In this document: positions 1 to 64,000 of the stretch, piece after piece
How positions within the stretch are numbered: position 1 is the first letter of the stretch
Layout: every line of letters begins with the position of its first letter
Origin: an uncultured Acetatifactor sp.
GTDB lineage: Bacteria > Bacillota > Clostridia > Lachnospirales > Lachnospiraceae
Assembly: GCA_949840885.1 (NCBI GenBank)
Contig: CATKYJ010000016.1
Span: 29,575-93,574, forward strand
DNA: 64,000 nucleotides
Direction of reading: 5' to 3'
Notes under the pieces: generated by a model
Databases searched by the model: none
What the model was told of the DNA's origin: nothing
Seen by the model: the letters and a program-made list of their open reading frames with translations, nothing else
Made by a program: the position numbers and the translations under genes

Positions 1-249
1 CATGAAGCGGAGATCATGTCCGCGGTGAAGCAGGCGTTCTTGCACAATCAACTGATTTTAGGATTTCGGCAGACACTGCACAACAAAGCATATGTGGCCC
101 CGGAGCATGTGTTTGAGAATCAGGAAGAAATGATTGCTTTCTTAAATAAAGTCATGGGACAGAAAGCGATCATAAAGGGTCAAATTGATTTGCAGAAGAA
201 AGCGGCTATGTCAGAGGAAATAGCTGCATACGCAGATCTTTTGAAATAA
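1..249 (+). CDS. C-terminal part of a GtfB-like accessory Sec glycosylation chaperone/glycosyltransferase subunit (5' end outside window)
   Basis: Open from base 1 (HEAEIMSAVKQAFLHNQLILGF...); matches the C-termini of the 5001 and 8030 ORFs (HQTEMASAVYRAFLSNQLIFAF). Confidence 0.75.
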   Translation, partial: HEAEIMSAVKQAFLHNQLILGFRQTLHNKAYVAPEHVFENQEEMIAFLNKVMGQKAIIKGQIDLQKKAAMSEEIAAYADLLK

Positions 250-278
250 AATATTAACTTAATTCAGGAGGGAAAAGT

Positions 279-446
279 ATGTTTGGAAATTTGGATGCGG
301 TTACCGTTGTGACTATTCTGGAGTTTATACTTGCGGTGTACAGCCTGGCGCTTGTATTTTCTGTGAAGAATAAGGTTTTGAGGATCGTGAATATTGTTCT
401 CGCTGTTGTGTGGGTGGTTCTGGGATTTTTAAACATTTTCATGTGA
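279..446 (+). CDS. Small two-TM hydrophobic protein (55 aa) in the accessory Sec/glycosylation locus
   Basis: MFGNLDAVTVVTILEFILAVYSLALVFSVKNKVLRIVNIVLAVVWVVLGFLNIFM; SD AGGAGG at 267-272; below the ORF-track size cut-off. Confidence 0.7.
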   Translation: MFGNLDAVTVVTILEFILAVYSLALVFSVKNKVLRIVNIVLAVVWVVLGFLNIFM

Positions 447-513
447 CTTGCGGGGGGCTGCTTTCACGAAAGTGGGGCAGTCCCATGGCTGCGTTATGGC
501 GGGAGGGTGCGGG

Positions 514-1767
514 ATGATAGTTGTTTTTGATAAATATACAGATAATACAAAGAAATTATTGGAGACGATGCAGTCGGCGGCTCTTGACGTAAAGGTTGTC
601 GTGCTGAATGACGATGGTTTTCTGCCAAGAGGAATACTCTCGCCTTATGCTTACTATACGTATGGAAAAGAGGAAGAGATTCTGGAGGAAAAGGATCTGT
701 TCTTTGATTTTATTGAAGTACCGGAGTTTTGGGAGATTCGGGCGGTAGGCTTGTATGGCGGAATTTATGATATGGGATGCAAAAAGGCGGATATTTATTT
801 TACGGATCCCATCGAAAAAAGAAATGTGAAGCGCGTTGAATGGTGCATGGAAAACGGCTGGAAATACAAGATTGATCATTATAACAAGTACGCCCTGAAA
901 TATGCAAGCGAATTTCTGGACATAGATGGAAATGTGGAGTCTAAAGTTTTTTATTCCGGCAGGAATCAGGAAATGGTGGTGGAGCAGCCTCAAAATGACG
1001 TGGTCACTCTGCTTGAGGGAGGCAAAACGAGGGCTTTCTTTGTTTCCTATGCCGAATTCCTTTCGTATTACATGGAGGAAATTGGGGCAGGGGAAAAGCG
1101 GGTGCTGTTTGTAGAGAATGACGAGGGATTCCAATGCCTGGAATACAAATCGGGCGACAGGAGCATGTGGGAATATGTCTGGTTTCCCAGCGATGGACTG
1201 CTGAATAAGTATGTCAATATGGGTGGGAAGAACGGATATTGTTTTTGCAATATTCCGAAAGAATATCCGGCAAACAGCGCAAAAGGGGAGGCGCTTGTCT
1301 TAACGGCTTCGGACAGGCTGGAGAGGATTGAGGAACTGATTCATGAATTGCCGGAAGTCAATTTCCATATAGCTGCGAGCACACAGGTTTCCGACAAGCT
1401 CCGCAGGCTGGGAGAGCACGAAAATGTGAAAGTATATCCCCAGATTAGCAAGGGGGATTTAAATGCATTGTGGGATAAGTGCGATTTTTATCTGGATATC
1501 AATTATTTTCAGGAAGTGCAAAATGCAATTGATACTGCACAGCAGAAAAATTTGCTGATCATGGGATTTGAAAATATCATACATAATAAGAAGTTAATAA
1601 CCGAAGAATGTGTATTTCCCAGTCAGGATTTCAACAAGTTCACTTCTTTTATAAAAACGGTCATGCAGAATCCTGATTTGATGAAGAGGCTATTGGAAAA
1701 GCAGCAATGTAAGAAGCGGCAAAGCTGGAAAGAATTCATGGAAGCAGTGGGACTGACGGAGGAGTAG
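514..1767 (+). CDS. GtfB-like accessory Sec system glycosylation protein (divergent paralog)
   Basis: ORF track start is a TTG at 448; ATG at 514 gives MIVVFDKYTDNTKKLLETMQSAALDVKVVVLNDDGFLPRG, parallel to the GtfB N-terminus of the 8030 ORF; C-terminus also parallel. Confidence 0.75.
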   Translation: MIVVFDKYTDNTKKLLETMQSAALDVKVVVLNDDGFLPRGILSPYAYYTYGKEEEILEEKDLFFDFIEVPEFWEIRAVGLYGGIYDMGCKKADIYFTDPIEKRNVKRVEWCMENGWKYKIDHYNKYALKYASEFLDIDGNVESKVFYSGRNQEMVVEQPQNDVVTLLEGGKTRAFFVSYAEFLSYYMEEIGAGEKRVLFVENDEGFQCLEYKSGDRSMWEYVWFPSDGLLNKYVNMGGKNGYCFCNIPKEYPANSAKGEALVLTASDRLERIEELIHELPEVNFHIAASTQVSDKLRRLGEHENVKVYPQISKGDLNALWDKCDFYLDINYFQEVQNAIDTAQQKNLLIMGFENIIHNKKLITEECVFPSQDFNKFTSFIKTVMQNPDLMKRLLEKQQCKKRQSWKEFMEAVGLTEE

Positions 1768-1769
1768 AA

Positions 1770-3305
1770 GTGGCGGTTTATGTATTTAGTCTGGTAGTTG
1801 GATATCTGCCTCATGGAGTAGATAATGCTCAGGGATACCGAGCTCAAATTCTGAAAGATTTTCCTGGTTCCATCAAGTATGTATTTACAGATTTACCGAG
1901 AAAGCAAGATATTGACTATTATAGCAGGGTTGGAATTCATGCGGAAGAAATGCTCAGTGTCCACCAATATTTTACAGATGCCCGATCTTTGAGGTCAACT
2001 GTGAAGACGAGGGACAAACTGGAAGAATTGAAAAAAAGTTTGCTCTATACGGACGTGAAATATCTGGATAATGAGATCCGGCTGCTGAAAAACGGAACAG
2101 TTTTGGCAACGATTATGCTGGATGAAAATGAAAAAGACTATTGTTGTGGAACCCAATATTTCAGCACTGGGAAATTAATTCGAACAGAAAAATATATGGA
2201 AGGTGCCTGTTATATAGAATACTACATTACTGCAAAATCAGGTGTAAAATCCTATGCTAAGTTGGTGAGACGTACATTTTGTAATTGTGAAGGCGCTGTT
2301 GCATATAATCAGATATTCGAGGGAAAAAAGGAATGGTATCTGTTTCCGGACGGCAGAATATTGACAAAATCGCAGCTGCTTGCAGAATTTGTCAGGAAAC
2401 TAAATTTGACACAACAAGATACGGTTCTCTTAGATCGTTCTGCACAGTTTGATTTTGTTCAGCCGCTCTTTCAGTTTGGAAATAAAGCTAGGTTTATTTC
2501 CGTTTTTCATTCCGGACATTATTTTGAAAAAGGAGAAGATACAAATCGCTTATACTTGAATTATGAGTATTATTATTGGTTCAAATATACCAATCATATT
2601 GATGCCATGGTGGTTTCCACCCAGGAGCAGAAGATAGAGTTGATAGAAAAGCTTCAAGAGTACGGATTTAGTATCCCTGAAATTGAAGTGATACCGGCAG
2701 GGGGTATCGATTGCTTGAGATACCCTGAAACAGACAGGCGGCCATATTCGCTTATATCGGTTTCCCGCCTTGATAAGCGAAAGAAAATTGACTGGATTAT
2801 AAGGAGTGTTATAAAAGCGCATCAGATGAATCCGGAGATTTCTCTTGATATTTATGGCCGCGGCAATGGAGAGCATACGCAATATTTGCAGAATATCGTA
2901 TCCTCGAATCAAGCACAGTCATATATCAGATTCATGGGGCAGGTAGATGTCGCGGAGATATATAAAAATTATGAGGTCTTTATAACTGCGTCACTATGGG
3001 AGACTCTGGGTCTTTCTATGATGGAAGCCGTTGCGTCAGGAATGGCGATGATTGGGCTGGATGTAAAATATGGCAACCGTCTGTTTATTCAGCCCGATGT
3101 GAATGGTGCTTTGGTGGATTTTGATGTGAGTTGCTTAAATGATGAAGAGAAGCTGATTACTGAGATGGCTAAAAAAATAGTAGACATATTTTCGGATAAA
3201 GAACGTTTGGAAAAGTTTCATCAATGTTCCTATAAAATTGCACAAGGGTTTTTCTCAGAAATGATTCAAAAAAAGTGGATGAATTTAATAGCAAGAAAAG
3301 CATAA
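1770..3305 (+). CDS. GtfA-like glycosyltransferase (accessory Sec glycosylation), paralog 1
   Basis: GTG start with GGAGG SD; VGYLPHGVDNAQGYRAQILKDF aligns with GtfA GIGWASSGVEYAQAYRAKVLRS; C-terminal GT4-like ASLWETLGLSMMEAVASG. Confidence 0.85.
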   Translation: MAVYVFSLVVGYLPHGVDNAQGYRAQILKDFPGSIKYVFTDLPRKQDIDYYSRVGIHAEEMLSVHQYFTDARSLRSTVKTRDKLEELKKSLLYTDVKYLDNEIRLLKNGTVLATIMLDENEKDYCCGTQYFSTGKLIRTEKYMEGACYIEYYITAKSGVKSYAKLVRRTFCNCEGAVAYNQIFEGKKEWYLFPDGRILTKSQLLAEFVRKLNLTQQDTVLLDRSAQFDFVQPLFQFGNKARFISVFHSGHYFEKGEDTNRLYLNYEYYYWFKYTNHIDAMVVSTQEQKIELIEKLQEYGFSIPEIEVIPAGGIDCLRYPETDRRPYSLISVSRLDKRKKIDWIIRSVIKAHQMNPEISLDIYGRGNGEHTQYLQNIVSSNQAQSYIRFMGQVDVAEIYKNYEVFITASLWETLGLSMMEAVASGMAMIGLDVKYGNRLFIQPDVNGALVDFDVSCLNDEEKLITEMAKKIVDIFSDKERLEKFHQCSYKIAQGFFSEMIQKKWMNLIARKA

Positions 3306-3333
3306 AATCAGGAGAGGGTTGAGGAAAGAGAAT

Positions 3334-4884
3334 ATGTCGGTTTACATATTTTCCTTGTTGGCAGGATTTGTATTTGGAGGAGTCGATACCGCCCAGGGAT
3401 ATCGAGCTGGAATATTGGAGAATTTACCATATCCTGTAAAATTTATTTTTGAAAGTCTGCCCAGGAGGGAAGATATCATCAGATACAAAAATATCGGGAT
3501 CAAGCTGGAGCAAATGCTCTGTATGCATCAGTGTTTTACAGGTAATTTAACAGTGAAGCTATGCGGCAAGACAAAAGATAAGCTGGAAGAACTCAAAAAA
3601 TGCTTGCGCTGTACAGGGATAGAGCAACATGAAAATGAAGTTAGGCTGATTCGCAAGGGAGTGCTTGTTGCCTCTATTCTATTGGACGAAGAAAACAAAG
3701 ATTATTATTGGGGCATTCACTATTTCAATCAATCCAAGCTGATCCGCACAGAAATTTATACAGACGGAATTTCCTACACAAATTATTATGTGACAGCCAG
3801 ATCCGACAAGGGAGCCTATGCGAAACTGGTGAGACGCACATTTTACAGCAAGGGCGGGAAGGCAGTCTATGATCAGATATTTGAAAGAAACAGGGAATGG
3901 TATTTGTTCCCAGACGGTAGATGCTATACAAAGCAGCAGTTTTTAGCAGCATTTATTCGGAAATTGGATTTAAAGGAAAAGGATATCATTATTTTAGATC
4001 GCCCTGCCAGTTATGATTTATTGCAGCCGATTTTTCAGTTCAAAGGGATGGCTAAATTGGTTGTCATAATGCACTCTGGGCATTTTTATGAAAAAGGAGA
4101 AGATCCTTATGATGTATATCTAAATAAAGAATACTATTATTGCTTTAAGTATTCAGGGATGATTAATGCGATAGTAGTTTCCACAGAGGAGCAGAAATGT
4201 GAACTGGTAGAAAGATTGCAGGAATATGGATGCGCTGTACCTGAAATAAGAATAATACCAGCAGGAGGAGTTGATAGTCTAAAATGTTCAGAAAAGGGGA
4301 GACAACCATATTCTATGTTATCGGTTTCCCGCATTCATAGACGGAAAAAGGTTGAGTGGGTTATAAAAAGTGTGATAAAGGCACATAAAAAGAATCCAAA
4401 TATTTTTGTAGATATTTATGGGGAGGGTGTTGATAAGGATTATTATCAATATCTCCACAACATAGTGTCACAGAATGAGGCACAGTCCTATGTTCGATTT
4501 ATGGGATGGACAGATGTTACAGAAATTTATAAAAACTATGAGGTATATATAACCGCTTCATTATGGGAAACGCTAGGGTTGTCTCTTATGGAAGCTGTTG
4601 CATCAGGAACAGCTATGATTGGACTTGATGCAAAATATGGAAACCGTTTATTTATACAACCTGAAAATAATGGATATTTGGTTGAGTTTCATACAGAATA
4701 CGTGGATGGAGATGATGATAAGCTGACAGATGCTATTGCTGAAAAGATTGTGGATATTTTTTCTGACGAGACACGGCTAAGAGAATATCATAATAATTCT
4801 TATAGAATTGCGCAGACTTTTTGTACTAATAATTTGACAGATAAGTGGGAAGCTTTATTAAATTTTTGGACTAAAGGCAATTAA
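3334..4884 (+). CDS. GtfA-like glycosyltransferase, paralog 2 (tandem duplicate of previous)
   Basis: High similarity to the 1770 ORF throughout (SVYIFSLLAGFVFGGVDTAQGYRAGILENLPYPVKFIFESLPRREDI); ATG 3334 preferred over TTG 3319. Confidence 0.85.
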   Translation: MSVYIFSLLAGFVFGGVDTAQGYRAGILENLPYPVKFIFESLPRREDIIRYKNIGIKLEQMLCMHQCFTGNLTVKLCGKTKDKLEELKKCLRCTGIEQHENEVRLIRKGVLVASILLDEENKDYYWGIHYFNQSKLIRTEIYTDGISYTNYYVTARSDKGAYAKLVRRTFYSKGGKAVYDQIFERNREWYLFPDGRCYTKQQFLAAFIRKLDLKEKDIIILDRPASYDLLQPIFQFKGMAKLVVIMHSGHFYEKGEDPYDVYLNKEYYYCFKYSGMINAIVVSTEEQKCELVERLQEYGCAVPEIRIIPAGGVDSLKCSEKGRQPYSMLSVSRIHRRKKVEWVIKSVIKAHKKNPNIFVDIYGEGVDKDYYQYLHNIVSQNEAQSYVRFMGWTDVTEIYKNYEVYITASLWETLGLSLMEAVASGTAMIGLDAKYGNRLFIQPENNGYLVEFHTEYVDGDDDKLTDAIAEKIVDIFSDETRLREYHNNSYRIAQTFCTNNLTDKWEALLNFWTKGN

Positions 4885-5000
4885 ATTAACGGATAATGTA
4901 GGATAGGATTTTTTGTAGAAGCTTTGTTAGGCATAGAAATAGAGTGGCTGAAAATGTGGATAGAAAAGGCATAGCGGGCGAATATAAGAAAGGGGTTTTT

Positions 5001-6503
5001 ATGAAAATACATATTACCAATCTGTATGGAGATGGGGAGGGAACGGCGGCAATAATTGCACAGCAAAATGTTGCTGGAATTGCGAAAGAACTTGGATTTA
5101 CAGAAATGTCTCTATTGAGTCGTACAACAAGACAGGATACAGATACTGACTTAAGAAAAAGAATGCATGGAATTACGGCGGCGGTAGAAGATGATGATAT
5201 TATAATTTTTCAATCTCCGACATGGCAGGAAGATTCGTTTCGCTATGATAAAATGTTATTGCGAACCATCCGGTTCCATCTCAATGTTAGAATTGCAATT
5301 TTCATTCATGATGTAATACCGTTTATGTTTGGAAGATCAGAAGATATTTGGGAGAAAACAATAGAAATATACAATATGGTTGATCTAATCATTGTTCCAT
5401 CAAAAGCAATGTTGGATGTTTTACGTGAAAAAGGGCTGAAAGTGCGAAAGGTTTTGATCCAGACTATGTTTGATTTCTTATTTAATGGAGAGATTAAACA
5501 GCCAGGATTTCAAAGACAAATTTTTTTCCCAGGGGCACCAGACAGGTTTAAATTTCTCAAATCATGGAACTACGATATCCCAATAAGATTGTTTTGCAAA
5601 AATTTTTCGCATGAGAAACAAAATATTGATTTTGGAGGATGGAAAAATACTACAGAGTTGTTGACAGAGTATGGAAATGGTGGATTTGGTTTGATATGGG
5701 AACAGTCGGATAATTCGGATTACTATAAATGTAATCAACCGTACAAACTATCTTCTTATCTAATGGCAAGAATTCCGGTTATTATACAAAAAGGCATTCA
5801 AAATGCGCAGATTATTCAGGAACGGGGATGGGGATTTGCGGTTGAATCGCTGGAGGAAGCAGTAAGGATAGTAAAAAATATTACAGAGGAACAATATTAT
5901 CAGTTGACTCATAATACAAAAAAAGTCAGTTTTTTGATTAAAAATGGTTATTTTACAAAGGAATTGCTGTTACACGCTGTCAATGAGTTGCTGATGGATG
6001 CTGGAAGAAATGAGAAATCTTTGGTGACAGAAGAATATTCTTTCCTAAAGGATAATGGTCATCGCCCAGAAGCTCTTATTTGTACAAATTCAGATCAGAT
6101 AGAATATTGTGAAGAGTTGATAAAAACAATACCTCAAATGCATTTTCATATTGCTGCGTTTACAAGGATGTCTCCTAAGCTTATGAATATGGGAAAATAT
6201 AGTAATGTAAGTTTATATCCGGGCATTGGAATCGATGGTTTGGATAATCTTTTTGAGAAGTGTGATTACTATTTTGATATAAATCATCAAACTGAGATGG
6301 CGTCCGCAGTGTATAGGGCTTTTTTAAGTAATCAGTTGATCTTTGCTTTTGAGAATACTATACATAACAGAAAGTATGTTGCAAGCAGTCATATTTATTC
6401 GGTAGAGAATGCAGGAAAGATGATTGAAGATATTCGAGCGATTATGGAAAGTAAAGCAGTGATGAATGAACATCTGCAACAGCAAAGGGAAGCTATATTT
6501 TGA
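5001..6503 (+). CDS. Gtf3-like glycosyltransferase fused to a GtfB C-terminal domain
   Basis: N-terminus MKIHITNLYGDGEGTAAIIAQQNVAGIAKELGFTEMSL...VIFQSPTW is typical of Gtf3/Nss; from about aa 345 it matches the GtfB C-terminus (NGHRPEALICTNSDQIEYCEELIKTIPQMHFHIAAFT). Confidence 0.85.
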   Translation: MKIHITNLYGDGEGTAAIIAQQNVAGIAKELGFTEMSLLSRTTRQDTDTDLRKRMHGITAAVEDDDIIIFQSPTWQEDSFRYDKMLLRTIRFHLNVRIAIFIHDVIPFMFGRSEDIWEKTIEIYNMVDLIIVPSKAMLDVLREKGLKVRKVLIQTMFDFLFNGEIKQPGFQRQIFFPGAPDRFKFLKSWNYDIPIRLFCKNFSHEKQNIDFGGWKNTTELLTEYGNGGFGLIWEQSDNSDYYKCNQPYKLSSYLMARIPVIIQKGIQNAQIIQERGWGFAVESLEEAVRIVKNITEEQYYQLTHNTKKVSFLIKNGYFTKELLLHAVNELLMDAGRNEKSLVTEEYSFLKDNGHRPEALICTNSDQIEYCEELIKTIPQMHFHIAAFTRMSPKLMNMGKYSNVSLYPGIGIDGLDNLFEKCDYYFDINHQTEMASAVYRAFLSNQLIFAFENTIHNRKYVASSHIYSVENAGKMIEDIRAIMESKAVMNEHLQQQREAIF

Positions 6504-6560
6504 AGATTTCAGAAAAAGGTAAAGAAAAAGGCATTAAATTTCCCCCAGGAGGAAAACGCA

Positions 6561-8051
6561 ATGATTTACAACTTCAATTTAGGAATCGGCTGGGCCAGCA
6601 GCGGCGTGGAATATGCGCAGGCCTACAGGGCGAAAGTATTGCGCAGCATAGGGTTGGAAGCGAAATTTGTTTTCACGGATATGTTCCCAAGGGACAATAT
6701 CCAGCACATGACAGAAAATATGGGCTTTTTAGATTCGGAGATCCTTTGGCTCTACACTTTCTTTACGGACTGTAAGATCTCGCCGGTGACCTATACTCTG
6801 AAGCAGCTGCAGGCCTCCTTTGGAAACAAAGAATTCACCTTTTCCAGGGAGGGAAGCAAGGCGAAATACACTTTTCCTGGGACAGATATTTACTATACAG
6901 TCTATCTGACAGACGAGACAGGCGACAGGGTTCACAGGGTGGAGATGGTCTCCAGAGGATATCTGATTCGGAAAGATTATTATACATACTGCCGCATCTA
7001 TTCCGAGTATTACGCGCCCCTTGACAAGCAGGCGCATCTGTATCAGCGCAGATTTTTCAATGAAGATGGAACTGTGGTATACGAAGAGATCACGGATAAG
7101 GATATGGTCATGTACCGGTTTCCGGATAAGCTGCTGTACTCAAAGGAGGAACTGGTGGGATATATGGTGTCCAAGCTGAAACTGACAGAACAGGATATCG
7201 TTATCATCGACAGGTCAACGGGGATAGGGCAGACCGTCATGCAGAATGCCGCCCCGGCCCGGATCGGCGTTGTGATTCACGCGGATCATTTCAACGAGAG
7301 CGCCACGGACAAGGAGCGCATCCTCTGGAATAATTATTATGAATATGCGTTTTCCCGGCATAAGCATGTGAGCTTTTATGTTGTCTCCACAGATGTGCAG
7401 AACCGTCTTTTGAAGAAGCAGTTTAAACAGTATCTGGGTGTGACTCCCAATGTCGTCACAATTCCCGTGGGAAGTTTGGACGAACTGAAAGTGCCGGAGG
7501 GAACAAGGAGAAAATCTTCCCTTATCACGGCATCAAGGCTGGCCGGTGAAAAGCATATTGACTGGCTCATTGAGGCGGTGGCAGCTGCCAGAAAACAGGT
7601 GCCGGATGTAACTTTAGACATTTACGGCAAGGGTGTGGAAGAGGAGAAGCTGTGGGAGAAGATAGCTGCGCTAAAGTGCGGAGACTATGTGCGCCTCTGC
7701 GGCCAGCAAAAGCTGGACCAGGTGTACAAGAACTACGAGGCATATCTTGCAGGATCCACCAGCGAGGGCTTCGGGCTTACGCTGATGGAGGCTGTGGGCT
7801 CCGGGCTGCCGATTATAGGATTCAATGTGCGCTATGGAAATCAGGTGTTCATCGATGACGGAGAAAACGGATACAGGATTGCGGTGAATGACAGGATGAG
7901 CGACAAAGAACGCATTGAAAAGCTGACAGAGTGCGTTGTCCGTTTGTTTACGGAAGCTAATCTGGAGGCGTTCCATCGGCATTCCTATGAAAAGGCGCAA
8001 GGATATCTTACCGGAAAGGTGGAAAGAAAATGGAAAAGAACGTTGAAATAA
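6561..8051 (+). CDS. gtfA: Accessory Sec system glycosyltransferase GtfA
   Basis: MIYNFNLGIGWASSGVEYAQAYRAKVLRSIGLEAKFVFTDMFPRDNIQHM is canonical GtfA. Confidence 0.92.
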   Translation: MIYNFNLGIGWASSGVEYAQAYRAKVLRSIGLEAKFVFTDMFPRDNIQHMTENMGFLDSEILWLYTFFTDCKISPVTYTLKQLQASFGNKEFTFSREGSKAKYTFPGTDIYYTVYLTDETGDRVHRVEMVSRGYLIRKDYYTYCRIYSEYYAPLDKQAHLYQRRFFNEDGTVVYEEITDKDMVMYRFPDKLLYSKEELVGYMVSKLKLTEQDIVIIDRSTGIGQTVMQNAAPARIGVVIHADHFNESATDKERILWNNYYEYAFSRHKHVSFYVVSTDVQNRLLKKQFKQYLGVTPNVVTIPVGSLDELKVPEGTRRKSSLITASRLAGEKHIDWLIEAVAAARKQVPDVTLDIYGKGVEEEKLWEKIAALKCGDYVRLCGQQKLDQVYKNYEAYLAGSTSEGFGLTLMEAVGSGLPIIGFNVRYGNQVFIDDGENGYRIAVNDRMSDKERIEKLTECVVRLFTEANLEAFHRHSYEKAQGYLTGKVERKWKRTLK

Positions 8052-9388
8052 ATGATATGTTGCTTCTTCTTGACAATTACTCCGTGGAGAGCCGAAGCCT
8101 CCATGAATCCCTGAAGCAGGCGGGCTATGACAGTCCGGCGGCGGTGATTGAGGATGATGGCTTTTTACCGGATGACTGCCTTACTGCGTATGGCTTTTTC
8201 CTCGGCGACTTTAAAAAGGAGAGAGGAGAGGCGGCCAGACCCAGGTACTTTAATGAGATCACGGCGCCGGATTACTGGGAAATCAGCGGGGACAATAAAA
8301 GCGGCAAGGTGCAGGATCTGGACCGGGACAGAGGGAAGATATTTTATGCGGAGCCTGCGCACAGGCGATTGGTGAAAGCAGTGGACTGGTATGATGAGAG
8401 AGGCATTGTCCGCTTCAGCGATCATTACAACCGTTACGGTGGGCTGTATGCCAGGACGGCTTTTGATGCGAAAGGAAAGAGGGTGAACAAATCCTATTTT
8501 TCCGCTGCAGGACGGGAAGTCATCGTGGAAAATTATATTACGGGAGATATCATTTTAAATGAGGCAGAGGAAGTGAAATTCTTCCGGTCAAAGACGGATT
8601 TTGTGCTTTATTTTTTAGAAAGGGCGGGCTTTCAGAAAAGCAGGATTTTCTTTAATTCCCTGTCCACGCCGTTTTTCGTATCCCAGAGGCTTGACCCACA
8701 GGCAAAGAGGGACGTGCTGTTCTGGCAGGAACCGGAAAGAGAGGACATTCCCGGGAATATGCAGGTCATTTTAAACGGAAAAGCCAGCCGCGCGGCTCGG
8801 ATCATGGTGCAGAAAAGGAAGTCCTATGAGAAGCTGATTGCCCTTGGCGCGAGAAAGGACATGGTGCACAGGCTGGGATTTATCTATTCTTTTGAGAGAG
8901 AAAACGGTCATAAGCCGGAGGCTCTTATCTGCACGAATTCTGATCAGATTGAGCATTTGGAGAGGATTGTGAAAGCACTTCCCGAGATGAACTTTCATAT
9001 CGCTGCGCTTACGGAAATGTCTTCTAAGCTCACCGGTATGGGGTTATACGTCAATGTGAATCTGTACCCGAATGTGAAAATGAAAGTTCTGGAGGAGCTT
9101 TTTAAAAAGTGCGACTATTATCTTGACATCAATCATCAGTCAGAGATTGTTTCTGCAGTGCGCAGGGCTTTCCTGAATCACCAATTGATCTTTGCCTTTC
9201 AGGAAACAGTTCATAACAGGGATTTCATAGCCGGTGAGCATATCTATTCCTCTGACCATGCAGGGCAGATGATCTCTGATATCAGAAACATCATGGCGGA
9301 CGCAAATCTGCTGGAGCGGCATTTGAGAAGCCAAAAGGAAGCGGCCATGGCGGAAGACGTGAATATATATAGAAAGATGTGTATGTAA
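8030..9388 (+). CDS. gtfB: Accessory Sec system glycosylation chaperone GtfB
   Basis: LLLLDNYSVESRSLHESLKQAGYDSPAAVIEDDGFLPDD...GKIFYAEPAHRRLVKAVDWYDERGIVRFSDHYNRYGG...VIVENYITGDIILN is canonical GtfB; overlaps the gtfA 3' end. Confidence 0.92.
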   Translation: MEKNVEINDMLLLLDNYSVESRSLHESLKQAGYDSPAAVIEDDGFLPDDCLTAYGFFLGDFKKERGEAARPRYFNEITAPDYWEISGDNKSGKVQDLDRDRGKIFYAEPAHRRLVKAVDWYDERGIVRFSDHYNRYGGLYARTAFDAKGKRVNKSYFSAAGREVIVENYITGDIILNEAEEVKFFRSKTDFVLYFLERAGFQKSRIFFNSLSTPFFVSQRLDPQAKRDVLFWQEPEREDIPGNMQVILNGKASRAARIMVQKRKSYEKLIALGARKDMVHRLGFIYSFERENGHKPEALICTNSDQIEHLERIVKALPEMNFHIAALTEMSSKLTGMGLYVNVNLYPNVKMKVLEELFKKCDYYLDINHQSEIVSAVRRAFLNHQLIFAFQETVHNRDFIAGEHIYSSDHAGQMISDIRNIMADANLLERHLRSQKEAAMAEDVNIYRKMCM

Positions 9389-9457
9389 GGGGCTCGACAA
9401 GTTGAGGAAAAGGTTAAACATATGTTCTTGATAAACTTCTAAAATAATAAAAACAGC

Positions 9458-9500
9458 CGGAATGTCACAGGTTTGTTGTGTGGCATTCCGAATTTTTTTG
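9458..9500 (+). terminator. Rho-independent terminator after gtfB
   Basis: CGGAATGTCACA / TGTGGCATTCCG stem (one T.G) followed by AATTTTTTTG. Confidence 0.8.
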
Positions 9501-9621
9501 TGGTTTTTCCACAAATATTTGAAAAAGGCCTTTTTTTGTTCCGGAAAGTATGGTACAATTTCTTTATTAAAGATGAAAGAGCTGTTTCTGCAAAGCTCCT
9601 ATATAGAAAGGAAGGAGAGGG

Positions 9622-11034
9622 ATGGCAATGGACTCATGCAAATATTATCTCGCCATTGATATCGGCGCCTCCAGCGGCCGCCATATCCTGGCTCATCTGG
9701 AAGATGGACGGATGGTGCTGGAGGAAGTGCACCGTTTCCCCAACGGGATGGTGGAGAAAGACGGCGAGAATGTCTGGGATGTGGACGAACTGTTCGCGCA
9801 GATCAAGCTGGGCCTGAAGAAATGCGGGGAACTGGGCAAGATTCCCGTCAGCGTGGGCGTGGACACCTGGGGGGTGGACTTTGTGCTGCTGGACGAGAGC
9901 GGGGAGCGCATCGGCAACGCGGTTGCTTACCGGGACGGGCGCACCAAGGGGATGGACGAGGAAGTATACAAGATCATCTCCGAGGACGAACTCTATGCCC
10001 GCACAGGCATCCAGAAAGCGATCTTCAACACCATCTACCAGCTTATGGCGTTGAAAGTAAAGAAGCCGGAACAGCTTGAAAAGGCAAAGACCATGCTGAT
10101 GATGCCGGATTATTTCCATTATATGCTCTCCGGCGTGGCGGCCACGGAGTACACGGAAGCCACCACCGGGCAGCTGGTGAGCCCGGACACCAAGGACTGG
10201 GACATGGAGCTCATCGAGCGGCTGGGTTACCCGAAGCGGATTTTCAGGCGGATGGTTACGCCCGGCACCGTGCTGGGGGAACTGACAGAGGAGGTGCAGG
10301 CAGAGGTAGGGTTTAACTGCAAGGTAGTGGAGCCCGCCACCCACGACACCGGCTCTGCTGTGATAGCAGTGCCCACGGACAGCGATGACGCGCTCTACAT
10401 CAGTTCCGGCACATGGTCTCTCATGGGGACGGAGCTGGCGGAGGCCAACTGTTCGCCGGAGAGTAAGTTCAGCAACCTGACCAACGAGGGCGGCTATGAC
10501 TATCGCTTCCGATATCTGAAGAATATTATGGGTCTGTGGATGATTCAGTCGGTGAAGAAAGAGATCGGCGGGGATCTGGGCTTTGGGGAAATCTGTGAGA
10601 TGGCTTCCAAGTGCAGCATTGCCTCCATTGTGGACTGCAATGACGACCGCTTCCTGGCTCCGGCCAACATGACAAAGGAAGTCCAGGATGCCTGCAGGGA
10701 GTCCGGGCAGCAGGTGCCGGAGGGCCTTGCCGAGGTGGCATCCGTCATCTACAACAGCCTGGCGAAATGCTATGCCAAGACCATAAAGCAGATAGAGGGC
10801 ATCACCGGAAAGACATATGACAAGATACATATCGTGGGCGGAGGCTCCAATGCGGACTACTTAAACAGGCTGACAGCCCGGGCTACGGGCATCCCTGTGT
10901 ACGCAGGGCCTACCGAGGCTACCGCTATCGGAAATATCGCGGCTCAGATGATGACTGCAGGGGAACTGGCGGATTTAAAGGCTGCCAGAGCCTGCGTGTT
11001 TGCTTCTTTCCCCATCAACCATTATGAGCCATAG
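9622..11034 (+). CDS. rhaB: Rhamnulokinase
   Basis: FGGY kinase: YYLAIDIGASSGRHILA...GVDTWGVDFVLLD...ATHDTGSAVIAVP...ISSGTWSLMG; adjacent to rhaA/rhaD. Confidence 0.93.
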   Translation: MAMDSCKYYLAIDIGASSGRHILAHLEDGRMVLEEVHRFPNGMVEKDGENVWDVDELFAQIKLGLKKCGELGKIPVSVGVDTWGVDFVLLDESGERIGNAVAYRDGRTKGMDEEVYKIISEDELYARTGIQKAIFNTIYQLMALKVKKPEQLEKAKTMLMMPDYFHYMLSGVAATEYTEATTGQLVSPDTKDWDMELIERLGYPKRIFRRMVTPGTVLGELTEEVQAEVGFNCKVVEPATHDTGSAVIAVPTDSDDALYISSGTWSLMGTELAEANCSPESKFSNLTNEGGYDYRFRYLKNIMGLWMIQSVKKEIGGDLGFGEICEMASKCSIASIVDCNDDRFLAPANMTKEVQDACRESGQQVPEGLAEVASVIYNSLAKCYAKTIKQIEGITGKTYDKIHIVGGGSNADYLNRLTARATGIPVYAGPTEATAIGNIAAQMMTAGELADLKAARACVFASFPINHYEP

Positions 11035-11217
11035 GAGGCCGGGTCAGAGATAAGGATAAGGCCTTGCCTTTAGCAGCTGCCCTTTGGCTGACAGACAAGG
11101 CCGAGACGGGAGCGAAAGAGTTTAGTGGCCGGCAAACGTTTCGATGGAAGACGGACAGTTTCCGGCAGGGATAAGTGATACTATAATAGCAATAAGAGAG
11201 GAAGAAAGGAAGAAAAA

Positions 11218-12468
11218 ATGACAGCAAGATTTGAATCCGCAAAAGAGATTTACGCCTCCTACGGCGTGGACGTGGAGGCAGCCATCAAAAAATGCATGGA
11301 GGCTCCCGTGGCGCTCCACTGCTGGCAGGGAGACGATGTGATCGGCTTCGACCATGACGGCCCTTTGACCGGCGGCATCCAGACCACCGGAGACTATCCC
11401 GGAAAGGCCAAGACCCCGGAAGAGCTCATGCAGGATATGGACAAGGCTCTGAGCCTGATGCCCGGCAAGAAGAAGCTCAACCTCCATGCCAGCTATGCCA
11501 TCTTTGAGCCAGGCGAGTTCGTGGACAGAGATAAAATCGAGCCCAAGCATTTCGCCAAATGGGTGGCGTTTGCAAAGGAGAGGAACATGGGCATTGACTT
11601 CAACCCCACATTTTTCTCCCATGACAAGGTAAAGGACGGCCTGACGCTTTCCAGCCCTGACGAGGCGACTAGGAAATTCTGGATTGAGCATGGTAAGGCA
11701 TGTGTCCGCATCTCCCAGTATTTTGCGGAGGAGACAGGCGTTCCCTGCGTCATGAATATCTGGACGGGGGATGGATACAAGGACATCCCGGCTGACCGTA
11801 TGGGCCCCAGGGAGAGATACAAGGATTCCATCGAGCAGATTCTCTCGGAGCCCTATGACAGGGACAAGGTAAAGCCCTGCGTAGAGTCCAAGGTATTCGG
11901 CATTGGCGTGGAGGCATACACCGTTGGAAGCGCTGAGTTCACTTTGAGCTTCGCCGCTACCCACGAGGGCTGCCTGCCGCTGATGGACAATGGTCATTAT
12001 CACCCTACCGAGGTGGTGTCCGACAAGATTCCCGCTTTGCTGTGCTTCTATCCGGAGATCGCCCTGCACATCACAAGGCCTATCCGCTGGGACAGCGACC
12101 ATGTGGTGCTCTTTGACGATGAGACCAAGGAGATGGCAAAGGAGATTGTCAGATGCAATGGACTGGAGCGGGTGTACATGGCATTGGATTACTTCGATGC
12201 CAGCATCAACCGGGTCTCCGCCTGGGCCATGGGCTTCCGCAGTTGGCAGAAAGCTTTGCTCACCGCTATGTGCACGCCCAACCAGGCGCTAAAGAAGCTT
12301 CAGGACGAAAACCGTATGACCGAGCTGATGGTGGAGCAGGAGGCGGTGAAGACCCTGCCTTTCGGCGATGTGTGGAACGAGTACTGTGAGCGCTGCGGCG
12401 TGGTGTCCGACAAGGATTTCTATGCCGAGATCAGGAAGTATGAGGATGAGGTACAACTGAAACGCTAA
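11218..12468 (+). CDS. rhaA: L-rhamnose isomerase
   Basis: AKEIYASYGVDVEAAIKKCMEAPVALHCWQGDDVIGFD...LNLHASYAI...FSHDKVKDGLTLSSPDE. Confidence 0.95.
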   Translation: MTARFESAKEIYASYGVDVEAAIKKCMEAPVALHCWQGDDVIGFDHDGPLTGGIQTTGDYPGKAKTPEELMQDMDKALSLMPGKKKLNLHASYAIFEPGEFVDRDKIEPKHFAKWVAFAKERNMGIDFNPTFFSHDKVKDGLTLSSPDEATRKFWIEHGKACVRISQYFAEETGVPCVMNIWTGDGYKDIPADRMGPRERYKDSIEQILSEPYDRDKVKPCVESKVFGIGVEAYTVGSAEFTLSFAATHEGCLPLMDNGHYHPTEVVSDKIPALLCFYPEIALHITRPIRWDSDHVVLFDDETKEMAKEIVRCNGLERVYMALDYFDASINRVSAWAMGFRSWQKALLTAMCTPNQALKKLQDENRMTELMVEQEAVKTLPFGDVWNEYCERCGVVSDKDFYAEIRKYEDEVQLKR

Positions 12469-12637
12469 AAGTGTGTAAAGATTTTCTGAGATTTTGCGGC
12501 CGGGGTGCCAGTGCTTTTGGCCCCTGGCTGTTTTGGTATTGATGTATTTTATTTGGGATTTGTGCATTTCATATTTGGTATACGTGCAGTTGGGATTGAC
12601 GTTTTCAGGGTATTTGGATTCTTGTAAGGAGGTCGGT

Positions 12638-13498
12638 ATGAACAACATATTTGGCGTAAAGGTGATGGAGGATTATATCCGCATGTGCCATGACGGCGTG
12701 CGGCAGGGATGGCATGAGAGGAACGGGGGGAACTTGACTTATCGGATGAAAGAGGAAGAGGTGGCGGAGTGCAGGCCATACTTTAAGAGGGAGCCTGGCC
12801 AGTGGGTAAAGATGGGCGTGAAGGCAGAGAACCTGAAAGGTGAGTACTTTATTTCTACGGGCAGCGGGAAGTTTTTGCAGAACGTGGGGCTGGAGCCTCA
12901 GAATAGTATCTGTATCGTGGAGATCAATGAGGCCGGCGATTCTTACCGCATTGTCTGGGGACTGGAGAACGGAGGCAGGCCTACCAGCGAGTTTCCCACC
13001 CATTTCATGAATCATTCCGTGCGGAAGCGTGTGACAGGCGGCGCGAACCGGGTCATTTACCATGCCCATACCCCTTATGTGATTGCGCTGACTTATGTGC
13101 TGCCCCTGAAGTCGGAAGTGTTTACCAGGATGCTCTGGAAGAGCGCTACAGAGTGCTGCGTGGTATTCCCCGGCGGCGTGGGCGTGGTGCCCTGGATGGT
13201 GCCCGGAGGAGCCCAGATTGCGAAAGCTACCTGCGCGCTGATGGAGAAATATGACGCTGCCATTTGGGCTTTCCATGGGCTGTTTGTGTCTGGGCCGGAT
13301 TTCGACACGGCTTTCGGCCTGATGCATACCATTGAGAAAGCTGCCCAGATCGCGTCCATCGCACTGGCCGCCACAGGCGGAAAGCCTCCCAGGCAGGTGA
13401 TTACGGATGAGAATCTGCGGGATATTGGCAGGGACTTTGGGGTGACGCTGAATGAGGAGATACTGAATTACGCCTCAGACGATGATTTGTACTGCTGA
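12638..13498 (+). CDS. rhaD: Rhamnulose-1-phosphate aldolase (class II aldolase)
   Basis: WHERNGGNLTYRM...YFISTGSGKFLQN...IYHAHTPYVIALTY; ATG 12638 with AAGGAGG SD (track ORF extends upstream). Confidence 0.92.
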   Translation: MNNIFGVKVMEDYIRMCHDGVRQGWHERNGGNLTYRMKEEEVAECRPYFKREPGQWVKMGVKAENLKGEYFISTGSGKFLQNVGLEPQNSICIVEINEAGDSYRIVWGLENGGRPTSEFPTHFMNHSVRKRVTGGANRVIYHAHTPYVIALTYVLPLKSEVFTRMLWKSATECCVVFPGGVGVVPWMVPGGAQIAKATCALMEKYDAAIWAFHGLFVSGPDFDTAFGLMHTIEKAAQIASIALAATGGKPPRQVITDENLRDIGRDFGVTLNEEILNYASDDDLYC

Positions 13499-13684
13499 TG
13501 AACAGGGGAACCAATATCCTCCCTGTCATTGCCGGCGAGAGTTCCGATTCCTTTGCCAGAGGGTAAGGATGGCCTGAATGACGGGAAGACTAGGTTTGTG
13601 CTGTCCTTTGGCAGAATCAAGGGCTTTTAGGTGTTTTGGGGCTCAAAGTATATGGAATTGCATTTTTTGTAAGTGGAACCACGG

Positions 13685-14398
13685 CTATGGCTCCGACACG
13701 ATAAGCTGCCTTGGGAATCCTGCTTCCGCAGCCAACGCCGCGGCCGCGGCCACATCGCCGATGTGTGCCCGGCCGTGGCTGTCGCTGGACAGGATGATGG
13801 GGCAGGAGAGGGCTTCGCAGGCTTGTAACAGCCGGATGGCGTTGGCCCGGCAGTCCTGGCGATAGCTGTCCGGAAGCAAAGACACATTGTTCAGCTCCGG
13901 CGTTACGCCAAAGGAGAGAGCGGCCTTTGCCAGCTCTCTGTAATCCACGGGAAAGCGAGAGTCGTCGCAGTGGCCGATGATTTTTACGTTAGGGTGGCGC
14001 ATGGCGCGGATATAGACTTGCGTGTTCTCCGCTGCGGAGCCGGAAACGTAGATGGGGCGATGCATGCTGACGATACAGTAGTCAAGCCTTGCCAGAATCT
14101 CGTCGGGAATGTCCAGACCACCGTCCTTGTCCAGGATATTGGCCTCTGCGCCATAGCGCAGATGGACGCCGAAGCGTTTTGGCTCGCACAAAAACAGGCT
14201 GCGGAAATAGGACAGGCCTGCGCTGCCCGGGCTGGCCGGGCCGTGGTCGCTGATGCCCAGCACCTCCATCTGCCGTTTTGAGGCCTCCCTGGCCAGGTCG
14301 GTGATGCTGTCCGTGGTGCCGTGGCCGCTGGCGCAGGTGTGGGTGTGGAGATCGGTCTTTTGATATGTAATTGCGGGATTATGTATTGATTTTTCCAT
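13685..14398 (-). CDS. PHP-domain hydrolase/phosphatase (YcdX-like)
   Basis: DLHTHTCASGHGTTDSITDLAREASKRQMEVLGISDHGP...IVSMHRP...IIGHCDDSRFP...IILSSDSHGRAHIGD. Confidence 0.85.
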   Translation of the reverse strand: MEKSIHNPAITYQKTDLHTHTCASGHGTTDSITDLAREASKRQMEVLGISDHGPASPGSAGLSYFRSLFLCEPKRFGVHLRYGAEANILDKDGGLDIPDEILARLDYCIVSMHRPIYVSGSAAENTQVYIRAMRHPNVKIIGHCDDSRFPVDYRELAKAALSFGVTPELNNVSLLPDSYRQDCRANAIRLLQACEALSCPIILSSDSHGRAHIGDVAAAAALAAEAGFPRQLIVSEP

Positions 14399-14621
14399 AT
14401 GTTTATACGATCTCCTTGTCCGGCTGAAGGCTGTATACGGCATATGGGCCCTGGTAGGTCCATGCGGCAATTTCCCGGGCATATTCTATTGTCATGGGAT
14501 GGATATGGTATTTGTCTTTCATACAATCAGGCACGCTTCCTTTTCCGGGTTTGGGAAATAGAGCATCATGTCAACTTTTGATTCCATGTACGCCATAGCA
14601 TACGAAATTATGGTGTATACA

Positions 14622-15164
14622 TTATAACAGATCAGATATTTGGAGAATCAAGTCCCTGTAAATACATACAGGGATTTCGTCATCAAAGGTATACTGGTTT
14701 GTTCTTGACTCATCCTCAAAATCATAGACAGTAACGGTTTGGGTTATGGGGTTTACAATCCAATATTCCCTGACACCCGCTGTGCGGTATTTAAAAAGCT
14801 TGATGCCGTAATCCCTGTGGGAATCTGAGGGAGAAACGATTTCGATGATCCAGTCGGGTGCACCATTGCAGCCGTATTCATTCAGCTTATTTTTATCACA
14901 GATTACAGAAATGTCTGGTTCCACATAGTTTTTTCCATCCGCACTCAAAAATACAGCAAAAGGCGCGGCAAAGACCTCACATGAGCCTTTTCTTGATTTG
15001 AGATACTGATAGATAGCAGCATGCATGGCGCCGGATATTCTTTGATGTATCGTCTTGGGCGGAGCCATCATGTACATCTGCCCGTCTATGAGCTCTGCGC
15101 GCTGACTTTCGGGCAGGGCGTATATGTCCTCGATGGTATAGATCCTTTCCTGAGATAATGCCAT
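14622..15164 (-). CDS. Uma2 family endonuclease (DUF820)
   Basis: YTIEDIYALPESQRAELIDGQMYMM...EPDISVICDKNKLNEYGCNGAPDWIIEIVSPSDSHRDYGIKLFKYRTAGVREYWIVNP. Confidence 0.9.
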   Translation of the reverse strand: MALSQERIYTIEDIYALPESQRAELIDGQMYMMAPPKTIHQRISGAMHAAIYQYLKSRKGSCEVFAAPFAVFLSADGKNYVEPDISVICDKNKLNEYGCNGAPDWIIEIVSPSDSHRDYGIKLFKYRTAGVREYWIVNPITQTVTVYDFEDESRTNQYTFDDEIPVCIYRDLILQISDLL

Positions 15165-15257
15165 TTGGTTCTCCCCTCTGCCTAAGGCTCTCAAAAATAT
15201 ATTGTGCTTCTTTGTATTTTTGATTATACGGTGTAAATGGAATATTTTCAATCAATT

Positions 15258-16130
15258 TCAATCCCAAAAACGATTATTTAAAACTGGACCACCACACACA
15301 GCATCATTGCATCTGTCACAATATTTGTTACCGCAATGAGTAATATACGGATTCTTTTCTATATGTTTTTGACATACATTGACAATGGCTGTTGCCTTAT
15401 AGCAAACCCAATCACTTTTTGCCACTGTAATTTTTTTCGCATAGCTGGACAATATGTCATTGAAATGCTCAAACCCCTTTGAACATCCTCCTGCCGATAC
15501 AGGTATGACATTCCTTTCTCTGCCATAAGCCCAGCGGATAAAAGGTGTTCTTCCTGCAGATTGCTCTGCAAAATGAATGATAGTTGCTGCATCAAGGCCG
15601 ACTCCTATTAAAAGGACATATCCATCATTGTCACACAGCTGTTTTAACGGCGCATATACATTTTTAGGTGTTTGACCACTGACGAGCTTCTGAGCATTAT
15701 CACCTAATGCGGTAAAAGAATTAAGTGGGTGATTTCCTCTTACGCTTTTCTCGTCATTCAGCACATATTGGGAAAATATGCCCATATCTTCGGTAGAAAT
15801 TTCTTTACTTGTTATATCAAAAGGCGCTATGTCAGTATCGGCTATTTCTAAAAAGTATGAATAATCCCCAGCTCCATTGTTTGCGGGCATATACTTGGCC
15901 CCAGGTCTTGTTTCATAGATATCTGAAAAAGTCGGTACCATTATTGTACATTTCTGCTCTAAAAAAGCATTCATTATGCCGTTTATACCGCACTTGATAT
16001 CTGCGCCGAAAGATTTCATTGATGCATGAATACATACTTCTGAACCGTTGAGCCCTAATTCTGTAATCGCATTGATAAAATCCGGCATATCTAACTCTAT
16101 AGAATTTTGTAGCGTATTTACCTGATTCAT
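15258..16130 (-). CDS. AAC(3)-family N-acetyltransferase (YokD-like)
   Basis: VCIHASMKSFG...MVPTFSD...NHPLNSFTALG...LLIGVGLDAATIIHFAEQSAGR. Confidence 0.85.
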   Translation of the reverse strand: MNQVNTLQNSIELDMPDFINAITELGLNGSEVCIHASMKSFGADIKCGINGIMNAFLEQKCTIMVPTFSDIYETRPGAKYMPANNGAGDYSYFLEIADTDIAPFDITSKEISTEDMGIFSQYVLNDEKSVRGNHPLNSFTALGDNAQKLVSGQTPKNVYAPLKQLCDNDGYVLLIGVGLDAATIIHFAEQSAGRTPFIRWAYGRERNVIPVSAGGCSKGFEHFNDILSSYAKKITVAKSDWVCYKATAIVNVCQKHIEKNPYITHCGNKYCDRCNDAVCGGPVLNNRFWD

Positions 16131-16454
16131 ATTTTCAATTTCTCCAATTACTGATTATGATGTTTGATAAGGCGGTTTTGGGAATTCCTCCAAACCTTGT
16201 GCGACAATTTCGGATTAAGGGCGGTAACGAGTTTTGGGTGGTCTGTCTTGGCATAATGTCCTCCGTTTCCGACAGCCAGCCCTACTATTCCGTAGGTTTA
16301 TTGTACCACATGGGGCGGCTGTCTGTACAGTCTTCCTTGCTTCTTTACCGCCTGTCAAAATGACGGTTGTCATTGTAATTGAAGTAGAAAAATCTGTTTC
16401 TGTGTGTTATACTGGTCTTATCAAAAATACTGTTCCTACAAGAAAGAAAACAGA

Positions 16455-17027
16455 ATGAAAATTATAGGGTTACTGATACTTGCGGTGTTTTATGCGGTGT
16501 ACATTAGCAAGATGATAGTGCAAAAAAGAAAAGGCATACAGACAGACCAAATAGCAAAAGGCAAGCAGAAAACAAAAGTATTCTACATTGAGCTGGTTAT
16601 GAAAATAGCCACTTATTCCGTGGTTGTGGCAGAGGTCCTCAGCCTGTTTTTGGCTCCCCCATATCTGCCGCAGACGCTCGTTGTGGTTGGTGTGGTTCTT
16701 GGCTTTATCGGAGATATTCTTTTTACTGTATCAGTCGTAACAATGAAAGACAGTTGGCGGGCTGGCATAGCAGAAAACGATAAAACAGAAATCATTACCA
16801 GTGGGATTTACAGCATTAGCAGAAATCCCGCTTTTTTAGCTTTTGATTGTGTTTATATTGGTCTGTTGCTTATAGCCTTTAACTGGGTTTTGTTGGTGTT
16901 TTCTGTCTTTGCTATGACAATGCTTCATCTGCAAATACTACAAGAAGAAAGGTTTTTGTCAAAAACATTTGGGGCAGAATACAACGTCTACAAAAATAAA
17001 GTCCGAAGGTATCTCGGACGGAAATAA
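16455..17027 (+). CDS. Isoprenylcysteine carboxyl methyltransferase (ICMT) family membrane protein
   Basis: Multi-TM with TSGIYSISRNPAFLAFDCVYIG...LQEERFLSKTFGAEYNVYKNKVRRYLGRK. Confidence 0.82.
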   Translation: MKIIGLLILAVFYAVYISKMIVQKRKGIQTDQIAKGKQKTKVFYIELVMKIATYSVVVAEVLSLFLAPPYLPQTLVVVGVVLGFIGDILFTVSVVTMKDSWRAGIAENDKTEIITSGIYSISRNPAFLAFDCVYIGLLLIAFNWVLLVFSVFAMTMLHLQILQEERFLSKTFGAEYNVYKNKVRRYLGRK

Positions 17028-17650
17028 TTCCAGTTCACGCCGGGTAATGTGCCCACATTACCCCACAAAATCAATCCATAGCTCCCGGCGCTTGCATTCC
17101 CGGTGGCTGGCTTCCGGCGTTTCCCGGGGTTTTTCTGGCAGTCACATTCTTCCGGGTGGCGGTCACATCCGAATAGTGTTTTGCCCTCCGGGAAGTAGGC
17201 TTCTTTGGGCTTGGTATTTATGCTTAAAGAACATTTTTTCAAGAGGGGAATATGCATTGACCCATGGGGACAGAATTTGGTACGCTGTTACTGCGGAAAT
17301 CGGAGAGGAGCTGCAGGTGGGATTTGTTAAGTCTGGGGACGAGAGTTTGAACCAGGTTTATTATTCCGTGCACAGCCTGCGCCAGGAGGGCGAAGCGTTG
17401 GAATGCGTTGCCTCTACTAAGTTCGCAGATCCTGTAGAGCCCGGAACTTATAGGCTGTTTCTCCGGGCGCCGGAGGGCGCTCTGGAAAATGTAAGAGGCA
17501 GTATTTCCATCGGATTTGAAGCGGAAGCAGAGGCATATTAGAGAAGATTTTCATTGAATGCGGCGATTGTGGCCGGGCAGGTATCTTGTTGAAAAGCTTA
17601 TTTGCAAGTGTCTGCGGCTTTCGGATTGCTGCCGTGAAAGGGCAAGGGAA

Positions 17651-18139
17651 ATGGGGCAGATTGAAATTTTATTTGGTGAAGTGGAAAAGGCGGTTTCCGT
17701 GATGCGCGCGGTTGCTGCGTGGGGGCGGGGGCGGGGATACCGAGTCTGGCCTGATGAATGGCTGACAGAGGAAGAGCTGATTACTCCCAATGCCCGGCCG
17801 GAGAATTTCTGTATCGGAATGATGGCCGGAGAGATTGTCTGTGCCTTTATTTTGCAATGGGCGGACTCGGACTACTGGCCTGATGCTCCCCAATATGAGG
17901 CTGCGTATCTGCATAAATTCTGCGTGCGCCGCAAGTTTGCCGGGATGGGCATGACAGGCCTTGTCACGGAAGCGCTCCGGGCAGAGTGCCGCAAACGCGG
18001 CATCCAATATATTCGCCTGGATACCGGATTAGATGAGGAGGCAGTCAAAAGCATTTATTTAAACGCTGGCTATAAAATCGTGGACGTCATAGATTGCCGG
18101 AACGGAAGAGCAATGGCATTGTATGAGTTGGAGGTGTAG
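17651..18139 (+). CDS. GNAT family acetyltransferase
   Basis: FCIGMMAGEIVCAFILQW...LHKFCVRRKFAGMGMTGLVTEALRAECRKRGIQYIRLDTG. Confidence 0.8.
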   Translation: MGQIEILFGEVEKAVSVMRAVAAWGRGRGYRVWPDEWLTEEELITPNARPENFCIGMMAGEIVCAFILQWADSDYWPDAPQYEAAYLHKFCVRRKFAGMGMTGLVTEALRAECRKRGIQYIRLDTGLDEEAVKSIYLNAGYKIVDVIDCRNGRAMALYELEV

Positions 18140-18567
18140 CAGTGCCGGATCGACGGTTGTTCCGGTTTGAGGCCATTTCACGACAGTTCCTTTAATTGAG
18201 GCTCAGAATGAGGGGGTAAGACTTAATACCTTAGTGCTGAATAAGCTGGCGCTTTGACTTTTGACGCGAATTATATTGCGATGTCGCAAGGAAATGAACA
18301 GAAGAGAGATACCTGTAACCCCATAAAAAATATTTGGTGTCGATTTATCTTTTTGATTATAGTATTACCAATTCCCATGGTCTTATACAGGAATGTCTGA
18401 TTTTTTGTCCCCAAAATAAAGCATCTCGGCTGCTCTTTTCCGTGGGCTCTGCCCACACCTGGCCTCTGGAATAAGATTGAGTTTTCCGGAAATACTATAG
18501 ATGCCGACGGAATAAGGCTGGGGACAGTGGCATCTTTCCATAGTGCCCTGCCCCAGGCTTTCCTTTT

Positions 18568-18666
18568 TTACAGATATTGTGTCAGCCGTTCCCCGTAGAG
18601 AACTGTGAGCTGGCCAATCACCTGGTCCCAGTTGCGGTACCGCTGTGTCCACTTGTTCGCCACATT
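18568..18666 (-). pseudogene. C-terminal remnant of an IS256/Mutator-family transposase
   Basis: Reverse strand reads NVANKWTQRYRNWDQVIGQLTVLYGERLTQYL*, typical of IS256-family C-termini; no upstream body present. Confidence 0.55.
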
Positions 18667-18815
18667 CTGGTTATTTTATGTACCATGATTATAACTTAAA
18701 CATGTTTATTATATCATGAAAAGCCCCCGCATCAATGCGCGGTCTTAAAGGATTGAATGAATATTCTGCTTAGTTCTTTCAATGTATCATTCGCTATGAA
18801 GTTTTTTGCTCGGTT

Positions 18816-19046
18816 TCAGATGCCCAGTTCTTTCATGGCCTCTTCGGAAGATACAAACTCATGACAATCTGGGTTGTTCTGAATCTGTTCAAGCATGGCA
18901 AGATCAATCTCGTCAGGTTCTTCTTCCGGAATGGAATCCCATTCCCGTTTCCGGAAAGTGACCTGGATTATTTCCCAAAAGCGTGCAGCATCCTTTTCGT
19001 CCATTATGGTGACGGCTCCTATGATTCGTTCCTTTATATTAGACAT
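18816..19046 (-). CDS. Antitoxin-like small protein of a type II TA pair
   Basis: MSNIKERIIGAVTIMDEKDAARFWEIIQ...SSEEAMKELGI; directly downstream of a RelE-like ORF. Confidence 0.6.
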   Translation of the reverse strand: MSNIKERIIGAVTIMDEKDAARFWEIIQVTFRKREWDSIPEEEPDEIDLAMLEQIQNNPDCHEFVSSEEAMKELGI

Positions 19047-19059
19047 ATAAGCACCTCCA

Positions 19060-19290
19060 TTATTTATAAACCTGTCCACGGTTATTTATTTGCTCTATCA
19101 TTAGTATGATTCCATCATTACTGAAAATTACCCTAAAGTTTCCCACACGAAGACGGTATCCAGAACGGCCCTGTAGCTTTACGACATCACCAGCTGGAAG
19201 ATTATTGATCGCGTTAGTAATCCTAAGCTTAGTAGGTTGATCCTGTTTTTTCAGAAACTTAAGTGCTTCTTTGGAATACTGAATCTTCAA
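19060..19290 (-). CDS. RelE/ParE-family toxin
   Basis: MKIQYSKEALKFLKKQDQPTKLRITNAINNLPAGDVVKLQGRSGYRLRVGNFRVIFSNDG. Confidence 0.85.
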   Translation of the reverse strand: MKIQYSKEALKFLKKQDQPTKLRITNAINNLPAGDVVKLQGRSGYRLRVGNFRVIFSNDGIILMIEQINNRGQVYK

Positions 19291-19483
19291 TGATATGTTC
19301 CCCCTTTCCCTGAATTTTATTGAATCGCCGCAACGGTCTAATTCACCCCGCCATACAGCCGCCTATGCTCTGCCGCCCGGAAGAAGCAGTCAGGGTCGTT
19401 AAAGGCCTGCTGCAATGTCGCAACAAGTGTGATACACTTTTTGTGTTACCGCCCCTATACCGGTACGGAAAGGGGGTGTTCTG

Positions 19484-19569
19484 ATGGATATACTATTATC
19501 CTTTTTTTCTCCGTATTGGCCAGTGTAGTCGCCTACTACCTGTGCAAGTGGCTTGACGGGGACGAATAG
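19484..19569 (+). pseudogene. Small single-TM hydrophobic peptide gene, frameshifted at a poly-T tract
   Basis: GGGGGTG SD; MDILLSFF then, after a frame change in T7, FSVLASVVAYYLCKWLDGDE*. Confidence 0.4.
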
Positions 19570-19621
19570 ACGGTAGCCAGGCCCGAAGGCCTGTATCGCC
19601 TCTACTGATCAGAAAGACGTC

Positions 19622-19740
19622 ACCACTTATGAGAGCTACCCTTTTTCGACCTACACGAAAGGTCTGAAAGATTTGTTACAATGGCTTCTCACCAGGAATG
19701 GCAGGGATATCTGCATGGAATCCACTGGTAAATACTGGAC
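19622..19740 (+). pseudogene. N-terminal remnant of an IS110-family transposase
   Basis: TTYESYPFSTYTKGLKDLLQWLLTRNGRDICMESTGKYWT matches the IS110 N-terminal domain; ends abruptly. Confidence 0.65.
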
Positions 19741-19859
19741 AATAAATGCTATTTACAGCACCAATTTCATATTGTATAGCCCGATATTTCTAGGATGCAA
19801 AAAAGCCGTGAACCGTTGATTTTGCTGAAAAATCCCGGATTTGCGGCTTTCATCAAAAA

Positions 19860-19933
19860 TGGAAGCAAAGGGGCTCGAACCCTTGGCCTCCCGCTAGTCA
19901 GGCGAGCGCTCATCCCAGCTGAGCTATGCTTCC
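19860..19933 (-). tRNA. tRNA-Val(GAC)
   Basis: GGAAGCA TA GCTC AGCTGGGAT GAGC G CTCGC CTGACTA GCGGG AGGCC AAGGG TTCGAGC CCCTT TGCTTCC A; full cloverleaf, anticodon GAC. Confidence 0.93.
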
Positions 19934-20084
19934 ATGTCCATTACTATAACACAAATAAAGGAAAATGGGAAGAGGGAATTTGAATTAAATTTTTGCCTTA
20001 AATTTTGCGCTTATATTTTACCGCTGGCAGGCTGGACTCTGTGCCTGCCAGCGGTATTTCTATGTCTGGAATAAAAAAGGAAAA

Positions 20085-20975
20085 CTACCCCAGAATATCC
20101 AGCTCCTTGTAACCCTCCAGCCTCTGTCCGATAGCCTCCCAGTCCGCCCCAGAGCAGACGAACTTGCAGTCGTCCCAGATGCGCTTCAGCTCCGCCTGTA
20201 TCTGCGGGATGTCCTCCGGGTTCTGGCCGGTGGTACGGACATAGTAATCGGGCAGCAGGGAGCAGCCGTTCATGAAGCACTCCGTCCGGTCAGGCTCCTT
20301 GCCGTTGCTCAGGGCGGCCAACAGGCGCAGATGGCTGTCTATGTATCCGTTGATCTGCAGATGCACGCCGAACATGCCGTTTAAGTCAAAGACCTGGAAA
20401 GGCGCCCCGCCTGGAACAGCAATCTCTCCGCCCGCATAAAAGGCTTCGGAGTCTCCGAATTCATAGAGGGCGTTGCAGATGTCCATCAGTTTGTTGTACT
20501 CTTCCTGCGTAATGGGCTTCCGGAAAGACTGGAACATGAGATCCACCGCATAGCCCAACTCTCCCAGCACCTCACAGCCGGGAAGTTTTCCCAGCCTGTC
20601 CCCCAGCTTTACCAGCCGGGCGATAGCCAGCAGATCCATGAGTCTCACCTGGATGTCTTCCATCTCTTCCGCTTTCTCCGTAATCTCATCGGAAATATCA
20701 TTGTACACCAGCGTGCCGTCCTCCAATGTACCAATGCGGTCAGAGCAGTCGTCCACCAGCTTTTCCCCCACCTTTTTATAGACTTTGTCACTGGCGCTGA
20801 AGATGGTGTCCGCCCGGTGCAGCCAGAGCACGGCCCGGTACAGATCTTTTTCGTCCATGGCGGCAGTGCCCATATCATAGTAAGCTCTGGCCAGCCCGGC
20901 CCAGTCCCGCTTCTCCTGACAGCTTTTCACTAGCTCCTCAGGATTCTTTACCTTTGATTTTGAAAATCCAAACAT
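20085..20975 (-). CDS. Conserved hypothetical protein
   Basis: Long ORF MFGFSKSKVKNPEELVKSCQEKRDW...; AAAGGAG SD; sigma70-like promoter upstream (TTGCCT-17-TAAAAT). Confidence 0.75.
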   Translation of the reverse strand: MFGFSKSKVKNPEELVKSCQEKRDWAGLARAYYDMGTAAMDEKDLYRAVLWLHRADTIFSASDKVYKKVGEKLVDDCSDRIGTLEDGTLVYNDISDEITEKAEEMEDIQVRLMDLLAIARLVKLGDRLGKLPGCEVLGELGYAVDLMFQSFRKPITQEEYNKLMDICNALYEFGDSEAFYAGGEIAVPGGAPFQVFDLNGMFGVHLQINGYIDSHLRLLAALSNGKEPDRTECFMNGCSLLPDYYVRTTGQNPEDIPQIQAELKRIWDDCKFVCSGADWEAIGQRLEGYKELDILG

Positions 20976-21012
20976 CGCAATCCCACTCCTTTGGTGTTCT
21001 ATTTTATTCTTA

Positions 21013-21048
21013 TATTTTACTACAGAGGGGAAAGTAAGGCAAGAATTT
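21013..21048. repeat. 36-bp direct repeat, copy 1
   Basis: TATTTTACTACAGAGGGGAAAGTAAGGCAAGAATTT, identical at 21977-22012. Confidence 0.95.
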
Positions 21049-21071
21049 TGCACGGAACCCCTATGTCTGAA

Positions 21072-21806
21072 TTATCGGTTTGTTTGAAAAAGCTCTACAC
21101 TGTATTTGGCAGGATTATCTTTGTCGATATAAACATTCGCATATAAATCTTCTTTTCGCTTAAAAGGCGACAAAACATAATAGTTGCTTACTGCTTTGTA
21201 TTCCTTACCCTCATAAATAAATCGACAGACAATTCTGCAGGTGATGTAGTTTGCCAGTCTAATCGCGACTGCCGGAATCAGATCCTCTATTTCGGAGTCC
21301 ATACAAGCACCTGAATGTTTCAGGGCTTTCAATTTATTTTTGTCATATACCAGTTTGCCCATGGAAGCCAAAAACAATATCAGCCATACAGAAACATTGA
21401 TTAACATGGGTTTCAATATAGCTGGACTAAAAAAATTTCCGACAAGACCAACAGCTAATTCAGTCAATGCTACAAACAAACATACATTAGCACATATGGA
21501 GAATACATACTTTACAGGCTTAAGATTGGCAATTTGCTTTTCCTTAAAAAGTTTGGAAATATTTTCCTCCGCTTTTCCTCTGTACTCCTCCGCCAGTATA
21601 TGCTCCCCTGAAAAAAGTTCGTTCAAACTAATACCCAGAACATCACACAAAGGCTGTAAAAGCGACACGTCCGGCATGCCTCTTCCGTTTTCCCATTTGG
21701 AAACTGCCTGATTGGTTATCTCTAAGGTTTCGGCAAGCTGCATTTGTGTCAGATTTTTTTCTTTTCTGCACTGTGCAATAAATGCACCTATTCTTTTCTG
21801 ATCCAT
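21072..21806 (-). CDS. XRE-family transcriptional regulator with C-terminal membrane region
   Basis: RIGAFIAQCRKEKNLTQMQLAETLEITNQAVSKWENGRGMPDVSLLQPLCDVLGISLNELFSGE, then two TM stretches. Confidence 0.88.
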   Translation of the reverse strand: MDQKRIGAFIAQCRKEKNLTQMQLAETLEITNQAVSKWENGRGMPDVSLLQPLCDVLGISLNELFSGEHILAEEYRGKAEENISKLFKEKQIANLKPVKYVFSICANVCLFVALTELAVGLVGNFFSPAILKPMLINVSVWLILFLASMGKLVYDKNKLKALKHSGACMDSEIEDLIPAVAIRLANYITCRIVCRFIYEGKEYKAVSNYYVLSPFKRKEDLYANVYIDKDNPAKYSVELFQTNR

Positions 21807-21976
21807 ACAATAAATCTCCTTTGCTATATTTGTTTGACCGCAGTATATCAAAAAGAGAATCTATTTAGAACATACGAAGCGTTGATTCAGTACTAAACGC
21901 TTCGTTGAGCGCCGCAGATCTTCCTTTTGCATATATCGTTGTACAACAATGTGCTGTCCTCAAATATGCTTTGTTT

Positions 21977-22012
21977 TATTTTACTACAGAGGGGAAAGTA
22001 AGGCAAGAATTT
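21977..22012. repeat. 36-bp direct repeat, copy 2
   Basis: Identical to 21013-21048. Confidence 0.95.
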
Positions 22013-22199
22013 GGTGAGACGGGAGGTTTGCGCCCGGGAGCTGCTGCCCATACGGGTCAGTGGATATAAGTCTTTCAAAACAGAATCTGTCAGGTATAGG
22101 TCAGGTATATCTGATAAAAACAGAGAAGTTATCTTGAAAATCAGATATGCTTGTGCTATCATGTGGACAGTCTCGGCAAGGGTGCTGTCTTTATGATTA

Positions 22200-22377
22200 A
22201 AAGGGAGACTTATATAAGCCGTATCCGTCCAGTGTTTACCCGGATACGGATGTAAGGAAGTGCTTTGCCGACAATTATCCGAAGTATGTGGTCACGCTGG
22301 ACGAATTCGACATGAGCCGGGACGGGATAAAGCACTGCAACATTTGTGACTTTTTACTGGCCGAAGAATGGAACTGA
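22200..22377 (+). pseudogene. C-terminal remnant of an AAA ATPase (DUF4143-type)
   Basis: KGDLYKPYPSSVYPDTDVRKCFADNYPKYVVTLDEFDMSRDGIKHCNICDFLLAEEWN*. Confidence 0.5.
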
Positions 22378-22413
22378 ATGGTGCCGGGGGAGAGAAAGGG
22401 ACAGGGTGCGGAA

Positions 22414-22857
22414 ATGATTCATTTTGAGAAGATAACGGAAGAGAATTTCAAGGCGATTGTAGATATGAAGCGTCCTGACGGCGAGAAATTTGTGGCATCT
22501 AATGCCTATTCCCTGGCCCAGGCCTGGCTGTATCGGGAGAACGGGGATGTGTACCCCTTTGCCATCTATCACGAAGATGAGCCTGTAGGCTTTGCGATGC
22601 TGGACGAGGATTTGGAGGAGAGGTGCCTGGTCATATGGCGCATCATGTTCCCTGTGGAGCATCAGAACAAGGGCTACGGCACTCAGGCCATCAAGGAAAT
22701 TATCCGACTGGCAGTGGAGTCTGGAAAGTACGATTTCCTGATACTGGACTATGCGCCGGGGAATGAGATTGCAAAGCATGTGTATGAGAAGCTGGGATTT
22801 CGCCCTACCGGGGAAGTGGTGAACAACGGTGAGATTGAGATGAGGTTGGAACTGTGA
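22414..22857 (+). CDS. GNAT family acetyltransferase
   Basis: MIHFEKITEENFKAIVDM...YPFAIYHEDEPVGFAMLD...WRIMFPVEHQNKGYGTQAIKEIIRLA. Confidence 0.85.
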   Translation: MIHFEKITEENFKAIVDMKRPDGEKFVASNAYSLAQAWLYRENGDVYPFAIYHEDEPVGFAMLDEDLEERCLVIWRIMFPVEHQNKGYGTQAIKEIIRLAVESGKYDFLILDYAPGNEIAKHVYEKLGFRPTGEVVNNGEIEMRLEL

Positions 22858-23654
22858 GGGCGCTACAGATTACCATATGTGACGATGAGGCGGCCCAGCG
22901 CTCTTTACTGGAGACTTATGTAAGAGAATGGGGAATGCTGCGGCAGCTGGAGACGGATATCGCGCTTTCGGGCAGCGCGGAGCAGTTCCTGTTTTGCTGG
23001 GAGGAGAGGCCCGGGGACATGGTGCTCTTAGACATCGATATGCCGGGGGCTGACGGCCTTTCTCTGGCGAAGAGGCTTCGGAGTCAGGGGGATGAGACAC
23101 AGATCATTTTCGTCACCGGGCTGGCGGAATATGCCCTGGAGGGCTATGATGTGGACGCGGTGTCCTACCTGATCAAGCCGGTGAAAAAGGACAGACTTTT
23201 TGCCTGCCTGGACAGGGCGGCCAAAAGATGCGGCCAGGAAGCGCCCGCGCTGCTTTTGGACACGCCCGGCGGCATGGCCAGGGTGAGAATCAGGGATATC
23301 TGTTATCTGGAGAGCGATGCCCATGACACCTGGGTGCACTGCAACCGGGAAAAGGAGCCCGTCCGCTGTCGTGTGGGAATCCGCCAGCTGGAGGAGCGCC
23401 TGGGGCAGCAGGGCGGCAGCTTTTTCAAGATTCACCGCTCCTACCTGGTAAACCTCTCCTATGTGAACCGGATTGAGAAGAGAGAGGCCGTGATGGACAC
23501 CGGGGAGGCGCTGCCTGTGGCCAGAAACCGATGGGAGGCGCTGAACCGGGCTTATCTGGAGTATTACCGCGGCAGATGGGAGAGAGAAGAGGGGGCTGAC
23601 GGGCATGGAGTCCGGACACAGAGGGCAGCCAGCGGATCGGGAGACCGGACTTAG
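22854..23654 (+). CDS. LytTR-family response regulator
   Basis: Receiver MVLLDIDMPGADGLSLAKRLR...YLIKPVKKDRL and LytTR DICYLESDAHDTWVHC...FFKIHRSYLVNLSYV; GTG start. Confidence 0.9.
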   Translation: MRALQITICDDEAAQRSLLETYVREWGMLRQLETDIALSGSAEQFLFCWEERPGDMVLLDIDMPGADGLSLAKRLRSQGDETQIIFVTGLAEYALEGYDVDAVSYLIKPVKKDRLFACLDRAAKRCGQEAPALLLDTPGGMARVRIRDICYLESDAHDTWVHCNREKEPVRCRVGIRQLEERLGQQGGSFFKIHRSYLVNLSYVNRIEKREAVMDTGEALPVARNRWEALNRAYLEYYRGRWEREEGADGHGVRTQRAASGSGDRT

Positions 23655-23770
23655 AGGGCGGCTGATGCTTCCGAAAGATTGGGCTTAGAGGGGCTGTTGA
23701 TGCGGCAGAGGCGGGCAAAAAAGAAAGCGCCACGGATAAAAATACAGGTGGAAAAGGAGCAAGGAGGCAA

Positions 23771-25126
23771 GTGGAGACGGCAGGTTTCTGGGAGATCTCC
23801 CGGGGAATTCTGGAGATTATGCGGCTGATTCTATACTGGTACTATGTGGGACAAGTGGGAACCATAGAGAAAGGGGCAGGGAGGCGGATATTGGGCTTTT
23901 GTCTGGCAGCGGTCTGCCTGGCGCTTTCTGTGTGGATTCCGCTTTCGCTGTCGTGGCTTCTGGCGGCAGGAATCCTCTTATTGTACGATCTGTTCTTTGA
24001 TGAGGAGCCCTTTGGGCGGCAGTGGCGGCGGGTATTGCTGCCGGGACTTTTGCTGGCTGCTTGTGCTCTGCTGCCCTGGTTCTTTCAACTTTGGAATGTA
24101 GGTACATCCGGAGGCGGACCTTTGGATGCCTTGGCTGTCAAGAGCGGAGGGGCCGCGGCAGACGAAAGGATTCTGGCTGCCGGAGAGCCTTTGATAACCA
24201 CAGAGCCCCTGGCAGCCGCGGCCTTTCTGTGCCATGGGCCGATTCTCTTTGTCTTCTTCCTCCTGTTTTCCGGTAAGCGTCAGAGCCTGCAGCTTTGGAA
24301 TGGGATTATGACAATGGTGTCATTTTCTGCCGTCACGGCATTTCAGTGGCTGCTGTGCGGTACGGGCCGGTTCGGCGGGGAGGGGAGGCTGCTGGAAATC
24401 CTGCTGTGGGGCAGCGCAGCGCTGGAGACGCTGCTGTTTTTCACGGTGGAGAGCGCGCTGTATTTCTATAAAAAGGGCTTCGAGGCCCGCACGGAGCAGT
24501 TCCGCAGCGAACTGATGGAGCACAGTTACGGGGAGATCCGGGATATCTACATGGACATGCGGGGCTGGCGGCATGACTACCACAACCACATGCAGGTGAT
24601 GAAAGCCAAGCTGTCCATGGGGGACATGGAGGGGATCGGGGCCTATCTGGACCAGCTGGAGAGGGAGCTGGATCGGGTGGACACTCTGGTGAGGTCCGGG
24701 AATCTGATGACGGATGCCATTTTAAACAGCAAGCTGACACTGGCCAGGCGCAGCGGCATTCAGGTAATCTGCAAGGCCAGGCTGCCGGAGCGGCTGCCGG
24801 TGGAGGATGTGGACCTGTGCGTGATCTTGGGCAATCTCCTGGACAATGCCATCGAGGCCTGCCGGAAACTGGAGGAGGACAGTCGGTCACTGCGTCTCTA
24901 CATGGCGGTGAACAAGGGGCAGTTCTATCTGTCCCTGCAGAATTCCGCCCCGGAGGAGCCGGATTTCGACGCCAGACATTACATCACCAGCAAGCGGGGC
25001 AACCACGGTCTGGGGATGAAGCGGGTGAAAGCCGCGGTGGACAAATACCGGGGCTATCTGAACCTGGCCAACGAGCCGGGGATCTTCGCTGCGGAGGTGA
25101 CCATGCCGCTTGCGGACTTTTCGTGA
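23771..25126 (+). CDS. GHKL-domain sensor histidine kinase
   Basis: MRGWRHDYHNHMQVMKAKL...LCVILGNLLDNAIEACRKLEED...GNHGLGMKRVKAAVDKY. Confidence 0.88.
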   Translation: METAGFWEISRGILEIMRLILYWYYVGQVGTIEKGAGRRILGFCLAAVCLALSVWIPLSLSWLLAAGILLLYDLFFDEEPFGRQWRRVLLPGLLLAACALLPWFFQLWNVGTSGGGPLDALAVKSGGAAADERILAAGEPLITTEPLAAAAFLCHGPILFVFFLLFSGKRQSLQLWNGIMTMVSFSAVTAFQWLLCGTGRFGGEGRLLEILLWGSAALETLLFFTVESALYFYKKGFEARTEQFRSELMEHSYGEIRDIYMDMRGWRHDYHNHMQVMKAKLSMGDMEGIGAYLDQLERELDRVDTLVRSGNLMTDAILNSKLTLARRSGIQVICKARLPERLPVEDVDLCVILGNLLDNAIEACRKLEEDSRSLRLYMAVNKGQFYLSLQNSAPEEPDFDARHYITSKRGNHGLGMKRVKAAVDKYRGYLNLANEPGIFAAEVTMPLADFS

Positions 25127-25146
25127 AAAAAACAGGACATTTCGTG

Positions 25147-25179
25147 CAGGAATCCCCGCAGACGGGGATTCCTGTTTTA
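25147..25179 (+). terminator. Rho-independent terminator after the histidine kinase
   Basis: CAGGAATCCCCG CAGA CGGGGATTCCTG TTTTAT. Confidence 0.8.
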
Positions 25180-25216
25180 TAATGAAAAAAACAGAAGTCA
25201 GGAGGTATCAAAGCGG

Positions 25217-27052
25217 ATGAAGAGACAAAAAGACGCGGAAAGCGTGAAAAAATATGCCATGTGGGACAATTGCCGGTATGCTTTTCGCCATCTGCGGCAA
25301 AAGGAGGGAGCGGGGGCTCTGGCCGTCTGCGGGGGCGACGTGAGTCTGGGCGTCCTGCTGCCGTTCCTGGAGGCGGCGCTGGCCGGGGCGGTGGCGGCCA
25401 TCCTGGTGAGCGGGAGACAGGCGGGAGAGATCCTGCTGCTGGCGGCGGGCTATGTGGCCCTGCTGCAGACGGTGCGGTTTTTGCAGGGGCATCTGCGGAG
25501 GCAGCGGGTTAAGACATTGTTCCTGCTGCGAATCGACATGGGGGTGGATTTCTTCCGGAAGACTGTGTGGATGGACGGACAGAGCCTGGAGAGCGCCCAG
25601 GGGAGGAAGAAATGGCAGGACGCCATGCGGAATCTGTACTGGGGCAACAATCTGGGGATGGAGGCTTACACAAAGGCCTGGTGCGATCTGCTGCTGCAGC
25701 TCATGGGGCTGATGCTCTACGGTGTGATCGTGGGACGGATCAGCCTGATCCTGCTGGTCGTATTGATTCTGCAGACCCTGCTGGTGTCGTACTTCCACAC
25801 AAAGGCGGGAAAGCATGCCTATGGGCTGGAGAACGAGATCGAGAAGAAATGGGGGACTTTCCGGTATCTGAGGCAGGAGACCGTGGTTCCCGGCAACGGG
25901 AAAGACATTCGGATGTACCGGATGGACAAATGGTTTCTGGGGCTGTTCCGCCGGCTGATCGACGGGGCATGCGCTCTGATTGACAGGCAGCAGACCGGAC
26001 ACATGGCGGCGGGCATGGCGGAGAACCTGCTTACCTTTGCCAGGAGCGCAATCGTCTACGGGTGGCTGATCCGGGAGATGGCGATGGGAAACATGACACT
26101 TCCGTCATTTCTCCTCTATGTGGGAATCGTGGCGGGCTTTGGGGCGTGGATGAACGGGCTCTTTGAAGCCTGGCGGCAGATTATGGAGAATGAGAAGATT
26201 CTGGACGATTACCGGGACTTTATGGACTTCGGCATGGTGGAGGAGGGAAAACCGGGGCCCGAACGGCCCGGGAGCATCCATGAGATTCGGTTCGAGCATG
26301 TGTGCTTTCGGTACGGGGGGAGCGATGAGGATACCATCCGGGATCTGAACCTGACCATCCGGCCGGGAGAGCGGCTGGCGCTGGTGGGGCTAAACGGCGC
26401 GGGCAAGACGACTCTCATCAAGCTCCTCTGCGGCCTGTACCGCCCTACCTCGGGCGCTGTGTATCTGGACGGAAAAAACATACAATCCCTGGACCAGAGA
26501 GCGGTCTTTCGGGAGTTCGCCGTGGTGTTTCAGGATGTGTTCGCGTTCTCTTTCCCTCTGGCGGACAATGTATCCTGTGTGGACTGCGGGCGGGAGGATC
26601 CCCACAGACTTCGGGAGAGCCTGGAAAAGGCAGGACTCTGGGAGCGGGTACAGACGCTGCCCAGGCAGACCCGGACGTCCATGAACAAGGATTTAGACGA
26701 GGCGGGAGTGACCCTGTCCGGAGGCGAGATGCAGAAACTCATGCTGGCCAGGGCCCTGTACAAGGACGCGCCTACGGTCATTCTGGATGAGCCTACGGCT
26801 GCCCTGGATCCCATTGCGGAGAGCGAGATGTATGAAAAATACGATGAACTGGTTCAGGGGAGGACGGCGGTCTTTATCTCTCACCGCTTAAGCTCCACGC
26901 GGTTCTGCGACAGGATCCTCTTTCTGGAGAAAGGCCGCGTCGCGGAGGAGGGAACCCATGAGGAGCTGATGCAAAAGGGCGGATCCTATGCGGAACTTTT
27001 TGCCCTCCAGGCCAGATATTATCGGGAAAGCCGCGAAGCGGCTGCAAATTAG
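25217..27052 (+). CDS. ABC transporter, permease/ATP-binding fusion (exporter half 1)
   Basis: Walker A GLNGAGKTTLIKL, signature TLSGGEMQKLMLARAL, Walker B TVILDEPTAALDP. Confidence 0.92.
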   Translation: MKRQKDAESVKKYAMWDNCRYAFRHLRQKEGAGALAVCGGDVSLGVLLPFLEAALAGAVAAILVSGRQAGEILLLAAGYVALLQTVRFLQGHLRRQRVKTLFLLRIDMGVDFFRKTVWMDGQSLESAQGRKKWQDAMRNLYWGNNLGMEAYTKAWCDLLLQLMGLMLYGVIVGRISLILLVVLILQTLLVSYFHTKAGKHAYGLENEIEKKWGTFRYLRQETVVPGNGKDIRMYRMDKWFLGLFRRLIDGACALIDRQQTGHMAAGMAENLLTFARSAIVYGWLIREMAMGNMTLPSFLLYVGIVAGFGAWMNGLFEAWRQIMENEKILDDYRDFMDFGMVEEGKPGPERPGSIHEIRFEHVCFRYGGSDEDTIRDLNLTIRPGERLALVGLNGAGKTTLIKLLCGLYRPTSGAVYLDGKNIQSLDQRAVFREFAVVFQDVFAFSFPLADNVSCVDCGREDPHRLRESLEKAGLWERVQTLPRQTRTSMNKDLDEAGVTLSGGEMQKLMLARALYKDAPTVILDEPTAALDPIAESEMYEKYDELVQGRTAVFISHRLSSTRFCDRILFLEKGRVAEEGTHEELMQKGGSYAELFALQARYYRESREAAAN

Positions 27053-27064
27053 GAGGAAAGCGGT

Positions 27065-28903
27065 ATGCGTGAATTAAAATCGATCCATAAAATGGGCTTT
27101 CGCCTGTTGAAAATGATACACAGGGAGGACTCCACTATCATTCCCCTGCATCTACTGGAGCTGTGCCTTTCTTTGGCGCAGATTTACGCAGGGCTGTTCC
27201 TGACGGCGGGGCTGATCGATGCGCTGCTGACGGGAGCGTACGCTGAGGCGGCATGGCAGGCGGGATATCTGTTGGGGGCAAATCTCCTGCTTGGCCTTGC
27301 GAAGTATCTGCTTCGGAGACGGTTTCAAAGCCTCGGCACGAGACTGTGGCTGACTTTCTATGTGTGGCTGCGGGAAAAGGTGTTTGCCATGGATTATGAG
27401 AGCATGGAGAAACCGGAGGTGGCCGAGAAGATTCTGTTTTCGGAGCGGACTTCGGATATGTACGGCGGCCTTGACAATCTGCTGAACCACTATTGCAATA
27501 TTCTGCAGTCGATTCTGAATTTGGTCCTGTCGGTGTCTTTGGTGATCCACCTGTGCCTGACAAGACCGGCGCCAGGTCTGGGGCTGGTAGGGGGGCTTGC
27601 GGCTCCCGGGCCCTCCCTTGCGCTTTTTGCGGCGCTGCTCTTTGGCATGTGTGCATGCTCCTGGAGGGCTTTCTCCAAATATGCCGCAAAGCAGTTGGAA
27701 ATCTTCGACAGCCATACAGGGGTGGAAGAGAGGCTCTCCTATATGCTGAACAATGTGTACGGCAATGAAAAGGCGGGAAAAATCATCCGCATTTACGGCA
27801 TGGAGGACATGATTCTGGAAAACACTGCCCAATCCAACCAAAAGTCCAGGGACTATTTCGCAAAAATGTGTGATGTGGGGAATGCGGCCAACGACGCCAA
27901 CAATCTGGTGAGCAGCGTTTTCGCGGTGGGCGCATATCTGCTGGCGGCGCTGAAAGTGGTGGCGGGAGCAGTGACGGTGGGCGCGTTCACCCGGTATGCG
28001 GGCGCCCTGAACCAGTTTGGGTCCGCCTGCTTCTCCTTGATTTCTGGCCATGGGGAGCTTCGGAAAGTCTGCACTACCATGGAAGATTTCCTGGCTTTCC
28101 TGGATATGGAGAATCCCCACGCCTCGGGCAGCATCCCCGTGGAGAAGCGGGACGACGGGGAGTACGAGCTGGCATTCGAGAATGTGAGCTTTCACTATCC
28201 CGGCAGCGAAGAGCCGGTGCTGAAAGATGTCAGCTTTAAGCTGCGCATCCGGGGCAAGCTTGCGGTGGTGGGCCGCAATGGCGCGGGCAAGACTACTTTC
28301 ATCAAGCTTCTGTGCCGCCTCTACGAGCCCACTCAGGGGCGCATTACTTTAAACGGCACGGACATCCGCAAATACGATGAGGAGGAATACCGCCGCATCT
28401 TCGGCGTGGTGTTCCAGGACTTCAAGCTCTTTGCTTTCCCCGTGTGGGAGAACCTGGCGGCGGGCTATGAGAGACAGGACGACCGCATCTGGAGAGCCCT
28501 GGAGCAGGCGGACGCCGCGGAGCTGGTGAGGAACATGGATAAAGGCCTGGACACCTGGCTGTACAAGGGAGTGGAGGACGGCGTGGAGATCAGCGGCGGG
28601 GAGGCCCAGAAGCTGGCGCTGGCCAGGGCCCTTTATAAAGATGCTCCCGTGGTCATTCTGGACGAGCCAACGGCAGCGCTGGATCCCAAAGCGGAGGCTT
28701 TTGTTTACGAGCGCTTCGGACAGATGACGGAGGGCAGAACCAGCATCTACATCTCCCACAGGATGAGCAGCTGCCGGTTCTGCGACGAGATCATTGTCTT
28801 CGAGGACGGAAAGATTGTGGAGCAGGGAGACCATGAGACCCTTTTGAACGCGGGCGGAAGCTACGCCCGGATGTGGGAGGCACAGGCCAGGTACTACGCT
28901 TAA
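27065..28903 (+). CDS. ABC transporter, permease/ATP-binding fusion (exporter half 2)
   Basis: Walker A GRNGAGKTTFIKL, signature EISGGEAQKLALARAL, Walker B VVILDEPTAALDP. Confidence 0.92.
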   Translation: MRELKSIHKMGFRLLKMIHREDSTIIPLHLLELCLSLAQIYAGLFLTAGLIDALLTGAYAEAAWQAGYLLGANLLLGLAKYLLRRRFQSLGTRLWLTFYVWLREKVFAMDYESMEKPEVAEKILFSERTSDMYGGLDNLLNHYCNILQSILNLVLSVSLVIHLCLTRPAPGLGLVGGLAAPGPSLALFAALLFGMCACSWRAFSKYAAKQLEIFDSHTGVEERLSYMLNNVYGNEKAGKIIRIYGMEDMILENTAQSNQKSRDYFAKMCDVGNAANDANNLVSSVFAVGAYLLAALKVVAGAVTVGAFTRYAGALNQFGSACFSLISGHGELRKVCTTMEDFLAFLDMENPHASGSIPVEKRDDGEYELAFENVSFHYPGSEEPVLKDVSFKLRIRGKLAVVGRNGAGKTTFIKLLCRLYEPTQGRITLNGTDIRKYDEEEYRRIFGVVFQDFKLFAFPVWENLAAGYERQDDRIWRALEQADAAELVRNMDKGLDTWLYKGVEDGVEISGGEAQKLALARALYKDAPVVILDEPTAALDPKAEAFVYERFGQMTEGRTSIYISHRMSSCRFCDEIIVFEDGKIVEQGDHETLLNAGGSYARMWEAQARYYA

Positions 28904-29152
28904 GCTGCCTCCGGGACGGTCCGCCGGCCCGGCTGTCGGAGAGAAATGACTGGATTTTTATGCCGCAGCTCTGACAGATCGTTTCGCTTATGCCGTATTC
29001 TCCTGTGATTTCGCTTATAGCTGTAAGGGCGGGGCTGCCAGGCATGCTTGGAGAGTTTGCGGCGATAGGCTGCGCCGGAGAATAGAGGAATCAAAAAACA
29101 ACAAAAAACAAAATAAATCCACAGAAAAATAATAAAAGTGGTGCCAGATTTA

Positions 29153-29181
29153 TTGACATCCGGATGACATAGGCATATACT
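29153..29181 (+). promoter_or_regulatory. Sigma70-type promoter for the glycyl radical enzyme gene with overlapping palindrome
   Basis: TTGACA-17-TATACT; spacer includes CATCCGGATG palindrome. Confidence 0.75.
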
Positions 29182-29272
29182 GAAAAGAGAAAGATGAATG
29201 CCTATATGCCGAAAAAAGAAAAGGAAAACAGATCAAAGGAATGCCAGGCAGTCAATACGGAAAGGAGCACCC

Positions 29273-31819
29273 ATGGCAAAGTATTATACACAGGAAATCC
29301 CCAAGACGGACAGAATCCCAAAACTGGTGGCGCATCTCTACGCCAAGATGCCGGAGATTGAGTCCGCCCGGGCGAAATTGATCACGGAATCCTATAAGGC
29401 CACAGAGGACAAGCCCATCATCATGCGGCGGGCTCTGGCGTTTGCGCATATCCTGGACAATATCCCCATCATCATAAGGGAAGACGAGCTTGTGGTGGGA
29501 AGCACCACCATCGCCCCCAGGGGCTGCCAGACCTATCCGGAATTCTCCTATAAATGGCTGGAGAGCGAATTCGAGACCGTGGCGGAGCGCAGGGCGGACC
29601 CGTTCTATATAGCGGACCAGACCAAGAAAGAGCTGTTGGCGGCGGACGCCTACTGGGAGGGAAAGACCACAAGTGACCTGGCCACCGCTCTGATGACCGA
29701 GGAGACGAAGAAAGCCATTGACCACAATATCTTCACCCCCGGCAACTATTTCTACAACGGCGTGGGCCATGTGACCGTTCAGTACGACAAGGTTCTGGCC
29801 GTGGGCTACAGAGGGATCATTGGCGAGATACAGGAGGAACTGGACAGGTGCAATCCCGGCGACGGGGACTACTGCACCAAGAGCCAGTTCCTGAAAGCCG
29901 CTATCCAAAGCTGCGAGGCCGTGATCCGCTACGCCCGCAGATATGCGCTTCTGGCAGAGAGAGAGGCGGCCTCCTGCAGGGATTTAGTGAGGAAACAGGA
30001 GCTTATGCAGATAGCGGCCAACTGCGCCCGGGTGCCGGAGCACGGGGCCTCCTCTTTCCATGAGGCCTGCCAGAGCTTCTGGTTCGTGCAGCAGCTGCTG
30101 CAGCTGGAGTCCAGCGGGCATTCCATCTCCCCGGGACGGTTCGACCAATATATGTATCCTTATTATAAGAAAGACCTGGACAGCGGGAAGCTTACAAGGG
30201 AGTTCGCCCAGGAGCTGATCGACTGTATCTGGGTCAAATTAAACGACCTGAACAAATGCCGGGACGCCGCCAGCGCCGAGGGTTTTGCGGGCTACAGCCT
30301 GTTCCAGAATCTCATCGTGGGCGGACAGGACAAGGATGGCCTGGACGTGACCAACGACCTGAGTTTTATGTGCATCTCGGCCTCCAAGCATGTGTTCCTG
30401 CCCCAGCCTTCCCTTTCCATCCGGGTGTGGAACAAGTCGCCCCACGATCTGCTGATGAAAGCGGCGGATCTGACGCGAACGGGAATCGGCCTGCCGGCGT
30501 ACTACAATGATGAAGTCATTATCCCGTCCCTGCTGAGCAGAGGGCTGACTCTGGAGGACGCCAGGGAGTACAATATCATCGGCTGCGTGGAGCCCCAGAA
30601 AGCGGGCAAAACCGAGGGCTGGCATGACGCGGCTTTCTATAACATGTGCCGCCCGCTGGAACTGGTATTCTCCAACGGCTGGGACAAGGGCGAGAAGATC
30701 GGCATAGAGACCGGGCGGGTGGAGGAGATGTCCACCTTTGAGGAATTCTATGATGCATATAAAAAGCAGATGGATTACAACATTTCTCTGCTGGTGAACG
30801 CGGACAATGCCATCGACGTGGCCCATGCCACCCGCTGCCCGCTGCCTTTCCTGTCCTGCATGGTGGACGACTGCATCCGGAGAGGCAAGAGCGTCCAGGA
30901 GGGCGGCGCCGTCTACAACTTCACAGGGCCTCAGGGCTTCGGCATCGCCAATATGGCGGACTCGCTGTACGCCATCAAGAAATTGGTATTCGACGAGAAA
31001 AAGGTGACCCTGGCGGAGTACAAGCGGGCGCTGGCCATGAACTACGGTCAGGGCTTCGACGCCGTCAGCGCCGGGGAGATCGTTGCGGAAATCCTGCGTG
31101 AGATTCGCAACAATCTCCCTGAGACGGACAGAAACGGTATGGTCGTGGACGAAGCCCAGGTGACCGACATGATCACTGCGGTGATGAATGCGGAACTTCC
31201 CGCGGAGGAGAAGAAGAGATATGAAGATCTGCGGGCCATGATAGAGGAGGTGCCCAAGTTCGGCAATGACAACGAGGAAGTGGACATGTTTGCCAGGGAT
31301 GTGGCGTACACTTATACCAGGCCGCTGCTGAACTACCGCAATCCCAGAGGAGGCCAGTTCCAGGCGGGGCTGTATCCCGTGTCGGCAAACGTGCCCCTGG
31401 GGGCCCAGACAGGAGCCACCCCGGACGGCAGGCTTGCACACACTCCCGTGGCGGACGGCGTATCCCCCTCGGCGGGCAAGGATGTGTACGGCCCCACGGC
31501 GGCGGCGAACTCCGTGTCCAAGCTTGACCATGGTATTGCCTCCAACGGGACGCTGTTCAACCAGAAGTTCCATCCCACGGCGCTCAGCGGCGAGAAAGGG
31601 CTGGAGAATTTCGTGGCGCTGATTCGCTCTTATTTCGACCAGAAAGGGAGCCATATGCAGTTCAACGTGGTGGATCGGGAGACTTTGCTGGACGCCCAGG
31701 CCCATCCGGAGAAGTACGCCCATTTGGTGGTGCGGGTGGCGGGGTACAGCGCGCTGTTTACCACCTTGTCCAAGTCCCTGCAGAACGATATTATAAGGAG
31801 GACGGAGCAGGGGTTCTAG
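29273..31819 (+). CDS. Glycyl radical enzyme, B12-independent 1,2-propanediol dehydratase-like
   Basis: Active-site NIIGCVEPQ; glycyl loop VVRVAGYSALF; neighbouring activating enzyme and Pdu-type BMC genes. Confidence 0.88.
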   Translation: MAKYYTQEIPKTDRIPKLVAHLYAKMPEIESARAKLITESYKATEDKPIIMRRALAFAHILDNIPIIIREDELVVGSTTIAPRGCQTYPEFSYKWLESEFETVAERRADPFYIADQTKKELLAADAYWEGKTTSDLATALMTEETKKAIDHNIFTPGNYFYNGVGHVTVQYDKVLAVGYRGIIGEIQEELDRCNPGDGDYCTKSQFLKAAIQSCEAVIRYARRYALLAEREAASCRDLVRKQELMQIAANCARVPEHGASSFHEACQSFWFVQQLLQLESSGHSISPGRFDQYMYPYYKKDLDSGKLTREFAQELIDCIWVKLNDLNKCRDAASAEGFAGYSLFQNLIVGGQDKDGLDVTNDLSFMCISASKHVFLPQPSLSIRVWNKSPHDLLMKAADLTRTGIGLPAYYNDEVIIPSLLSRGLTLEDAREYNIIGCVEPQKAGKTEGWHDAAFYNMCRPLELVFSNGWDKGEKIGIETGRVEEMSTFEEFYDAYKKQMDYNISLLVNADNAIDVAHATRCPLPFLSCMVDDCIRRGKSVQEGGAVYNFTGPQGFGIANMADSLYAIKKLVFDEKKVTLAEYKRALAMNYGQGFDAVSAGEIVAEILREIRNNLPETDRNGMVVDEAQVTDMITAVMNAELPAEEKKRYEDLRAMIEEVPKFGNDNEEVDMFARDVAYTYTRPLLNYRNPRGGQFQAGLYPVSANVPLGAQTGATPDGRLAHTPVADGVSPSAGKDVYGPTAAANSVSKLDHGIASNGTLFNQKFHPTALSGEKGLENFVALIRSYFDQKGSHMQFNVVDRETLLDAQAHPEKYAHLVVRVAGYSALFTTLSKSLQNDIIRRTEQGF

Positions 31820-31869
31820 GAGCGGGAGGAAACCTGCGGCGCTGGGGGATTTGGGGAGGTGTCCGGCAG

Positions 31870-32030
31870 TCTTACAAGCTGCCGCGGGCTTCTCTGCAGA
31901 TAGATTTAAATATAATTGAAACTGACGAAAATGTTGTAGAGCTTGCTGAAAAGTTCATTGATTTCGGAATATTAAAACAGAAAAGCTTTGATGATTGCAG
32001 ACATATTGCGGCTGCAATATTAATACCTAC
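31870..32030 (+). pseudogene. Remnant of a PIN-domain protein
   Basis: IDLNIIETDENVVELAEKFIDFGILKQKSFDDCRHIAAAI resembles the PIN-domain C-terminal half; truncated both ends. Confidence 0.4.
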
Positions 32031-32124
32031 AAGGGAGACCTTTCTGTTGTCTTGCATGACAGAGGTGCATCTCTGCAAGATGGCACAGAAACCGGGGAAC
32101 TGAAACGAAATGGAGGAAAAAAGA

Positions 32125-32760
32125 ATGAGGAAATATGCGGTCTTATTATATCCGGACTTTTCTTTGCAGGAGATTACCTGCCTCACATCCGCGCTTGCCA
32201 TCTGGTTCGGCGAGAAGATTGATTATATCGCCAGCGAAGATAAGGAATATAGGAGCGAGGAGGGCTTCCGCATCCTCCCCACCTGGACATGCGCGGAAGC
32301 AAAGATAACAGATTACGATTGTGTGATGCTGCCGGGAACGATCAACCCGCTGCCTGCGCTGTTCGACGATGCGCTGATCGACTTCCTCAGGAGCGGAGTG
32401 GATTCGGATGTGGTTTTTGCAGCGATTTCCTCCTCCCCGATCCTGCTGTCGAAAGCGGGAATCTTAAATGGCAGGAAATTCACCTCCGGTTATTTCATGC
32501 AGATGGCGGACGCTTTTGGCTTTGTGGAAAAGGAGAATTTCATACACAAAGGAATCGTGGAAGACGGAAATGTCATAACGGGCATCGGAATGTTTTTCAG
32601 AGAATTTGCGGAAGCGGTGCTGCGAAGATTCGGGTATGACATCGGGGAATGCTTTATGCGCGAAAAGCCGGAGGATTTTTCGGAAGATGAGCTGACCTTC
32701 TACTGGACGGATGAGGAATATCAGGAATTTCTGGAGGAATTGAAGGCTTACGCAGAATGA
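32125..32760 (+). CDS. DJ-1/PfpI family protein
   Basis: MRKYAVLLYPDFSLQEITCLTSALAIWF...DYDCVMLPGTINPLPALFDDALIDFLRS. Confidence 0.8.
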   Translation: MRKYAVLLYPDFSLQEITCLTSALAIWFGEKIDYIASEDKEYRSEEGFRILPTWTCAEAKITDYDCVMLPGTINPLPALFDDALIDFLRSGVDSDVVFAAISSSPILLSKAGILNGRKFTSGYFMQMADAFGFVEKENFIHKGIVEDGNVITGIGMFFREFAEAVLRRFGYDIGECFMREKPEDFSEDELTFYWTDEEYQEFLEELKAYAE

Positions 32761-32804
32761 AAAATATTTTTCACCAAACTGCCTGAAGGATGCGTTGAAA
32801 ATCG

Positions 32805-32895
32805 AGGGCTGTGCTGTAAATTGGAGAATGCGCTGTAAGTCAAGGGCTGCGCCGTAAATTGGGGAATGCGCTGTAAGTCAAGGACTGCCCTGTAA
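32805..32895. repeat. 38-bp tandem repeat, about 2.4 units
   Basis: AGGGCTGTGCTGTAAATTGGAGAATGCGCTGTAAGTCA | AGGGCTGCGCCGTAAATTGGGGAATGCGCTGTAAGTCA | AGGACTGCCCTGTAA. Confidence 0.9.
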
Positions 32896-33112
32896 TAGGG
32901 AGGCGGGCCGGCGGAAAACCGCGGGAGGGTATGATTTATGATTCGCCGGGAGATATTGCAGATTGCCATGGAACAGTATAAAGCTGGAGTCCGTCGTGAA
33001 GGAGATGAACGGAGAGACGGAATAACACAAGCCGGAAAATTTGTGGACAATGAAAGCCCGGAGAAACGCAGAAGATGGAATAGAACTCCGCGGACATAAA
33101 AGGAAAGACATT

Positions 33113-33976
33113 ATGAGGGAAAATAGGAATACGATTTGGTCGGAACATGTGCAGGGCATCATGACGCTGTATCTCAGCAGAAAATTAAGATTTGATGATA
33201 TGTTCTTTACGCAGTATGAAGGACTGTTTGATTTGGACAGGAGCGCCGAGATAAAAATTCTGGAGATTGGCTGCGGCCCGGGAGCGTTGGCAGAATCCCT
33301 GCACAGATGGTATCCAGGAGCGCATATCACCGCCATCGACAGGGACAGCAATTTCATTTCGTTTGCGAAGGAGAACATTCCGGGCGTGGATTTCAGAGAG
33401 GGCGATGCGACTCGCCTTCCCTTTGAGGACGGAACCTTTGACGTTACCATTTCTAATACGGTTCAGGAGCATGTGGAGCCCGCTGCCTTCTGGGGCGAGC
33501 AGAGACGGGTGCTGAAGCCGGGCGGCGTATGCCTGTGCCTTTCCGCGCGAAAAGGGCTCCATTGTACCGCGCCATGCCTGGAGAAAACGGAAAAAGAGAA
33601 AGCTTTTTGGGAGAGCATTCTCCAATCAGAGGATGACCTGGAGAAATTCAGAGTCTGCAGATTTCCCATGTCTGAGTCTGAAATCCCTGCATCCATGGAG
33701 AAGAACGGGTTTATAGATGTTATCACTGGATATGCCGTCATCGACCTTACACCTGATGCTCCAAAGTATTCGGCGGATATGGCAGAACGAATGATTGAGG
33801 CGATGCACCAAAATGATATAGAGGCTGTGGAATCGGCACACTCCGACCAGACGGTAGAAATTCTCTCCGTTATCAATTCCAAATATGAGGAACGGCTCCG
33901 CCTGTACAGAGAGGGAAGAAAGCAGTGGGACACCTCAGTGTCCATAACCATGATTATCCGGGGAGTAAAGGGATGA
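33113..33976 (+). CDS. Class I SAM-dependent methyltransferase
   Basis: IKILEIGCGPGALAESLHRWYPGAHITAIDRDSNFI...ATRLPFEDGTFDVTISNTVQEHV. Confidence 0.9.
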   Translation: MRENRNTIWSEHVQGIMTLYLSRKLRFDDMFFTQYEGLFDLDRSAEIKILEIGCGPGALAESLHRWYPGAHITAIDRDSNFISFAKENIPGVDFREGDATRLPFEDGTFDVTISNTVQEHVEPAAFWGEQRRVLKPGGVCLCLSARKGLHCTAPCLEKTEKEKAFWESILQSEDDLEKFRVCRFPMSESEIPASMEKNGFIDVITGYAVIDLTPDAPKYSADMAERMIEAMHQNDIEAVESAHSDQTVEILSVINSKYEERLRLYREGRKQWDTSVSITMIIRGVKG

Positions 33977-34065
33977 CTTATATACGGTAATTAGCAGGAA
34001 GAATATTCCCCTGTGTGGAAGAATTCTTCCCAATTTGGAAGAATTTTCTCCTGTGGAGGTGTGGG

Positions 34066-34779
34066 ATGGATATTACTTTGCACTATCAGGAAAAAGGAGA
34101 GAAGGAGCCCCTTATCCTTCTGCACGGGAACGGGGAGGACGGCTCTTATTTCAGGCACCAGATAGATTATTTCAGCGACAGATACAGAGTGATCGCTTTA
34201 GATACCAGGGGCCACGGCAAATCGCCGAGAGGAGTCAGACCTTTTACCATCAAGCAGTTCGCCTGTGATTTAAACGATTTTTTCACAGAGTTGGAGATTT
34301 CCAACGCAATCATTTTAGGATTTTCGGATGGGGCAAATATCGCCATGGAATTTGCGCTTGCCTATCCGGACAAGGTGAAAGCGCTGATTGTAAATGGAGG
34401 GAATCTGAACCCGGACGGGGTAAAAAGAACCACGCAGATTCCGATTGAAATAGGATATCGGATAGCCAAACGGTTTGCTTCCAAATCGACAGGTGCCAAA
34501 CGGAATGCCGAAATGCTTGGCTTAATGGTGAATGAGCCGAATATTGAGGCAGATGAACTGAGAAGAATAAAAGCGCCTACATTGGTAATCTGCGGAAGAA
34601 ATGATATGATCAGGGAATCCCACACAAAAATGATTGCGGATCATATACCTGGCGCAAAGCTATCAATCATTCAAGGGAATCATTTTATTGCGAATAAGAG
34701 GCATGCGGCATTTAACAAGGCAGTGGAAGACTTTTTACAGACCATCCCGATAGGGATGGCAGAAGAGAGAAGAAAATGA
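34066..34779 (+). CDS. Alpha/beta hydrolase
   Basis: LILLHGNGEDGSYFRHQIDYFSDRYRVIALDTRGHGKSPRG...AIILGFSDGANIAMEFALAYPDKVKALIV. Confidence 0.9.
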   Translation: MDITLHYQEKGEKEPLILLHGNGEDGSYFRHQIDYFSDRYRVIALDTRGHGKSPRGVRPFTIKQFACDLNDFFTELEISNAIILGFSDGANIAMEFALAYPDKVKALIVNGGNLNPDGVKRTTQIPIEIGYRIAKRFASKSTGAKRNAEMLGLMVNEPNIEADELRRIKAPTLVICGRNDMIRESHTKMIADHIPGAKLSIIQGNHFIANKRHAAFNKAVEDFLQTIPIGMAEERRK

Positions 34780-35582
34780 TAGTAAAAAACGAATATCCGA
34801 TCCTGGAATACAGCACGGACAAACTCGCTGTCATCAATCCTGACAGAGAAGCATCCAAAGGGGACAGGGACGGCCAGGGAGAGGGCGGCTTTAGGCGTTT
34901 CCCCAGGCTCTGCCTGGTGACTTTCTTCGAGGAGGTGCTTGACAGCGCAGTAGAGAGATATGGGGGAGAGAAGATAGGCACCTATGTCTCCGAAATGAAG
35001 GACTTCCATGTATATCGGTTCACAGTGGATGGGACAGATGTTTGCGCCGTACAGGCGGTGGTGGCCTCAGGCTCCATCGCCATGATGACGGAGATGCTCT
35101 ATGGCAGCGGCGTGGAGGCAATCGTCTGTTGCGGCGGCTGTGGGGTGCTGGACAATATTCCGGAGGGAGCCGTGATCGTACCGGTGCGGGCCCTGCGGGA
35201 CGAGGGGGCCTCCTACAAATATCTGCCGCCGGCGCGGTTCATTGAACTGCAGGCAGAGCCCATCCAGCGCTTCCGGAAAGTCCTGTCCGGTCACGGCATC
35301 CCTTACATAGAATGCGCCACCTGGTCAACGGACGGCTTCTACCGGGAGACCAGGGAAATGGTGGCCTACCGGAGGGACGAGGGCTGTAGGGCCGTGGAGA
35401 TGGAGTGCGCCACCATGGCTGCCATCGCCCAGTTTCGGGGCAAGGTCTTCGGCCAGCTGCTCTACAGCGGCGACATCCTCACCGGCGGCGCGGAGGACTA
35501 CGATGACAGGGACTGGAGCAACAATGTCTCCGCAAGGGAGAGGCTGTTCGCGCTTGCGCTGGAGGCGCTGTGTATGCTATGA
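34776..35582 (+). CDS. Nucleoside phosphorylase family protein
   Basis: AVQAVVASGSIAMMTEMLYGSGVEAIVCCGGCGVLDNIPEGAVIVP...VEMECATMAAIAQFRGK...YSGDILTG. Confidence 0.85.
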   Translation: MIVKNEYPILEYSTDKLAVINPDREASKGDRDGQGEGGFRRFPRLCLVTFFEEVLDSAVERYGGEKIGTYVSEMKDFHVYRFTVDGTDVCAVQAVVASGSIAMMTEMLYGSGVEAIVCCGGCGVLDNIPEGAVIVPVRALRDEGASYKYLPPARFIELQAEPIQRFRKVLSGHGIPYIECATWSTDGFYRETREMVAYRRDEGCRAVEMECATMAAIAQFRGKVFGQLLYSGDILTGGAEDYDDRDWSNNVSARERLFALALEALCML

Positions 35583-35770
35583 ATTCTTTTGACGATGATT
35601 TTTGGGAAATGCTGGACTGCCTGGTGAAAGATTCGGAGACAGTGATAGACAGGCCCAAAGGAACGGCGCATCCCAGGTAACCGGATTTTATCGATAAGGT
35701 CGCTTGCGGATATCTGAAGAATACTTTGTCCATGTACGGCGGTATCGATGTGCGGGGGCGGGGAAAAAGC
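35579..35770 (+). pseudogene. Inorganic pyrophosphatase N-terminal remnant with internal stop
   Basis: MNSFDDDFWEMLDCLVKDSETVIDRPKGTAHPR*PDFIDKVACGYLKNTLSMYGGIDV; TAA in place of the usual aromatic codon. Confidence 0.65.
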
Positions 35771-35857
35771 AGGATTCCATGTCAGCAGTCAGCGCCGCCG
35801 GTGGCAATATGACAGGAAAGTTGGAAATGCCGCTTGCGCGGCGGAATGAGACGAAAA

Positions 35858-36655
35858 ATGACAACAGATTATCTACAGACAAAAGGACGAATATTTGACA
35901 TACAGCGGTATTCCATCCATGACGGAACAGGAATCCGAACCATCTGTTTCCTGAAAGGCTGCGTGCTGCGGTGCAAGTGGTGCTGCAACCCGGAGTCCCA
36001 GGAGTATGGGATCCAGGAGATGACCGTTCAGGGCAAGAAGAAAATCATCGGCCGGGACGTGACGGTGGCGGAAGTTTTGGAGACCGTGGAAAAGGACAGG
36101 CCCTATTACAACCGCTCCGGCGGCGGACTGACCCTGTCCGGCGGGGAGAGTCTCTGCCAGCCGGCGTTCGCCAGAGACCTGCTCCGCGCCGCCAAGGCTG
36201 TGGGAATCGGCACCGCCATGGAGAGCATGGGATGTGCGAAATGGGAGGTTATTGAGGAAATCCTGCCATACCTTGACCAATACCTCATGGACATCAAGCA
36301 TATGGACAGCGAAAAGCATAAGCGCTTCACCGGAAAGGGAAATGAGCTGATGCTGGAGAATGCCAAGAGGATTGCGGCATCCGGTCAGACGTTTCTCAGC
36401 ATACGGGTGCCCGTGATTCCTACGTTCAATGATACGCCCGCCGAAATCAGGGCGATCGCCCGGTTCGCGGACACCCTGCCCGGGGTGGAGGAGATCTATC
36501 TGCTCCCATACCACAGGCTGGGCCAGGACAAGTACGCGGGCCTGGGCAGAACATACGAGCTGCCGGATATCCTGCCGCCGGAGGCAGAGCATATGGAGCG
36601 GCTGAAGAAAGAAGTGGAGAGCTGTACGAAATTAAAGTGCCATATAGGCGGATAA
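35858..36655 (+). CDS. Glycyl radical enzyme activating enzyme (radical SAM), short form
   Basis: FDIQRYSIHDGTGIRTICFLKGCVLRCKWCCNPESQ (CX3CX2C), GGGLTLSGGE, YLMDIKHMDSEKHKRFTG. Confidence 0.9.
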   Translation: MTTDYLQTKGRIFDIQRYSIHDGTGIRTICFLKGCVLRCKWCCNPESQEYGIQEMTVQGKKKIIGRDVTVAEVLETVEKDRPYYNRSGGGLTLSGGESLCQPAFARDLLRAAKAVGIGTAMESMGCAKWEVIEEILPYLDQYLMDIKHMDSEKHKRFTGKGNELMLENAKRIAASGQTFLSIRVPVIPTFNDTPAEIRAIARFADTLPGVEEIYLLPYHRLGQDKYAGLGRTYELPDILPPEAEHMERLKKEVESCTKLKCHIGG

Positions 36656-36699
36656 ATCTCTGCATTCGGAGAGCGCATGGATGAGAGGAGGAATCGGCT

Positions 36700-36885
36700 G
36701 TGAAGAAATATGAATATGTAAATGTCCATATTGGCAGATTCTGCGGAGCGAAATCCAAGGAACATAGAGACATTATCAACGCATATGCGGCAAAAGGATA
36801 TCGCTATATAGGATATATTCCTACGAATATCAGCGACTATGGAAAGATAAAGGATATGGACCTGGTCTTTGAGACAGAGTGTTGA
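36700..36885 (+). CDS. DUF4177-like small protein
   Basis: MKKYEYVNVHIGRFCGAKSKEHRDIINAYAAKGYRYIGYIPTNISDYGKIKDMDLVFE; GTG start, SD present. Confidence 0.7.
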   Translation: MKKYEYVNVHIGRFCGAKSKEHRDIINAYAAKGYRYIGYIPTNISDYGKIKDMDLVFETEC

Positions 36886-36898
36886 CAAGGGAAATGAT

Positions 36899-37588
36899 AT
36901 GAGAATAATTGACGATATTACGAATTTTATTTTTCCGGAAGACATTCCTGCGCAGGATGATACGAAAAGCAGCGGGAAAAGTGGAGAATCCATAACGGGA
37001 GAGGGACTCGCGGAAGACAAGCTGTCTGCATTGAGGGCAGATGTCATCTTCATCCCCGGTGGTTCTTATCCGGAGCTGCCGGAGCGGGCGGCGCAGCTGT
37101 GGAAAGCGGGGTATGCTCCCTGGGTGGTGCCGTCCGGCCGATATTCCATAACGGTGGGCAGATTCGCAGGCGTTAAGTCCAAAGGGGAAATCTACCGGAA
37201 AGCCTACGCCACCGAGTGCGAGTTCTATACGGATGTCCTGCTGGCAAACGGGGTTGCCCCGGACTGCATCTTTCCGGAGGACGAGGCTCAGTTCACCGCC
37301 GAGAACGCCAGATTTACCAGAAAGGTTCTGGACGCGAAAGGGCTGTACCCGAAAAAAGCCATCATCTGCTGCAAGGGGTATCATGCCAGGAGATGCCTGA
37401 TGTACTATCAGATCTGTTTTCCGGATACGGAGCTTCTGATTGCCCCTGCGGAGGGAAAAGTGACCAGGGAGAACTGGTACAGAACGGATTTTGGAAGACA
37501 GAGGGTGATGGGAGAGCTGGCCAGGCTGGGGACGCAGTTTACACCGGAGATGACGCCGGAGATGGCGGAAATCATGAAGTCTGTGTGA
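36899..37588 (+). CDS. YdcF/ElyC (DUF218) family protein
   Basis: DVIFIPGGSYPELPERAAQLWKAGYAPWVVPSGRYS...ICCKGYHARRCLMYYQICFPDTELLIAP. Confidence 0.85.
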   Translation: MRIIDDITNFIFPEDIPAQDDTKSSGKSGESITGEGLAEDKLSALRADVIFIPGGSYPELPERAAQLWKAGYAPWVVPSGRYSITVGRFAGVKSKGEIYRKAYATECEFYTDVLLANGVAPDCIFPEDEAQFTAENARFTRKVLDAKGLYPKKAIICCKGYHARRCLMYYQICFPDTELLIAPAEGKVTRENWYRTDFGRQRVMGELARLGTQFTPEMTPEMAEIMKSV

Positions 37589-37738
37589 TATGCCTGTGAC
37601 CGGCATATGAAGTAAGCGGAAGAATGTAGAATGTTTCTGAGAAGATGGCATCTTAGGCGATAGCCGTTTGTAAATGACATTAGGTGCAGACGCATCATGC
37701 TGCCGTGAGCGGCGAAGGCGTGAACAGAGACGAAAGGA

Positions 37739-38116
37739 ATGAATAACATGGATTGGCTTGATGACAGGGAAAAACGCAGAATCGTGCAGGAGCTGGTGCC
37801 GGGCAAGCAGATCACGCTGGCCCATATCATAGCAAATCCCGACCCGGTGCTGTATGAAAAGCTGGGCCTGGATCCCAGCGTAGACTACACCCGGGCAGCC
37901 ATCGGCGTCCTGACAGTGTCCCCGGCGGAAACGGCCATCATTATGGCGGATGTGGCCATGAAAGCCGCCGCCATTGATCTGGGCTTTGTAGACAGGTTCA
38001 GCGGATCCCTGATCATATCGGGCACCGTGTCCGAGGTGGAGGCTTCGGAGCAGGCGATACTGGACTATGTGCGGGATGTGCTGCATTATACGGTCTGTGA
38101 GATTACGAGGACATAA
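37739..38116 (+). CDS. BMC shell protein, EutS/PduU-like (circularly permuted BMC-H)
   Basis: VQELVPGKQITLAHIIANPDPVLYEKLGLDPSVDYTRAAIGVLTVSPAETAIIMADVAMKAAAIDLGFVDRFSGSLIISG. Confidence 0.9.
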   Translation: MNNMDWLDDREKRRIVQELVPGKQITLAHIIANPDPVLYEKLGLDPSVDYTRAAIGVLTVSPAETAIIMADVAMKAAAIDLGFVDRFSGSLIISGTVSEVEASEQAILDYVRDVLHYTVCEITRT

Positions 38117-38209
38117 TACTGTCTTTGAGGAAAGGCTTGTGTATAGTTTAGCATATGTTGTCGGGATGTGGGATTGAAAGTGCTTCTAAGCGCACGGAAA
38201 GGCTTCATT

Positions 38210-38530
38210 ATGGAAAAGACAGTAATGACAGAGAAGACAGAAAAGACTACAGAAGAATACGAGAAGAAACTGAAGGCATACTATGACGAGACAGGCAGGC
38301 TGACCCAATATCCCTCTAAGAGACCTATGCGGATTCTGGCGCTGACCAAGATTGCAGAGCAGTTTGAGGCCTCAAGAAAGTACACGGAGAAAGAAGTAAA
38401 TGAAATCATCCGGACGAATATCGCGTTCGGGGATGTTGAATTAGTCCGCAGGGAGATGTTCCAGTACAGGCTGGTGGACAGGCTCAAAGACGGTTCCGCG
38501 TATTGGCGGGAGGAGAACCAGCGGACATAA
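38210..38530 (+). CDS. DUF2087-like protein
   Basis: YDETGRLTQYPSKRPMRILALTKIAEQFEASRKYTEKEVNEIIRTNIAFGDVELVRREMFQYRLVDRLKDGSAYWR. Confidence 0.8.
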   Translation: MEKTVMTEKTEKTTEEYEKKLKAYYDETGRLTQYPSKRPMRILALTKIAEQFEASRKYTEKEVNEIIRTNIAFGDVELVRREMFQYRLVDRLKDGSAYWREENQRT

Positions 38531-38568
38531 AAGGGAACTGATGGGAAGTTTTGTCAGGGAGGCAATGG

Positions 38569-40155
38569 ATGGGGATCTATTTGAATCCGGGGAAAGATGG
38601 TTTTCGGACCGCAGTCCGTTCGGAAATCTATGTGGATAAGACAGGGCTGATCGGGTGCACCAACAGATATCTGAATACAGAGCAGAAGTACATCTGTGTC
38701 AGCAGGCCCAGACGCTTCGGGAAATCCATGGCGCTTAAGATGCTGGCTGCTTATTATTGCCGTGCTTACGACTCCCGGGAACTGTTTGAGGGGCTGAAGA
38801 TTACAGAAAGTCCGGGTTTTTCGGAGAACCTGAATCGTTATGACGTGATTTTTCTGAATATGCAGCAGTTTTTGATTGAGGCAGAGACCGGGGAGGTCGT
38901 GAACTATCTGCAGCAAGGGGTGCTGGAAGAATTACAGGAGGAATATGGGGAGCTATTGAACAGGCAGTCTTCGGGAATCGCGGATGCCCTGAGAAAGATT
39001 TACGCAAAATCAGGAAAACAGTTCATTTTTCTGATCGACGAATGGGACTGCGTGATGCGGGAGCGGCAGGAGTCAGAGGCGCTGCAGAAAGGATATCTGG
39101 ATTTCCTGCGCAATCTCCTGAAAGACCAGCCCTATGTAGCGCTCGCCTATATGACAGGGATCCTCCCTGTAAAGAAGTATGGGCAACACTCTGCCCTGAA
39201 CATGTTCTGGGAATACTCCATGACAGATCAGAGCTTTTTTGAGGAATATACGGGCTTTACGGATACGGAGGTGCAGGGGCTCTGTGAACGTTTCTCTATG
39301 GATTACGTAGAGGCAGGAAGCTGGTACGATGGCTACCAGCTGACGGAATATAAGCATGTATACAATCCAAAATCCGTGGTGGAGGCAATGCTGCGCCGTA
39401 GATTTTCAAACTATTGGACGTCTACAGAGACCTACGATGCGCTGAAAGTCTATATGGACATGGATTTTGACGGGCTTCGCGCCGACATCGTCCAGATGCT
39501 GGGCGGAGGGAGAGTCAGGGTGAACACCCGCAGCTTCCAGAACGACATGTGCACCTTTAGGACAAAGGACGATGTACTGACTCTGCTGATTCACCTGGGA
39601 TACTTAGGCTACGATTCCGAGGAAAAGGAAGCCTTTATCCCGAACAGGGAAATCATTGAAGAATTTGAGAACGCCATGAGCGTAGGCGGCTGGGCGGAAG
39701 TCATGAATGTGCTGAAAGCCTCGGAGCGCCTGCTGGAAGATACGCTTAACTGCGATGCGGAGAGGGTCGCGGAGGGGCTTGACAGGGCCCATACAGAAGT
39801 GGCTTCCATATTGACCTACAACGACGAGAGCTCCCTGGCAGCGGCTGTCAGCCTGGCGTATTACAGCGCGCGGAAGGACTACAGGATGATTCGGGAATTT
39901 CCCACAGGCCGCGGCTTTGCGGACGTGGTATTTCTGCCGCTGCCCTCCCGCGGGAAACCTGCCATGGTAATCGAACTGAAGTACGACAAGTCCGCCCGTG
40001 CGGCCATCGGGCAGATAAAAGACAGGCAGTATACACAGGCTCTGGAGGGGTATTCCGGCGAAGTTCTGCTGGTAGGTGTGAATTATGAAAAGGACAGTGC
40101 GAACAAGAGGCACAGCTGCGTGATCGAGAGAGTGCGGCTAACTGGTCATCAATAA
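38569..40155 (+). CDS. AAA-ATPase-like / PD-(D/E)XK nuclease (DUF1703) family protein
   Basis: YVDKTGLIGCTNRYLNTEQKYICVSRPRRFGKSMALKML...FIFLIDEWDCVMRE...GRGFADVVFLPLPSRGKPAMVIELKYDKSARAAIGQIKDRQY. Confidence 0.9.
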   Translation: MGIYLNPGKDGFRTAVRSEIYVDKTGLIGCTNRYLNTEQKYICVSRPRRFGKSMALKMLAAYYCRAYDSRELFEGLKITESPGFSENLNRYDVIFLNMQQFLIEAETGEVVNYLQQGVLEELQEEYGELLNRQSSGIADALRKIYAKSGKQFIFLIDEWDCVMRERQESEALQKGYLDFLRNLLKDQPYVALAYMTGILPVKKYGQHSALNMFWEYSMTDQSFFEEYTGFTDTEVQGLCERFSMDYVEAGSWYDGYQLTEYKHVYNPKSVVEAMLRRRFSNYWTSTETYDALKVYMDMDFDGLRADIVQMLGGGRVRVNTRSFQNDMCTFRTKDDVLTLLIHLGYLGYDSEEKEAFIPNREIIEEFENAMSVGGWAEVMNVLKASERLLEDTLNCDAERVAEGLDRAHTEVASILTYNDESSLAAAVSLAYYSARKDYRMIREFPTGRGFADVVFLPLPSRGKPAMVIELKYDKSARAAIGQIKDRQYTQALEGYSGEVLLVGVNYEKDSANKRHSCVIERVRLTGHQ

Positions 40156-40185
40156 AAATATTTCCGGAAAGGAAGAGGAAACCAT

Positions 40186-40524
40186 ATGAGAATAGGAGAG
40201 GTCTGCCTGCTCACCAATGATGTGATCAGGCTTGCGGATTTTTATAAGAAGCTGCTGGATTTGGACAACGAAAGCAGCGATGCGGTGCACCAGACTCTGA
40301 TCGGGGAGGAGACCATGCTGACCATATATGACGACGGCTCTAAGAAGAACAATCAGAACCAGAACATCTGTCTGGCATTTACCGTGGAAGACATGGAAAA
40401 AGAGTACCGCAGAGTCATGGAGCTGGGAGCCGAGATCATAGAGCCGCCCACGGCACGCCCCTGGGGAGCGGTGAACATGAGCTTCCGAGACCCGGACGGA
40501 AATACCGTCTACCTGAGAACATGA
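40186..40524 (+). CDS. VOC (glyoxalase/bleomycin resistance) family protein
   Basis: RIGEVCLLTNDVIRLADFYKKLLDL...GAVNMSFRDPDGNTVYLRT; stop overlaps next start (ATGA). Confidence 0.85.
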   Translation: MRIGEVCLLTNDVIRLADFYKKLLDLDNESSDAVHQTLIGEETMLTIYDDGSKKNNQNQNICLAFTVEDMEKEYRRVMELGAEIIEPPTARPWGAVNMSFRDPDGNTVYLRT

Positions 40525-40970
40525 AAAAACTGATACTTATGGGCCGCAGCGAAAGCGGCAAGACCACGCTGAAGCAGGCCCTGTCCAGGGAAAAGATACA
40601 GTACTGCAAGACCCAGTACATCCATTACAGGGACGTGCTGATCGACACACCCGGGGAGTACGCCCAGACCCACCGCCTGGGCCACGCGCTGGCGCTGTAC
40701 GCCTACGAGGCGGACGTGGTGGGCCTGCTGGTGGCGGCTACGGAAAGCTACAGCCTCTTCCCGCCCAACATCACCTGCATGGTGAACCGGGACGTCATCG
40801 GCATCGTCACCAAGATAAACGACCCAAAGGCCAACCGGCGGCTGGCGGAATCGTGGCTGCGCAATTCCGGCTGCAGGGATATTTTCTTTGTGGATTCTGT
40901 CACAGGGGAGGGCGTGGAGGAAATTCTGGCATATTTAGACCGTCCCAAAGATCAGAAACCACAAAAATAA
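40521..40970 (+). CDS. EutP/PduV-family BMC-associated GTPase
   Basis: MKKLILMGRSESGKTTLKQALSREKIQYCKTQYIHYRDVLIDTPGEYAQ...GIVTKIND. Confidence 0.9.
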   Translation: MKKLILMGRSESGKTTLKQALSREKIQYCKTQYIHYRDVLIDTPGEYAQTHRLGHALALYAYEADVVGLLVAATESYSLFPPNITCMVNRDVIGIVTKINDPKANRRLAESWLRNSGCRDIFFVDSVTGEGVEEILAYLDRPKDQKPQK

Positions 40971-41001
40971 AACAAAAACAGCACAATCCAACATTTGCTT
41001 A

Positions 41002-41030
41002 TTGACTTGTGTGGTAGATAGGCTTATAAT
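41002..41030 (+). promoter_or_regulatory. Sigma70 promoter of the second BMC transcription unit
   Basis: TTGACT-17-TATAAT. Confidence 0.85.
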
Positions 41031-41035
41031 GTAAG

Positions 41036-41140
41036 ACAATAGAAAGCATCCCTTTGCTTTCTATTGTATAAGACAGCGGAAAGCATCCTTTTGCTTTCTA
41101 TTGTACAATCCAGCAGAAAGCATCCCTTTTGCTTTCAATA
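41036..41140 (+). promoter_or_regulatory. Three tandem 37-bp hairpin repeats in the BMC leader
   Basis: GAAAGCA-TCC(C)TTT-TGCTTTC hairpins beginning at 41042, 41079 and 41116. Confidence 0.8.
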
Positions 41141-41286
41141 AAACCGTTACACTCAATGTTGTCGTCCGGCAGGCCGGGTTGTCTGTATGGAAAAGGATTC
41201 AGGACATATGTACACCTGCCGCTGGGAAAGCCAGCGGCAATGGGACAAGCTGACGGCAGGAACCAAATGAATCAGGAGGAATCAAA

Positions 41287-42093
41287 ATGCAGAACGAGTA
41301 CGAAATCAAAAAAGAGATTTGCGACATCGGCAAGAGAATCTACAACAGGAACATGGTGGCCGCCAACGACGGCAACATCTCCGTAAAACTGAACGACAAT
41401 GAGTTCCTGTGCACCCCTACGGGTGTGTCCAAGGGCTTCATGACCCCCGAGTACATCTGCAAGGTGGACGCCCAGGGCAATGTGATCCAGGCCAACGGCA
41501 ATTTCAAACCCTCGTCCGAGATCAAGATGCATATGAGAGTCTACCAGGAGAGAACTGATGTCAGAAGCGTAGTACATGCGCATCCCGTGTATGCCACCAG
41601 CTTCGCCATTGCCGGCATCCCCCTGACCCAGCCCATCATGCCCGAGGCGGTTATCGCTCTTGGCTGCGTGCCAATCGCAAAGTACGGCAGACCCTCCACC
41701 ATGGAGATTCCCGATGCCGTTTCCGAGTATGTACAGCATTTTGACGCCGTTCTCTTGGAGAATCACGGCGCATTGACCTATTCCGATTCCCTGCTTGCCG
41801 CTTACCTGAAGATGGAGTCCGTGGAGTTCTACGCACAGCTTCTGTATCAGTCCAGGATGCTGGGAGGCCCCAAGGAGTTCACACCCCAGCAGGTGGAGGA
41901 CCTCTATGAGATCAGGAGACAGTTCGGCATGAAAGGCCGTCATCCGGCCAATCTTTGCCCCAACGTGAAAGAGGGCAAGCCCAGCTGCCATACCTGCGGA
42001 GGCGGATGCCACAGCGGCGACAAGAATTCCGCTGTTTCCGCTGACATGGTGGCGGAGATTACCAGGAAAGTCATCGAACAGTTAGGCAAATAA
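41287..42093 (+). CDS. Class II aldolase (fuculose/rhamnulose-phosphate aldolase type), BMC-associated
   Basis: NMVAANDGNISVKLNDNEFLCTPTGVSKGF...VVHAHPVYATSFA...LLENHGAL; C-terminal amphipathic tail. Confidence 0.9.
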   Translation: MQNEYEIKKEICDIGKRIYNRNMVAANDGNISVKLNDNEFLCTPTGVSKGFMTPEYICKVDAQGNVIQANGNFKPSSEIKMHMRVYQERTDVRSVVHAHPVYATSFAIAGIPLTQPIMPEAVIALGCVPIAKYGRPSTMEIPDAVSEYVQHFDAVLLENHGALTYSDSLLAAYLKMESVEFYAQLLYQSRMLGGPKEFTPQQVEDLYEIRRQFGMKGRHPANLCPNVKEGKPSCHTCGGGCHSGDKNSAVSADMVAEITRKVIEQLGK

Positions 42094-42195
42094 ACCAGGC
42101 TGACAAAATGCTTCGGACAAGCTGCCCGGGCAGCTGTCCCATACAGTTCCTGAATGGACGTAAGCGACAGCCAGAGCGTTTTGCGGGAGATTTGT

Positions 42196-42882
42196 ATGGA
42201 AAATGAGAGAATAGAGGCAATCGTCCGCCAGGTCATAGAGAAGATGACAGGGGGACGGCAGCAGGAAAGCGCTGTGCATGAGGCCATCTACTCTGCAGGT
42301 GCCAAAGCAGCAGCCGATACCGCATGCGTTTTCGGCACAGCGATAAAAACCGCTGACAGAGGAGCATCCTGCGGGGAGAGGGAGAATGCCCGGCCTGACA
42401 GCAGCTTTGGCAGAGGGGGCACAATGCCTCTGTCGGGAAAGCTGGTATCCGCAAGCGGCGGTAATACCCAGGTCACAATGCCTCTTGCCCTGGCCGTAAA
42501 GCTTATCGAAAAGATTGAGGCGAAAGCGGCAGAGTGGGACATGCGCGTAGTCACAGCCGTCTCCGATGCCTCCGGCAGGCCAGTGGCCATCCACTGCATG
42601 GACGGTGCCTACATAGGAAGTTTTGACGTGGCATTGAACAAGACCTACACATCCATAGCGTTCCAGATGTCTACTGCCGAGCTTGGGAGATTAAGCGGGC
42701 CCGGAGAGAGCCTGTACGGAATACAATTTACAAATAACGGGAAAATCGTCATATTCGGAGGCGGCGAGTTGCTGCTTCGGGACGGAATCATCGTGGGCGC
42801 TCTCGGCGTCAGTGGCGGAAGCGCCGAACAGGATACCGCGCTGGCGGCATACGGAAAAAAAGTTTTTACGGAACCGGAATAA
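42196..42882 (+). CDS. GlcG/PduO C-terminal-type (heme-binding-like) protein with N-terminal encapsulation-type helix
   Basis: MENERIEAIVRQVIEKMTGG; MPLALAVKLIEKIEAKAAEWDMRVVTAVSDASGRPVAIHCMDGAYIGSFDVALNKTYTSIAFQ. Confidence 0.82.
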   Translation: MENERIEAIVRQVIEKMTGGRQQESAVHEAIYSAGAKAAADTACVFGTAIKTADRGASCGERENARPDSSFGRGGTMPLSGKLVSASGGNTQVTMPLALAVKLIEKIEAKAAEWDMRVVTAVSDASGRPVAIHCMDGAYIGSFDVALNKTYTSIAFQMSTAELGRLSGPGESLYGIQFTNNGKIVIFGGGELLLRDGIIVGALGVSGGSAEQDTALAAYGKKVFTEPE

Positions 42883-43005
42883 AAAACAGCATCTGCCAAC
42901 CCAGAGCCCAGAGGATTTACGGACGCATGCACTAGGCGGCCGGAAATTCTCTGCCATGACCAGGCGCTGGGGTGGCAGATGCGGAACTGGAATGGAGGTA
43001 ACAAA

Positions 43006-44394
43006 GTGCTTGTAACGGAAAGCCTGGTACAGGATATCGTACAGGAAGTGGTGGCGAAGATGCAGATCGCGGAATCCCCAAGCGGAAAGCACGGCATCTT
43101 CACGGATATGAACGATGCCATCGCGGCTGCCAAAGCCTCGCAAAAGATCATTCGGAAGATGTCCTTAGACCAGAGAGAACAGATCATCGGCAATATCCGC
43201 AGAAAAACCCATGAGAATGCGGAAGTCATTGCCAGGATGGGCGTAAACGAGACCGGAATGGGCAATGTGGGACATAAGATATTGAAACACAAGCTGGTGG
43301 CGGATAAAACCCCCGGCACGGAAGATTTGAAGACAACTGCTTGGTCCGGAGACAGGGGACTGACCCTGATCGAGATGGGTCCTTTCGGTGTCATCGGAGC
43401 CATCACTCCCTGCACCAACCCCAGCGAGACTGTCATCTGCAATTCCATCGGCATGCTGGCTGCCGGGAACACGGTGGTATTCAATCCCCATCCCCAGGCG
43501 GTGAAGACCACGATCTTTGCCATCAACATGATCAACGAGGCTTCCATGGAGGCAGGCGGTCCGGACAATGTGGCCTGCACCGTGGAGAAGCCTACGCTGG
43601 AGACCAGCGGCATCATGATGAAGCACAAGGATATCCCCCTGCTGGTGGCCACCGGCGGACCGGGCGTAGTGACGGCGGTGCTGTCTTCCGGAAAGCGAGG
43701 CATCGGCGCAGGCGCCGGCAATCCTCCCGCGGTGGTGGACGAGACCGCGGATATCCGGAAAGCGGCGGAGGATATCGTAAACGGCTGTACCTTTGATAAT
43801 AACCTCCCCTGCATCGCAGAGAAAGAAATCGTAGCGGTGGAGTCTATTGCGGACGAACTGATGCACTATATGATTTCCGAGCAGGGTTGCTATCTGATTT
43901 CCAAAGAGGAGCAGGACAGGCTGACCGCCACGGTGCTCACCCCCAAGGGGCTGAACAGGAAATGCGTGGGCCGGGACGCCAAGACCTTGCTTGGCATGAT
44001 CGGTGTGACGGTTCCGGACAATATCCGCTGCATCGTCTTCGAGGGACCCAAGGAGCATCCCTTGATTTCCGAGGAGCTGATGATGCCTATCTTAGGGATG
44101 GTCAGGGCAAAGGACATTGACGATGCCATAGAGCAGGCCGTGTGGCTGGAGCATGGCAATCGCCATTCCGCCCATATCCACTCCAAGAACATCGACAACA
44201 TAACAAAGTATGCCAGGGAGATCGATACAGCCATCCTGGTGAAGAATGCGCCCTCCTACGCGGCGCTGGGCTTCGGCGGGGAGGGGTACTGTACCTTTAC
44301 CATCGCCAGCCGCACCGGAGAGGGCCTGACCAGCACCAAGAGCTTTACCAAGAGCAGGCGCTGCGTCATGTCCGACAGCCTCTGCATACGCTAA
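43006..44394 (+). CDS. CoA-acylating aldehyde dehydrogenase, PduP-like
   Basis: EP-like VTESLVQDIVQEVVAKM; GPFGVIGAITPCTNPSETVICNSIGMLAAGNTVVFNPHP; FDNNLPCIAEKE; GTG 43006 with GGAGGT SD. Confidence 0.9.
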   Translation: MLVTESLVQDIVQEVVAKMQIAESPSGKHGIFTDMNDAIAAAKASQKIIRKMSLDQREQIIGNIRRKTHENAEVIARMGVNETGMGNVGHKILKHKLVADKTPGTEDLKTTAWSGDRGLTLIEMGPFGVIGAITPCTNPSETVICNSIGMLAAGNTVVFNPHPQAVKTTIFAINMINEASMEAGGPDNVACTVEKPTLETSGIMMKHKDIPLLVATGGPGVVTAVLSSGKRGIGAGAGNPPAVVDETADIRKAAEDIVNGCTFDNNLPCIAEKEIVAVESIADELMHYMISEQGCYLISKEEQDRLTATVLTPKGLNRKCVGRDAKTLLGMIGVTVPDNIRCIVFEGPKEHPLISEELMMPILGMVRAKDIDDAIEQAVWLEHGNRHSAHIHSKNIDNITKYAREIDTAILVKNAPSYAALGFGGEGYCTFTIASRTGEGLTSTKSFTKSRRCVMSDSLCIR

Positions 44395-44492
44395 AGCCTG
44401 CATACGCAGGTGAGATTTGCAAAGACGGCAAGCGGACAGAAATTGTTCTGCCCAGGAGGGATTTGCCCAACTGAAACAGAAAGGAGAATAAA

Positions 44493-45704
44493 ATGGCTGA
44501 TACAGCACAGATAGAAGAGATTGTGAAACAAGTGTTGGCCAGCATGTCCGGCAGTGTGACCGGCGCGGCCCCTGCGGCGAGGAGTCAGGCAGGCGAAAGC
44601 TTACCGAAGACAGCCCATGTGGCAATGCTGACAAGTTTGGAGCATTTTGACATAAAAGAGTTTCCCATGCCTCAGGTGGGAGACGACGACATCCTGGTAA
44701 AGGTGGAGGGCTGCGGCGTCTGCGGCACGGACGCCCATGAATTCAAGAGAGACCCTTTCAGCCTTATCCCCGTGGCTCTGGGTCATGAGGGCACCGGCGA
44801 AATCGTGAAGATGGGAAAGAACGTGAAAAAAGACAGCGCCGGCAAGGACCTGAAAATAGGCGACAAGGTGGTCACCTGCATGATCTTCAAGGACAATCCG
44901 GATATCACCATGTTCGACCTGAACAAACAGAACGTGGGCGGCGCTGATGTGTACGGACTTCTGCCTGATGACGACATCCACTTAAACGGATGGTTCTCGG
45001 ATTACATCCTTATCCGGGGCGGCTCCACGGTATTCAATGTAAGTGACCTTGACCTGTACTCCAGAGTGCTCATCGAGCCCTGCGCGGTGCTGGTTCACGC
45101 GGTAGAGCGGGCCAAGAGCACCGGGATACTTCGCTTTAACAGCAGAGTGGTAGTACAGGGCTGCGGCCCCATCGGCCTGATCTGCATCGCCATCCTGCGC
45201 ACCATGGGCATCAACAAGATCGTGGCCGTGGACGGAGAGCAAAAGCGCCTGGACTTCGCCAAGGAACTGGGAGCATCCGATTCCGTGAACTTCAAGGACT
45301 ATAAGGGCATTGAGGCACTGTCCGGGGCGGTTGCGGAGAAATGCGACGGGCATCTGGCGGATTTCGCGTTCCAGTGCACCGGTTCCCCTGCGGGACATTC
45401 CAATATCTATAAGTTCATCCGCAACGGCGGCGGACTTTGCGAGCTGGGATTCTTCATCAACGGCGGGGATGCCACCATCAATCCGCACTTTGATATCTGC
45501 TCCAAGGAGATCACCACCGTGGGAAGCTGGGTATACACCTTAAGGGACTACGCCACTACATTCGATTTCCTGAAGAGCGCAAAGCGGATTGGGCTTCCCA
45601 TTGACAAGCTGATCACCCACACCTATCCGCTGGAGGAGATCAACGAGGCGCTGAAGACCAATCTGGCCATGACCGGACTGAAGATCGCGATCATCAATCA
45701 GTAA
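44493..45704 (+). CDS. Zn-dependent MDR-family alcohol dehydrogenase with N-terminal encapsulation-type helix
   Basis: ADTAQIEEIVKQVLASM; VEGCGVCGTDAHEF...ALGHEGTGEIV...VVQGCGPIGLICIAILRTMGINKIVAVD. Confidence 0.88.
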   Translation: MADTAQIEEIVKQVLASMSGSVTGAAPAARSQAGESLPKTAHVAMLTSLEHFDIKEFPMPQVGDDDILVKVEGCGVCGTDAHEFKRDPFSLIPVALGHEGTGEIVKMGKNVKKDSAGKDLKIGDKVVTCMIFKDNPDITMFDLNKQNVGGADVYGLLPDDDIHLNGWFSDYILIRGGSTVFNVSDLDLYSRVLIEPCAVLVHAVERAKSTGILRFNSRVVVQGCGPIGLICIAILRTMGINKIVAVDGEQKRLDFAKELGASDSVNFKDYKGIEALSGAVAEKCDGHLADFAFQCTGSPAGHSNIYKFIRNGGGLCELGFFINGGDATINPHFDICSKEITTVGSWVYTLRDYATTFDFLKSAKRIGLPIDKLITHTYPLEEINEALKTNLAMTGLKIAIINQ

Positions 45705-45807
45705 TCGGCGCTCTTGGCAGTGGGGCCGGATGGCTGAAAGATAGTGCGGGAAAGCACCATGCATCGTGCGCAGGCCCGAAGCCTGCGCCGGGAAAGCGAG
45801 AGAATAT

Positions 45808-46122
45808 ATGGAAGAAGCGGTAGGACTCCTGGAGGTATACGGACTGACTTGCGCATTCCTTGCCGCCGATGCAGGCTGTAAGGCAGCTGACGTCAGACTG
45901 GAGACCTTTGACAAAAATAAGCCTGCAAACGCGGATTCCCTGCCGGTGCCTTTGCTGGTGACGGTAAAGTTCCGGGGAAGCGTAGCGGCGGTAGAGGCCG
46001 CCATGGAGGCAGGCGAGCAAAAGGCAAAATCCCTCACCGGGGTGGTACAGAAGCACATTATCCCGAGACCCACGGGCGATACGGAGAAAATGCTTAAGCT
46101 CAGTGCGTTCGACAAGAGCTGA
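45808..46122 (+). CDS. BMC-domain shell protein (BMC-H)
   Basis: MEEAVGLLEVYGLTCAFLAADAGCKAADVRLETFD...LLVTVKFRGSVAAVEAAMEAGEQKA...IIPRPTGDTEKML. Confidence 0.85.
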   Translation: MEEAVGLLEVYGLTCAFLAADAGCKAADVRLETFDKNKPANADSLPVPLLVTVKFRGSVAAVEAAMEAGEQKAKSLTGVVQKHIIPRPTGDTEKMLKLSAFDKS

Positions 46123-46227
46123 GGAACCTTGCCGCAGGGCGGGTCAGACTTTGGCTGGGAGACACGCATAACAATAAAAGTTGCCAACAGTGGCCAAAGC
46201 ACAGGAAACTATGATATAATGGAAAGA

Positions 46228-46299
46228 GAGCAATCCATGGAAGAAGAGCAATCCATGGAAGAAGAGCAATCCATGGAAGAAGAGCAATCCATGGAAGAA
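46228..46299. repeat. Four exact 18-bp tandem repeats between BMC shell genes
   Basis: GAGCAATCCATGGAAGAA x4. Confidence 0.95.
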
Positions 46300-46392
46300 A
46301 AATGTTCCAGGAAAAACGTTCCAATAAAAGATGGATTCCCGGAGAAAAATAGGACCCATGGTCAGAATCCGGGAAAATGAAAGGAGAGCATT

Positions 46393-46668
46393 ATGGCACA
46401 GGAAGCATTGGGAATGGTAGAGACAAGAGGACTGACAGCAGCCATTGAGGCAGCCGATGCAATGACCAAGTCCGCGGAGGTATCCCTGATCGGCACGGAG
46501 AAAATCGGTTCCGGACTGGTGACGGTAATGGTACGCGGCGATGTGGGCGCGGTGAAAGCTTCCGTGGAGAGCGGTTCCGCGGCAGCCAGCAGGCTGGGCG
46601 AGTTGGTGGCGGCCCATGTCATCCCCAGACCCCATAACGATGTGGAGAAGATCCTGCCGAAGATCTAA
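46393..46668 (+). CDS. BMC-H shell protein, PduA/PduJ-like
   Basis: [65 protein letters not shown]. Confidence 0.95.
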
Positions 46669-46853
46669 GTGTGAGAAGAAGTTCTAGGCGGCCAAAGGAC
46701 GTCCGCCAAGAACTTCTAGGCTCGTGAGCGAACAAGTTCGCTTAACGAGCCAATCTCACACAGAAGAATGCCCGAAGTGCGGGCATTCTTCAAGCGCGAT
46801 TTTTGCGCTTTGACCAGAAATTGTTTCCTGGTGTATGTGCCGCCGTAGGCGGC
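46669..46853 (+). other. Highly structured intercistronic element (candidate RNA or palindromic repeat)
   Basis: GTGTGAGA(46669)/TCTCACAC(46754) encloses two hairpins, then GAAGAATGCCCG/CGGGCATTCTTC, AAGCGC/GCGCTT and GCCGCC/GGCGGC hairpins. Confidence 0.7.
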
Positions 46854-46903
46854 AGGATGGGAAGCGAGAGGAAAGAATTGACAAACAGCAAAGGAGCCGG
46901 CAA

Positions 46904-47299
46904 ATGAGCGGTACATCATTGGGCTTTATCGAGATTTCAGGCGTGGTCGCCGCTGTGGATGCCCTGGATATCATGTGTAAGACATCAGGTGTGGAACTGG
47001 CCACATGGGAGAGGAAACTGGGCGGCCGCCTGGTCACCATCGTAGTAAGGGGTGATGTGGCGTCCGTGACGGAAGCGGTGGAAACCGCAAAGGCAAAGGC
47101 CATTAAGAAGCCTGTAGCCAGCGGCGTCATTGCCAACCCCCATGAAGAAATCATCAGACTCGTGAACCTGAGCGCAAGCCGTTTCATGGCCAAGGACAGC
47201 GGACAGTCCTCTGAAAAAGGGGATTCCCCGGAAGCGGAGTATTCCCCGGAAGAGGCGGGGGCCGGCAGGCTTGACGCCAGAACCGTCCAGGAAATCTAG
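46904..47299 (+). CDS. BMC-H shell protein with C-terminal extension
   Basis: MSGTSLGFIEISGVVAAVDALDIMCKTSGVELATWERKLGGRLVTIVVRGDVASVTEAVE...; acidic tail about 40 aa. Confidence 0.85.
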   Translation: MSGTSLGFIEISGVVAAVDALDIMCKTSGVELATWERKLGGRLVTIVVRGDVASVTEAVETAKAKAIKKPVASGVIANPHEEIIRLVNLSASRFMAKDSGQSSEKGDSPEAEYSPEEAGAGRLDARTVQEI

Positions 47300-47460
47300 T
47301 GGGCTGGCGAAATGTGAAATGGTCGGTACACCAGGGCGGGATGCAGGAAATACCACATCCTGTCAGGAGAATCAATAGCAGTATTTGGGAAAACAGAAAT
47401 AGCGGAGAATATTGTGCAGGCAGGGAAAGCCGCACTGCAAAATGAATGGAGGAAAAAAGA

Positions 47461-47739
47461 ATGGCACAGGAAGCATTAGGAATGGTGGAGACAAGAGGTC
47501 TGGTAGCTGCAATCGAGGCGGCTGACGCAATGTGCAAGGCTGCAAACGTAAGCCTGGTGGGCACGGAGAAGATCGGTTCCGGACTGGTGACGGTGATGGT
47601 GCGCGGAGACGTAGGAGCCGTGAAGTCTTCCGTGGAGGCCGGCGCATCCAGCGCGTCCAAGCTTGGCGAGCTGGTGGCTACCCATGTGATTCCCAGGCCC
47701 CACACGGATGTTGAGATGATTCTTCCCAAGGCGAAATAG
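47461..47739 (+). CDS. BMC-H shell protein, PduA/PduJ-like (second copy)
   Basis: [65 protein letters not shown]. Confidence 0.95.
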
Positions 47740-47839
47740 GAATGCCCATGGAGGCTGCGGCATATGCCGGCGGCTTCGGGGTGACCTGCGTTTCAGCGGG
47801 AGAGGCTTACAGCGTTTCCCGTAGACATTGGAGGAGAAC

Positions 47840-48484
47840 ATGGAACAACAGACTGTCGAAATGATCACCCAGATGGTGCTCCAGACCATAAACCGTATGG
47901 AGGAAAAAAGCAATGGCTACCAGGTGCCTGTGGGCGTGTCTGCAAGGCATATCCACCTGACGCAGGAGCATGTGGAGACCCTGTTCGGCCAGGGCTACCG
48001 TCTGACCAAGAAGAAAGACCTGATGGGCGGCCAGTACGCCTGCAACGAGACCGTGACCGTGGTGGGATTAAAACTGCGTGCCATTGAGAACGTACGGGTC
48101 TTAGGACCAGTCAGGAAAGCTTCCCAATTGGAGATATCCGCAACGGACGCCATGAAGCTGGGCGTGGCTGCGCCCATCCGGGAATCCGGTAATGTGGCGG
48201 GCAGCGCTCCCATAGCCGTGGTGGGCCCCAAGGGCGTCATCTATCTGGAGGAGGGCTGCATCATCGCTATGAGGCATATCCATATGTCGCCGGCCGATGC
48301 CATGGCGGCGGGAGTGGCGGATGGCGACATTGTATCCGTGAAAGCAGACAATGAGCGCGGAACCGTATTTAATCAGGTGAAAATCCGTGTAAACGACAGC
48401 TTTACGCTGGAGATGCACATCGACACGGACGAAGCCAATGCCAGCAAGATCAAGACTGGAGACAAGGTAACCATCATAAAGTGA
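47840..48484 (+). CDS. pduL: Phosphate propanoyltransferase PduL
   Basis: EP-like MEQQTVEMITQMVLQTINRM; VPVGVSARHIHLTQEHVETLFG...IAMRHIHMSPADA. Confidence 0.93.
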   Translation: MEQQTVEMITQMVLQTINRMEEKSNGYQVPVGVSARHIHLTQEHVETLFGQGYRLTKKKDLMGGQYACNETVTVVGLKLRAIENVRVLGPVRKASQLEISATDAMKLGVAAPIRESGNVAGSAPIAVVGPKGVIYLEEGCIIAMRHIHMSPADAMAAGVADGDIVSVKADNERGTVFNQVKIRVNDSFTLEMHIDTDEANASKIKTGDKVTIIK

Positions 48485-48592
48485 TGGAAACAGCTGCCTT
48501 AAATTACGAAGCAGCTGTCCTGGGCGGATGGAGGAGCGACAGGGCGCAGCATGCCCTGCCTCCCTTTCGCCCGCCAAAAGGAGATACATACC

Positions 48593-48838
48593 ATGATTGT
48601 AGGCAAAGTGGTAGGGAGCATCGTCTCCACCCGAAAGAGCGAGAACCTGGTAGGGAATAAATTCATGATTATTGAGCCGCTTCAGGAGATGGCCTCCGGG
48701 GCAGCCCGGTTCGTTGCTATAGACAATATCGGTGCCGGCATTGGCGAGACTGTGCTGGTGGCCACCGGAAGCGCAGCCCGGGTGGGCATGGAGAACGCGC
48801 CGGTGGACGCGGCCATTGTGGGAATCGTGGACGAATAG
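48593..48838 (+). CDS. BMC pentamer vertex protein, EutN/PduN/CcmL-like
   Basis: MIVGKVVGSIVSTRKSENLVGNKFMIIEP...AIDNIGAGIGETVLVATGSAARV...VDAAIVGIVD. Confidence 0.93.
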   Translation: MIVGKVVGSIVSTRKSENLVGNKFMIIEPLQEMASGAARFVAIDNIGAGIGETVLVATGSAARVGMENAPVDAAIVGIVDE

Positions 48839-48846
48839 GGACGGTA

Positions 48847-50247
48847 ATGTCCATAGAAGAGAGGCGTTTCATGGAAATGCAGGCTTTGAGACAGATTTTG
48901 CAGGTAAACGGCGTTGTGGGCGCAGGAGGCGCCGGCTTTCCCACCTACGCAAAGCTGGATGAGAGGGCGGAGATCATCCTTTTGAACTGCGCCGAATGCG
49001 AGCCGCTCTTAAAGCTTCACAGACAGCTTTTGGAGCAGCGGGCGGAAGAAATCCTGGAGACCTTTGACGGCATAGCCCGGACTGTTGGGGCGAAAGAGGC
49101 CGTCATTGGCATAAAAAGAGAATACAAGGCTGCCGTTAAGGCGGCTGGGCGATATATAGACGCATATCCGAACATGCGGATACAGCTTTTGGACAGCGCA
49201 TACCCCATGGGGGACGAGGTGGTGCTCATCTACGAGGCCACCGGCAGAGTCATCCGGCCCGGCGGGCTTCCCATAGAGGAGGGGGTGGCTGTCTTTAATG
49301 TGGAGACGGTATACAATGTATACCGGGCCCTGAAGCAAAGCACCCCGGTCATTGACAAGCTGGTGAGCGTGGTGGGCGAGGTGGAGCATCCTGTCACGGT
49401 GCGAGTGCCCATCGGCGCATCTATCGGAGACGTGGTAAGCTATGCCGGGGAAATCAAGGTGAAAGATCCCGCCTATCTGGTGGGCGGCCCCATGATGGGA
49501 AATCTGGCCACAGAGGACGACGTGGTGACTAAGACCACCAATGCCGTCATCGTGCTGGACAAAAGCCACAATCTGATACGGCGCAAAGACAGAAACGCGG
49601 CCATTGACTTAAAGAGGGCGGCCTCCTCCTGCTGTCAGTGCGAGACCTGCACCAGCCTGTGCCCGCGCCATGCCCTGGGGCACCCAATCGAGCCTCATAA
49701 ATTCATGCGCAGCGCGGCCAACAAGGACTTTCAGGACACCAACGTGTTCTTAAATACATTTTTCTGCAGTTCCTGCGGGCTTTGCGAGAATTTCTCCTGT
49801 CCCCAGGGGCTCTCGCCCAGGAGCCTGATTGCTGACTACAAGCTGGGATTGCGAAAGGCCGGGGTGAAAGCCCCCGCGGGCGTGGAGCCCGTTCCCGTGA
49901 GCAAGAGCAGGGAATACCGCAAGGTTCCGGAGGAACGGCTGGAGGCAAGGCTGGGCCTGTCCAAATACAATGTGGACGCCCCTCTGCAGCGGGACGATTA
50001 CTGGAAAGAAAAGCAGGAAATCCACAGAGTAAAGATCCTCTTAAGTCAGCATATCGGGGCTCCTGCCGTACCCGCGGTGGAAAAGGGGACGATTGTGACT
50101 TGCGGCCAGTGCATCGCGAAGCCGGCGGAGGGACTCAGCGTAGGGATCCATGCCTCTCTGGACGGCGTGGTGCGGGAAGTGACGGACAGATATATCGTTA
50201 TCGCCAAGAGCAGCGGCAAAGGAGATTCCTGGGAAGAAAGCAGATAG
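48847..50247 (+). CDS. PduS-like RnfC-family electron transfer flavoprotein with 2x[4Fe-4S]
   Basis: GVVGAGGAGFPTYAKLDERAEIILLNCAECEPLL...CCQCETCTSLCPRHALGHPIEPH...CSSCGLCENFSCPQGL. Confidence 0.92.
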   Translation: MSIEERRFMEMQALRQILQVNGVVGAGGAGFPTYAKLDERAEIILLNCAECEPLLKLHRQLLEQRAEEILETFDGIARTVGAKEAVIGIKREYKAAVKAAGRYIDAYPNMRIQLLDSAYPMGDEVVLIYEATGRVIRPGGLPIEEGVAVFNVETVYNVYRALKQSTPVIDKLVSVVGEVEHPVTVRVPIGASIGDVVSYAGEIKVKDPAYLVGGPMMGNLATEDDVVTKTTNAVIVLDKSHNLIRRKDRNAAIDLKRAASSCCQCETCTSLCPRHALGHPIEPHKFMRSAANKDFQDTNVFLNTFFCSSCGLCENFSCPQGLSPRSLIADYKLGLRKAGVKAPAGVEPVPVSKSREYRKVPEERLEARLGLSKYNVDAPLQRDDYWKEKQEIHRVKILLSQHIGAPAVPAVEKGTIVTCGQCIAKPAEGLSVGIHASLDGVVREVTDRYIVIAKSSGKGDSWEESR

Positions 50248-50354
50248 CCGGGAGTTGGCGTCTAATGTGTTCTGCTCCTATTTCTAAATAAGATACATAT
50301 GTCGTCCTACTCCGATTCTGACAAGGGATGACCACAGAAAGGCAGGTAATACCC

Positions 50355-50903
50355 ATGGGCAAGGCATTGGGAATGATAGAGTTCAAGACAGTCTCCACAG
50401 GCGTGACGGCGGCGGACGCCATGGTAAAGACCGCAGCCGTGGAGCTGGTGGAGGCGCAGACCGTATGCCCCGGAAAATACATCGCCCTGATCACAGGGGA
50501 TCTGAGTGCGGTGGACGCGGCTGTGGATGCAGCAAAAGTGCAGTACGGCGAGCAGCTCATCGACAGCTTCGTGCTGGGTAACCCCCACGAGGGAATCTTC
50601 CCCGCCATCTACGGAACCACCCATGTGGAGCACATCAGTTCCCTGGGAATTTTGGAGACCTTTGACGCCGCGGCCATTATCGTGGCGGCGGATGTGGCAG
50701 CCAAGACCGCGGAGGTGGAACTCATCGAGCTGCGCATCGCAAAGGGTATGTGCGGCAAGTCCTATGTGTTCCTCTGCGGGGAGGTGTCCGCCGTGGAGGC
50801 TGCTATCTCCAGGGCCAAGGAGGCTGTGGCCGAAAGCGGCATGTATCTGGACTCCGCGGTCATCGCCCACCCGGATCCGCAAATTTGTAAGTCTATTTTG
50901 TAA
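50355..50903 (+). CDS. Tandem BMC-domain shell protein (BMC-T), PduT-like
   Basis: Two BMC repeats: ALGMIEFKTVSTGVTAADAMVKTAAVELVEAQTVCPGKYIALITGD... and SLGILETFDAAAIIVAADVAAKTAEVELIELRIAKGMCGKSYVFLCGE. Confidence 0.92.
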   Translation: MGKALGMIEFKTVSTGVTAADAMVKTAAVELVEAQTVCPGKYIALITGDLSAVDAAVDAAKVQYGEQLIDSFVLGNPHEGIFPAIYGTTHVEHISSLGILETFDAAAIIVAADVAAKTAEVELIELRIAKGMCGKSYVFLCGEVSAVEAAISRAKEAVAESGMYLDSAVIAHPDPQICKSIL

Positions 50904-51031
50904 TAGGACAAGTGATTTTTCCTTTATTCCCGCGAGCAATGAGTCAAGTGGGCATGCTTGCATGCACATTTGACGAATGCCGCGAGGGTCAAATACCCCG
51001 CTGCTCCGCAGCGTTGCAAGATTGATACCCC

Positions 51032-51060
51032 GTTGCTTGCAGCGGGGTCTTTGATTTTAG
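51032..51060 (+). terminator. Terminator-like hairpin after the BMC operon
   Basis: ACCCCGTTGC TT GCAGCGGGGT followed by CTTTGATTTT; another hairpin CGCTGC/GCAGCG just upstream. Confidence 0.55.
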
Positions 51061-51158
51061 CCGGAGGACGCTGCCCTTGCCAGGGCCAGAGGCGAGAAGA
51101 CGAGAGGAGCTTTCAGGAGTTCCTGGAGAAGCATGGCATCTATGAGAGAGATGGATAG
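51060..51158 (+). pseudogene. Decayed C-terminus of an AP2-domain protein related to the gene at 60854
   Basis: Codons for EDAALARARGEK and (after a frame change) FQEFLEKHGIYERDG* match EDAVRARAKGEK...FQEFLEIHDVPGKQK*; TAGGGAGCCG after the stop shared with 61337-. Confidence 0.6.
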
Positions 51159-51264
51159 GGAGCCGCACTGTCTTCGGGGAATGCTGGCCCGGGAGCCCTG
51201 AATACTAAAAATGCCAGTTCTGTAAACGAACTGGCATTTTTTAGTGCAGATGGCATATGCCCTG

Positions 51265-52239
51265 TTATTGGTCAATAAGATATTCTTCGTATAACTTATT
51301 TCGGTACAGCTTATCCTGTGTGGCCCTGACCACGTCCTGCGGCCGCTTATCTTCCATCAACCGCGCAATCAGTTGGGAAAGCCTGTCTTCGCCCTGTTCA
51401 ATGCCTTCCTTTAAACCTTCCTTTAAACCTTCTCTTAAGCCTTCTCTTTTTATTGTCTTTGCCTCATATTCCAAAATTTTTCCACCCATAACCGTTTTCA
51501 CTCCTTCCTTGACAGAATTGTATTTTACAGCGATATGTTCCAATACTTTATTCGACATGTCAATAATGGTACATCTTGTATATTCGCTGATGGCTCCATG
51601 ATGCAAGAGTTCTTCCAGCTTATTGTTAATCTGCCGGTAGTCTTCCTGCAATGTCCTCAGTTTCGCTATATCTTTCTCATATTCCTCAAAACGTGCTTCA
51701 TGGGAAAAGATGTGGAAAGGGATCAAAAGCAGGAGGTTTTTCCAAAAAATCTCTTCCAGGGTGTATTGCTGGGATTTCATTACCCGGATATCAAATTCCA
51801 CGGTTCCGCCTGGTGATACCATCCTGATTTTCAGCGTATTAGGTGTTGATGTAGTATGCCTTAGAAATAACACGGCGGAATGCGGCAGTGTCACTGTAAG
51901 GACATTTCCCTTGATTTCTCCTTCATCCAGGGCGATTTGGGTGTCGTATTCAAAAAATCGGACCAGCATACTGTTGTCAGCAGTGCTCTGGCATTCCAAA
52001 TGATATTTTTTTGTTTCTTTTCCTTCTATCTTAAAACTGGTATCAGTAATCCGTTCAGCTTCATTTCCGCCCTGCTGGTTCAGGAAATGTTCATTTGGTG
52101 AGAAGATGATTCTTTCCTGCCCTGAATAATGTTCCCCGAACACTTCGTTTATAACAGGGATAATCAGAGAACTGCAGTCATTTAGCAGGGTACGGAACAC
52201 ATCATCATAAGGTGTACTTGTTATTCTTACACTTTCCAT
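51265..52239 (-). CDS. Rpn-family PD-(D/E)XK nuclease / putative transposase
   Basis: YDDVFRTLLNDCSSLIIPVINEVFGEHYSGQE...EAERITDTSFKIEGKETKKYHLECQST; C-terminal REGLREGLKEGLKEGIEQGE repeats. Confidence 0.88.
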   Translation of the reverse strand: MESVRITSTPYDDVFRTLLNDCSSLIIPVINEVFGEHYSGQERIIFSPNEHFLNQQGGNEAERITDTSFKIEGKETKKYHLECQSTADNSMLVRFFEYDTQIALDEGEIKGNVLTVTLPHSAVLFLRHTTSTPNTLKIRMVSPGGTVEFDIRVMKSQQYTLEEIFWKNLLLLIPFHIFSHEARFEEYEKDIAKLRTLQEDYRQINNKLEELLHHGAISEYTRCTIIDMSNKVLEHIAVKYNSVKEGVKTVMGGKILEYEAKTIKREGLREGLKEGLKEGIEQGEDRLSQLIARLMEDKRPQDVVRATQDKLYRNKLYEEYLIDQ

Positions 52240-52416
52240 TGTTATCCTCCTTTATTCTATTTTATCACATTGTATATATTTACTCAATCTCAAAAGCAGA
52301 ATCATCATATCCGTCATCATATCCGGATAAAATCTCGAAATAAAAGAAATACATGAGCACATATGGTGTATAATACGGTAAAAACCTGAGAACCCCATAC
52401 AAAGGAGAAGAGAAAG

Positions 52417-53427
52417 ATGATGTACAGGCTTACCAAAGAGGCAGTGGCAGGATACCAGAGGCACATGGAGCGGGAGGAGTACGCCCCGGAGACAGTAAAG
52501 AAGTACTTGCGGGACATCCGCGCGTTCGCCGCATGGGCCGTGGGAGCAGAGGGCAGCGGGGGGAAAGCGGCCGGTGAGGGCACCGCCGATGGCGGCAGAT
52601 CCGGCAGGCCCATGGACGGAACAGTCGGTGAACGCGCCGATGGTCCCGCAGACGGAGCCGATGGCTGCAGCGCCGGGCCAAGAGGCAGCGGGGCTTCAGA
52701 GCCCCGGGAGGGCATAGCGGTGGAAAGGGGGACGGCAGCGGCATGGAAAGGGTACCTGGTGTCCGGAGGATATGCGCCCGTCACGGTCAATGCTATGCTC
52801 TCGTCCCTCAACAGCCTTTTCCGGTACCTGGGCTGGGAGGAGTGCCGTGTGAGGTTCCTGAAAGTCCAGCGAAAGACGTTCCGCGACCAGGGGAGAGAGC
52901 TAAGCCGTGCGGAGTACAGACGGTTGCTGGGAGCCGCGGGGGAGGCGGGGGACGTCAGGCTGTCGTTGCTGCTGGAGACTATGTGCGCCACCGGGATCCG
53001 CGTGTCCGAGGTGAGGTACGTCACCATGGAGGCCCTGGCGCGCAGGAGAGCGGACATCTCCCTGAAAGGAAAGGTGCGTACCATCCTTATCCCAGGGAAG
53101 CTGTGCAGGAAGCTTAAGGACTATGCCAGGAGGCAGGGCATTACGTCGGGGGAGATATTCATCACCAGGAGCGGGAGGGGGATGTCCAGGCGGCAGATCT
53201 GGCAGGAGATGAAGAAACTGTGCAAAAGGGCACAGGTGAGTCCCGGCAAGGTCTTCCCCCACAACCTGCGCCATCTCTTCGCCAAGGTCTTCCACAAGGC
53301 CTGCGGGGACATCGTAAAGCTTGCGGATGTGCTGGGACACAGCAGCATAGATACCACCAGAATCTATCTGATTTCAACCGGGGAGGTGCATGAGCGGCGG
53401 ATGGAAAGACTGGGACTGATCAGCTGA
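52417..53427 (+). CDS. Tyrosine recombinase (XerC/D-like) with low-complexity insertion in the N-terminal core-binding domain
   Basis: GIRVSEVRYV, KGKVRTILIP, HNLRHLFAK, LGHSSIDTTRIYL: complete R-K-HxxR-H-Y set. Confidence 0.9.
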   Translation: MMYRLTKEAVAGYQRHMEREEYAPETVKKYLRDIRAFAAWAVGAEGSGGKAAGEGTADGGRSGRPMDGTVGERADGPADGADGCSAGPRGSGASEPREGIAVERGTAAAWKGYLVSGGYAPVTVNAMLSSLNSLFRYLGWEECRVRFLKVQRKTFRDQGRELSRAEYRRLLGAAGEAGDVRLSLLLETMCATGIRVSEVRYVTMEALARRRADISLKGKVRTILIPGKLCRKLKDYARRQGITSGEIFITRSGRGMSRRQIWQEMKKLCKRAQVSPGKVFPHNLRHLFAKVFHKACGDIVKLADVLGHSSIDTTRIYLISTGEVHERRMERLGLIS

Positions 53428-53451
53428 CAGTGGACAGAATCGCCATTTCGT
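53426..53451. repeat. 26-bp recombinase-adjacent repeat, copy 1
   Basis: GACAGTGGACAGAATCGCCATTTCGT; 23/26 identical to 53753-53778. Confidence 0.75.
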
Positions 53452-53663
53452 GACTATATTCGCCCACGAGAAGACAGACTTCTCTCGATTACGGTTCCAG
53501 TATAACACGGCGGGGGGCGCTTTTCAAGTATATTTTATGACGACGGCCTCTAAAAAGTGACGAAAATAACGGCATATTATCATCAGAAAGGCGCAAAAAG
53601 GAAACACCATGCGGATTTTCCATGGCGCTTTTTCATAGTGTGCTCCTGACGGCAGGGTCCGGG

Positions 53664-53693
53664 GGTGCGGATACTTCCGCACCTCCTTTTTTT
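53664..53693 (+). terminator. Rho-independent terminator between the recombinase genes
   Basis: GGTGCGGA TACT TCCGCACC TCCTTTTTTT. Confidence 0.8.
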
Positions 53694-53752
53694 GTGCGGG
53701 AAAGGGGCATATGCGTTTTTCCGGGTGGCCATGGAGGCTTTCCGGGGGGAGG

Positions 53753-53778
53753 GACAGTGGACAAAATGGCGATTTCGT
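53753..53778. repeat. 26-bp recombinase-adjacent repeat, copy 2 (core flipped)
   Basis: GACAGTGGACAAAATGGCGATTTCGT; core AATGGCGATT is the reverse complement of AATCGCCATT in copy 1. Confidence 0.75.
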
Positions 53779-53863
53779 TGTGTCAGTCCCCTTGCTCTGA
53801 AAGTCTGATCAGACCAGGGGTGGAGACGTAGGGAAGCCATGGTTTTAGAAAGGAGGGGCAGGG

Positions 53864-54814
53864 ATGGATATCCTGGGACAGGGAACGGAGGAGCTGACGC
53901 CGGAACTCATGGAGGGGTTCCTGACTGACCTCCTGGACAGGGGACGCAGCCAGGTGTCGGTAAAGGCGTACCGGAATGCGCTGACGGCGCTCTACACCAG
54001 CCTGCCGGAGGGGAAGCGGGTCACGGCCGCCACAGGGAGCCGGTGGCGCGGCATTCTGGAGGGAGGCGGAGCCTGCCCGCGGACGGTTAGCGCAAGGATG
54101 TCCGTCTGGAACAGCCTCGTCAGGTACTTAGGGCATCGGGACTGGCAGGTGGAGGGGCTCAACTCCTCGGGAGGGGATATCCAGCCGGAACTGACCCGGA
54201 AAGAGTATCTGCGTCTGCTGTCGGCGGCAAAACAGCTAGGGCAGGAGAGGACGTACCTCCTGATCAAGGCGCTGGGCGGGGTGGGGCTTAGGCTCCAGGA
54301 CCTCCCCGGACTCACAGCCGAGGCCGTCCGCGAGGGGATTGTGCGGATTGGAGGGACGTGCAGTGAGAAAACGGCACAGTTGAGGGGCATATGCAGTGAG
54401 GGAGCGGCACAGCCGAGGGGCATATGCAGTGAGAAAGCGGCACAGCCGAGGGACATATGCAGTGAGGGAGCGGTATACCCCGGAAATTCCGGCAGTGAGC
54501 GGGTGCGTATCATCCACCTGCCCGCTGTGCTCCAGAGGGAACTGAGCGGGTACATACAGCGGCGCGGTATCCGCAGCGGCCCCGTCTTCGTGACATCCGG
54601 GGGCAGACCCCTGGACCGGTCCAACATAGGCCGGTGCATCAGGCAGGTAGGCCAGGCCGCCCGGGTGGCGGAGGAAAAGGCCAGTCCGAGATGCCTGTGG
54701 AAAATGTACCAGTCCACCCAAAAGGGGATTCGGGACAACGTGTCCCTGCTCATCGAGCAGGCCTACGAGCGCCAGCTGGAGAGAGAACAGATGGCGGTGG
54801 GCTGGGAGGAGTAG
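53864..54814 (+). CDS. Degenerate tyrosine recombinase-like protein with internal 11-aa repeats
   Basis: N-terminal SAM-like domain and GLRLQDLPGLTAEAV retained; HxLRH is replaced by SPRCL and the C-terminal LGH..Y motif is absent. Confidence 0.75.
   Translation: MDILGQGTEELTPELMEGFLTDLLDRGRSQVSVKAYRNALTALYTSLPEGKRVTAATGSRWRGILEGGGACPRTVSARMSVWNSLVRYLGHRDWQVEGLNSSGGDIQPELTRKEYLRLLSAAKQLGQERTYLLIKALGGVGLRLQDLPGLTAEAVREGIVRIGGTCSEKTAQLRGICSEGAAQPRGICSEKAAQPRDICSEGAVYPGNSGSERVRIIHLPAVLQRELSGYIQRRGIRSGPVFVTSGGRPLDRSNIGRCIRQVGQAARVAEEKASPRCLWKMYQSTQKGIRDNVSLLIEQAYERQLEREQMAVGWEE
54359..54480. repeat. 33-bp in-frame tandem repeat (about 3.7 units) inside the degenerate recombinase gene
   Basis: TGCAGTGAGAAAACGGCACAGTTGAGGGGCATA and three further copies/partials. 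Confidence 0.9.
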
Positions 54815-54978
54815 GAGAAGCCTAAGTACACCGGAGCTGAAGACTTCGGTAAAGTTGTGATCAGGGAGGGGAGGACATGAGGGGGACGATCTTGGCGGGG
54901 AAAGCCCCGCCGGGCCAGAAAGCCCTGCAGTTACAGCCATCGCGGACGGCAGGGCGGAAGAGGAGGCGGTGGGAAATG

Positions 54979-55120
54979 GGCAAACCGTTGGAAATGGCGG
55001 GACGCAAAGCCACAGGGACTAAGGCGCTTTATCAGATGCGGCAGTTTCGGTATCGTTGCTTTACTGACAGGTACCCTTGCTGCAGGCCTCTGGCAGAAAC
55101 AGCTATGTCAGCCTGGCCGC
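54979..55120 (+). promoter_or_regulatory. c-di-GMP-I (GEMM-I) riboswitch-like aptamer A
   Basis: GGCAAACCGTTGGAAATGGCGGGACGCAAAGCCACAGGGACTAAGG ... GTCAGCCTGGCCG. Confidence 0.8.
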
Positions 55121-55131
55121 TAATTATAAAA

Positions 55132-55226
55132 GGCAAACCGCGGGAAACGGCGGGACGCAAAACAAGGGGCCTAAAGCGTGCGCCTGGACACGCGTCACAG
55201 CGCAGGCCACGGCAGCCCGGTCACTG
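55132..55226 (+). promoter_or_regulatory. c-di-GMP-I (GEMM-I) riboswitch-like aptamer B (variant core)
   Basis: GGCAAACCGCGGGAAACGGCGGGACGCAAAACAAGGGGCCTAAAG ... GGCAGCCCGGTCA. Confidence 0.72.
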
Positions 55227-55236
55227 ATTATAATTA

Positions 55237-55330
55237 GCAAACCGTTAGAAATGGCGGGACGCAAAGCTATGGGGGCTAAGGTGTTGGAAGTTCGTTGGAC
55301 AATGCTATGCCAGCCCGGCCGCCGGATACT
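55237..55330 (+). promoter_or_regulatory. c-di-GMP-I (GEMM-I) riboswitch-like aptamer C
   Basis: GCAAACCGTTAGAAATGGCGGGACGCAAAGCTATGGGGGCTAAGG ... GCCAGCCCGGCCG. Confidence 0.8.
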
Positions 55331-55373
55331 TTGCATCCGATTGATTCTTTTTTGCAAAGAAAGGAATGAAACT

Positions 55374-58300
55374 ATGAGACATAAAAAACGAACATACAGG
55401 AGAGGACTGGCTTTGCTCCTTGCCATAGCTATGTGCATCAGCATACCGCAGCTTCCGGCAGCGGCAGCGGAGGCACCCGGCCATGAGCATAATGAGGAGG
55501 GCTGGTCGTGCACCTATGTGGAGGATGAGACGCTTGCATGCGAAAATGCCGAGCACAGCCATACGGAAGAATGCTATGGGGAAGAGGGCAGGACGCTTGC
55601 ATGCGAAAATGCCGGGCACGCACATGAGGCAGAGTGCTATGACAAAGAGGGCGTACTTGCCTGCGGCACCGAAGATCACATCCATGGGAACGGCTGTTAT
55701 GAACAGACTGCGGCGAGCCTTATATGCGGACTTGACGAACACGGCCACACCCGGGAATGCCGTCAGGATGCGGGCCGCTGGGAATGTGTGCAGAATACCG
55801 TTCCTGAGGAAGAGGAAAGCGCCGGCGGGGAAGCAGAAGCGCCTACTGTCGAGGACGTGACGGAAAGCGAGGACGTGACAGAAAGCGAGGACGTGACAGA
55901 AAGCGTAGATAGCAGTATCCTGTCCGATGCGGAGACCCAGGCGGAACCGTCAGATGGCCAGGAGGCTGAGGCTGAGGCAACGGCAGAAGAAGACGCAACT
56001 GTGGTATATGCCGCCGTAGACGAGCTGAATGCCGCTTTTGAGGCTGTGGACGAGATTTTGGAGAGCGGCGACGTCCAGGCCGGCATTGATGCCCTGGACA
56101 ATTATATCGCCATCTACAACCGCCTGTCCCCCGAGGATCAGGAAGCCCAGGCCGAGGCGCTGGCTGCAGCGGTAGCCTATAAGGAGACTTTGCAGGGCAG
56201 CCTGGAGGGCGAGCCGGATGCGGATGTTGATACGTTGGTTTATGTGACATATAAATCAACGATCACTTTTTATCCGGGCGATGGCAGCCCTACCGGAGTA
56301 AATATGTCCGTGGGTGATCACTACCAAGGAAACTGGTATGTAAAATCTATCAGTACAAGCGAAGTTACCTTTGGATCACAGTACGGTGAGCACAATAATT
56401 CGTTTATAATTCCGGCGCCGGAAAAAATTTGGCAGGGGGTATCGAGTAACTATAATACTGTTGCCGCCTACAGTACTGCATTTAATGGTGAGAAGCATAT
56501 TGGAGCCAGTGCTCTGTTGATTTACACCGGCGGACATGCAACCTATAAAAATGTGGTGAATAGCGGTGGAAACCAAGGCAGCGGCACCACACCCTCGAAT
56601 CCGTACGCGAATGTTGTCCATGAGTATTACATGAATGGACAATTGACAGGCAGCATAACTGGGACTTTTTCTTTATCTGCAGGGGCTACTGACAGGGTAC
56701 CAGCCACAAATCTTGGCAGTAGTGTTCCGCGGCAGCCAAATTATAATGGGAATACCTATACTTATAAGAGTGTTAGTCCCAGTTCGATTAGTGTTGCTAA
56801 AGGAGCTACCGGTTACCAAGGTACATTTACCCTGCGGTATGAGCGTACGGAGACCAAGTACTACGGTCAACTGGTTTATCACTCCAATGACAATAGAAAT
56901 CTTACAAGTATGGACAGCGTCTTGGAGAGTAATGGAAACGTGTACACGGTCTGGGTCAAAGATACCAACCCGTTTGCGAGCACCGGAAAGAGGCTCCTGG
57001 GCTGGGACACCAACCCTAATGCAGCCACTCCCGCATATAAGCTGACGAGCAGGTACTCTGTTCCTTGCAATTCTACAGACAGGAACAATCCTACTCAGAC
57101 GCACTTATATGCAATCTGGGAAAACGACAAGGTTACCCTGACCTATCATGCCAATGGCGGCACTAACGCACCTGCTGCTGTGACCAAAGACAAGGGAAGC
57201 AGTGTCGAGATTGCGAGCAAAGGAAACATGAGCCGGCCCGGTTACGACTTTTTGGGCTGGAACACCAACGAGGGTGCGACCGACGCGGATTTTGTGCCAG
57301 GAGATGGAATAACCCTGAACGCCGATACCACACTGTATGCTGTGTGGACACCTGTACCCGTGGCAACCGAAAGGCTGACCGTAAAAAAGGTCTTTCAAAA
57401 TCTGGACGAGATTCCTGATGATTTCTCAATCATTTGGACGGAGACTCATGGAGAGACCGGGGATGTTGTTACCAAAACACTGACCAAGAGCAATGCCGCA
57501 ATTGACGGCAATACCTTAACCTGGCAAGTTCCGCATTTCTTTATAGCGGAAAGTGGAGGTATTAAGCACGATGTGACAGTGACCGAGAAATGCGATGTGG
57601 ATGGGTATACCTACACAACAGCGGTGAACCCCACTGCGTGGAAAGTTAATGGGCATACGATAAGCCGGAAAATTTCCGCTAATGTAGTTAACTCTACTCT
57701 GCTCATTACCAATACCTACACCAAGGACACCCCGCCTGTGGTCACTGCACCAAAACTGACCATCACCAAGACGGCTGATAAATCTGTCGTCAAGGTGGGC
57801 GAGAACGTAGTCTACACCATCACCGTGAGCAACAACGGTAATGCCGCGGCTACCGATGTGGTGGTGACGGATGCTCTGCCCAATGGATTAAGCTGGGACA
57901 GCGATGCTGCGAACAACGGTTCTTACGACAGCGGCAGCCGCACCGTTCAATGGAAAATCGATAGGATTGATGTGGGCGGGAGCGCAACCGTGACACTCAC
58001 AGCCAGGGTTAATACGAGCGGCGAAATCAGCAATACGGCCAGTGCCAAGAGCGAGGAGACTCCCGACCCTGTGCCCAGTGTGCCCGAAGTCATCAAGGGC
58101 GTGAATATGTCCATCAAGACAGACAAGAGCCACGGCGACGTGGATGTGACCACAAAGAACGGTGTTGCCATTGTGCCCTACACCGTGACGGTGAGGAACA
58201 CAGGCGATGACCTGTACGGCCTGGACATCATCGACAAGCTGACAGACATAAAGGTGCAGGAGGGCAACAATACGCTCACCGCGGATGATAGCGTCAAGAT

Positions 58301-60776
58301 CGCCTATACGAATGTCAAGGTAAACGGTAACACCGTAAATGCCGCATTGGATGCACACAACGGCGGCATTGTCAACGCAATCGCCCGTAGTGACGACTTT
58401 AAGGCGAATAATACTGTGACCTTGACCTACGATATCGAGATTGAGAACCTGACCGACAAGCAGATTGTGGTAAGTCTGACGAACACCGCCAAAGGCGGGT
58501 CCTGGGCCAATGCCCCTGCTGTCAGCACATTCCGCATGGCACGCGCGGCGGACGACTACGATGTCACGGACTCGGCATCTACCAGCGTCAGCGTTGGCAG
58601 CGCTACCGTGGTTATCCCGCCAAAGACTGAGAAAGTGAATGTCACTGTCAAGTTCGTAGACGAGGACGGCAGCGAAGTCCCTGACTCTGGAATCACCCTG
58701 GAGGTCGATAAGGGCCAGGACTATGATGTGACCAAGGATACCGAGAGGATTCCCGCAGGTTACGAGGCCAACGGCAATCTTACCGGCGACCCTGTCAAGG
58801 GGAAAGCCGATGCCGACAAGACCATTATCGTGCCGGTGAAGAAAGCGGACACTGCACCTGAAACCACGGTGCTGACGGCCGAAAAGACAGCCGACAAGAC
58901 TTCTGTCAAGCCCGGCGAGGACATTGAATATACCATCACGGTGAAGAATGAGGGTGACAATGCAGCCAGGGGAGTGAAAGTTACCGACGTACTGGATAAG
59001 AACCTGACCTGGAAGAGCGCGGCGCTGTCCGTAAATGACGGTCAGGCGGTAGCGGTTACGCCTGCAGACAGTGTCTACACCATCGGCGAAATCCCTGGAA
59101 AGCAGGGGGAGGAACCTGGAAAGGCTGTACTGACTATCACGGCGACCGTAAATGCGGATACGAATACCGATACGGTTAAGACAATTTCAAACACTGCGTC
59201 AGTGAACTATGAGAACAAGCCGAACAAACCTGTTGATCCGGAGAACCCTGACAAGCCCACGGAGCCCATTGATGACCCTGAGAGCAATCCGGTGGTGATA
59301 CCCGTGGTGCCTGGCGAGGAGCCCGAGAATCCTGAGGAACCTGAAGAGCCCGAGGAGGCTCCCAAGGTGACATGGCTGGACGAAAACGGAGAAATTGTAA
59401 AGCAAATACCGATGCCTGAGGGCGGCGACTACAGCGCCGAGTATCCTGAGGAGAACCCGACGGAAAACGGCCACTGGGGAAATCCGGAGACGGATGAAGA
59501 CGGAAACGTGACAATCCGGTGGATAGTGGATGAGGAGCCCGAGAATCCTGAGGAACCCGAGGAGGCCCCCAAGGTGACATGGCTGGACGAAAACGGAGAA
59601 ATCGTAAAGCAAATACCGATGCCTGAGGGCGGCGACTACAGCACCGAGTATCCTGAGGAGAACCCGACGGAAAACGGCCACTGGGGAAATCCGGAGACGG
59701 ACGAAGACGAGAACGTGACAATCCGGTGGATAGTGGATGAGGAGCCCGAGAATCCTGAGGAACCTGAGGAGCCTGATGAGGAACCCGAGGAGCCCGGTGA
59801 GAATCCCGAAGAGCCTGGTGAGAATCCTGAGAATCCTGAGGAGCCTGGTGAGGAGCCCGAAGAGCCCGGTGAGGAGCCTGGGAGCCCCGAGGAACCTGAG
59901 AATCCCGAGGAGGCCCTCAAGGTGACATGGCTGGACGAAAACGGAGAAATCGTAAAAGAGATACCGATGCCTGAGGGCGGCGACTACAGCGCCGAGTATC
60001 CTGAGGGGAATCCGACGGAAAACGGCCACTGGGGAAATCCGGAGACGGACGAAGACGGAAACGTGACAATCCGGTGGACAGTGGACGAGGAGCCCACAAC
60101 TCCAATTGTGCCCGATAATCCCACCAATCCGGCAGACCCCGCGGATCCGGTAGCTCCGCCGCAGGCGGACGACACACCGACAGCGGCGGATCCCACGCCG
60201 GCCGTGCCTGTACTTCCGGTTGCGGCAGCACCGGCGACTCCCGCGGTGGTGACGCCGACTGTTACGCCGGTAGCGCCGACCGTACCTGCACAGGAGCCGG
60301 AGGAAGAAACGCAGATTCCGGACGAGGAATTGCCTCTTGCGGACGCCGCCCAGGAGTCGGAGGAAAGGGCAGACGCGGAGGAAGCCGAGATTGAAGATCT
60401 GGATGAGGAAGCAGTACCTTTGGCAGCAGGGGACAGCGGCAGGAAGTGGGCGCTTGTGAACTTCGCCCTGATGAACCTTGCGGTCTTTGAATCCCTGATG
60501 CTGCTGATCGGGTACTTCGTCAATACCAAGAAAGCCTCCGAAGAGGAGGAAGAGCAGAAGAAGCTGAAAAAGAAAGGCATCATGCGTCTGATCAGCCTAC
60601 CTGTAGCAGTCATTTCCGTCATAGCTTTCTGTTTGACGGAGGACATCACCCTCCCGACAGGGTTTGTGGACCGCTGGACCCTGCTGATGGCAGTCATCGC
60701 CATTGTGCAGACAGTTGTAGTGGCATTTTCCCGGAAAAAGGGAGAGGAAGAGAATAAAGAAAGGGCAGCCTTGTAA
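55374..60776 (+). CDS. Very large repetitive cell-surface protein (signal peptide, Cys/His repeats, InlB-type, DUF11-type and MucBP-like repeats, Pro/Glu-rich repeats, C-terminal TM anchor)
   Basis: MRHKKRTYRRGLALLLAIAMCISIPQLPAAAAEA signal; ATG 55374 with AAAGGAA SD; track start at 55077 lies inside the riboswitch region. Confidence 0.85.
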   Translation: MRHKKRTYRRGLALLLAIAMCISIPQLPAAAAEAPGHEHNEEGWSCTYVEDETLACENAEHSHTEECYGEEGRTLACENAGHAHEAECYDKEGVLACGTEDHIHGNGCYEQTAASLICGLDEHGHTRECRQDAGRWECVQNTVPEEEESAGGEAEAPTVEDVTESEDVTESEDVTESVDSSILSDAETQAEPSDGQEAEAEATAEEDATVVYAAVDELNAAFEAVDEILESGDVQAGIDALDNYIAIYNRLSPEDQEAQAEALAAAVAYKETLQGSLEGEPDADVDTLVYVTYKSTITFYPGDGSPTGVNMSVGDHYQGNWYVKSISTSEVTFGSQYGEHNNSFIIPAPEKIWQGVSSNYNTVAAYSTAFNGEKHIGASALLIYTGGHATYKNVVNSGGNQGSGTTPSNPYANVVHEYYMNGQLTGSITGTFSLSAGATDRVPATNLGSSVPRQPNYNGNTYTYKSVSPSSISVAKGATGYQGTFTLRYERTETKYYGQLVYHSNDNRNLTSMDSVLESNGNVYTVWVKDTNPFASTGKRLLGWDTNPNAATPAYKLTSRYSVPCNSTDRNNPTQTHLYAIWENDKVTLTYHANGGTNAPAAVTKDKGSSVEIASKGNMSRPGYDFLGWNTNEGATDADFVPGDGITLNADTTLYAVWTPVPVATERLTVKKVFQNLDEIPDDFSIIWTETHGETGDVVTKTLTKSNAAIDGNTLTWQVPHFFIAESGGIKHDVTVTEKCDVDGYTYTTAVNPTAWKVNGHTISRKISANVVNSTLLITNTYTKDTPPVVTAPKLTITKTADKSVVKVGENVVYTITVSNNGNAAATDVVVTDALPNGLSWDSDAANNGSYDSGSRTVQWKIDRIDVGGSATVTLTARVNTSGEISNTASAKSEETPDPVPSVPEVIKGVNMSIKTDKSHGDVDVTTKNGVAIVPYTVTVRNTGDDLYGLDIIDKLTDIKVQEGNNTLTADDSVKIAYTNVKVNGNTVNAALDAHNGGIVNAIARSDDFKANNTVTLTYDIEIENLTDKQIVVSLTNTAKGGSWANAPAVSTFRMARAADDYDVTDSASTSVSVGSATVVIPPKTEKVNVTVKFVDEDGSEVPDSGITLEVDKGQDYDVTKDTERIPAGYEANGNLTGDPVKGKADADKTIIVPVKKADTAPETTVLTAEKTADKTSVKPGEDIEYTITVKNEGDNAARGVKVTDVLDKNLTWKSAALSVNDGQAVAVTPADSVYTIGEIPGKQGEEPGKAVLTITATVNADTNTDTVKTISNTASVNYENKPNKPVDPENPDKPTEPIDDPESNPVVIPVVPGEEPENPEEPEEPEEAPKVTWLDENGEIVKQIPMPEGGDYSAEYPEENPTENGHWGNPETDEDGNVTIRWIVDEEPENPEEPEEAPKVTWLDENGEIVKQIPMPEGGDYSTEYPEENPTENGHWGNPETDEDENVTIRWIVDEEPENPEEPEEPDEEPEEPGENPEEPGENPENPEEPGEEPEEPGEEPGSPEEPENPEEALKVTWLDENGEIVKEIPMPEGGDYSAEYPEGNPTENGHWGNPETDEDGNVTIRWTVDEEPTTPIVPDNPTNPADPADPVAPPQADDTPTAADPTPAVPVLPVAAAPATPAVVTPTVTPVAPTVPAQEPEEETQIPDEELPLADAAQESEERADAEEAEIEDLDEEAVPLAAGDSGRKWALVNFALMNLAVFESLMLLIGYFVNTKKASEEEEEQKKLKKKGIMRLISLPVAVISVIAFCLTEDITLPTGFVDRWTLLMAVIAIVQTVVVAFSRKKGEEENKERAAL

Positions 60777-60853
60777 AGGCATGCCTGGAATGGACAGGCC
60801 GCGGTAACATGCGGCTCGTCCTGTAAAGACCATGGACGGAAAGGAGGAGAGAG

Positions 60854-61339
60854 ATGGAAACCAGGAAAAATGACAGCGGCACTGGTTCGGAGAGCATCCG
60901 GCGAAAAGACTGGCTCGGTAAGCGCTTCGGCAATCTCACCGTAGTTTCCTACGATGGCCGGGACGGCGGGAAGCATTACTGGCGCTGCCTCTGCGACTGC
61001 GGGAAAGAAACCAGGTCATGCCAGTCCAACCTGCAGAGCGGACATACCAGAAGCTGCGGCTGCAGGGTAGACCCGGTAAACACCAGGCACTTTGTGGAGG
61101 GCACCTGCCTGGAGAGCATCAAAAGTAAGAAAGTGTTCGCCAACAATACCAGCGGGGTGCGGGGAGTCTATCGGAATAAGAGAACCGGCCGCTGGTCCGC
61201 CCAGATCACGTTCCAGGGCAGGACCCGGTATCTGGGCAGCTTCGAGGAATTGGAGGATGCTGTCCGGGCCAGAGCCAAAGGCGAGAAGATCTTCCAGGAA
61301 TTCCTGGAGATACATGATGTTCCCGGAAAGCAAAAGTAG
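60854..61339 (+). CDS. AP2-domain DNA-binding protein
   Basis: LGKRFGNLTVVSYDGRDGGKHYWRCLCDCGKETRSCQSNLQSGHTRSCGC then NNTSGVRGVYRNKRTGRWSAQITFQGRTRYLGSFEELEDAVRARAKGE. Confidence 0.88.
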   Translation: METRKNDSGTGSESIRRKDWLGKRFGNLTVVSYDGRDGGKHYWRCLCDCGKETRSCQSNLQSGHTRSCGCRVDPVNTRHFVEGTCLESIKSKKVFANNTSGVRGVYRNKRTGRWSAQITFQGRTRYLGSFEELEDAVRARAKGEKIFQEFLEIHDVPGKQK

Positions 61340-61376
61340 GGAGCCGAAAGATATAAGGGCATCTTGGTTACAAGTT

Positions 61377-61407
61377 ACGGTATGGTCTTTAGGACTATGC
61401 CGTTTTT
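61377..61407 (+). terminator. Rho-independent terminator after the AP2 gene
   Basis: ACGGTATGGTC TTTA GGACTATGCCGT TTTTC (two G.T pairs). Confidence 0.7.
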
Positions 61408-61516
61408 CTTTGGCGAAATGCCTCTGTTTCAAGCGTTTTCGGAATCCCGAGACAGCCGTGACACAGCATCGGTATAAATGATATTTGCGGCCTTGTTTAT
61501 TTCGGGAAAGCGAAAT

Positions 61517-61574
61517 ATAATAGAATTTGGATAATAGAATTTTGATAATAGAATCCTCCCTTGGATTCTATTAT
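61517..61574. promoter_or_regulatory. 14-bp tandem repeats plus inverted copy upstream of a two-component system
   Basis: ATAATAGAAT at 61517, 61531, 61545; ATAATAGAATCC tccctt GGATTCTATTAT hairpin. Confidence 0.65.
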
Positions 61575-61600
61575 AGAATTATGTTGGTCACAGGGAGAAA

Positions 61601-62269
61601 TTGTTTATGAAGAGAATGCTGATCGTTGAGGACGACGATGCCATCCGCACAGGTCTGTGCCGCTCTCTCTCTTCGGATACGCTGGATACGGTTGGTGTGG
61701 GAAATCTCGTATCTGCCAGGCAGCGCCTGGATGGAGAGCGGTATGATCTGCTGCTGCTCGACTGCAATCTGCCGGACGGGAACGGTATTGATTTTTGCCG
61801 GGAACTCGTGAAGAGAATACCCATACCTGTGATCTTTCTTACAGTGTGCGATTCAGAGATTGACGAGGTGGCGGCGTTTCGTGCCGGAGCCAGCGATTAT
61901 GTGAAAAAGCCGTTTTCTTTGATGGTACTCAGGGAGCGTATCGCCGCTTTGCTGGAACGCGCGGGGAAGCGAAGCGATCTGTATGTTGACAGGCGCTATC
62001 GGTTTGACTTCGCGTCGCTGGATTTCTTTGCAGACGGTACCAGGGTGTATCTGGGCTCTACGGAATGTAAACTGCTGGCGGTACTTGTGAGAAACTCGGG
62101 CAAGGTGCTCTCGCGTGGGGCCCTGACAGACGCCCTTTGGGAGGGCGGAGAGGAACTGAATGAAAACGCGCTGTCGGTTGCAGTCAGCCGTCTGCGCGGA
62201 CGGTTGGGTGAGAAAAGCATAAGTACCATTTACGGGCTCGGATATATGTGGGTAGGTGACAGGGAATGA
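61601..62269 (+). CDS. OmpR/PhoB-family response regulator
   Basis: RMLIVEDDDAIRTGL...LLLLDCNLPDGNGIDFCREL...VKKPFSLMVLRERI; winged-helix C-terminus ALSVAVSRLRGRLGEKSISTIYGLGYMWV. Confidence 0.93.
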   Translation: MFMKRMLIVEDDDAIRTGLCRSLSSDTLDTVGVGNLVSARQRLDGERYDLLLLDCNLPDGNGIDFCRELVKRIPIPVIFLTVCDSEIDEVAAFRAGASDYVKKPFSLMVLRERIAALLERAGKRSDLYVDRRYRFDFASLDFFADGTRVYLGSTECKLLAVLVRNSGKVLSRGALTDALWEGGEELNENALSVAVSRLRGRLGEKSISTIYGLGYMWVGDRE

Positions 62270-63219
62270 CTTTGATGTTTGCTGTGATTTTTTTCTTTCT
62301 GACAGCGGCTTTCTGTCTTGTGAACAGCCTTTATGTAGGCAGTATCTGGACGACTGTCTGCTATGCGGCGTTTACAGGTATTCTCGCCGTCTGCTTTGTG
62401 CTGTATGAGAAAAGGCAAAGACAGAGACTGTTAAACGATGTGCAGAGGGCACTTGAGGACAGAGATCATTTTGCAGTTGAGGAGAGCGAAATCGCACCGA
62501 TTGTCCGGCAGCTTAGGCTGAAGCGGAGCGAGGAGGAAACCCGGGACAGACGCGTCACGGAAAGTTATCGCAATCTTGCTGCACTGGTTTCGGATATCGC
62601 ACACCAATGTAAGACACCGTTGACGGCTGCTGCCATGTATGCCGAAATGCTGCCGACGTCTGCGGAAGCTGAGGCCATCGGCGAACAGACCGGGAAACTG
62701 CAGTTTCTTCTCGACGCATTGGTGAAGCTCTCCCGCTGTGAGGGAGGACTGATTGAGGAGAATGTGCATCCGACTGTCGAATCGGTAGAGACGTTAACCG
62801 CACAGGCGCTGTCAGCCGTGGTACCTGCAGCGGAGAAGAAAGGCATTGTGTTTTCCGTGGAAATCCCCCGGGGGCTGACTGCCTTATTTGATCTGCGCTG
62901 GACGGCTGAGGCGGTGGGAACCATTCTCGACAACGGTGTAAAATACGCGCCGGAAAACTCGAAAATCACGGTTGCGGCGTACCGATATGAGACATATGTC
63001 CGGCTGGATATCCTTGACGAAGGCCCGGGCATCCCGGAGGAAGAACGATCGGAAATCTGGAAACGCTTTTACCGCGGAAAGACAAATCGGAATGCTCCTG
63101 GCGTGGGAATCGGTCTCACACTCTGCCGCATGATCGTGCAGGCGCAGGGAGGACGGGTACTCTGCCGGAACCGCCAGGGCGCAGGGTGCGGATTCAGCAT
63201 TTTCCTGCCGGCGGAGTAA
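62266..63219 (+). CDS. Sensor histidine kinase
   Basis: LAALVSDIAHQCKTPLTAAAMYAEML...VGTILDNGVKYAPENSKITV...LDEGPGIPEEERSEIWKRFYRGKTNRNAPGVGIGLTLCRMIV. Confidence 0.93.
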   Translation: MTLMFAVIFFFLTAAFCLVNSLYVGSIWTTVCYAAFTGILAVCFVLYEKRQRQRLLNDVQRALEDRDHFAVEESEIAPIVRQLRLKRSEEETRDRRVTESYRNLAALVSDIAHQCKTPLTAAAMYAEMLPTSAEAEAIGEQTGKLQFLLDALVKLSRCEGGLIEENVHPTVESVETLTAQALSAVVPAAEKKGIVFSVEIPRGLTALFDLRWTAEAVGTILDNGVKYAPENSKITVAAYRYETYVRLDILDEGPGIPEEERSEIWKRFYRGKTNRNAPGVGIGLTLCRMIVQAQGGRVLCRNRQGAGCGFSIFLPAE

Positions 63220-63378
63220 GGAAATGCTGAAAATATATTTCAAAACTGAAAGATTTCGTTACGGCTCAGAAAGATTCGTTTGATATCATGATATTTGTTA
63301 AATCCTTACTGGCTGTAAGGATTGCTGACAAAATATGTTTTAGCAGTATGTTGTAGTAGTATAGAAGGAGTACAAATC

Positions 63379-63939
<561 letters not shown>

Positions 63940-64000
63940 TGTCGTTGAGATAAATCTTGTTGATTATGGAAGCCCAGAAAGCACGTTTTTCTTGCGGGGT

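Follow-up and report, generated by a model that had tools for sequence, protein, structure and literature searches.

Gene content of the locus

The window, by which we mean the whole 64-kb stretch of DNA analyzed here, carries a series of plus-strand genes and RNA elements that begins with int1 (52417..53427), coding for a 336 aa tyrosine recombinase of the XerC/D type (PF00589, E = 7.7e-22). The series ends with the gene for a 161 aa AP2-type zinc-finger protein (60854..61339; its PF00847 match, E = 1.9e-5, is below the cut-off), which is probably a DNA-binding regulator. Between the two lie, in order, a putative invertible promoter segment of 345 bp (53434..53778); a second recombinase homolog of 316 aa, Int2 (53864..54814), which retains the recombinase fold but has lost the catalytic residues and would be the first gene of the switched operon; three tandem c-di-GMP-I aptamers; and a giant surface protein, or adhesin, of approximately 1800 aa (55374..60776). 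A sequence-only reading of the window had listed an Rpn-like nuclease, two recombinases, a c-di-GMP leader, an adhesin and an AP2 protein. All of these genes are present, and the leader is confirmed as the three aptamers, each scoring above 35 bits; the adhesin start is corrected to approximately 55374. The invertible promoter at 53434-53778, the catalytic loss in Int2 and the triple riboswitch were overlooked. The Rpn-like frame (51265-52239, minus strand) is weakly assigned, with TIGR01784, below its cut-off, as the sole match. No Rpn gene occurs near any other Int1 locus examined, and we reject it as a member of the module, where the earlier reading had placed it; it is a neighbor only.

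The adhesin has a signal peptide, DUF11 repeats, List_Bact_rpt repeats, PEPN-rich repeats and a C-terminal multi-TM FILTED domain, the last of which is 75% identical to the corresponding region of an adhesin at a related locus, L058; no LPxTG motif was found within 55374-60776. A second FILTED surface protein (an 875-aa frame) is encoded elsewhere in the same genome (L026, G000:C7:92011-94531), with one c-di-GMP-I riboswitch at its start, and no Int1-type gene was found beside it.

The three aptamers all lie on the plus strand and exceed the RF01051 gathering threshold of 35 bits. Aptamer 1 extends from 54969 to approximately 55122, as judged from a 38.1-bit Rfam match confined to 54969-55057; its true 3' half is probably at about 55098-55120, following a long P3 insert, as in L058, where two tandem aptamers separate Int2 from the FILTED adhesin and the first of them has a 52-nt P3 insert. 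Aptamer 2 (55122..55228, equivalent to G000:C16:84696-84802) scores 60.4 bits, and aptamer 3 (55226..55326), which ends approximately 48 nt 5' of the adhesin start, scores 61 bits. A terminator-like hairpin follows at 55323-55339, for which L058 shows no subsequent T tract. A CUUUGC strand, conserved in the window and in L058, could pair either with the aptamer core or with a GCAAAG beside the Shine-Dalgarno sequence.

The segment between Int1 and Int2

The 345-bp segment lies directly 3' of Int1 and is bounded by two 18-bp candidate recombination sites in inverted orientation, IRL (ACAGAATCGCCATTTCGT, 53434..53451, plus strand) and IRR (ACGAAATCGCCATTTTGT, 53761..53778, minus strand). A position weight matrix built from 11 relatives only, with the window left out, returns these two as its best matches in the entire 64 kb, on opposite strands, at 25.9 and 23.0 bits, respectively; the third-best match scores 16.1 bits. 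The latter is an isolated near-match at 5618-5635 with no convincing partner nearby, and a search of the genome itself reported no further site with fewer than three mismatches. In the clade to which the window belongs, the form of the sites is ACARAATYRYCATTTYRT. Of the 18 positions, 3 differ between IRL and IRR, and the central 11 bp (AATCGCCATTT) are the same in both; scored by itself, the inverted repeat of the window reaches 11.5, as do 1.8% of random points. An identical GACAGTGG, possibly an accessory sequence, immediately precedes both sites (53426-53433 and 53753-53760). Since the arms are also near-palindromic, the result is an apparent 26-nt direct repeat (53426-53451 and 53753-53778), which we dropped as a functional unit, the functional core being inverted.

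Inside the segment, a predicted sigma-70-type promoter with an extended -10 (TTGAAA-17-TATACT, 53499..53527, minus strand) points away from the adhesin and antisense to Int1, while a terminator-like hairpin of the intrinsic type with a T7 tract (53661..53693, plus strand) faces the adhesin operon. Both are consensus matches, from which promoter function and the assignment of ON and OFF states are predicted; the assembly appears to have captured the OFF orientation. Plus-strand terminators also occur in four other loci of putative OFF orientation (L060, L061, L064 and L066). The segment has the features of an inverton: inverted repeats (53434-53451 and 53761-53778) flank a short intergenic stretch, an internal consensus promoter faces the cargo in one orientation among relatives, both orientations occur across related loci, and the adjacent site-specific recombinase, Int1, has an intact active site.

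Evidence that such segments do invert comes from comparison of related loci. The promoter TTGAAA-17-TATACT lies in reverse in six loci (the window, L060, L061, L062, L064 and L066) and forward in three (L001, L058 and L065), and local alignment of whole segments divides the loci in the same way. To illustrate, the segments of L064 and L058 align with a score of 23 in the same orientation and 317 in reverse, against a shuffled maximum of 36. The flanks of these two loci are collinear (89% on the int1 side, 81% on the right), and the stretch from repeat to repeat alone is exactly reversed (83% over 323 bp). This implies that inversion of such segments occurs in nature, and by comparison the window copy probably inverts as well. 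A partial version of the same pattern is seen between L001 and L062, both from genome G014, and L001 is also reversed around the promoter relative to the window.

Int1 itself has an intact open frame and, by alignment, keeps the R, K, HxxR, GH and Y of the catalytic set, and we infer that it is the invertase of the adjacent switch. A low-complexity insert (52544-52720) lies between its two domains; it keeps the frame, and its length differs among relatives. Relatives of Int1 were gathered from genome contigs, from the genome itself, from related genomes and from genomes of the family, where Int1-type genes occur in 58 of 397 sampled. An inverted repeat scoring at least 15 is found near the int stop codon in 32 of the 40 Int1-family loci with enough sequence, as compared with 0.13% of 793 random points. 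Its first arm starts between -11 and +122 nt from the stop and its second lies 210-525 nt downstream, just 5' of a giant surface gene, an AP2 gene, a BTAD regulator or Int2. In the family-wide set, in which several loci are counted twice, the repeat is recovered in 18 of 34 tests. Contigs often end just 3' of the int stop (nine loci within 400 nt), which is suggestive of mixed orientations in the assembly, although in some loci contigs also end just upstream of int.

The association of Int1 with adhesins recurs in many Clostridia. Across the other loci, cargo behind the switch consists of giant surface proteins and of AP2 or BTAD regulators; in L140 and L141 it comprises polysaccharide genes, going by visual inspection of the sequences. 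The switch is immediately followed by AP2 in L011, L013, L014, L025 and L063. BTAD/SARP-type regulators of approximately 400 aa, each with a C-terminal domain that lacks an assignment, lie behind it in L059, L060, L066, L067, L137, L138 and L145; PF03704 was tested in two of these. The genome itself holds two further Int1 switches. One, at C16:10478 (L025, G000:C16:10169-19751), has its promoter forward and AP2 first, followed by a 1944-aa surface protein; the other, at C11:53312 (G000:C11:34000-64000), has its promoter in reverse and a 2225-aa LPxTG protein.

Int2, a recombinase homolog without catalytic residues

A catalytic tyrosine recombinase is recognized by the series R...HxxR...H/W...Y, which Int2 lacks. 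In all 15 members compared, PRxL(W/R) stands in place of HxxR, with neither a GH box nor a tyrosine nucleophile present; R-I is retained only in the closer members. The fold nevertheless appears to be kept, as a structure model (pLDDT 72, from six sequences) matches XerA and XerD, the match to XerA (5hxy) covering the whole recombinase fold with an E-value of 7e-10. Pairwise dN/dS values of 0.09-0.32 (dS is close to saturated between distant members) indicate purifying selection on Int2 in at least seven genomes. Convincing relatives occur in G040, G019, G396, G398, G370, G180 and G439, and the Int2 proteins form a single clade (100/100), in a tree whose long branches leave deep placements unsure. 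A set of 33-nt tandem repeats (54359-54480) in the Int2 gene of the window keeps the frame and is absent from relatives.

Int2 directly follows the switch in the window's own genome (G000), in G040 (two cases), G019 (at least three), G396 (two) and G370, and where it lies beside Int1 it is the first gene behind the switch (the window, L058, L060, L061, L065, L066, L137, L138 and L141). Other Int2 genes have no Int1 nearby (L139, L140, L142 and L143). Inverted repeats sought upstream of such orphans were good in L140, and weak or absent in L139, L142b and L142c. L142 (G180:C88:1-14000) is a tandem array of three Int2-like genes with no Int1 beside it; two of these are followed by a surface gene of approximately 1000-1100 aa, and the third is at the edge of the stretch. 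Int2 is dispensable for switching, because relatives of the L001 type bear a switch of the same kind without it.

Conservation of position and sequence without the chemistry argues for a regulatory role. Most likely, Int2 biases or stabilizes the switch by binding to Int1 or to the recombination sites, or else acts as a DNA-binding regulator. A stronger form of the first proposal, which we advance tentatively and consider rather less than an even bet, is that Int2 is the founding member of a class of pseudo-recombinases whose production is encoded by orientation: expressed only with the promoter turned toward the operon, these would bias the rate of flipping by binding to the sites or to Int1, giving a switch that senses its own state, with the tandem riboswitches grading the output. 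On the other hand, Int2 may act outside recombination altogether, as a recombinase-derived transcription regulator of its operon or of other surface genes, which would be compatible with an invertible promoter. The occupation of the same position behind the switch by DNA-binding regulators (AP2 and BTAD/SARP, PF03704) in other loci is consistent with this, as is the distance of some Int2 genes from any Int1. However, Int2 directly follows the switch wherever both are present, and its close kinship to a recombinase favors the binding of recombination-like sites; we regard a role outside recombination as possible but not the better guess.

A proposed phase-variation module and its precedents

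Taken together, the computed sites, the two orientations across related loci, the conserved architecture, the catalytic loss and the purifying selection lead us to read the locus, with a probability of roughly nine in ten, as a self-contained phase-variation module in which Int1 inverts a 345-bp promoter segment controlling Int2, the riboswitches and the adhesin. Under this model, Int1 would invert 53434-53778 between the two 18-bp sites. In the OFF state, the internal promoter would fire leftward, antisense to int1, and the terminator would stop read-through into the operon; after inversion to ON, transcription, predicted to start near 53720, would cover Int2, the three riboswitches, the adhesin and probably the AP2 protein. 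Through the riboswitches, c-di-GMP would provide a graded second control on the adhesin. Int2 would be produced chiefly in the ON phase, and would then bind the sites or Int1 and bias or stabilize the switch, or regulate as a DNA-binding protein. The idea of a switchable, c-di-GMP-linked adhesin system, raised in the sequence-only reading, is supported, and the system has its own recombinase; the two recombinases are not equivalent, Int1 having kept its catalytic set and Int2 having lost it.

It is unlikely that the switch of this particular strain is degenerate, once invertible and now locked in OFF with diverged arms. The mismatches between IRL and IRR, which score below the sites of most relatives, would fit such decay, as would the weakness of aptamer 1 over its Rfam match and the low-complexity or repeat insertions in both recombinase genes, but Int1 keeps every catalytic residue in an open frame, the central 11 bp of the two sites are the same, the reading frames downstream of the switch are unbroken and purifying selection acts on Int2. 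Still less credible is an active Int2 that flips the switch with or opposite to Int1, in the manner of FimB and FimE: its whole recombinase fold, its place adjoining the switch and the R-I of the closer members speak for it, against the uniform loss of HxxR, GH box and tyrosine.

The sequence-only reading had further proposed that AP2 copies recombine, thereby delimiting or moving a block of approximately 10 kb. The decayed AP2 C-terminus on which this drew is real (51062-51158) and is similar to the final part of the AP2 gene, which stops at 61339 (51062-51135 versus 61251-61315, 74% identical, one 8-nt indel, E = 2e-10), with TAGGGAGCCG after the stop common to both. Mobilization or duplication of such a cassette is nonetheless highly improbable, as the homology is decayed and spans only about 95 nt, further AP2 paralogs in the genome repeat the C-terminus, AP2 in the Int1-switch-adhesin units of relatives is variously first in the operon, further downstream or absent, neither long end repeats nor alternative junctions in relatives were found, and the DNA that moves is the 345 bp enclosed by the sites of Int1, not 10 kb.

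Promoter inversion is a familiar route to phase variation in Bacteroides, E. coli and C. difficile; to our knowledge, it has been little worked out in Lachnospiraceae. At fimS of E. coli, the tyrosine recombinases FimB and FimE are encoded beside the invertible promoter of a surface organelle. The window locus is similar in having a tyrosine recombinase beside an invertible promoter, a surface target and two recombinase paralogs. At fimS, by contrast, the two recombinases are enzymatically active and encoded upstream of the switch; the second paralog of the window is a dead protein whose gene belongs to the switched operon.

Closer in its logic is C. difficile, where, for both cmrRST and flgB, one operon is under a c-di-GMP riboswitch as well as an invertible DNA element (PMC8844915). 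As in the switch proposed here, the cmr element contains a promoter that drives transcription in its ON orientation (PMC8844915). In C. difficile, however, the riboswitch (class II for cmrRST) is upstream of the invertible element, and some transcription bypasses the switch (PMC8844915), whereas the window has three class-I aptamers downstream of the switch, behind Int2. Inversion there is by RecV (PMC8844915); here, the recombinase gene is adjacent and a dead recombinase is in the switched operon. Among Clostridia, inverton group 139 and invertase group 35 tie invertons to a nearby tyrosine-type recombinase, according to the available part of PMC11892184, and by that description the window switch very probably belongs to the same broad class. 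The same part of that report mentions neither a dead paralog behind the inverton nor a riboswitch, both of which the window has, and it describes invertases near invertons as generally non-regulatable, whereas Int2 of the window is in a regulatable orientation. Three tandem c-di-GMP-I aptamers are also known from Bc3-5 of Bacillus thuringiensis, in the 5' UTR of cspABCDE (PMC4759541). The abstract does not tie Bc3-5 to an invertible promoter, behind which the window aptamers sit; as compared with this triple array, aptamer 1 of the window has a probable long P3 insert, and L058 has only two aptamers.

In the open-access literature, we found no description of a dead recombinase paralog within a switched operon. 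Phase-variable invertible promoters are already known, and the most interesting point of the locus is the conserved pseudo-recombinase Int2 in the operon that is switched. One giant adhesin would here be placed under three stacked controls, namely DNA inversion, c-di-GMP sensing and a conserved dead recombinase. If Int2 does bias inversion, a stochastic switch would gain an encoded memory of its state. The presence of a dead recombinase and riboswitches within the switched operon suggests a further layer in the control of phase variation.

What the first reader, a model, noticed from the sequence alone, without database searches (positions are those of the whole stretch)
54979..55374. Three tandem c-di-GMP-I (GEMM-I) riboswitch-like aptamers in front of a giant surface protein
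Three ~100-nt units carry AAACC(G..)GRAA(..GGCGG)GACGCAAA[GA]C..GGG.CTAA and a downstream K-S-CAGCCYGG element, the conserved core of GEMM-I aptamers. Units A and C are canonical; B has AAAAC instead of AAAGC. Single and double GEMM aptamers are known; three in series in one leader is unusual and could give steep or graded ligand response. The supplied ORF (start 55077) hides this region because it runs in frame through it.
Basis: partly seen in the sequence, partly recalled or inferred. Interest (0 to 1): 0.88.

Follow-up and report, generated by a model that had tools for sequence, protein, structure and literature searches.

The report
Three-sensor c-di-GMP riboswitch array
Ahead of a giant bacterial surface protein lie three real RNA sensors of the c-di-GMP type, packed so tightly that they must share parts and feeding a single start-of-translation switch; triple arrays are already known, but this shared-strand, one-switch design, found here in several gut Clostridia, looks like an undescribed variant.

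Summary
Three c-di-GMP-I (GEMM-I, RF01051) aptamers lie at 54979-55120, 55132-55224 and 55236-55322, each above Rfam's cut-off, before a 1,800-aa signal-peptide, LPTG-type surface protein (ATG 55374). Covariation across 18 units is strong. What looks new is the anatomy. Units are 11 nt apart, too close for separate P1 helices; unit B's P1 (55119-55129/55228-55238) uses A's 3' strand and C's 5' strand, pocket nucleotides included. No terminator lies between units; one platform follows C. Its CUUUGCAUCC (55329-55338) is complementary to aptamer C's core (GGACGCAAAG) and, through CUUUGC, to GCAAAG abutting the Shine-Dalgarno. The same platform follows 1-4 aptamers in other Lachnospiraceae and Oscillospiraceae. 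First units carry the ligand-contacting G20; later units usually carry A20, the cAMP-GMP signature, yet no cAMP-GMP synthase was found in this genome. Best model: a translational strand-exchange riboswitch, probably OFF with c-di-GMP, with aptamers coupled through shared P1 strands. Ligand, direction and cooperativity are inferred. New variant of a known kind.

The parts
54979..55120 (+). Aptamer A (first), G20 = 54979, C92 = 55120; P3 carries a 76-nt extension (about 55026-55101)
   Evidence: RF01051 38.1 bits for 54969-55057; own model R1, A not used to build it, 70.9 bits for 54979-55120
55121..55131 (+). Linker A/B, 11 nt: 3' P1 strand of A and 5' P1 strand of B at once
55132..55224 (+). 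Aptamer B (middle), G20 = 55132, C92 = 55224
   Evidence: RF01051 60.4 bits; R1 60.7 bits
55119..55129 (+). 5' strand of B's P1 (GCUAAUUAUAA), includes G91, C92 and U93 of A
   Evidence: pairs with 55228-55238, probability 0.83-1.0; duplex -12.0 kcal/mol
55228..55238 (+). 3' strand of B's P1 (UUAUAAUUAGC), includes A20, G21 and C22 of C
55225..55235 (+). Linker B/C, 11 nt; can also form a local hairpin
55236..55322 (+). Aptamer C (last), A20 = 55236, C92 = 55322
   Evidence: RF01051 61.0 bits; R1 86 bits
55257..55266 (+). Core of aptamer C, GGACGCAAAG, target of the anti-core
   Evidence: apo pairing with 55329-55338
55323..55339 (+). Platform hairpin S1: CGGAU (55323-55327) / AUCCG (55335-55339)
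   Evidence: conserved in relatives
55329..55338 (+). Anti-core CUUUGCAUCC: pairs with the aptamer core or, through CUUUGC, with GCAAAG at the Shine-Dalgarno
55354..55359 (+). GCAAAG, copy of the aptamer core overlapping the extended Shine-Dalgarno by two bases
   Evidence: conserved in relatives
55344..55367 (+). Extra hairpin over the Shine-Dalgarno (55344-55353 / 55358-55367), only in this leader and L036
55358..55365 (+). Shine-Dalgarno AGAAAGGA
   Evidence: sequence
55374..60776 (+). Giant surface protein, 1800 aa: signal peptide, List-Bact repeat, DUF11 repeats, FILTED domain, LPTG-type C-terminal anchor

Best explanation
It is a three-aptamer c-di-GMP-I riboswitch with one translational expression platform. 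SHOWN by sequence comparison: three GEMM-I aptamers; linkers too short for separate P1 helices; no terminator-like site between units; one conserved platform. SUPPORTED by folding calculations: without ligand, CUUUGCAUCC after the last aptamer pairs with that aptamer's core (GGACGCAAAG) and breaks the pocket, leaving GCAAAG at the Shine-Dalgarno free of it. INFERRED: when ligand folds the last aptamer, CUUUGC is released and pairs with GCAAAG, which overlaps the first two bases of the extended Shine-Dalgarno (AGAAAGGA), and translation of the surface protein falls (an OFF switch, about 55-60% likely). INFERRED: because B's P1 uses C92/U93 of A and A20/G21/C22 of C, the three pockets are coupled, so A and B change the threshold or steepness of C. 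INFERRED: A20 in C gives a weaker or broader pocket for c-di-GMP rather than a separate cAMP-GMP input.
For: Three aptamers over cut-off with strong covariation. Linkers 3-20 nt, mostly 9-11, in 17 arrays; in triple arrays the middle P1 is strong and the outer ones mostly weak; B's P1 probability 0.83-1.0; complementarity beats shuffles in 7 of 8 arrays. No terminator-like site between units. CUUUGC and GCAAAG kept in 12 of 13 leaders found through their aptamers. With the last unit alone, apo pairing of the anti-core with the core is 0.74-1.0 in 13 of 16 leaders; folding the core costs 1-9 kcal/mol in 13 of 14 leaders and almost nothing if CUUUGC is kept unpaired. Three canonical GGDEF proteins in the genome; no SMODS cyclase.
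Against: No ligand-binding or expression data. Platform pairs are invariant, so they are not proven by covariation; cognate linker strands beat swapped ones only weakly. In longer context the window's own core pairing ranges from 0.09 to 0.99 depending on the 5' end folded. The window and L036 have a Shine-Dalgarno hairpin present in both states. Pseudoknots were not scored. Repression of an adhesin by c-di-GMP is contrary to the usual pattern (own knowledge).
Confidence: 0.58

Rival explanations
1. Same array, opposite direction: ligand binding raises translation (ON), for example by freeing the Shine-Dalgarno from the local hairpin 55344-55367.
For: c-di-GMP usually raises adhesin expression (own knowledge); the B. 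thuringiensis triple is ON (PMC4759541); this leader has a strong Shine-Dalgarno hairpin.
Against: That hairpin is absent in the relatives other than L036, while CUUUGC/GCAAAG is conserved; constrained folding shifts CUUUGC towards GCAAAG at the Shine-Dalgarno in L034, L116, L142, L166 and L203.
Confidence: 0.25
2. Three independent (pseudo-cooperative) riboswitches in a row, as in B. thuringiensis Bc3-5, each gating the gene on its own.
For: Same class and number of units; published surveys describe most tandem c-di-GMP-I riboswitches this way (PMC9481103, PMC12452182).
Against: No terminator-like site between units; 11-nt linkers leave no room for a platform or separate P1 helices.
Confidence: 0.07
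3. A mixed-input gate: A and B sense c-di-GMP, C (A20) senses cAMP-GMP (3',3'-cGAMP).
For: A20 is the known cAMP-GMP signature (PMC9481103) and is strongly enriched in later units.
Against: No SMODS cyclase, and all three GGDEF proteins have the canonical Asp; the base after A20 is G, whereas the Geobacter cAMP-GMP aptamer 4YAZ has A14-C15 (PMC7288161). The genome is only about 89% complete.
Confidence: 0.1

Closest known systems
c-di-GMP-I riboswitch, Rfam RF01051 (GEMM-I)
   Same: Each unit has the GEMM fold, core and C92, over the gathering score
   Different: Three abutting units with shared P1 strands; unit C has A20
Bc3-5 triple-tandem c-di-GMP-I riboswitch of B. thuringiensis (PMC4759541)
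   Same: Three c-di-GMP-I aptamers in one leader
   Different: Bc3-5 units are 160 nt apart, each with its own transcriptional platform, and the switch is ON; here 11-nt linkers and one translational-type platform
Adjacent-aptamer (glycine-type) riboswitches (PMC12452182)
   Same: Aptamers less than 20 nt apart, one platform after the last
   Different: c-di-GMP-I aptamers, up to four, with shared P1 strands
cAMP-GMP riboswitch (GEMM-Ib, Geobacter; 4YAZ)
   Same: A at position 20 in unit C
   Different: Next base is G, not C as in 4YAZ; no cAMP-GMP synthase found in the genome

Membership tests
c-di-GMP-I riboswitch (RF01051) | score over the family's gathering cut-off (35 bits) | tested here: met
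   38.1, 60.4, 61.0 bits
c-di-GMP-I riboswitch (RF01051) | P2 and P3 helices supported by covariation | tested here: met
   12 of 22 pairs with double changes, 0/500 shuffles as high
c-di-GMP-I riboswitch (RF01051) | G20 and C92 ligand contacts | tested here: inconclusive
   C92 in all three; G20 in A and B, A20 in C
c-di-GMP-I riboswitch (RF01051) | binds c-di-GMP | not testable with these tools
   needs in-line probing or ITC
c-di-GMP-I-GGC variant (RF03167) | score over gathering cut-off (59 bits) | tested here: not met
   B 52.9, C 36.3 bits
cAMP-GMP riboswitch (GEMM-Ib) | A at position 20 | tested here: met
   unit C only
cAMP-GMP riboswitch (GEMM-Ib) | a cAMP-GMP synthase in the host | tested here: not met
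   no SMODS cyclase; canonical Asp in the three GGDEF proteins; genome about 89% complete
Pseudo-cooperative tandem riboswitches (Bc3-5 type) | each aptamer has its own expression platform | tested here: not met
   no terminator-like site between units, 11-nt linkers
Adjacent-aptamer riboswitch | aptamers less than 20 nt apart with one platform after the last | tested here: met
   definition from PMC12452182
Adjacent-aptamer riboswitch | cooperative ligand binding | not testable with these tools
   needs dose-response curves

The most novel reading that the evidence does not exclude
A family of c-di-GMP riboswitches with one to four aptamers on one and the same platform, in which neighbouring aptamers share P1 strands so that the pockets are physically clamped together. 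This would give true cooperativity, and the A20 units would be tuned to lower affinity or to another cyclic dinucleotide.
Probability: 0.35. Interest if true: 0.75.

Novelty: new variant of a known kind. Interest (0 to 1): 0.55.

Why it matters
If the model holds, nature offers a series of leaders with one, two, three and four c-di-GMP aptamers on the same switch, which makes it directly testable how aptamer number and strand sharing set threshold and steepness. It also gives c-di-GMP an example of adjacent aptamers on one platform, an arrangement best known from glycine riboswitches, and a simple mechanism: a short copy of the aptamer core beside the Shine-Dalgarno. Such arrays may be under-reported, because abutting units overlap in Rfam coordinates and overlap filters can hide one of them, as probably happened to unit B.

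Tried and rejected
The platform pattern with 2 mismatches matched 213 of 397 genomes, largely by chance, and was replaced by an exact pattern (3 of 397 genomes, 5 loci). RF01051's placement of A's 3' end (55057) was rejected in favour of 55120. A long-range helix closing the whole array (54965-54969 with 55319-55323) was dropped because the other arrays outside L036 that I read lack the matching sequence. Covariation of cognate linker strands was tested and was weak. One paper was fetched by a wrong id and is irrelevant.

Full report
OBSERVATION. Rfam places c-di-GMP-I aptamers at 54969-55057 (38.1 bits) and 55226-55326 (61.0 bits), and a whole-genome scan with the same model adds 55123-55229 (60.4 bits; C16:84696-84802), all over the gathering score of 35. 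The middle unit is missing; it overlaps the third by 4 nt and that tool keeps only the best of overlapping clan members, so this is the likely cause. A fourth GEMM-I in the genome is a single aptamer before another surface protein (L004).

BOUNDARIES AND REALITY. I aligned 18 units from this and related arrays, leaving unit A out. Under the GEMM structure 93.7% of cells pair, 12 of 22 pairs show double changes, 0 of 500 shuffles reach the covariation score, and slid partners fail. The model built from them finds A at 54979-55120 with 70.9 bits (E 4e-15) and a 76-nt extension of P3, B at 55132-55224 and C at 55236-55322. These are structured RNAs, not chance. B's AAAAC core also occurs in relatives. 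C carries A at position 20, where A and B carry G; C92 is kept in all three.

RELATIVES. The same kind of array occurs in three further genomes of the genus (L034, L035, L036, L037), and in Lachnospiraceae isolates, Parablautia intestinalis, Oscillibacter, Oscillospiraceae and other Clostridia. The number of aptamers is one (L048), two (L037, L206, L089, L204, L205), three (window, L036, L034, L035, L116, L125, L142, L155, L166, L203, L109) or four (L158), with the same platform wherever the locus reaches it. L206 and L134 hold the same leader. Where the downstream protein could be read it usually begins with a signal peptide or similar leader; L037 has the same FILTED surface-protein domain as the window's protein, and L034 has a serine-rich adhesin-like region.

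SHARED P1. The stretch between C92 of one unit and position 20 of the next is 3-20 nt, mostly 9-11. Two separate P1 helices do not fit. In the window B's P1 is an 11-bp helix 55119-55129/55228-55238 (probability 0.83-1.0) whose outer pairs are G91(A)-C22(C), C92(A)-G21(C) and U93(A)-A20(C). In triple arrays the middle unit has the strong P1 (-8 to -12 kcal/mol) while the outer units mostly have weak ones. The complementarity exceeds shuffled strands in 7 of 8 arrays, but cognate strands beat swapped strands only weakly (6% of permutations as good), so this is conserved complementarity, not proven covariation. That it couples the pockets is inference.

POSITION 20. First units are G in 17 of 17, non-first units A in 21 of 30 (Fisher p 1.3e-6, though the arrays are related and some are near-identical; the letter of the last L155 unit was read by eye), singles of the genus A in 3 of 35. 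The G/A choice is known to favour c-di-GMP or cAMP-GMP (PMC9481103), and G20 is described as a selectivity factor rather than a hard filter (PMC9262584). The genome has three GGDEF proteins, all with the canonical Asp, no EAL and no SMODS cyclase, so a cAMP-GMP input is unlikely here, with the caveat of about 89% completeness. A20 may serve the pairing with U93 of a preceding unit and weaken c-di-GMP binding.

PLATFORM. No terminator-like site lies between the units on the + strand (likewise in L142 and L203). After C92 of C come CGGAUACUUUGCAUCCG, a short spacer, and GCAAAGAAAGGA before ATG 55374. Of 13 leaders found through their aptamers and read this far, 12 keep CUUUGC and GCAAAG (L004 is degenerate). 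CUUUGC[A/G]UCC is the complement of the GEMM core GGACGCAAAG, exactly so in the G form and with one mismatch in the A form. With the last unit taken alone, the apo ensemble pairs it with that core at 0.74-1.0 in 13 of 16 leaders, and constraining the core to its aptamer fold shifts it to S1 or to GCAAAG at the Shine-Dalgarno in most. Folding the aptamer core costs 1-9 kcal/mol in 13 of 14 leaders, and little or nothing if CUUUGC is kept unpaired, an amount that ligand binding could pay (inference). ViennaRNA cannot score S1 and the GCAAAG helix together as a pseudoknot. In the window and L036 a further hairpin covers the Shine-Dalgarno in both states, so the direction is least certain here.

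COMPARISON. Triples are known: Bc3-5 has ligand-contact positions 160 nt apart (G11, G171, G331), each unit with its own transcriptional platform, and is ON (PMC4759541); 347 doublets and 12 triplets were counted (PMC9481103). A 2025 survey finds c-di-GMP riboswitches enriched as complete tandem units and glycine as adjacent aptamers on one platform (PMC12452182). By that definition this array is an adjacent-aptamer riboswitch. I found no description of shared P1 strands or of this core-copy platform in the papers searched, but most subscription papers are not held.

VERDICT. Aptamers: near certain. One platform: likely. Strand exchange: probable. OFF direction: slightly favoured. Cooperativity and ligand of C: open. 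New variant of a known kind, interest 0.55.

Noticed in passing
window 60854-61339; L204 and L205 upstream of their arrays: A small ORF with a weak AP2-domain match (below the curated cut-off) follows the giant gene; similar AP2-like sequence appears to lie directly upstream of the arrays in L204 and L205 (read by eye).
   Followed up: partly
window 53864-54814: A tyrosine-recombinase-like ORF (weak XerA/XerC matches) with three 33-bp repeats inside (54359-54480) lies just upstream of the array.
   Followed up: partly
L004 (G000:C7) and L048: Single-aptamer leaders before other surface-type proteins share upstream sequence with the window's array, which suggests that arrays grow or shrink by repeat recombination.
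   Followed up: partly
L158:3945-4330: A four-aptamer array whose fourth unit has C at position 20.
   Followed up: no
table, several genomes of the family: CCGCCGGATACTTTGTATCC and near variants recur in many genomes of the family; in the loci fetched no GEMM aptamer was found beside such matches except in the window. Nature unknown.
   Followed up: no
L208 (G000:C4): A GGDEF protein that by eye also carries an HD-GYP-like domain; no EAL protein was found in the genome, so this may be the c-di-GMP phosphodiesterase.
   Followed up: no
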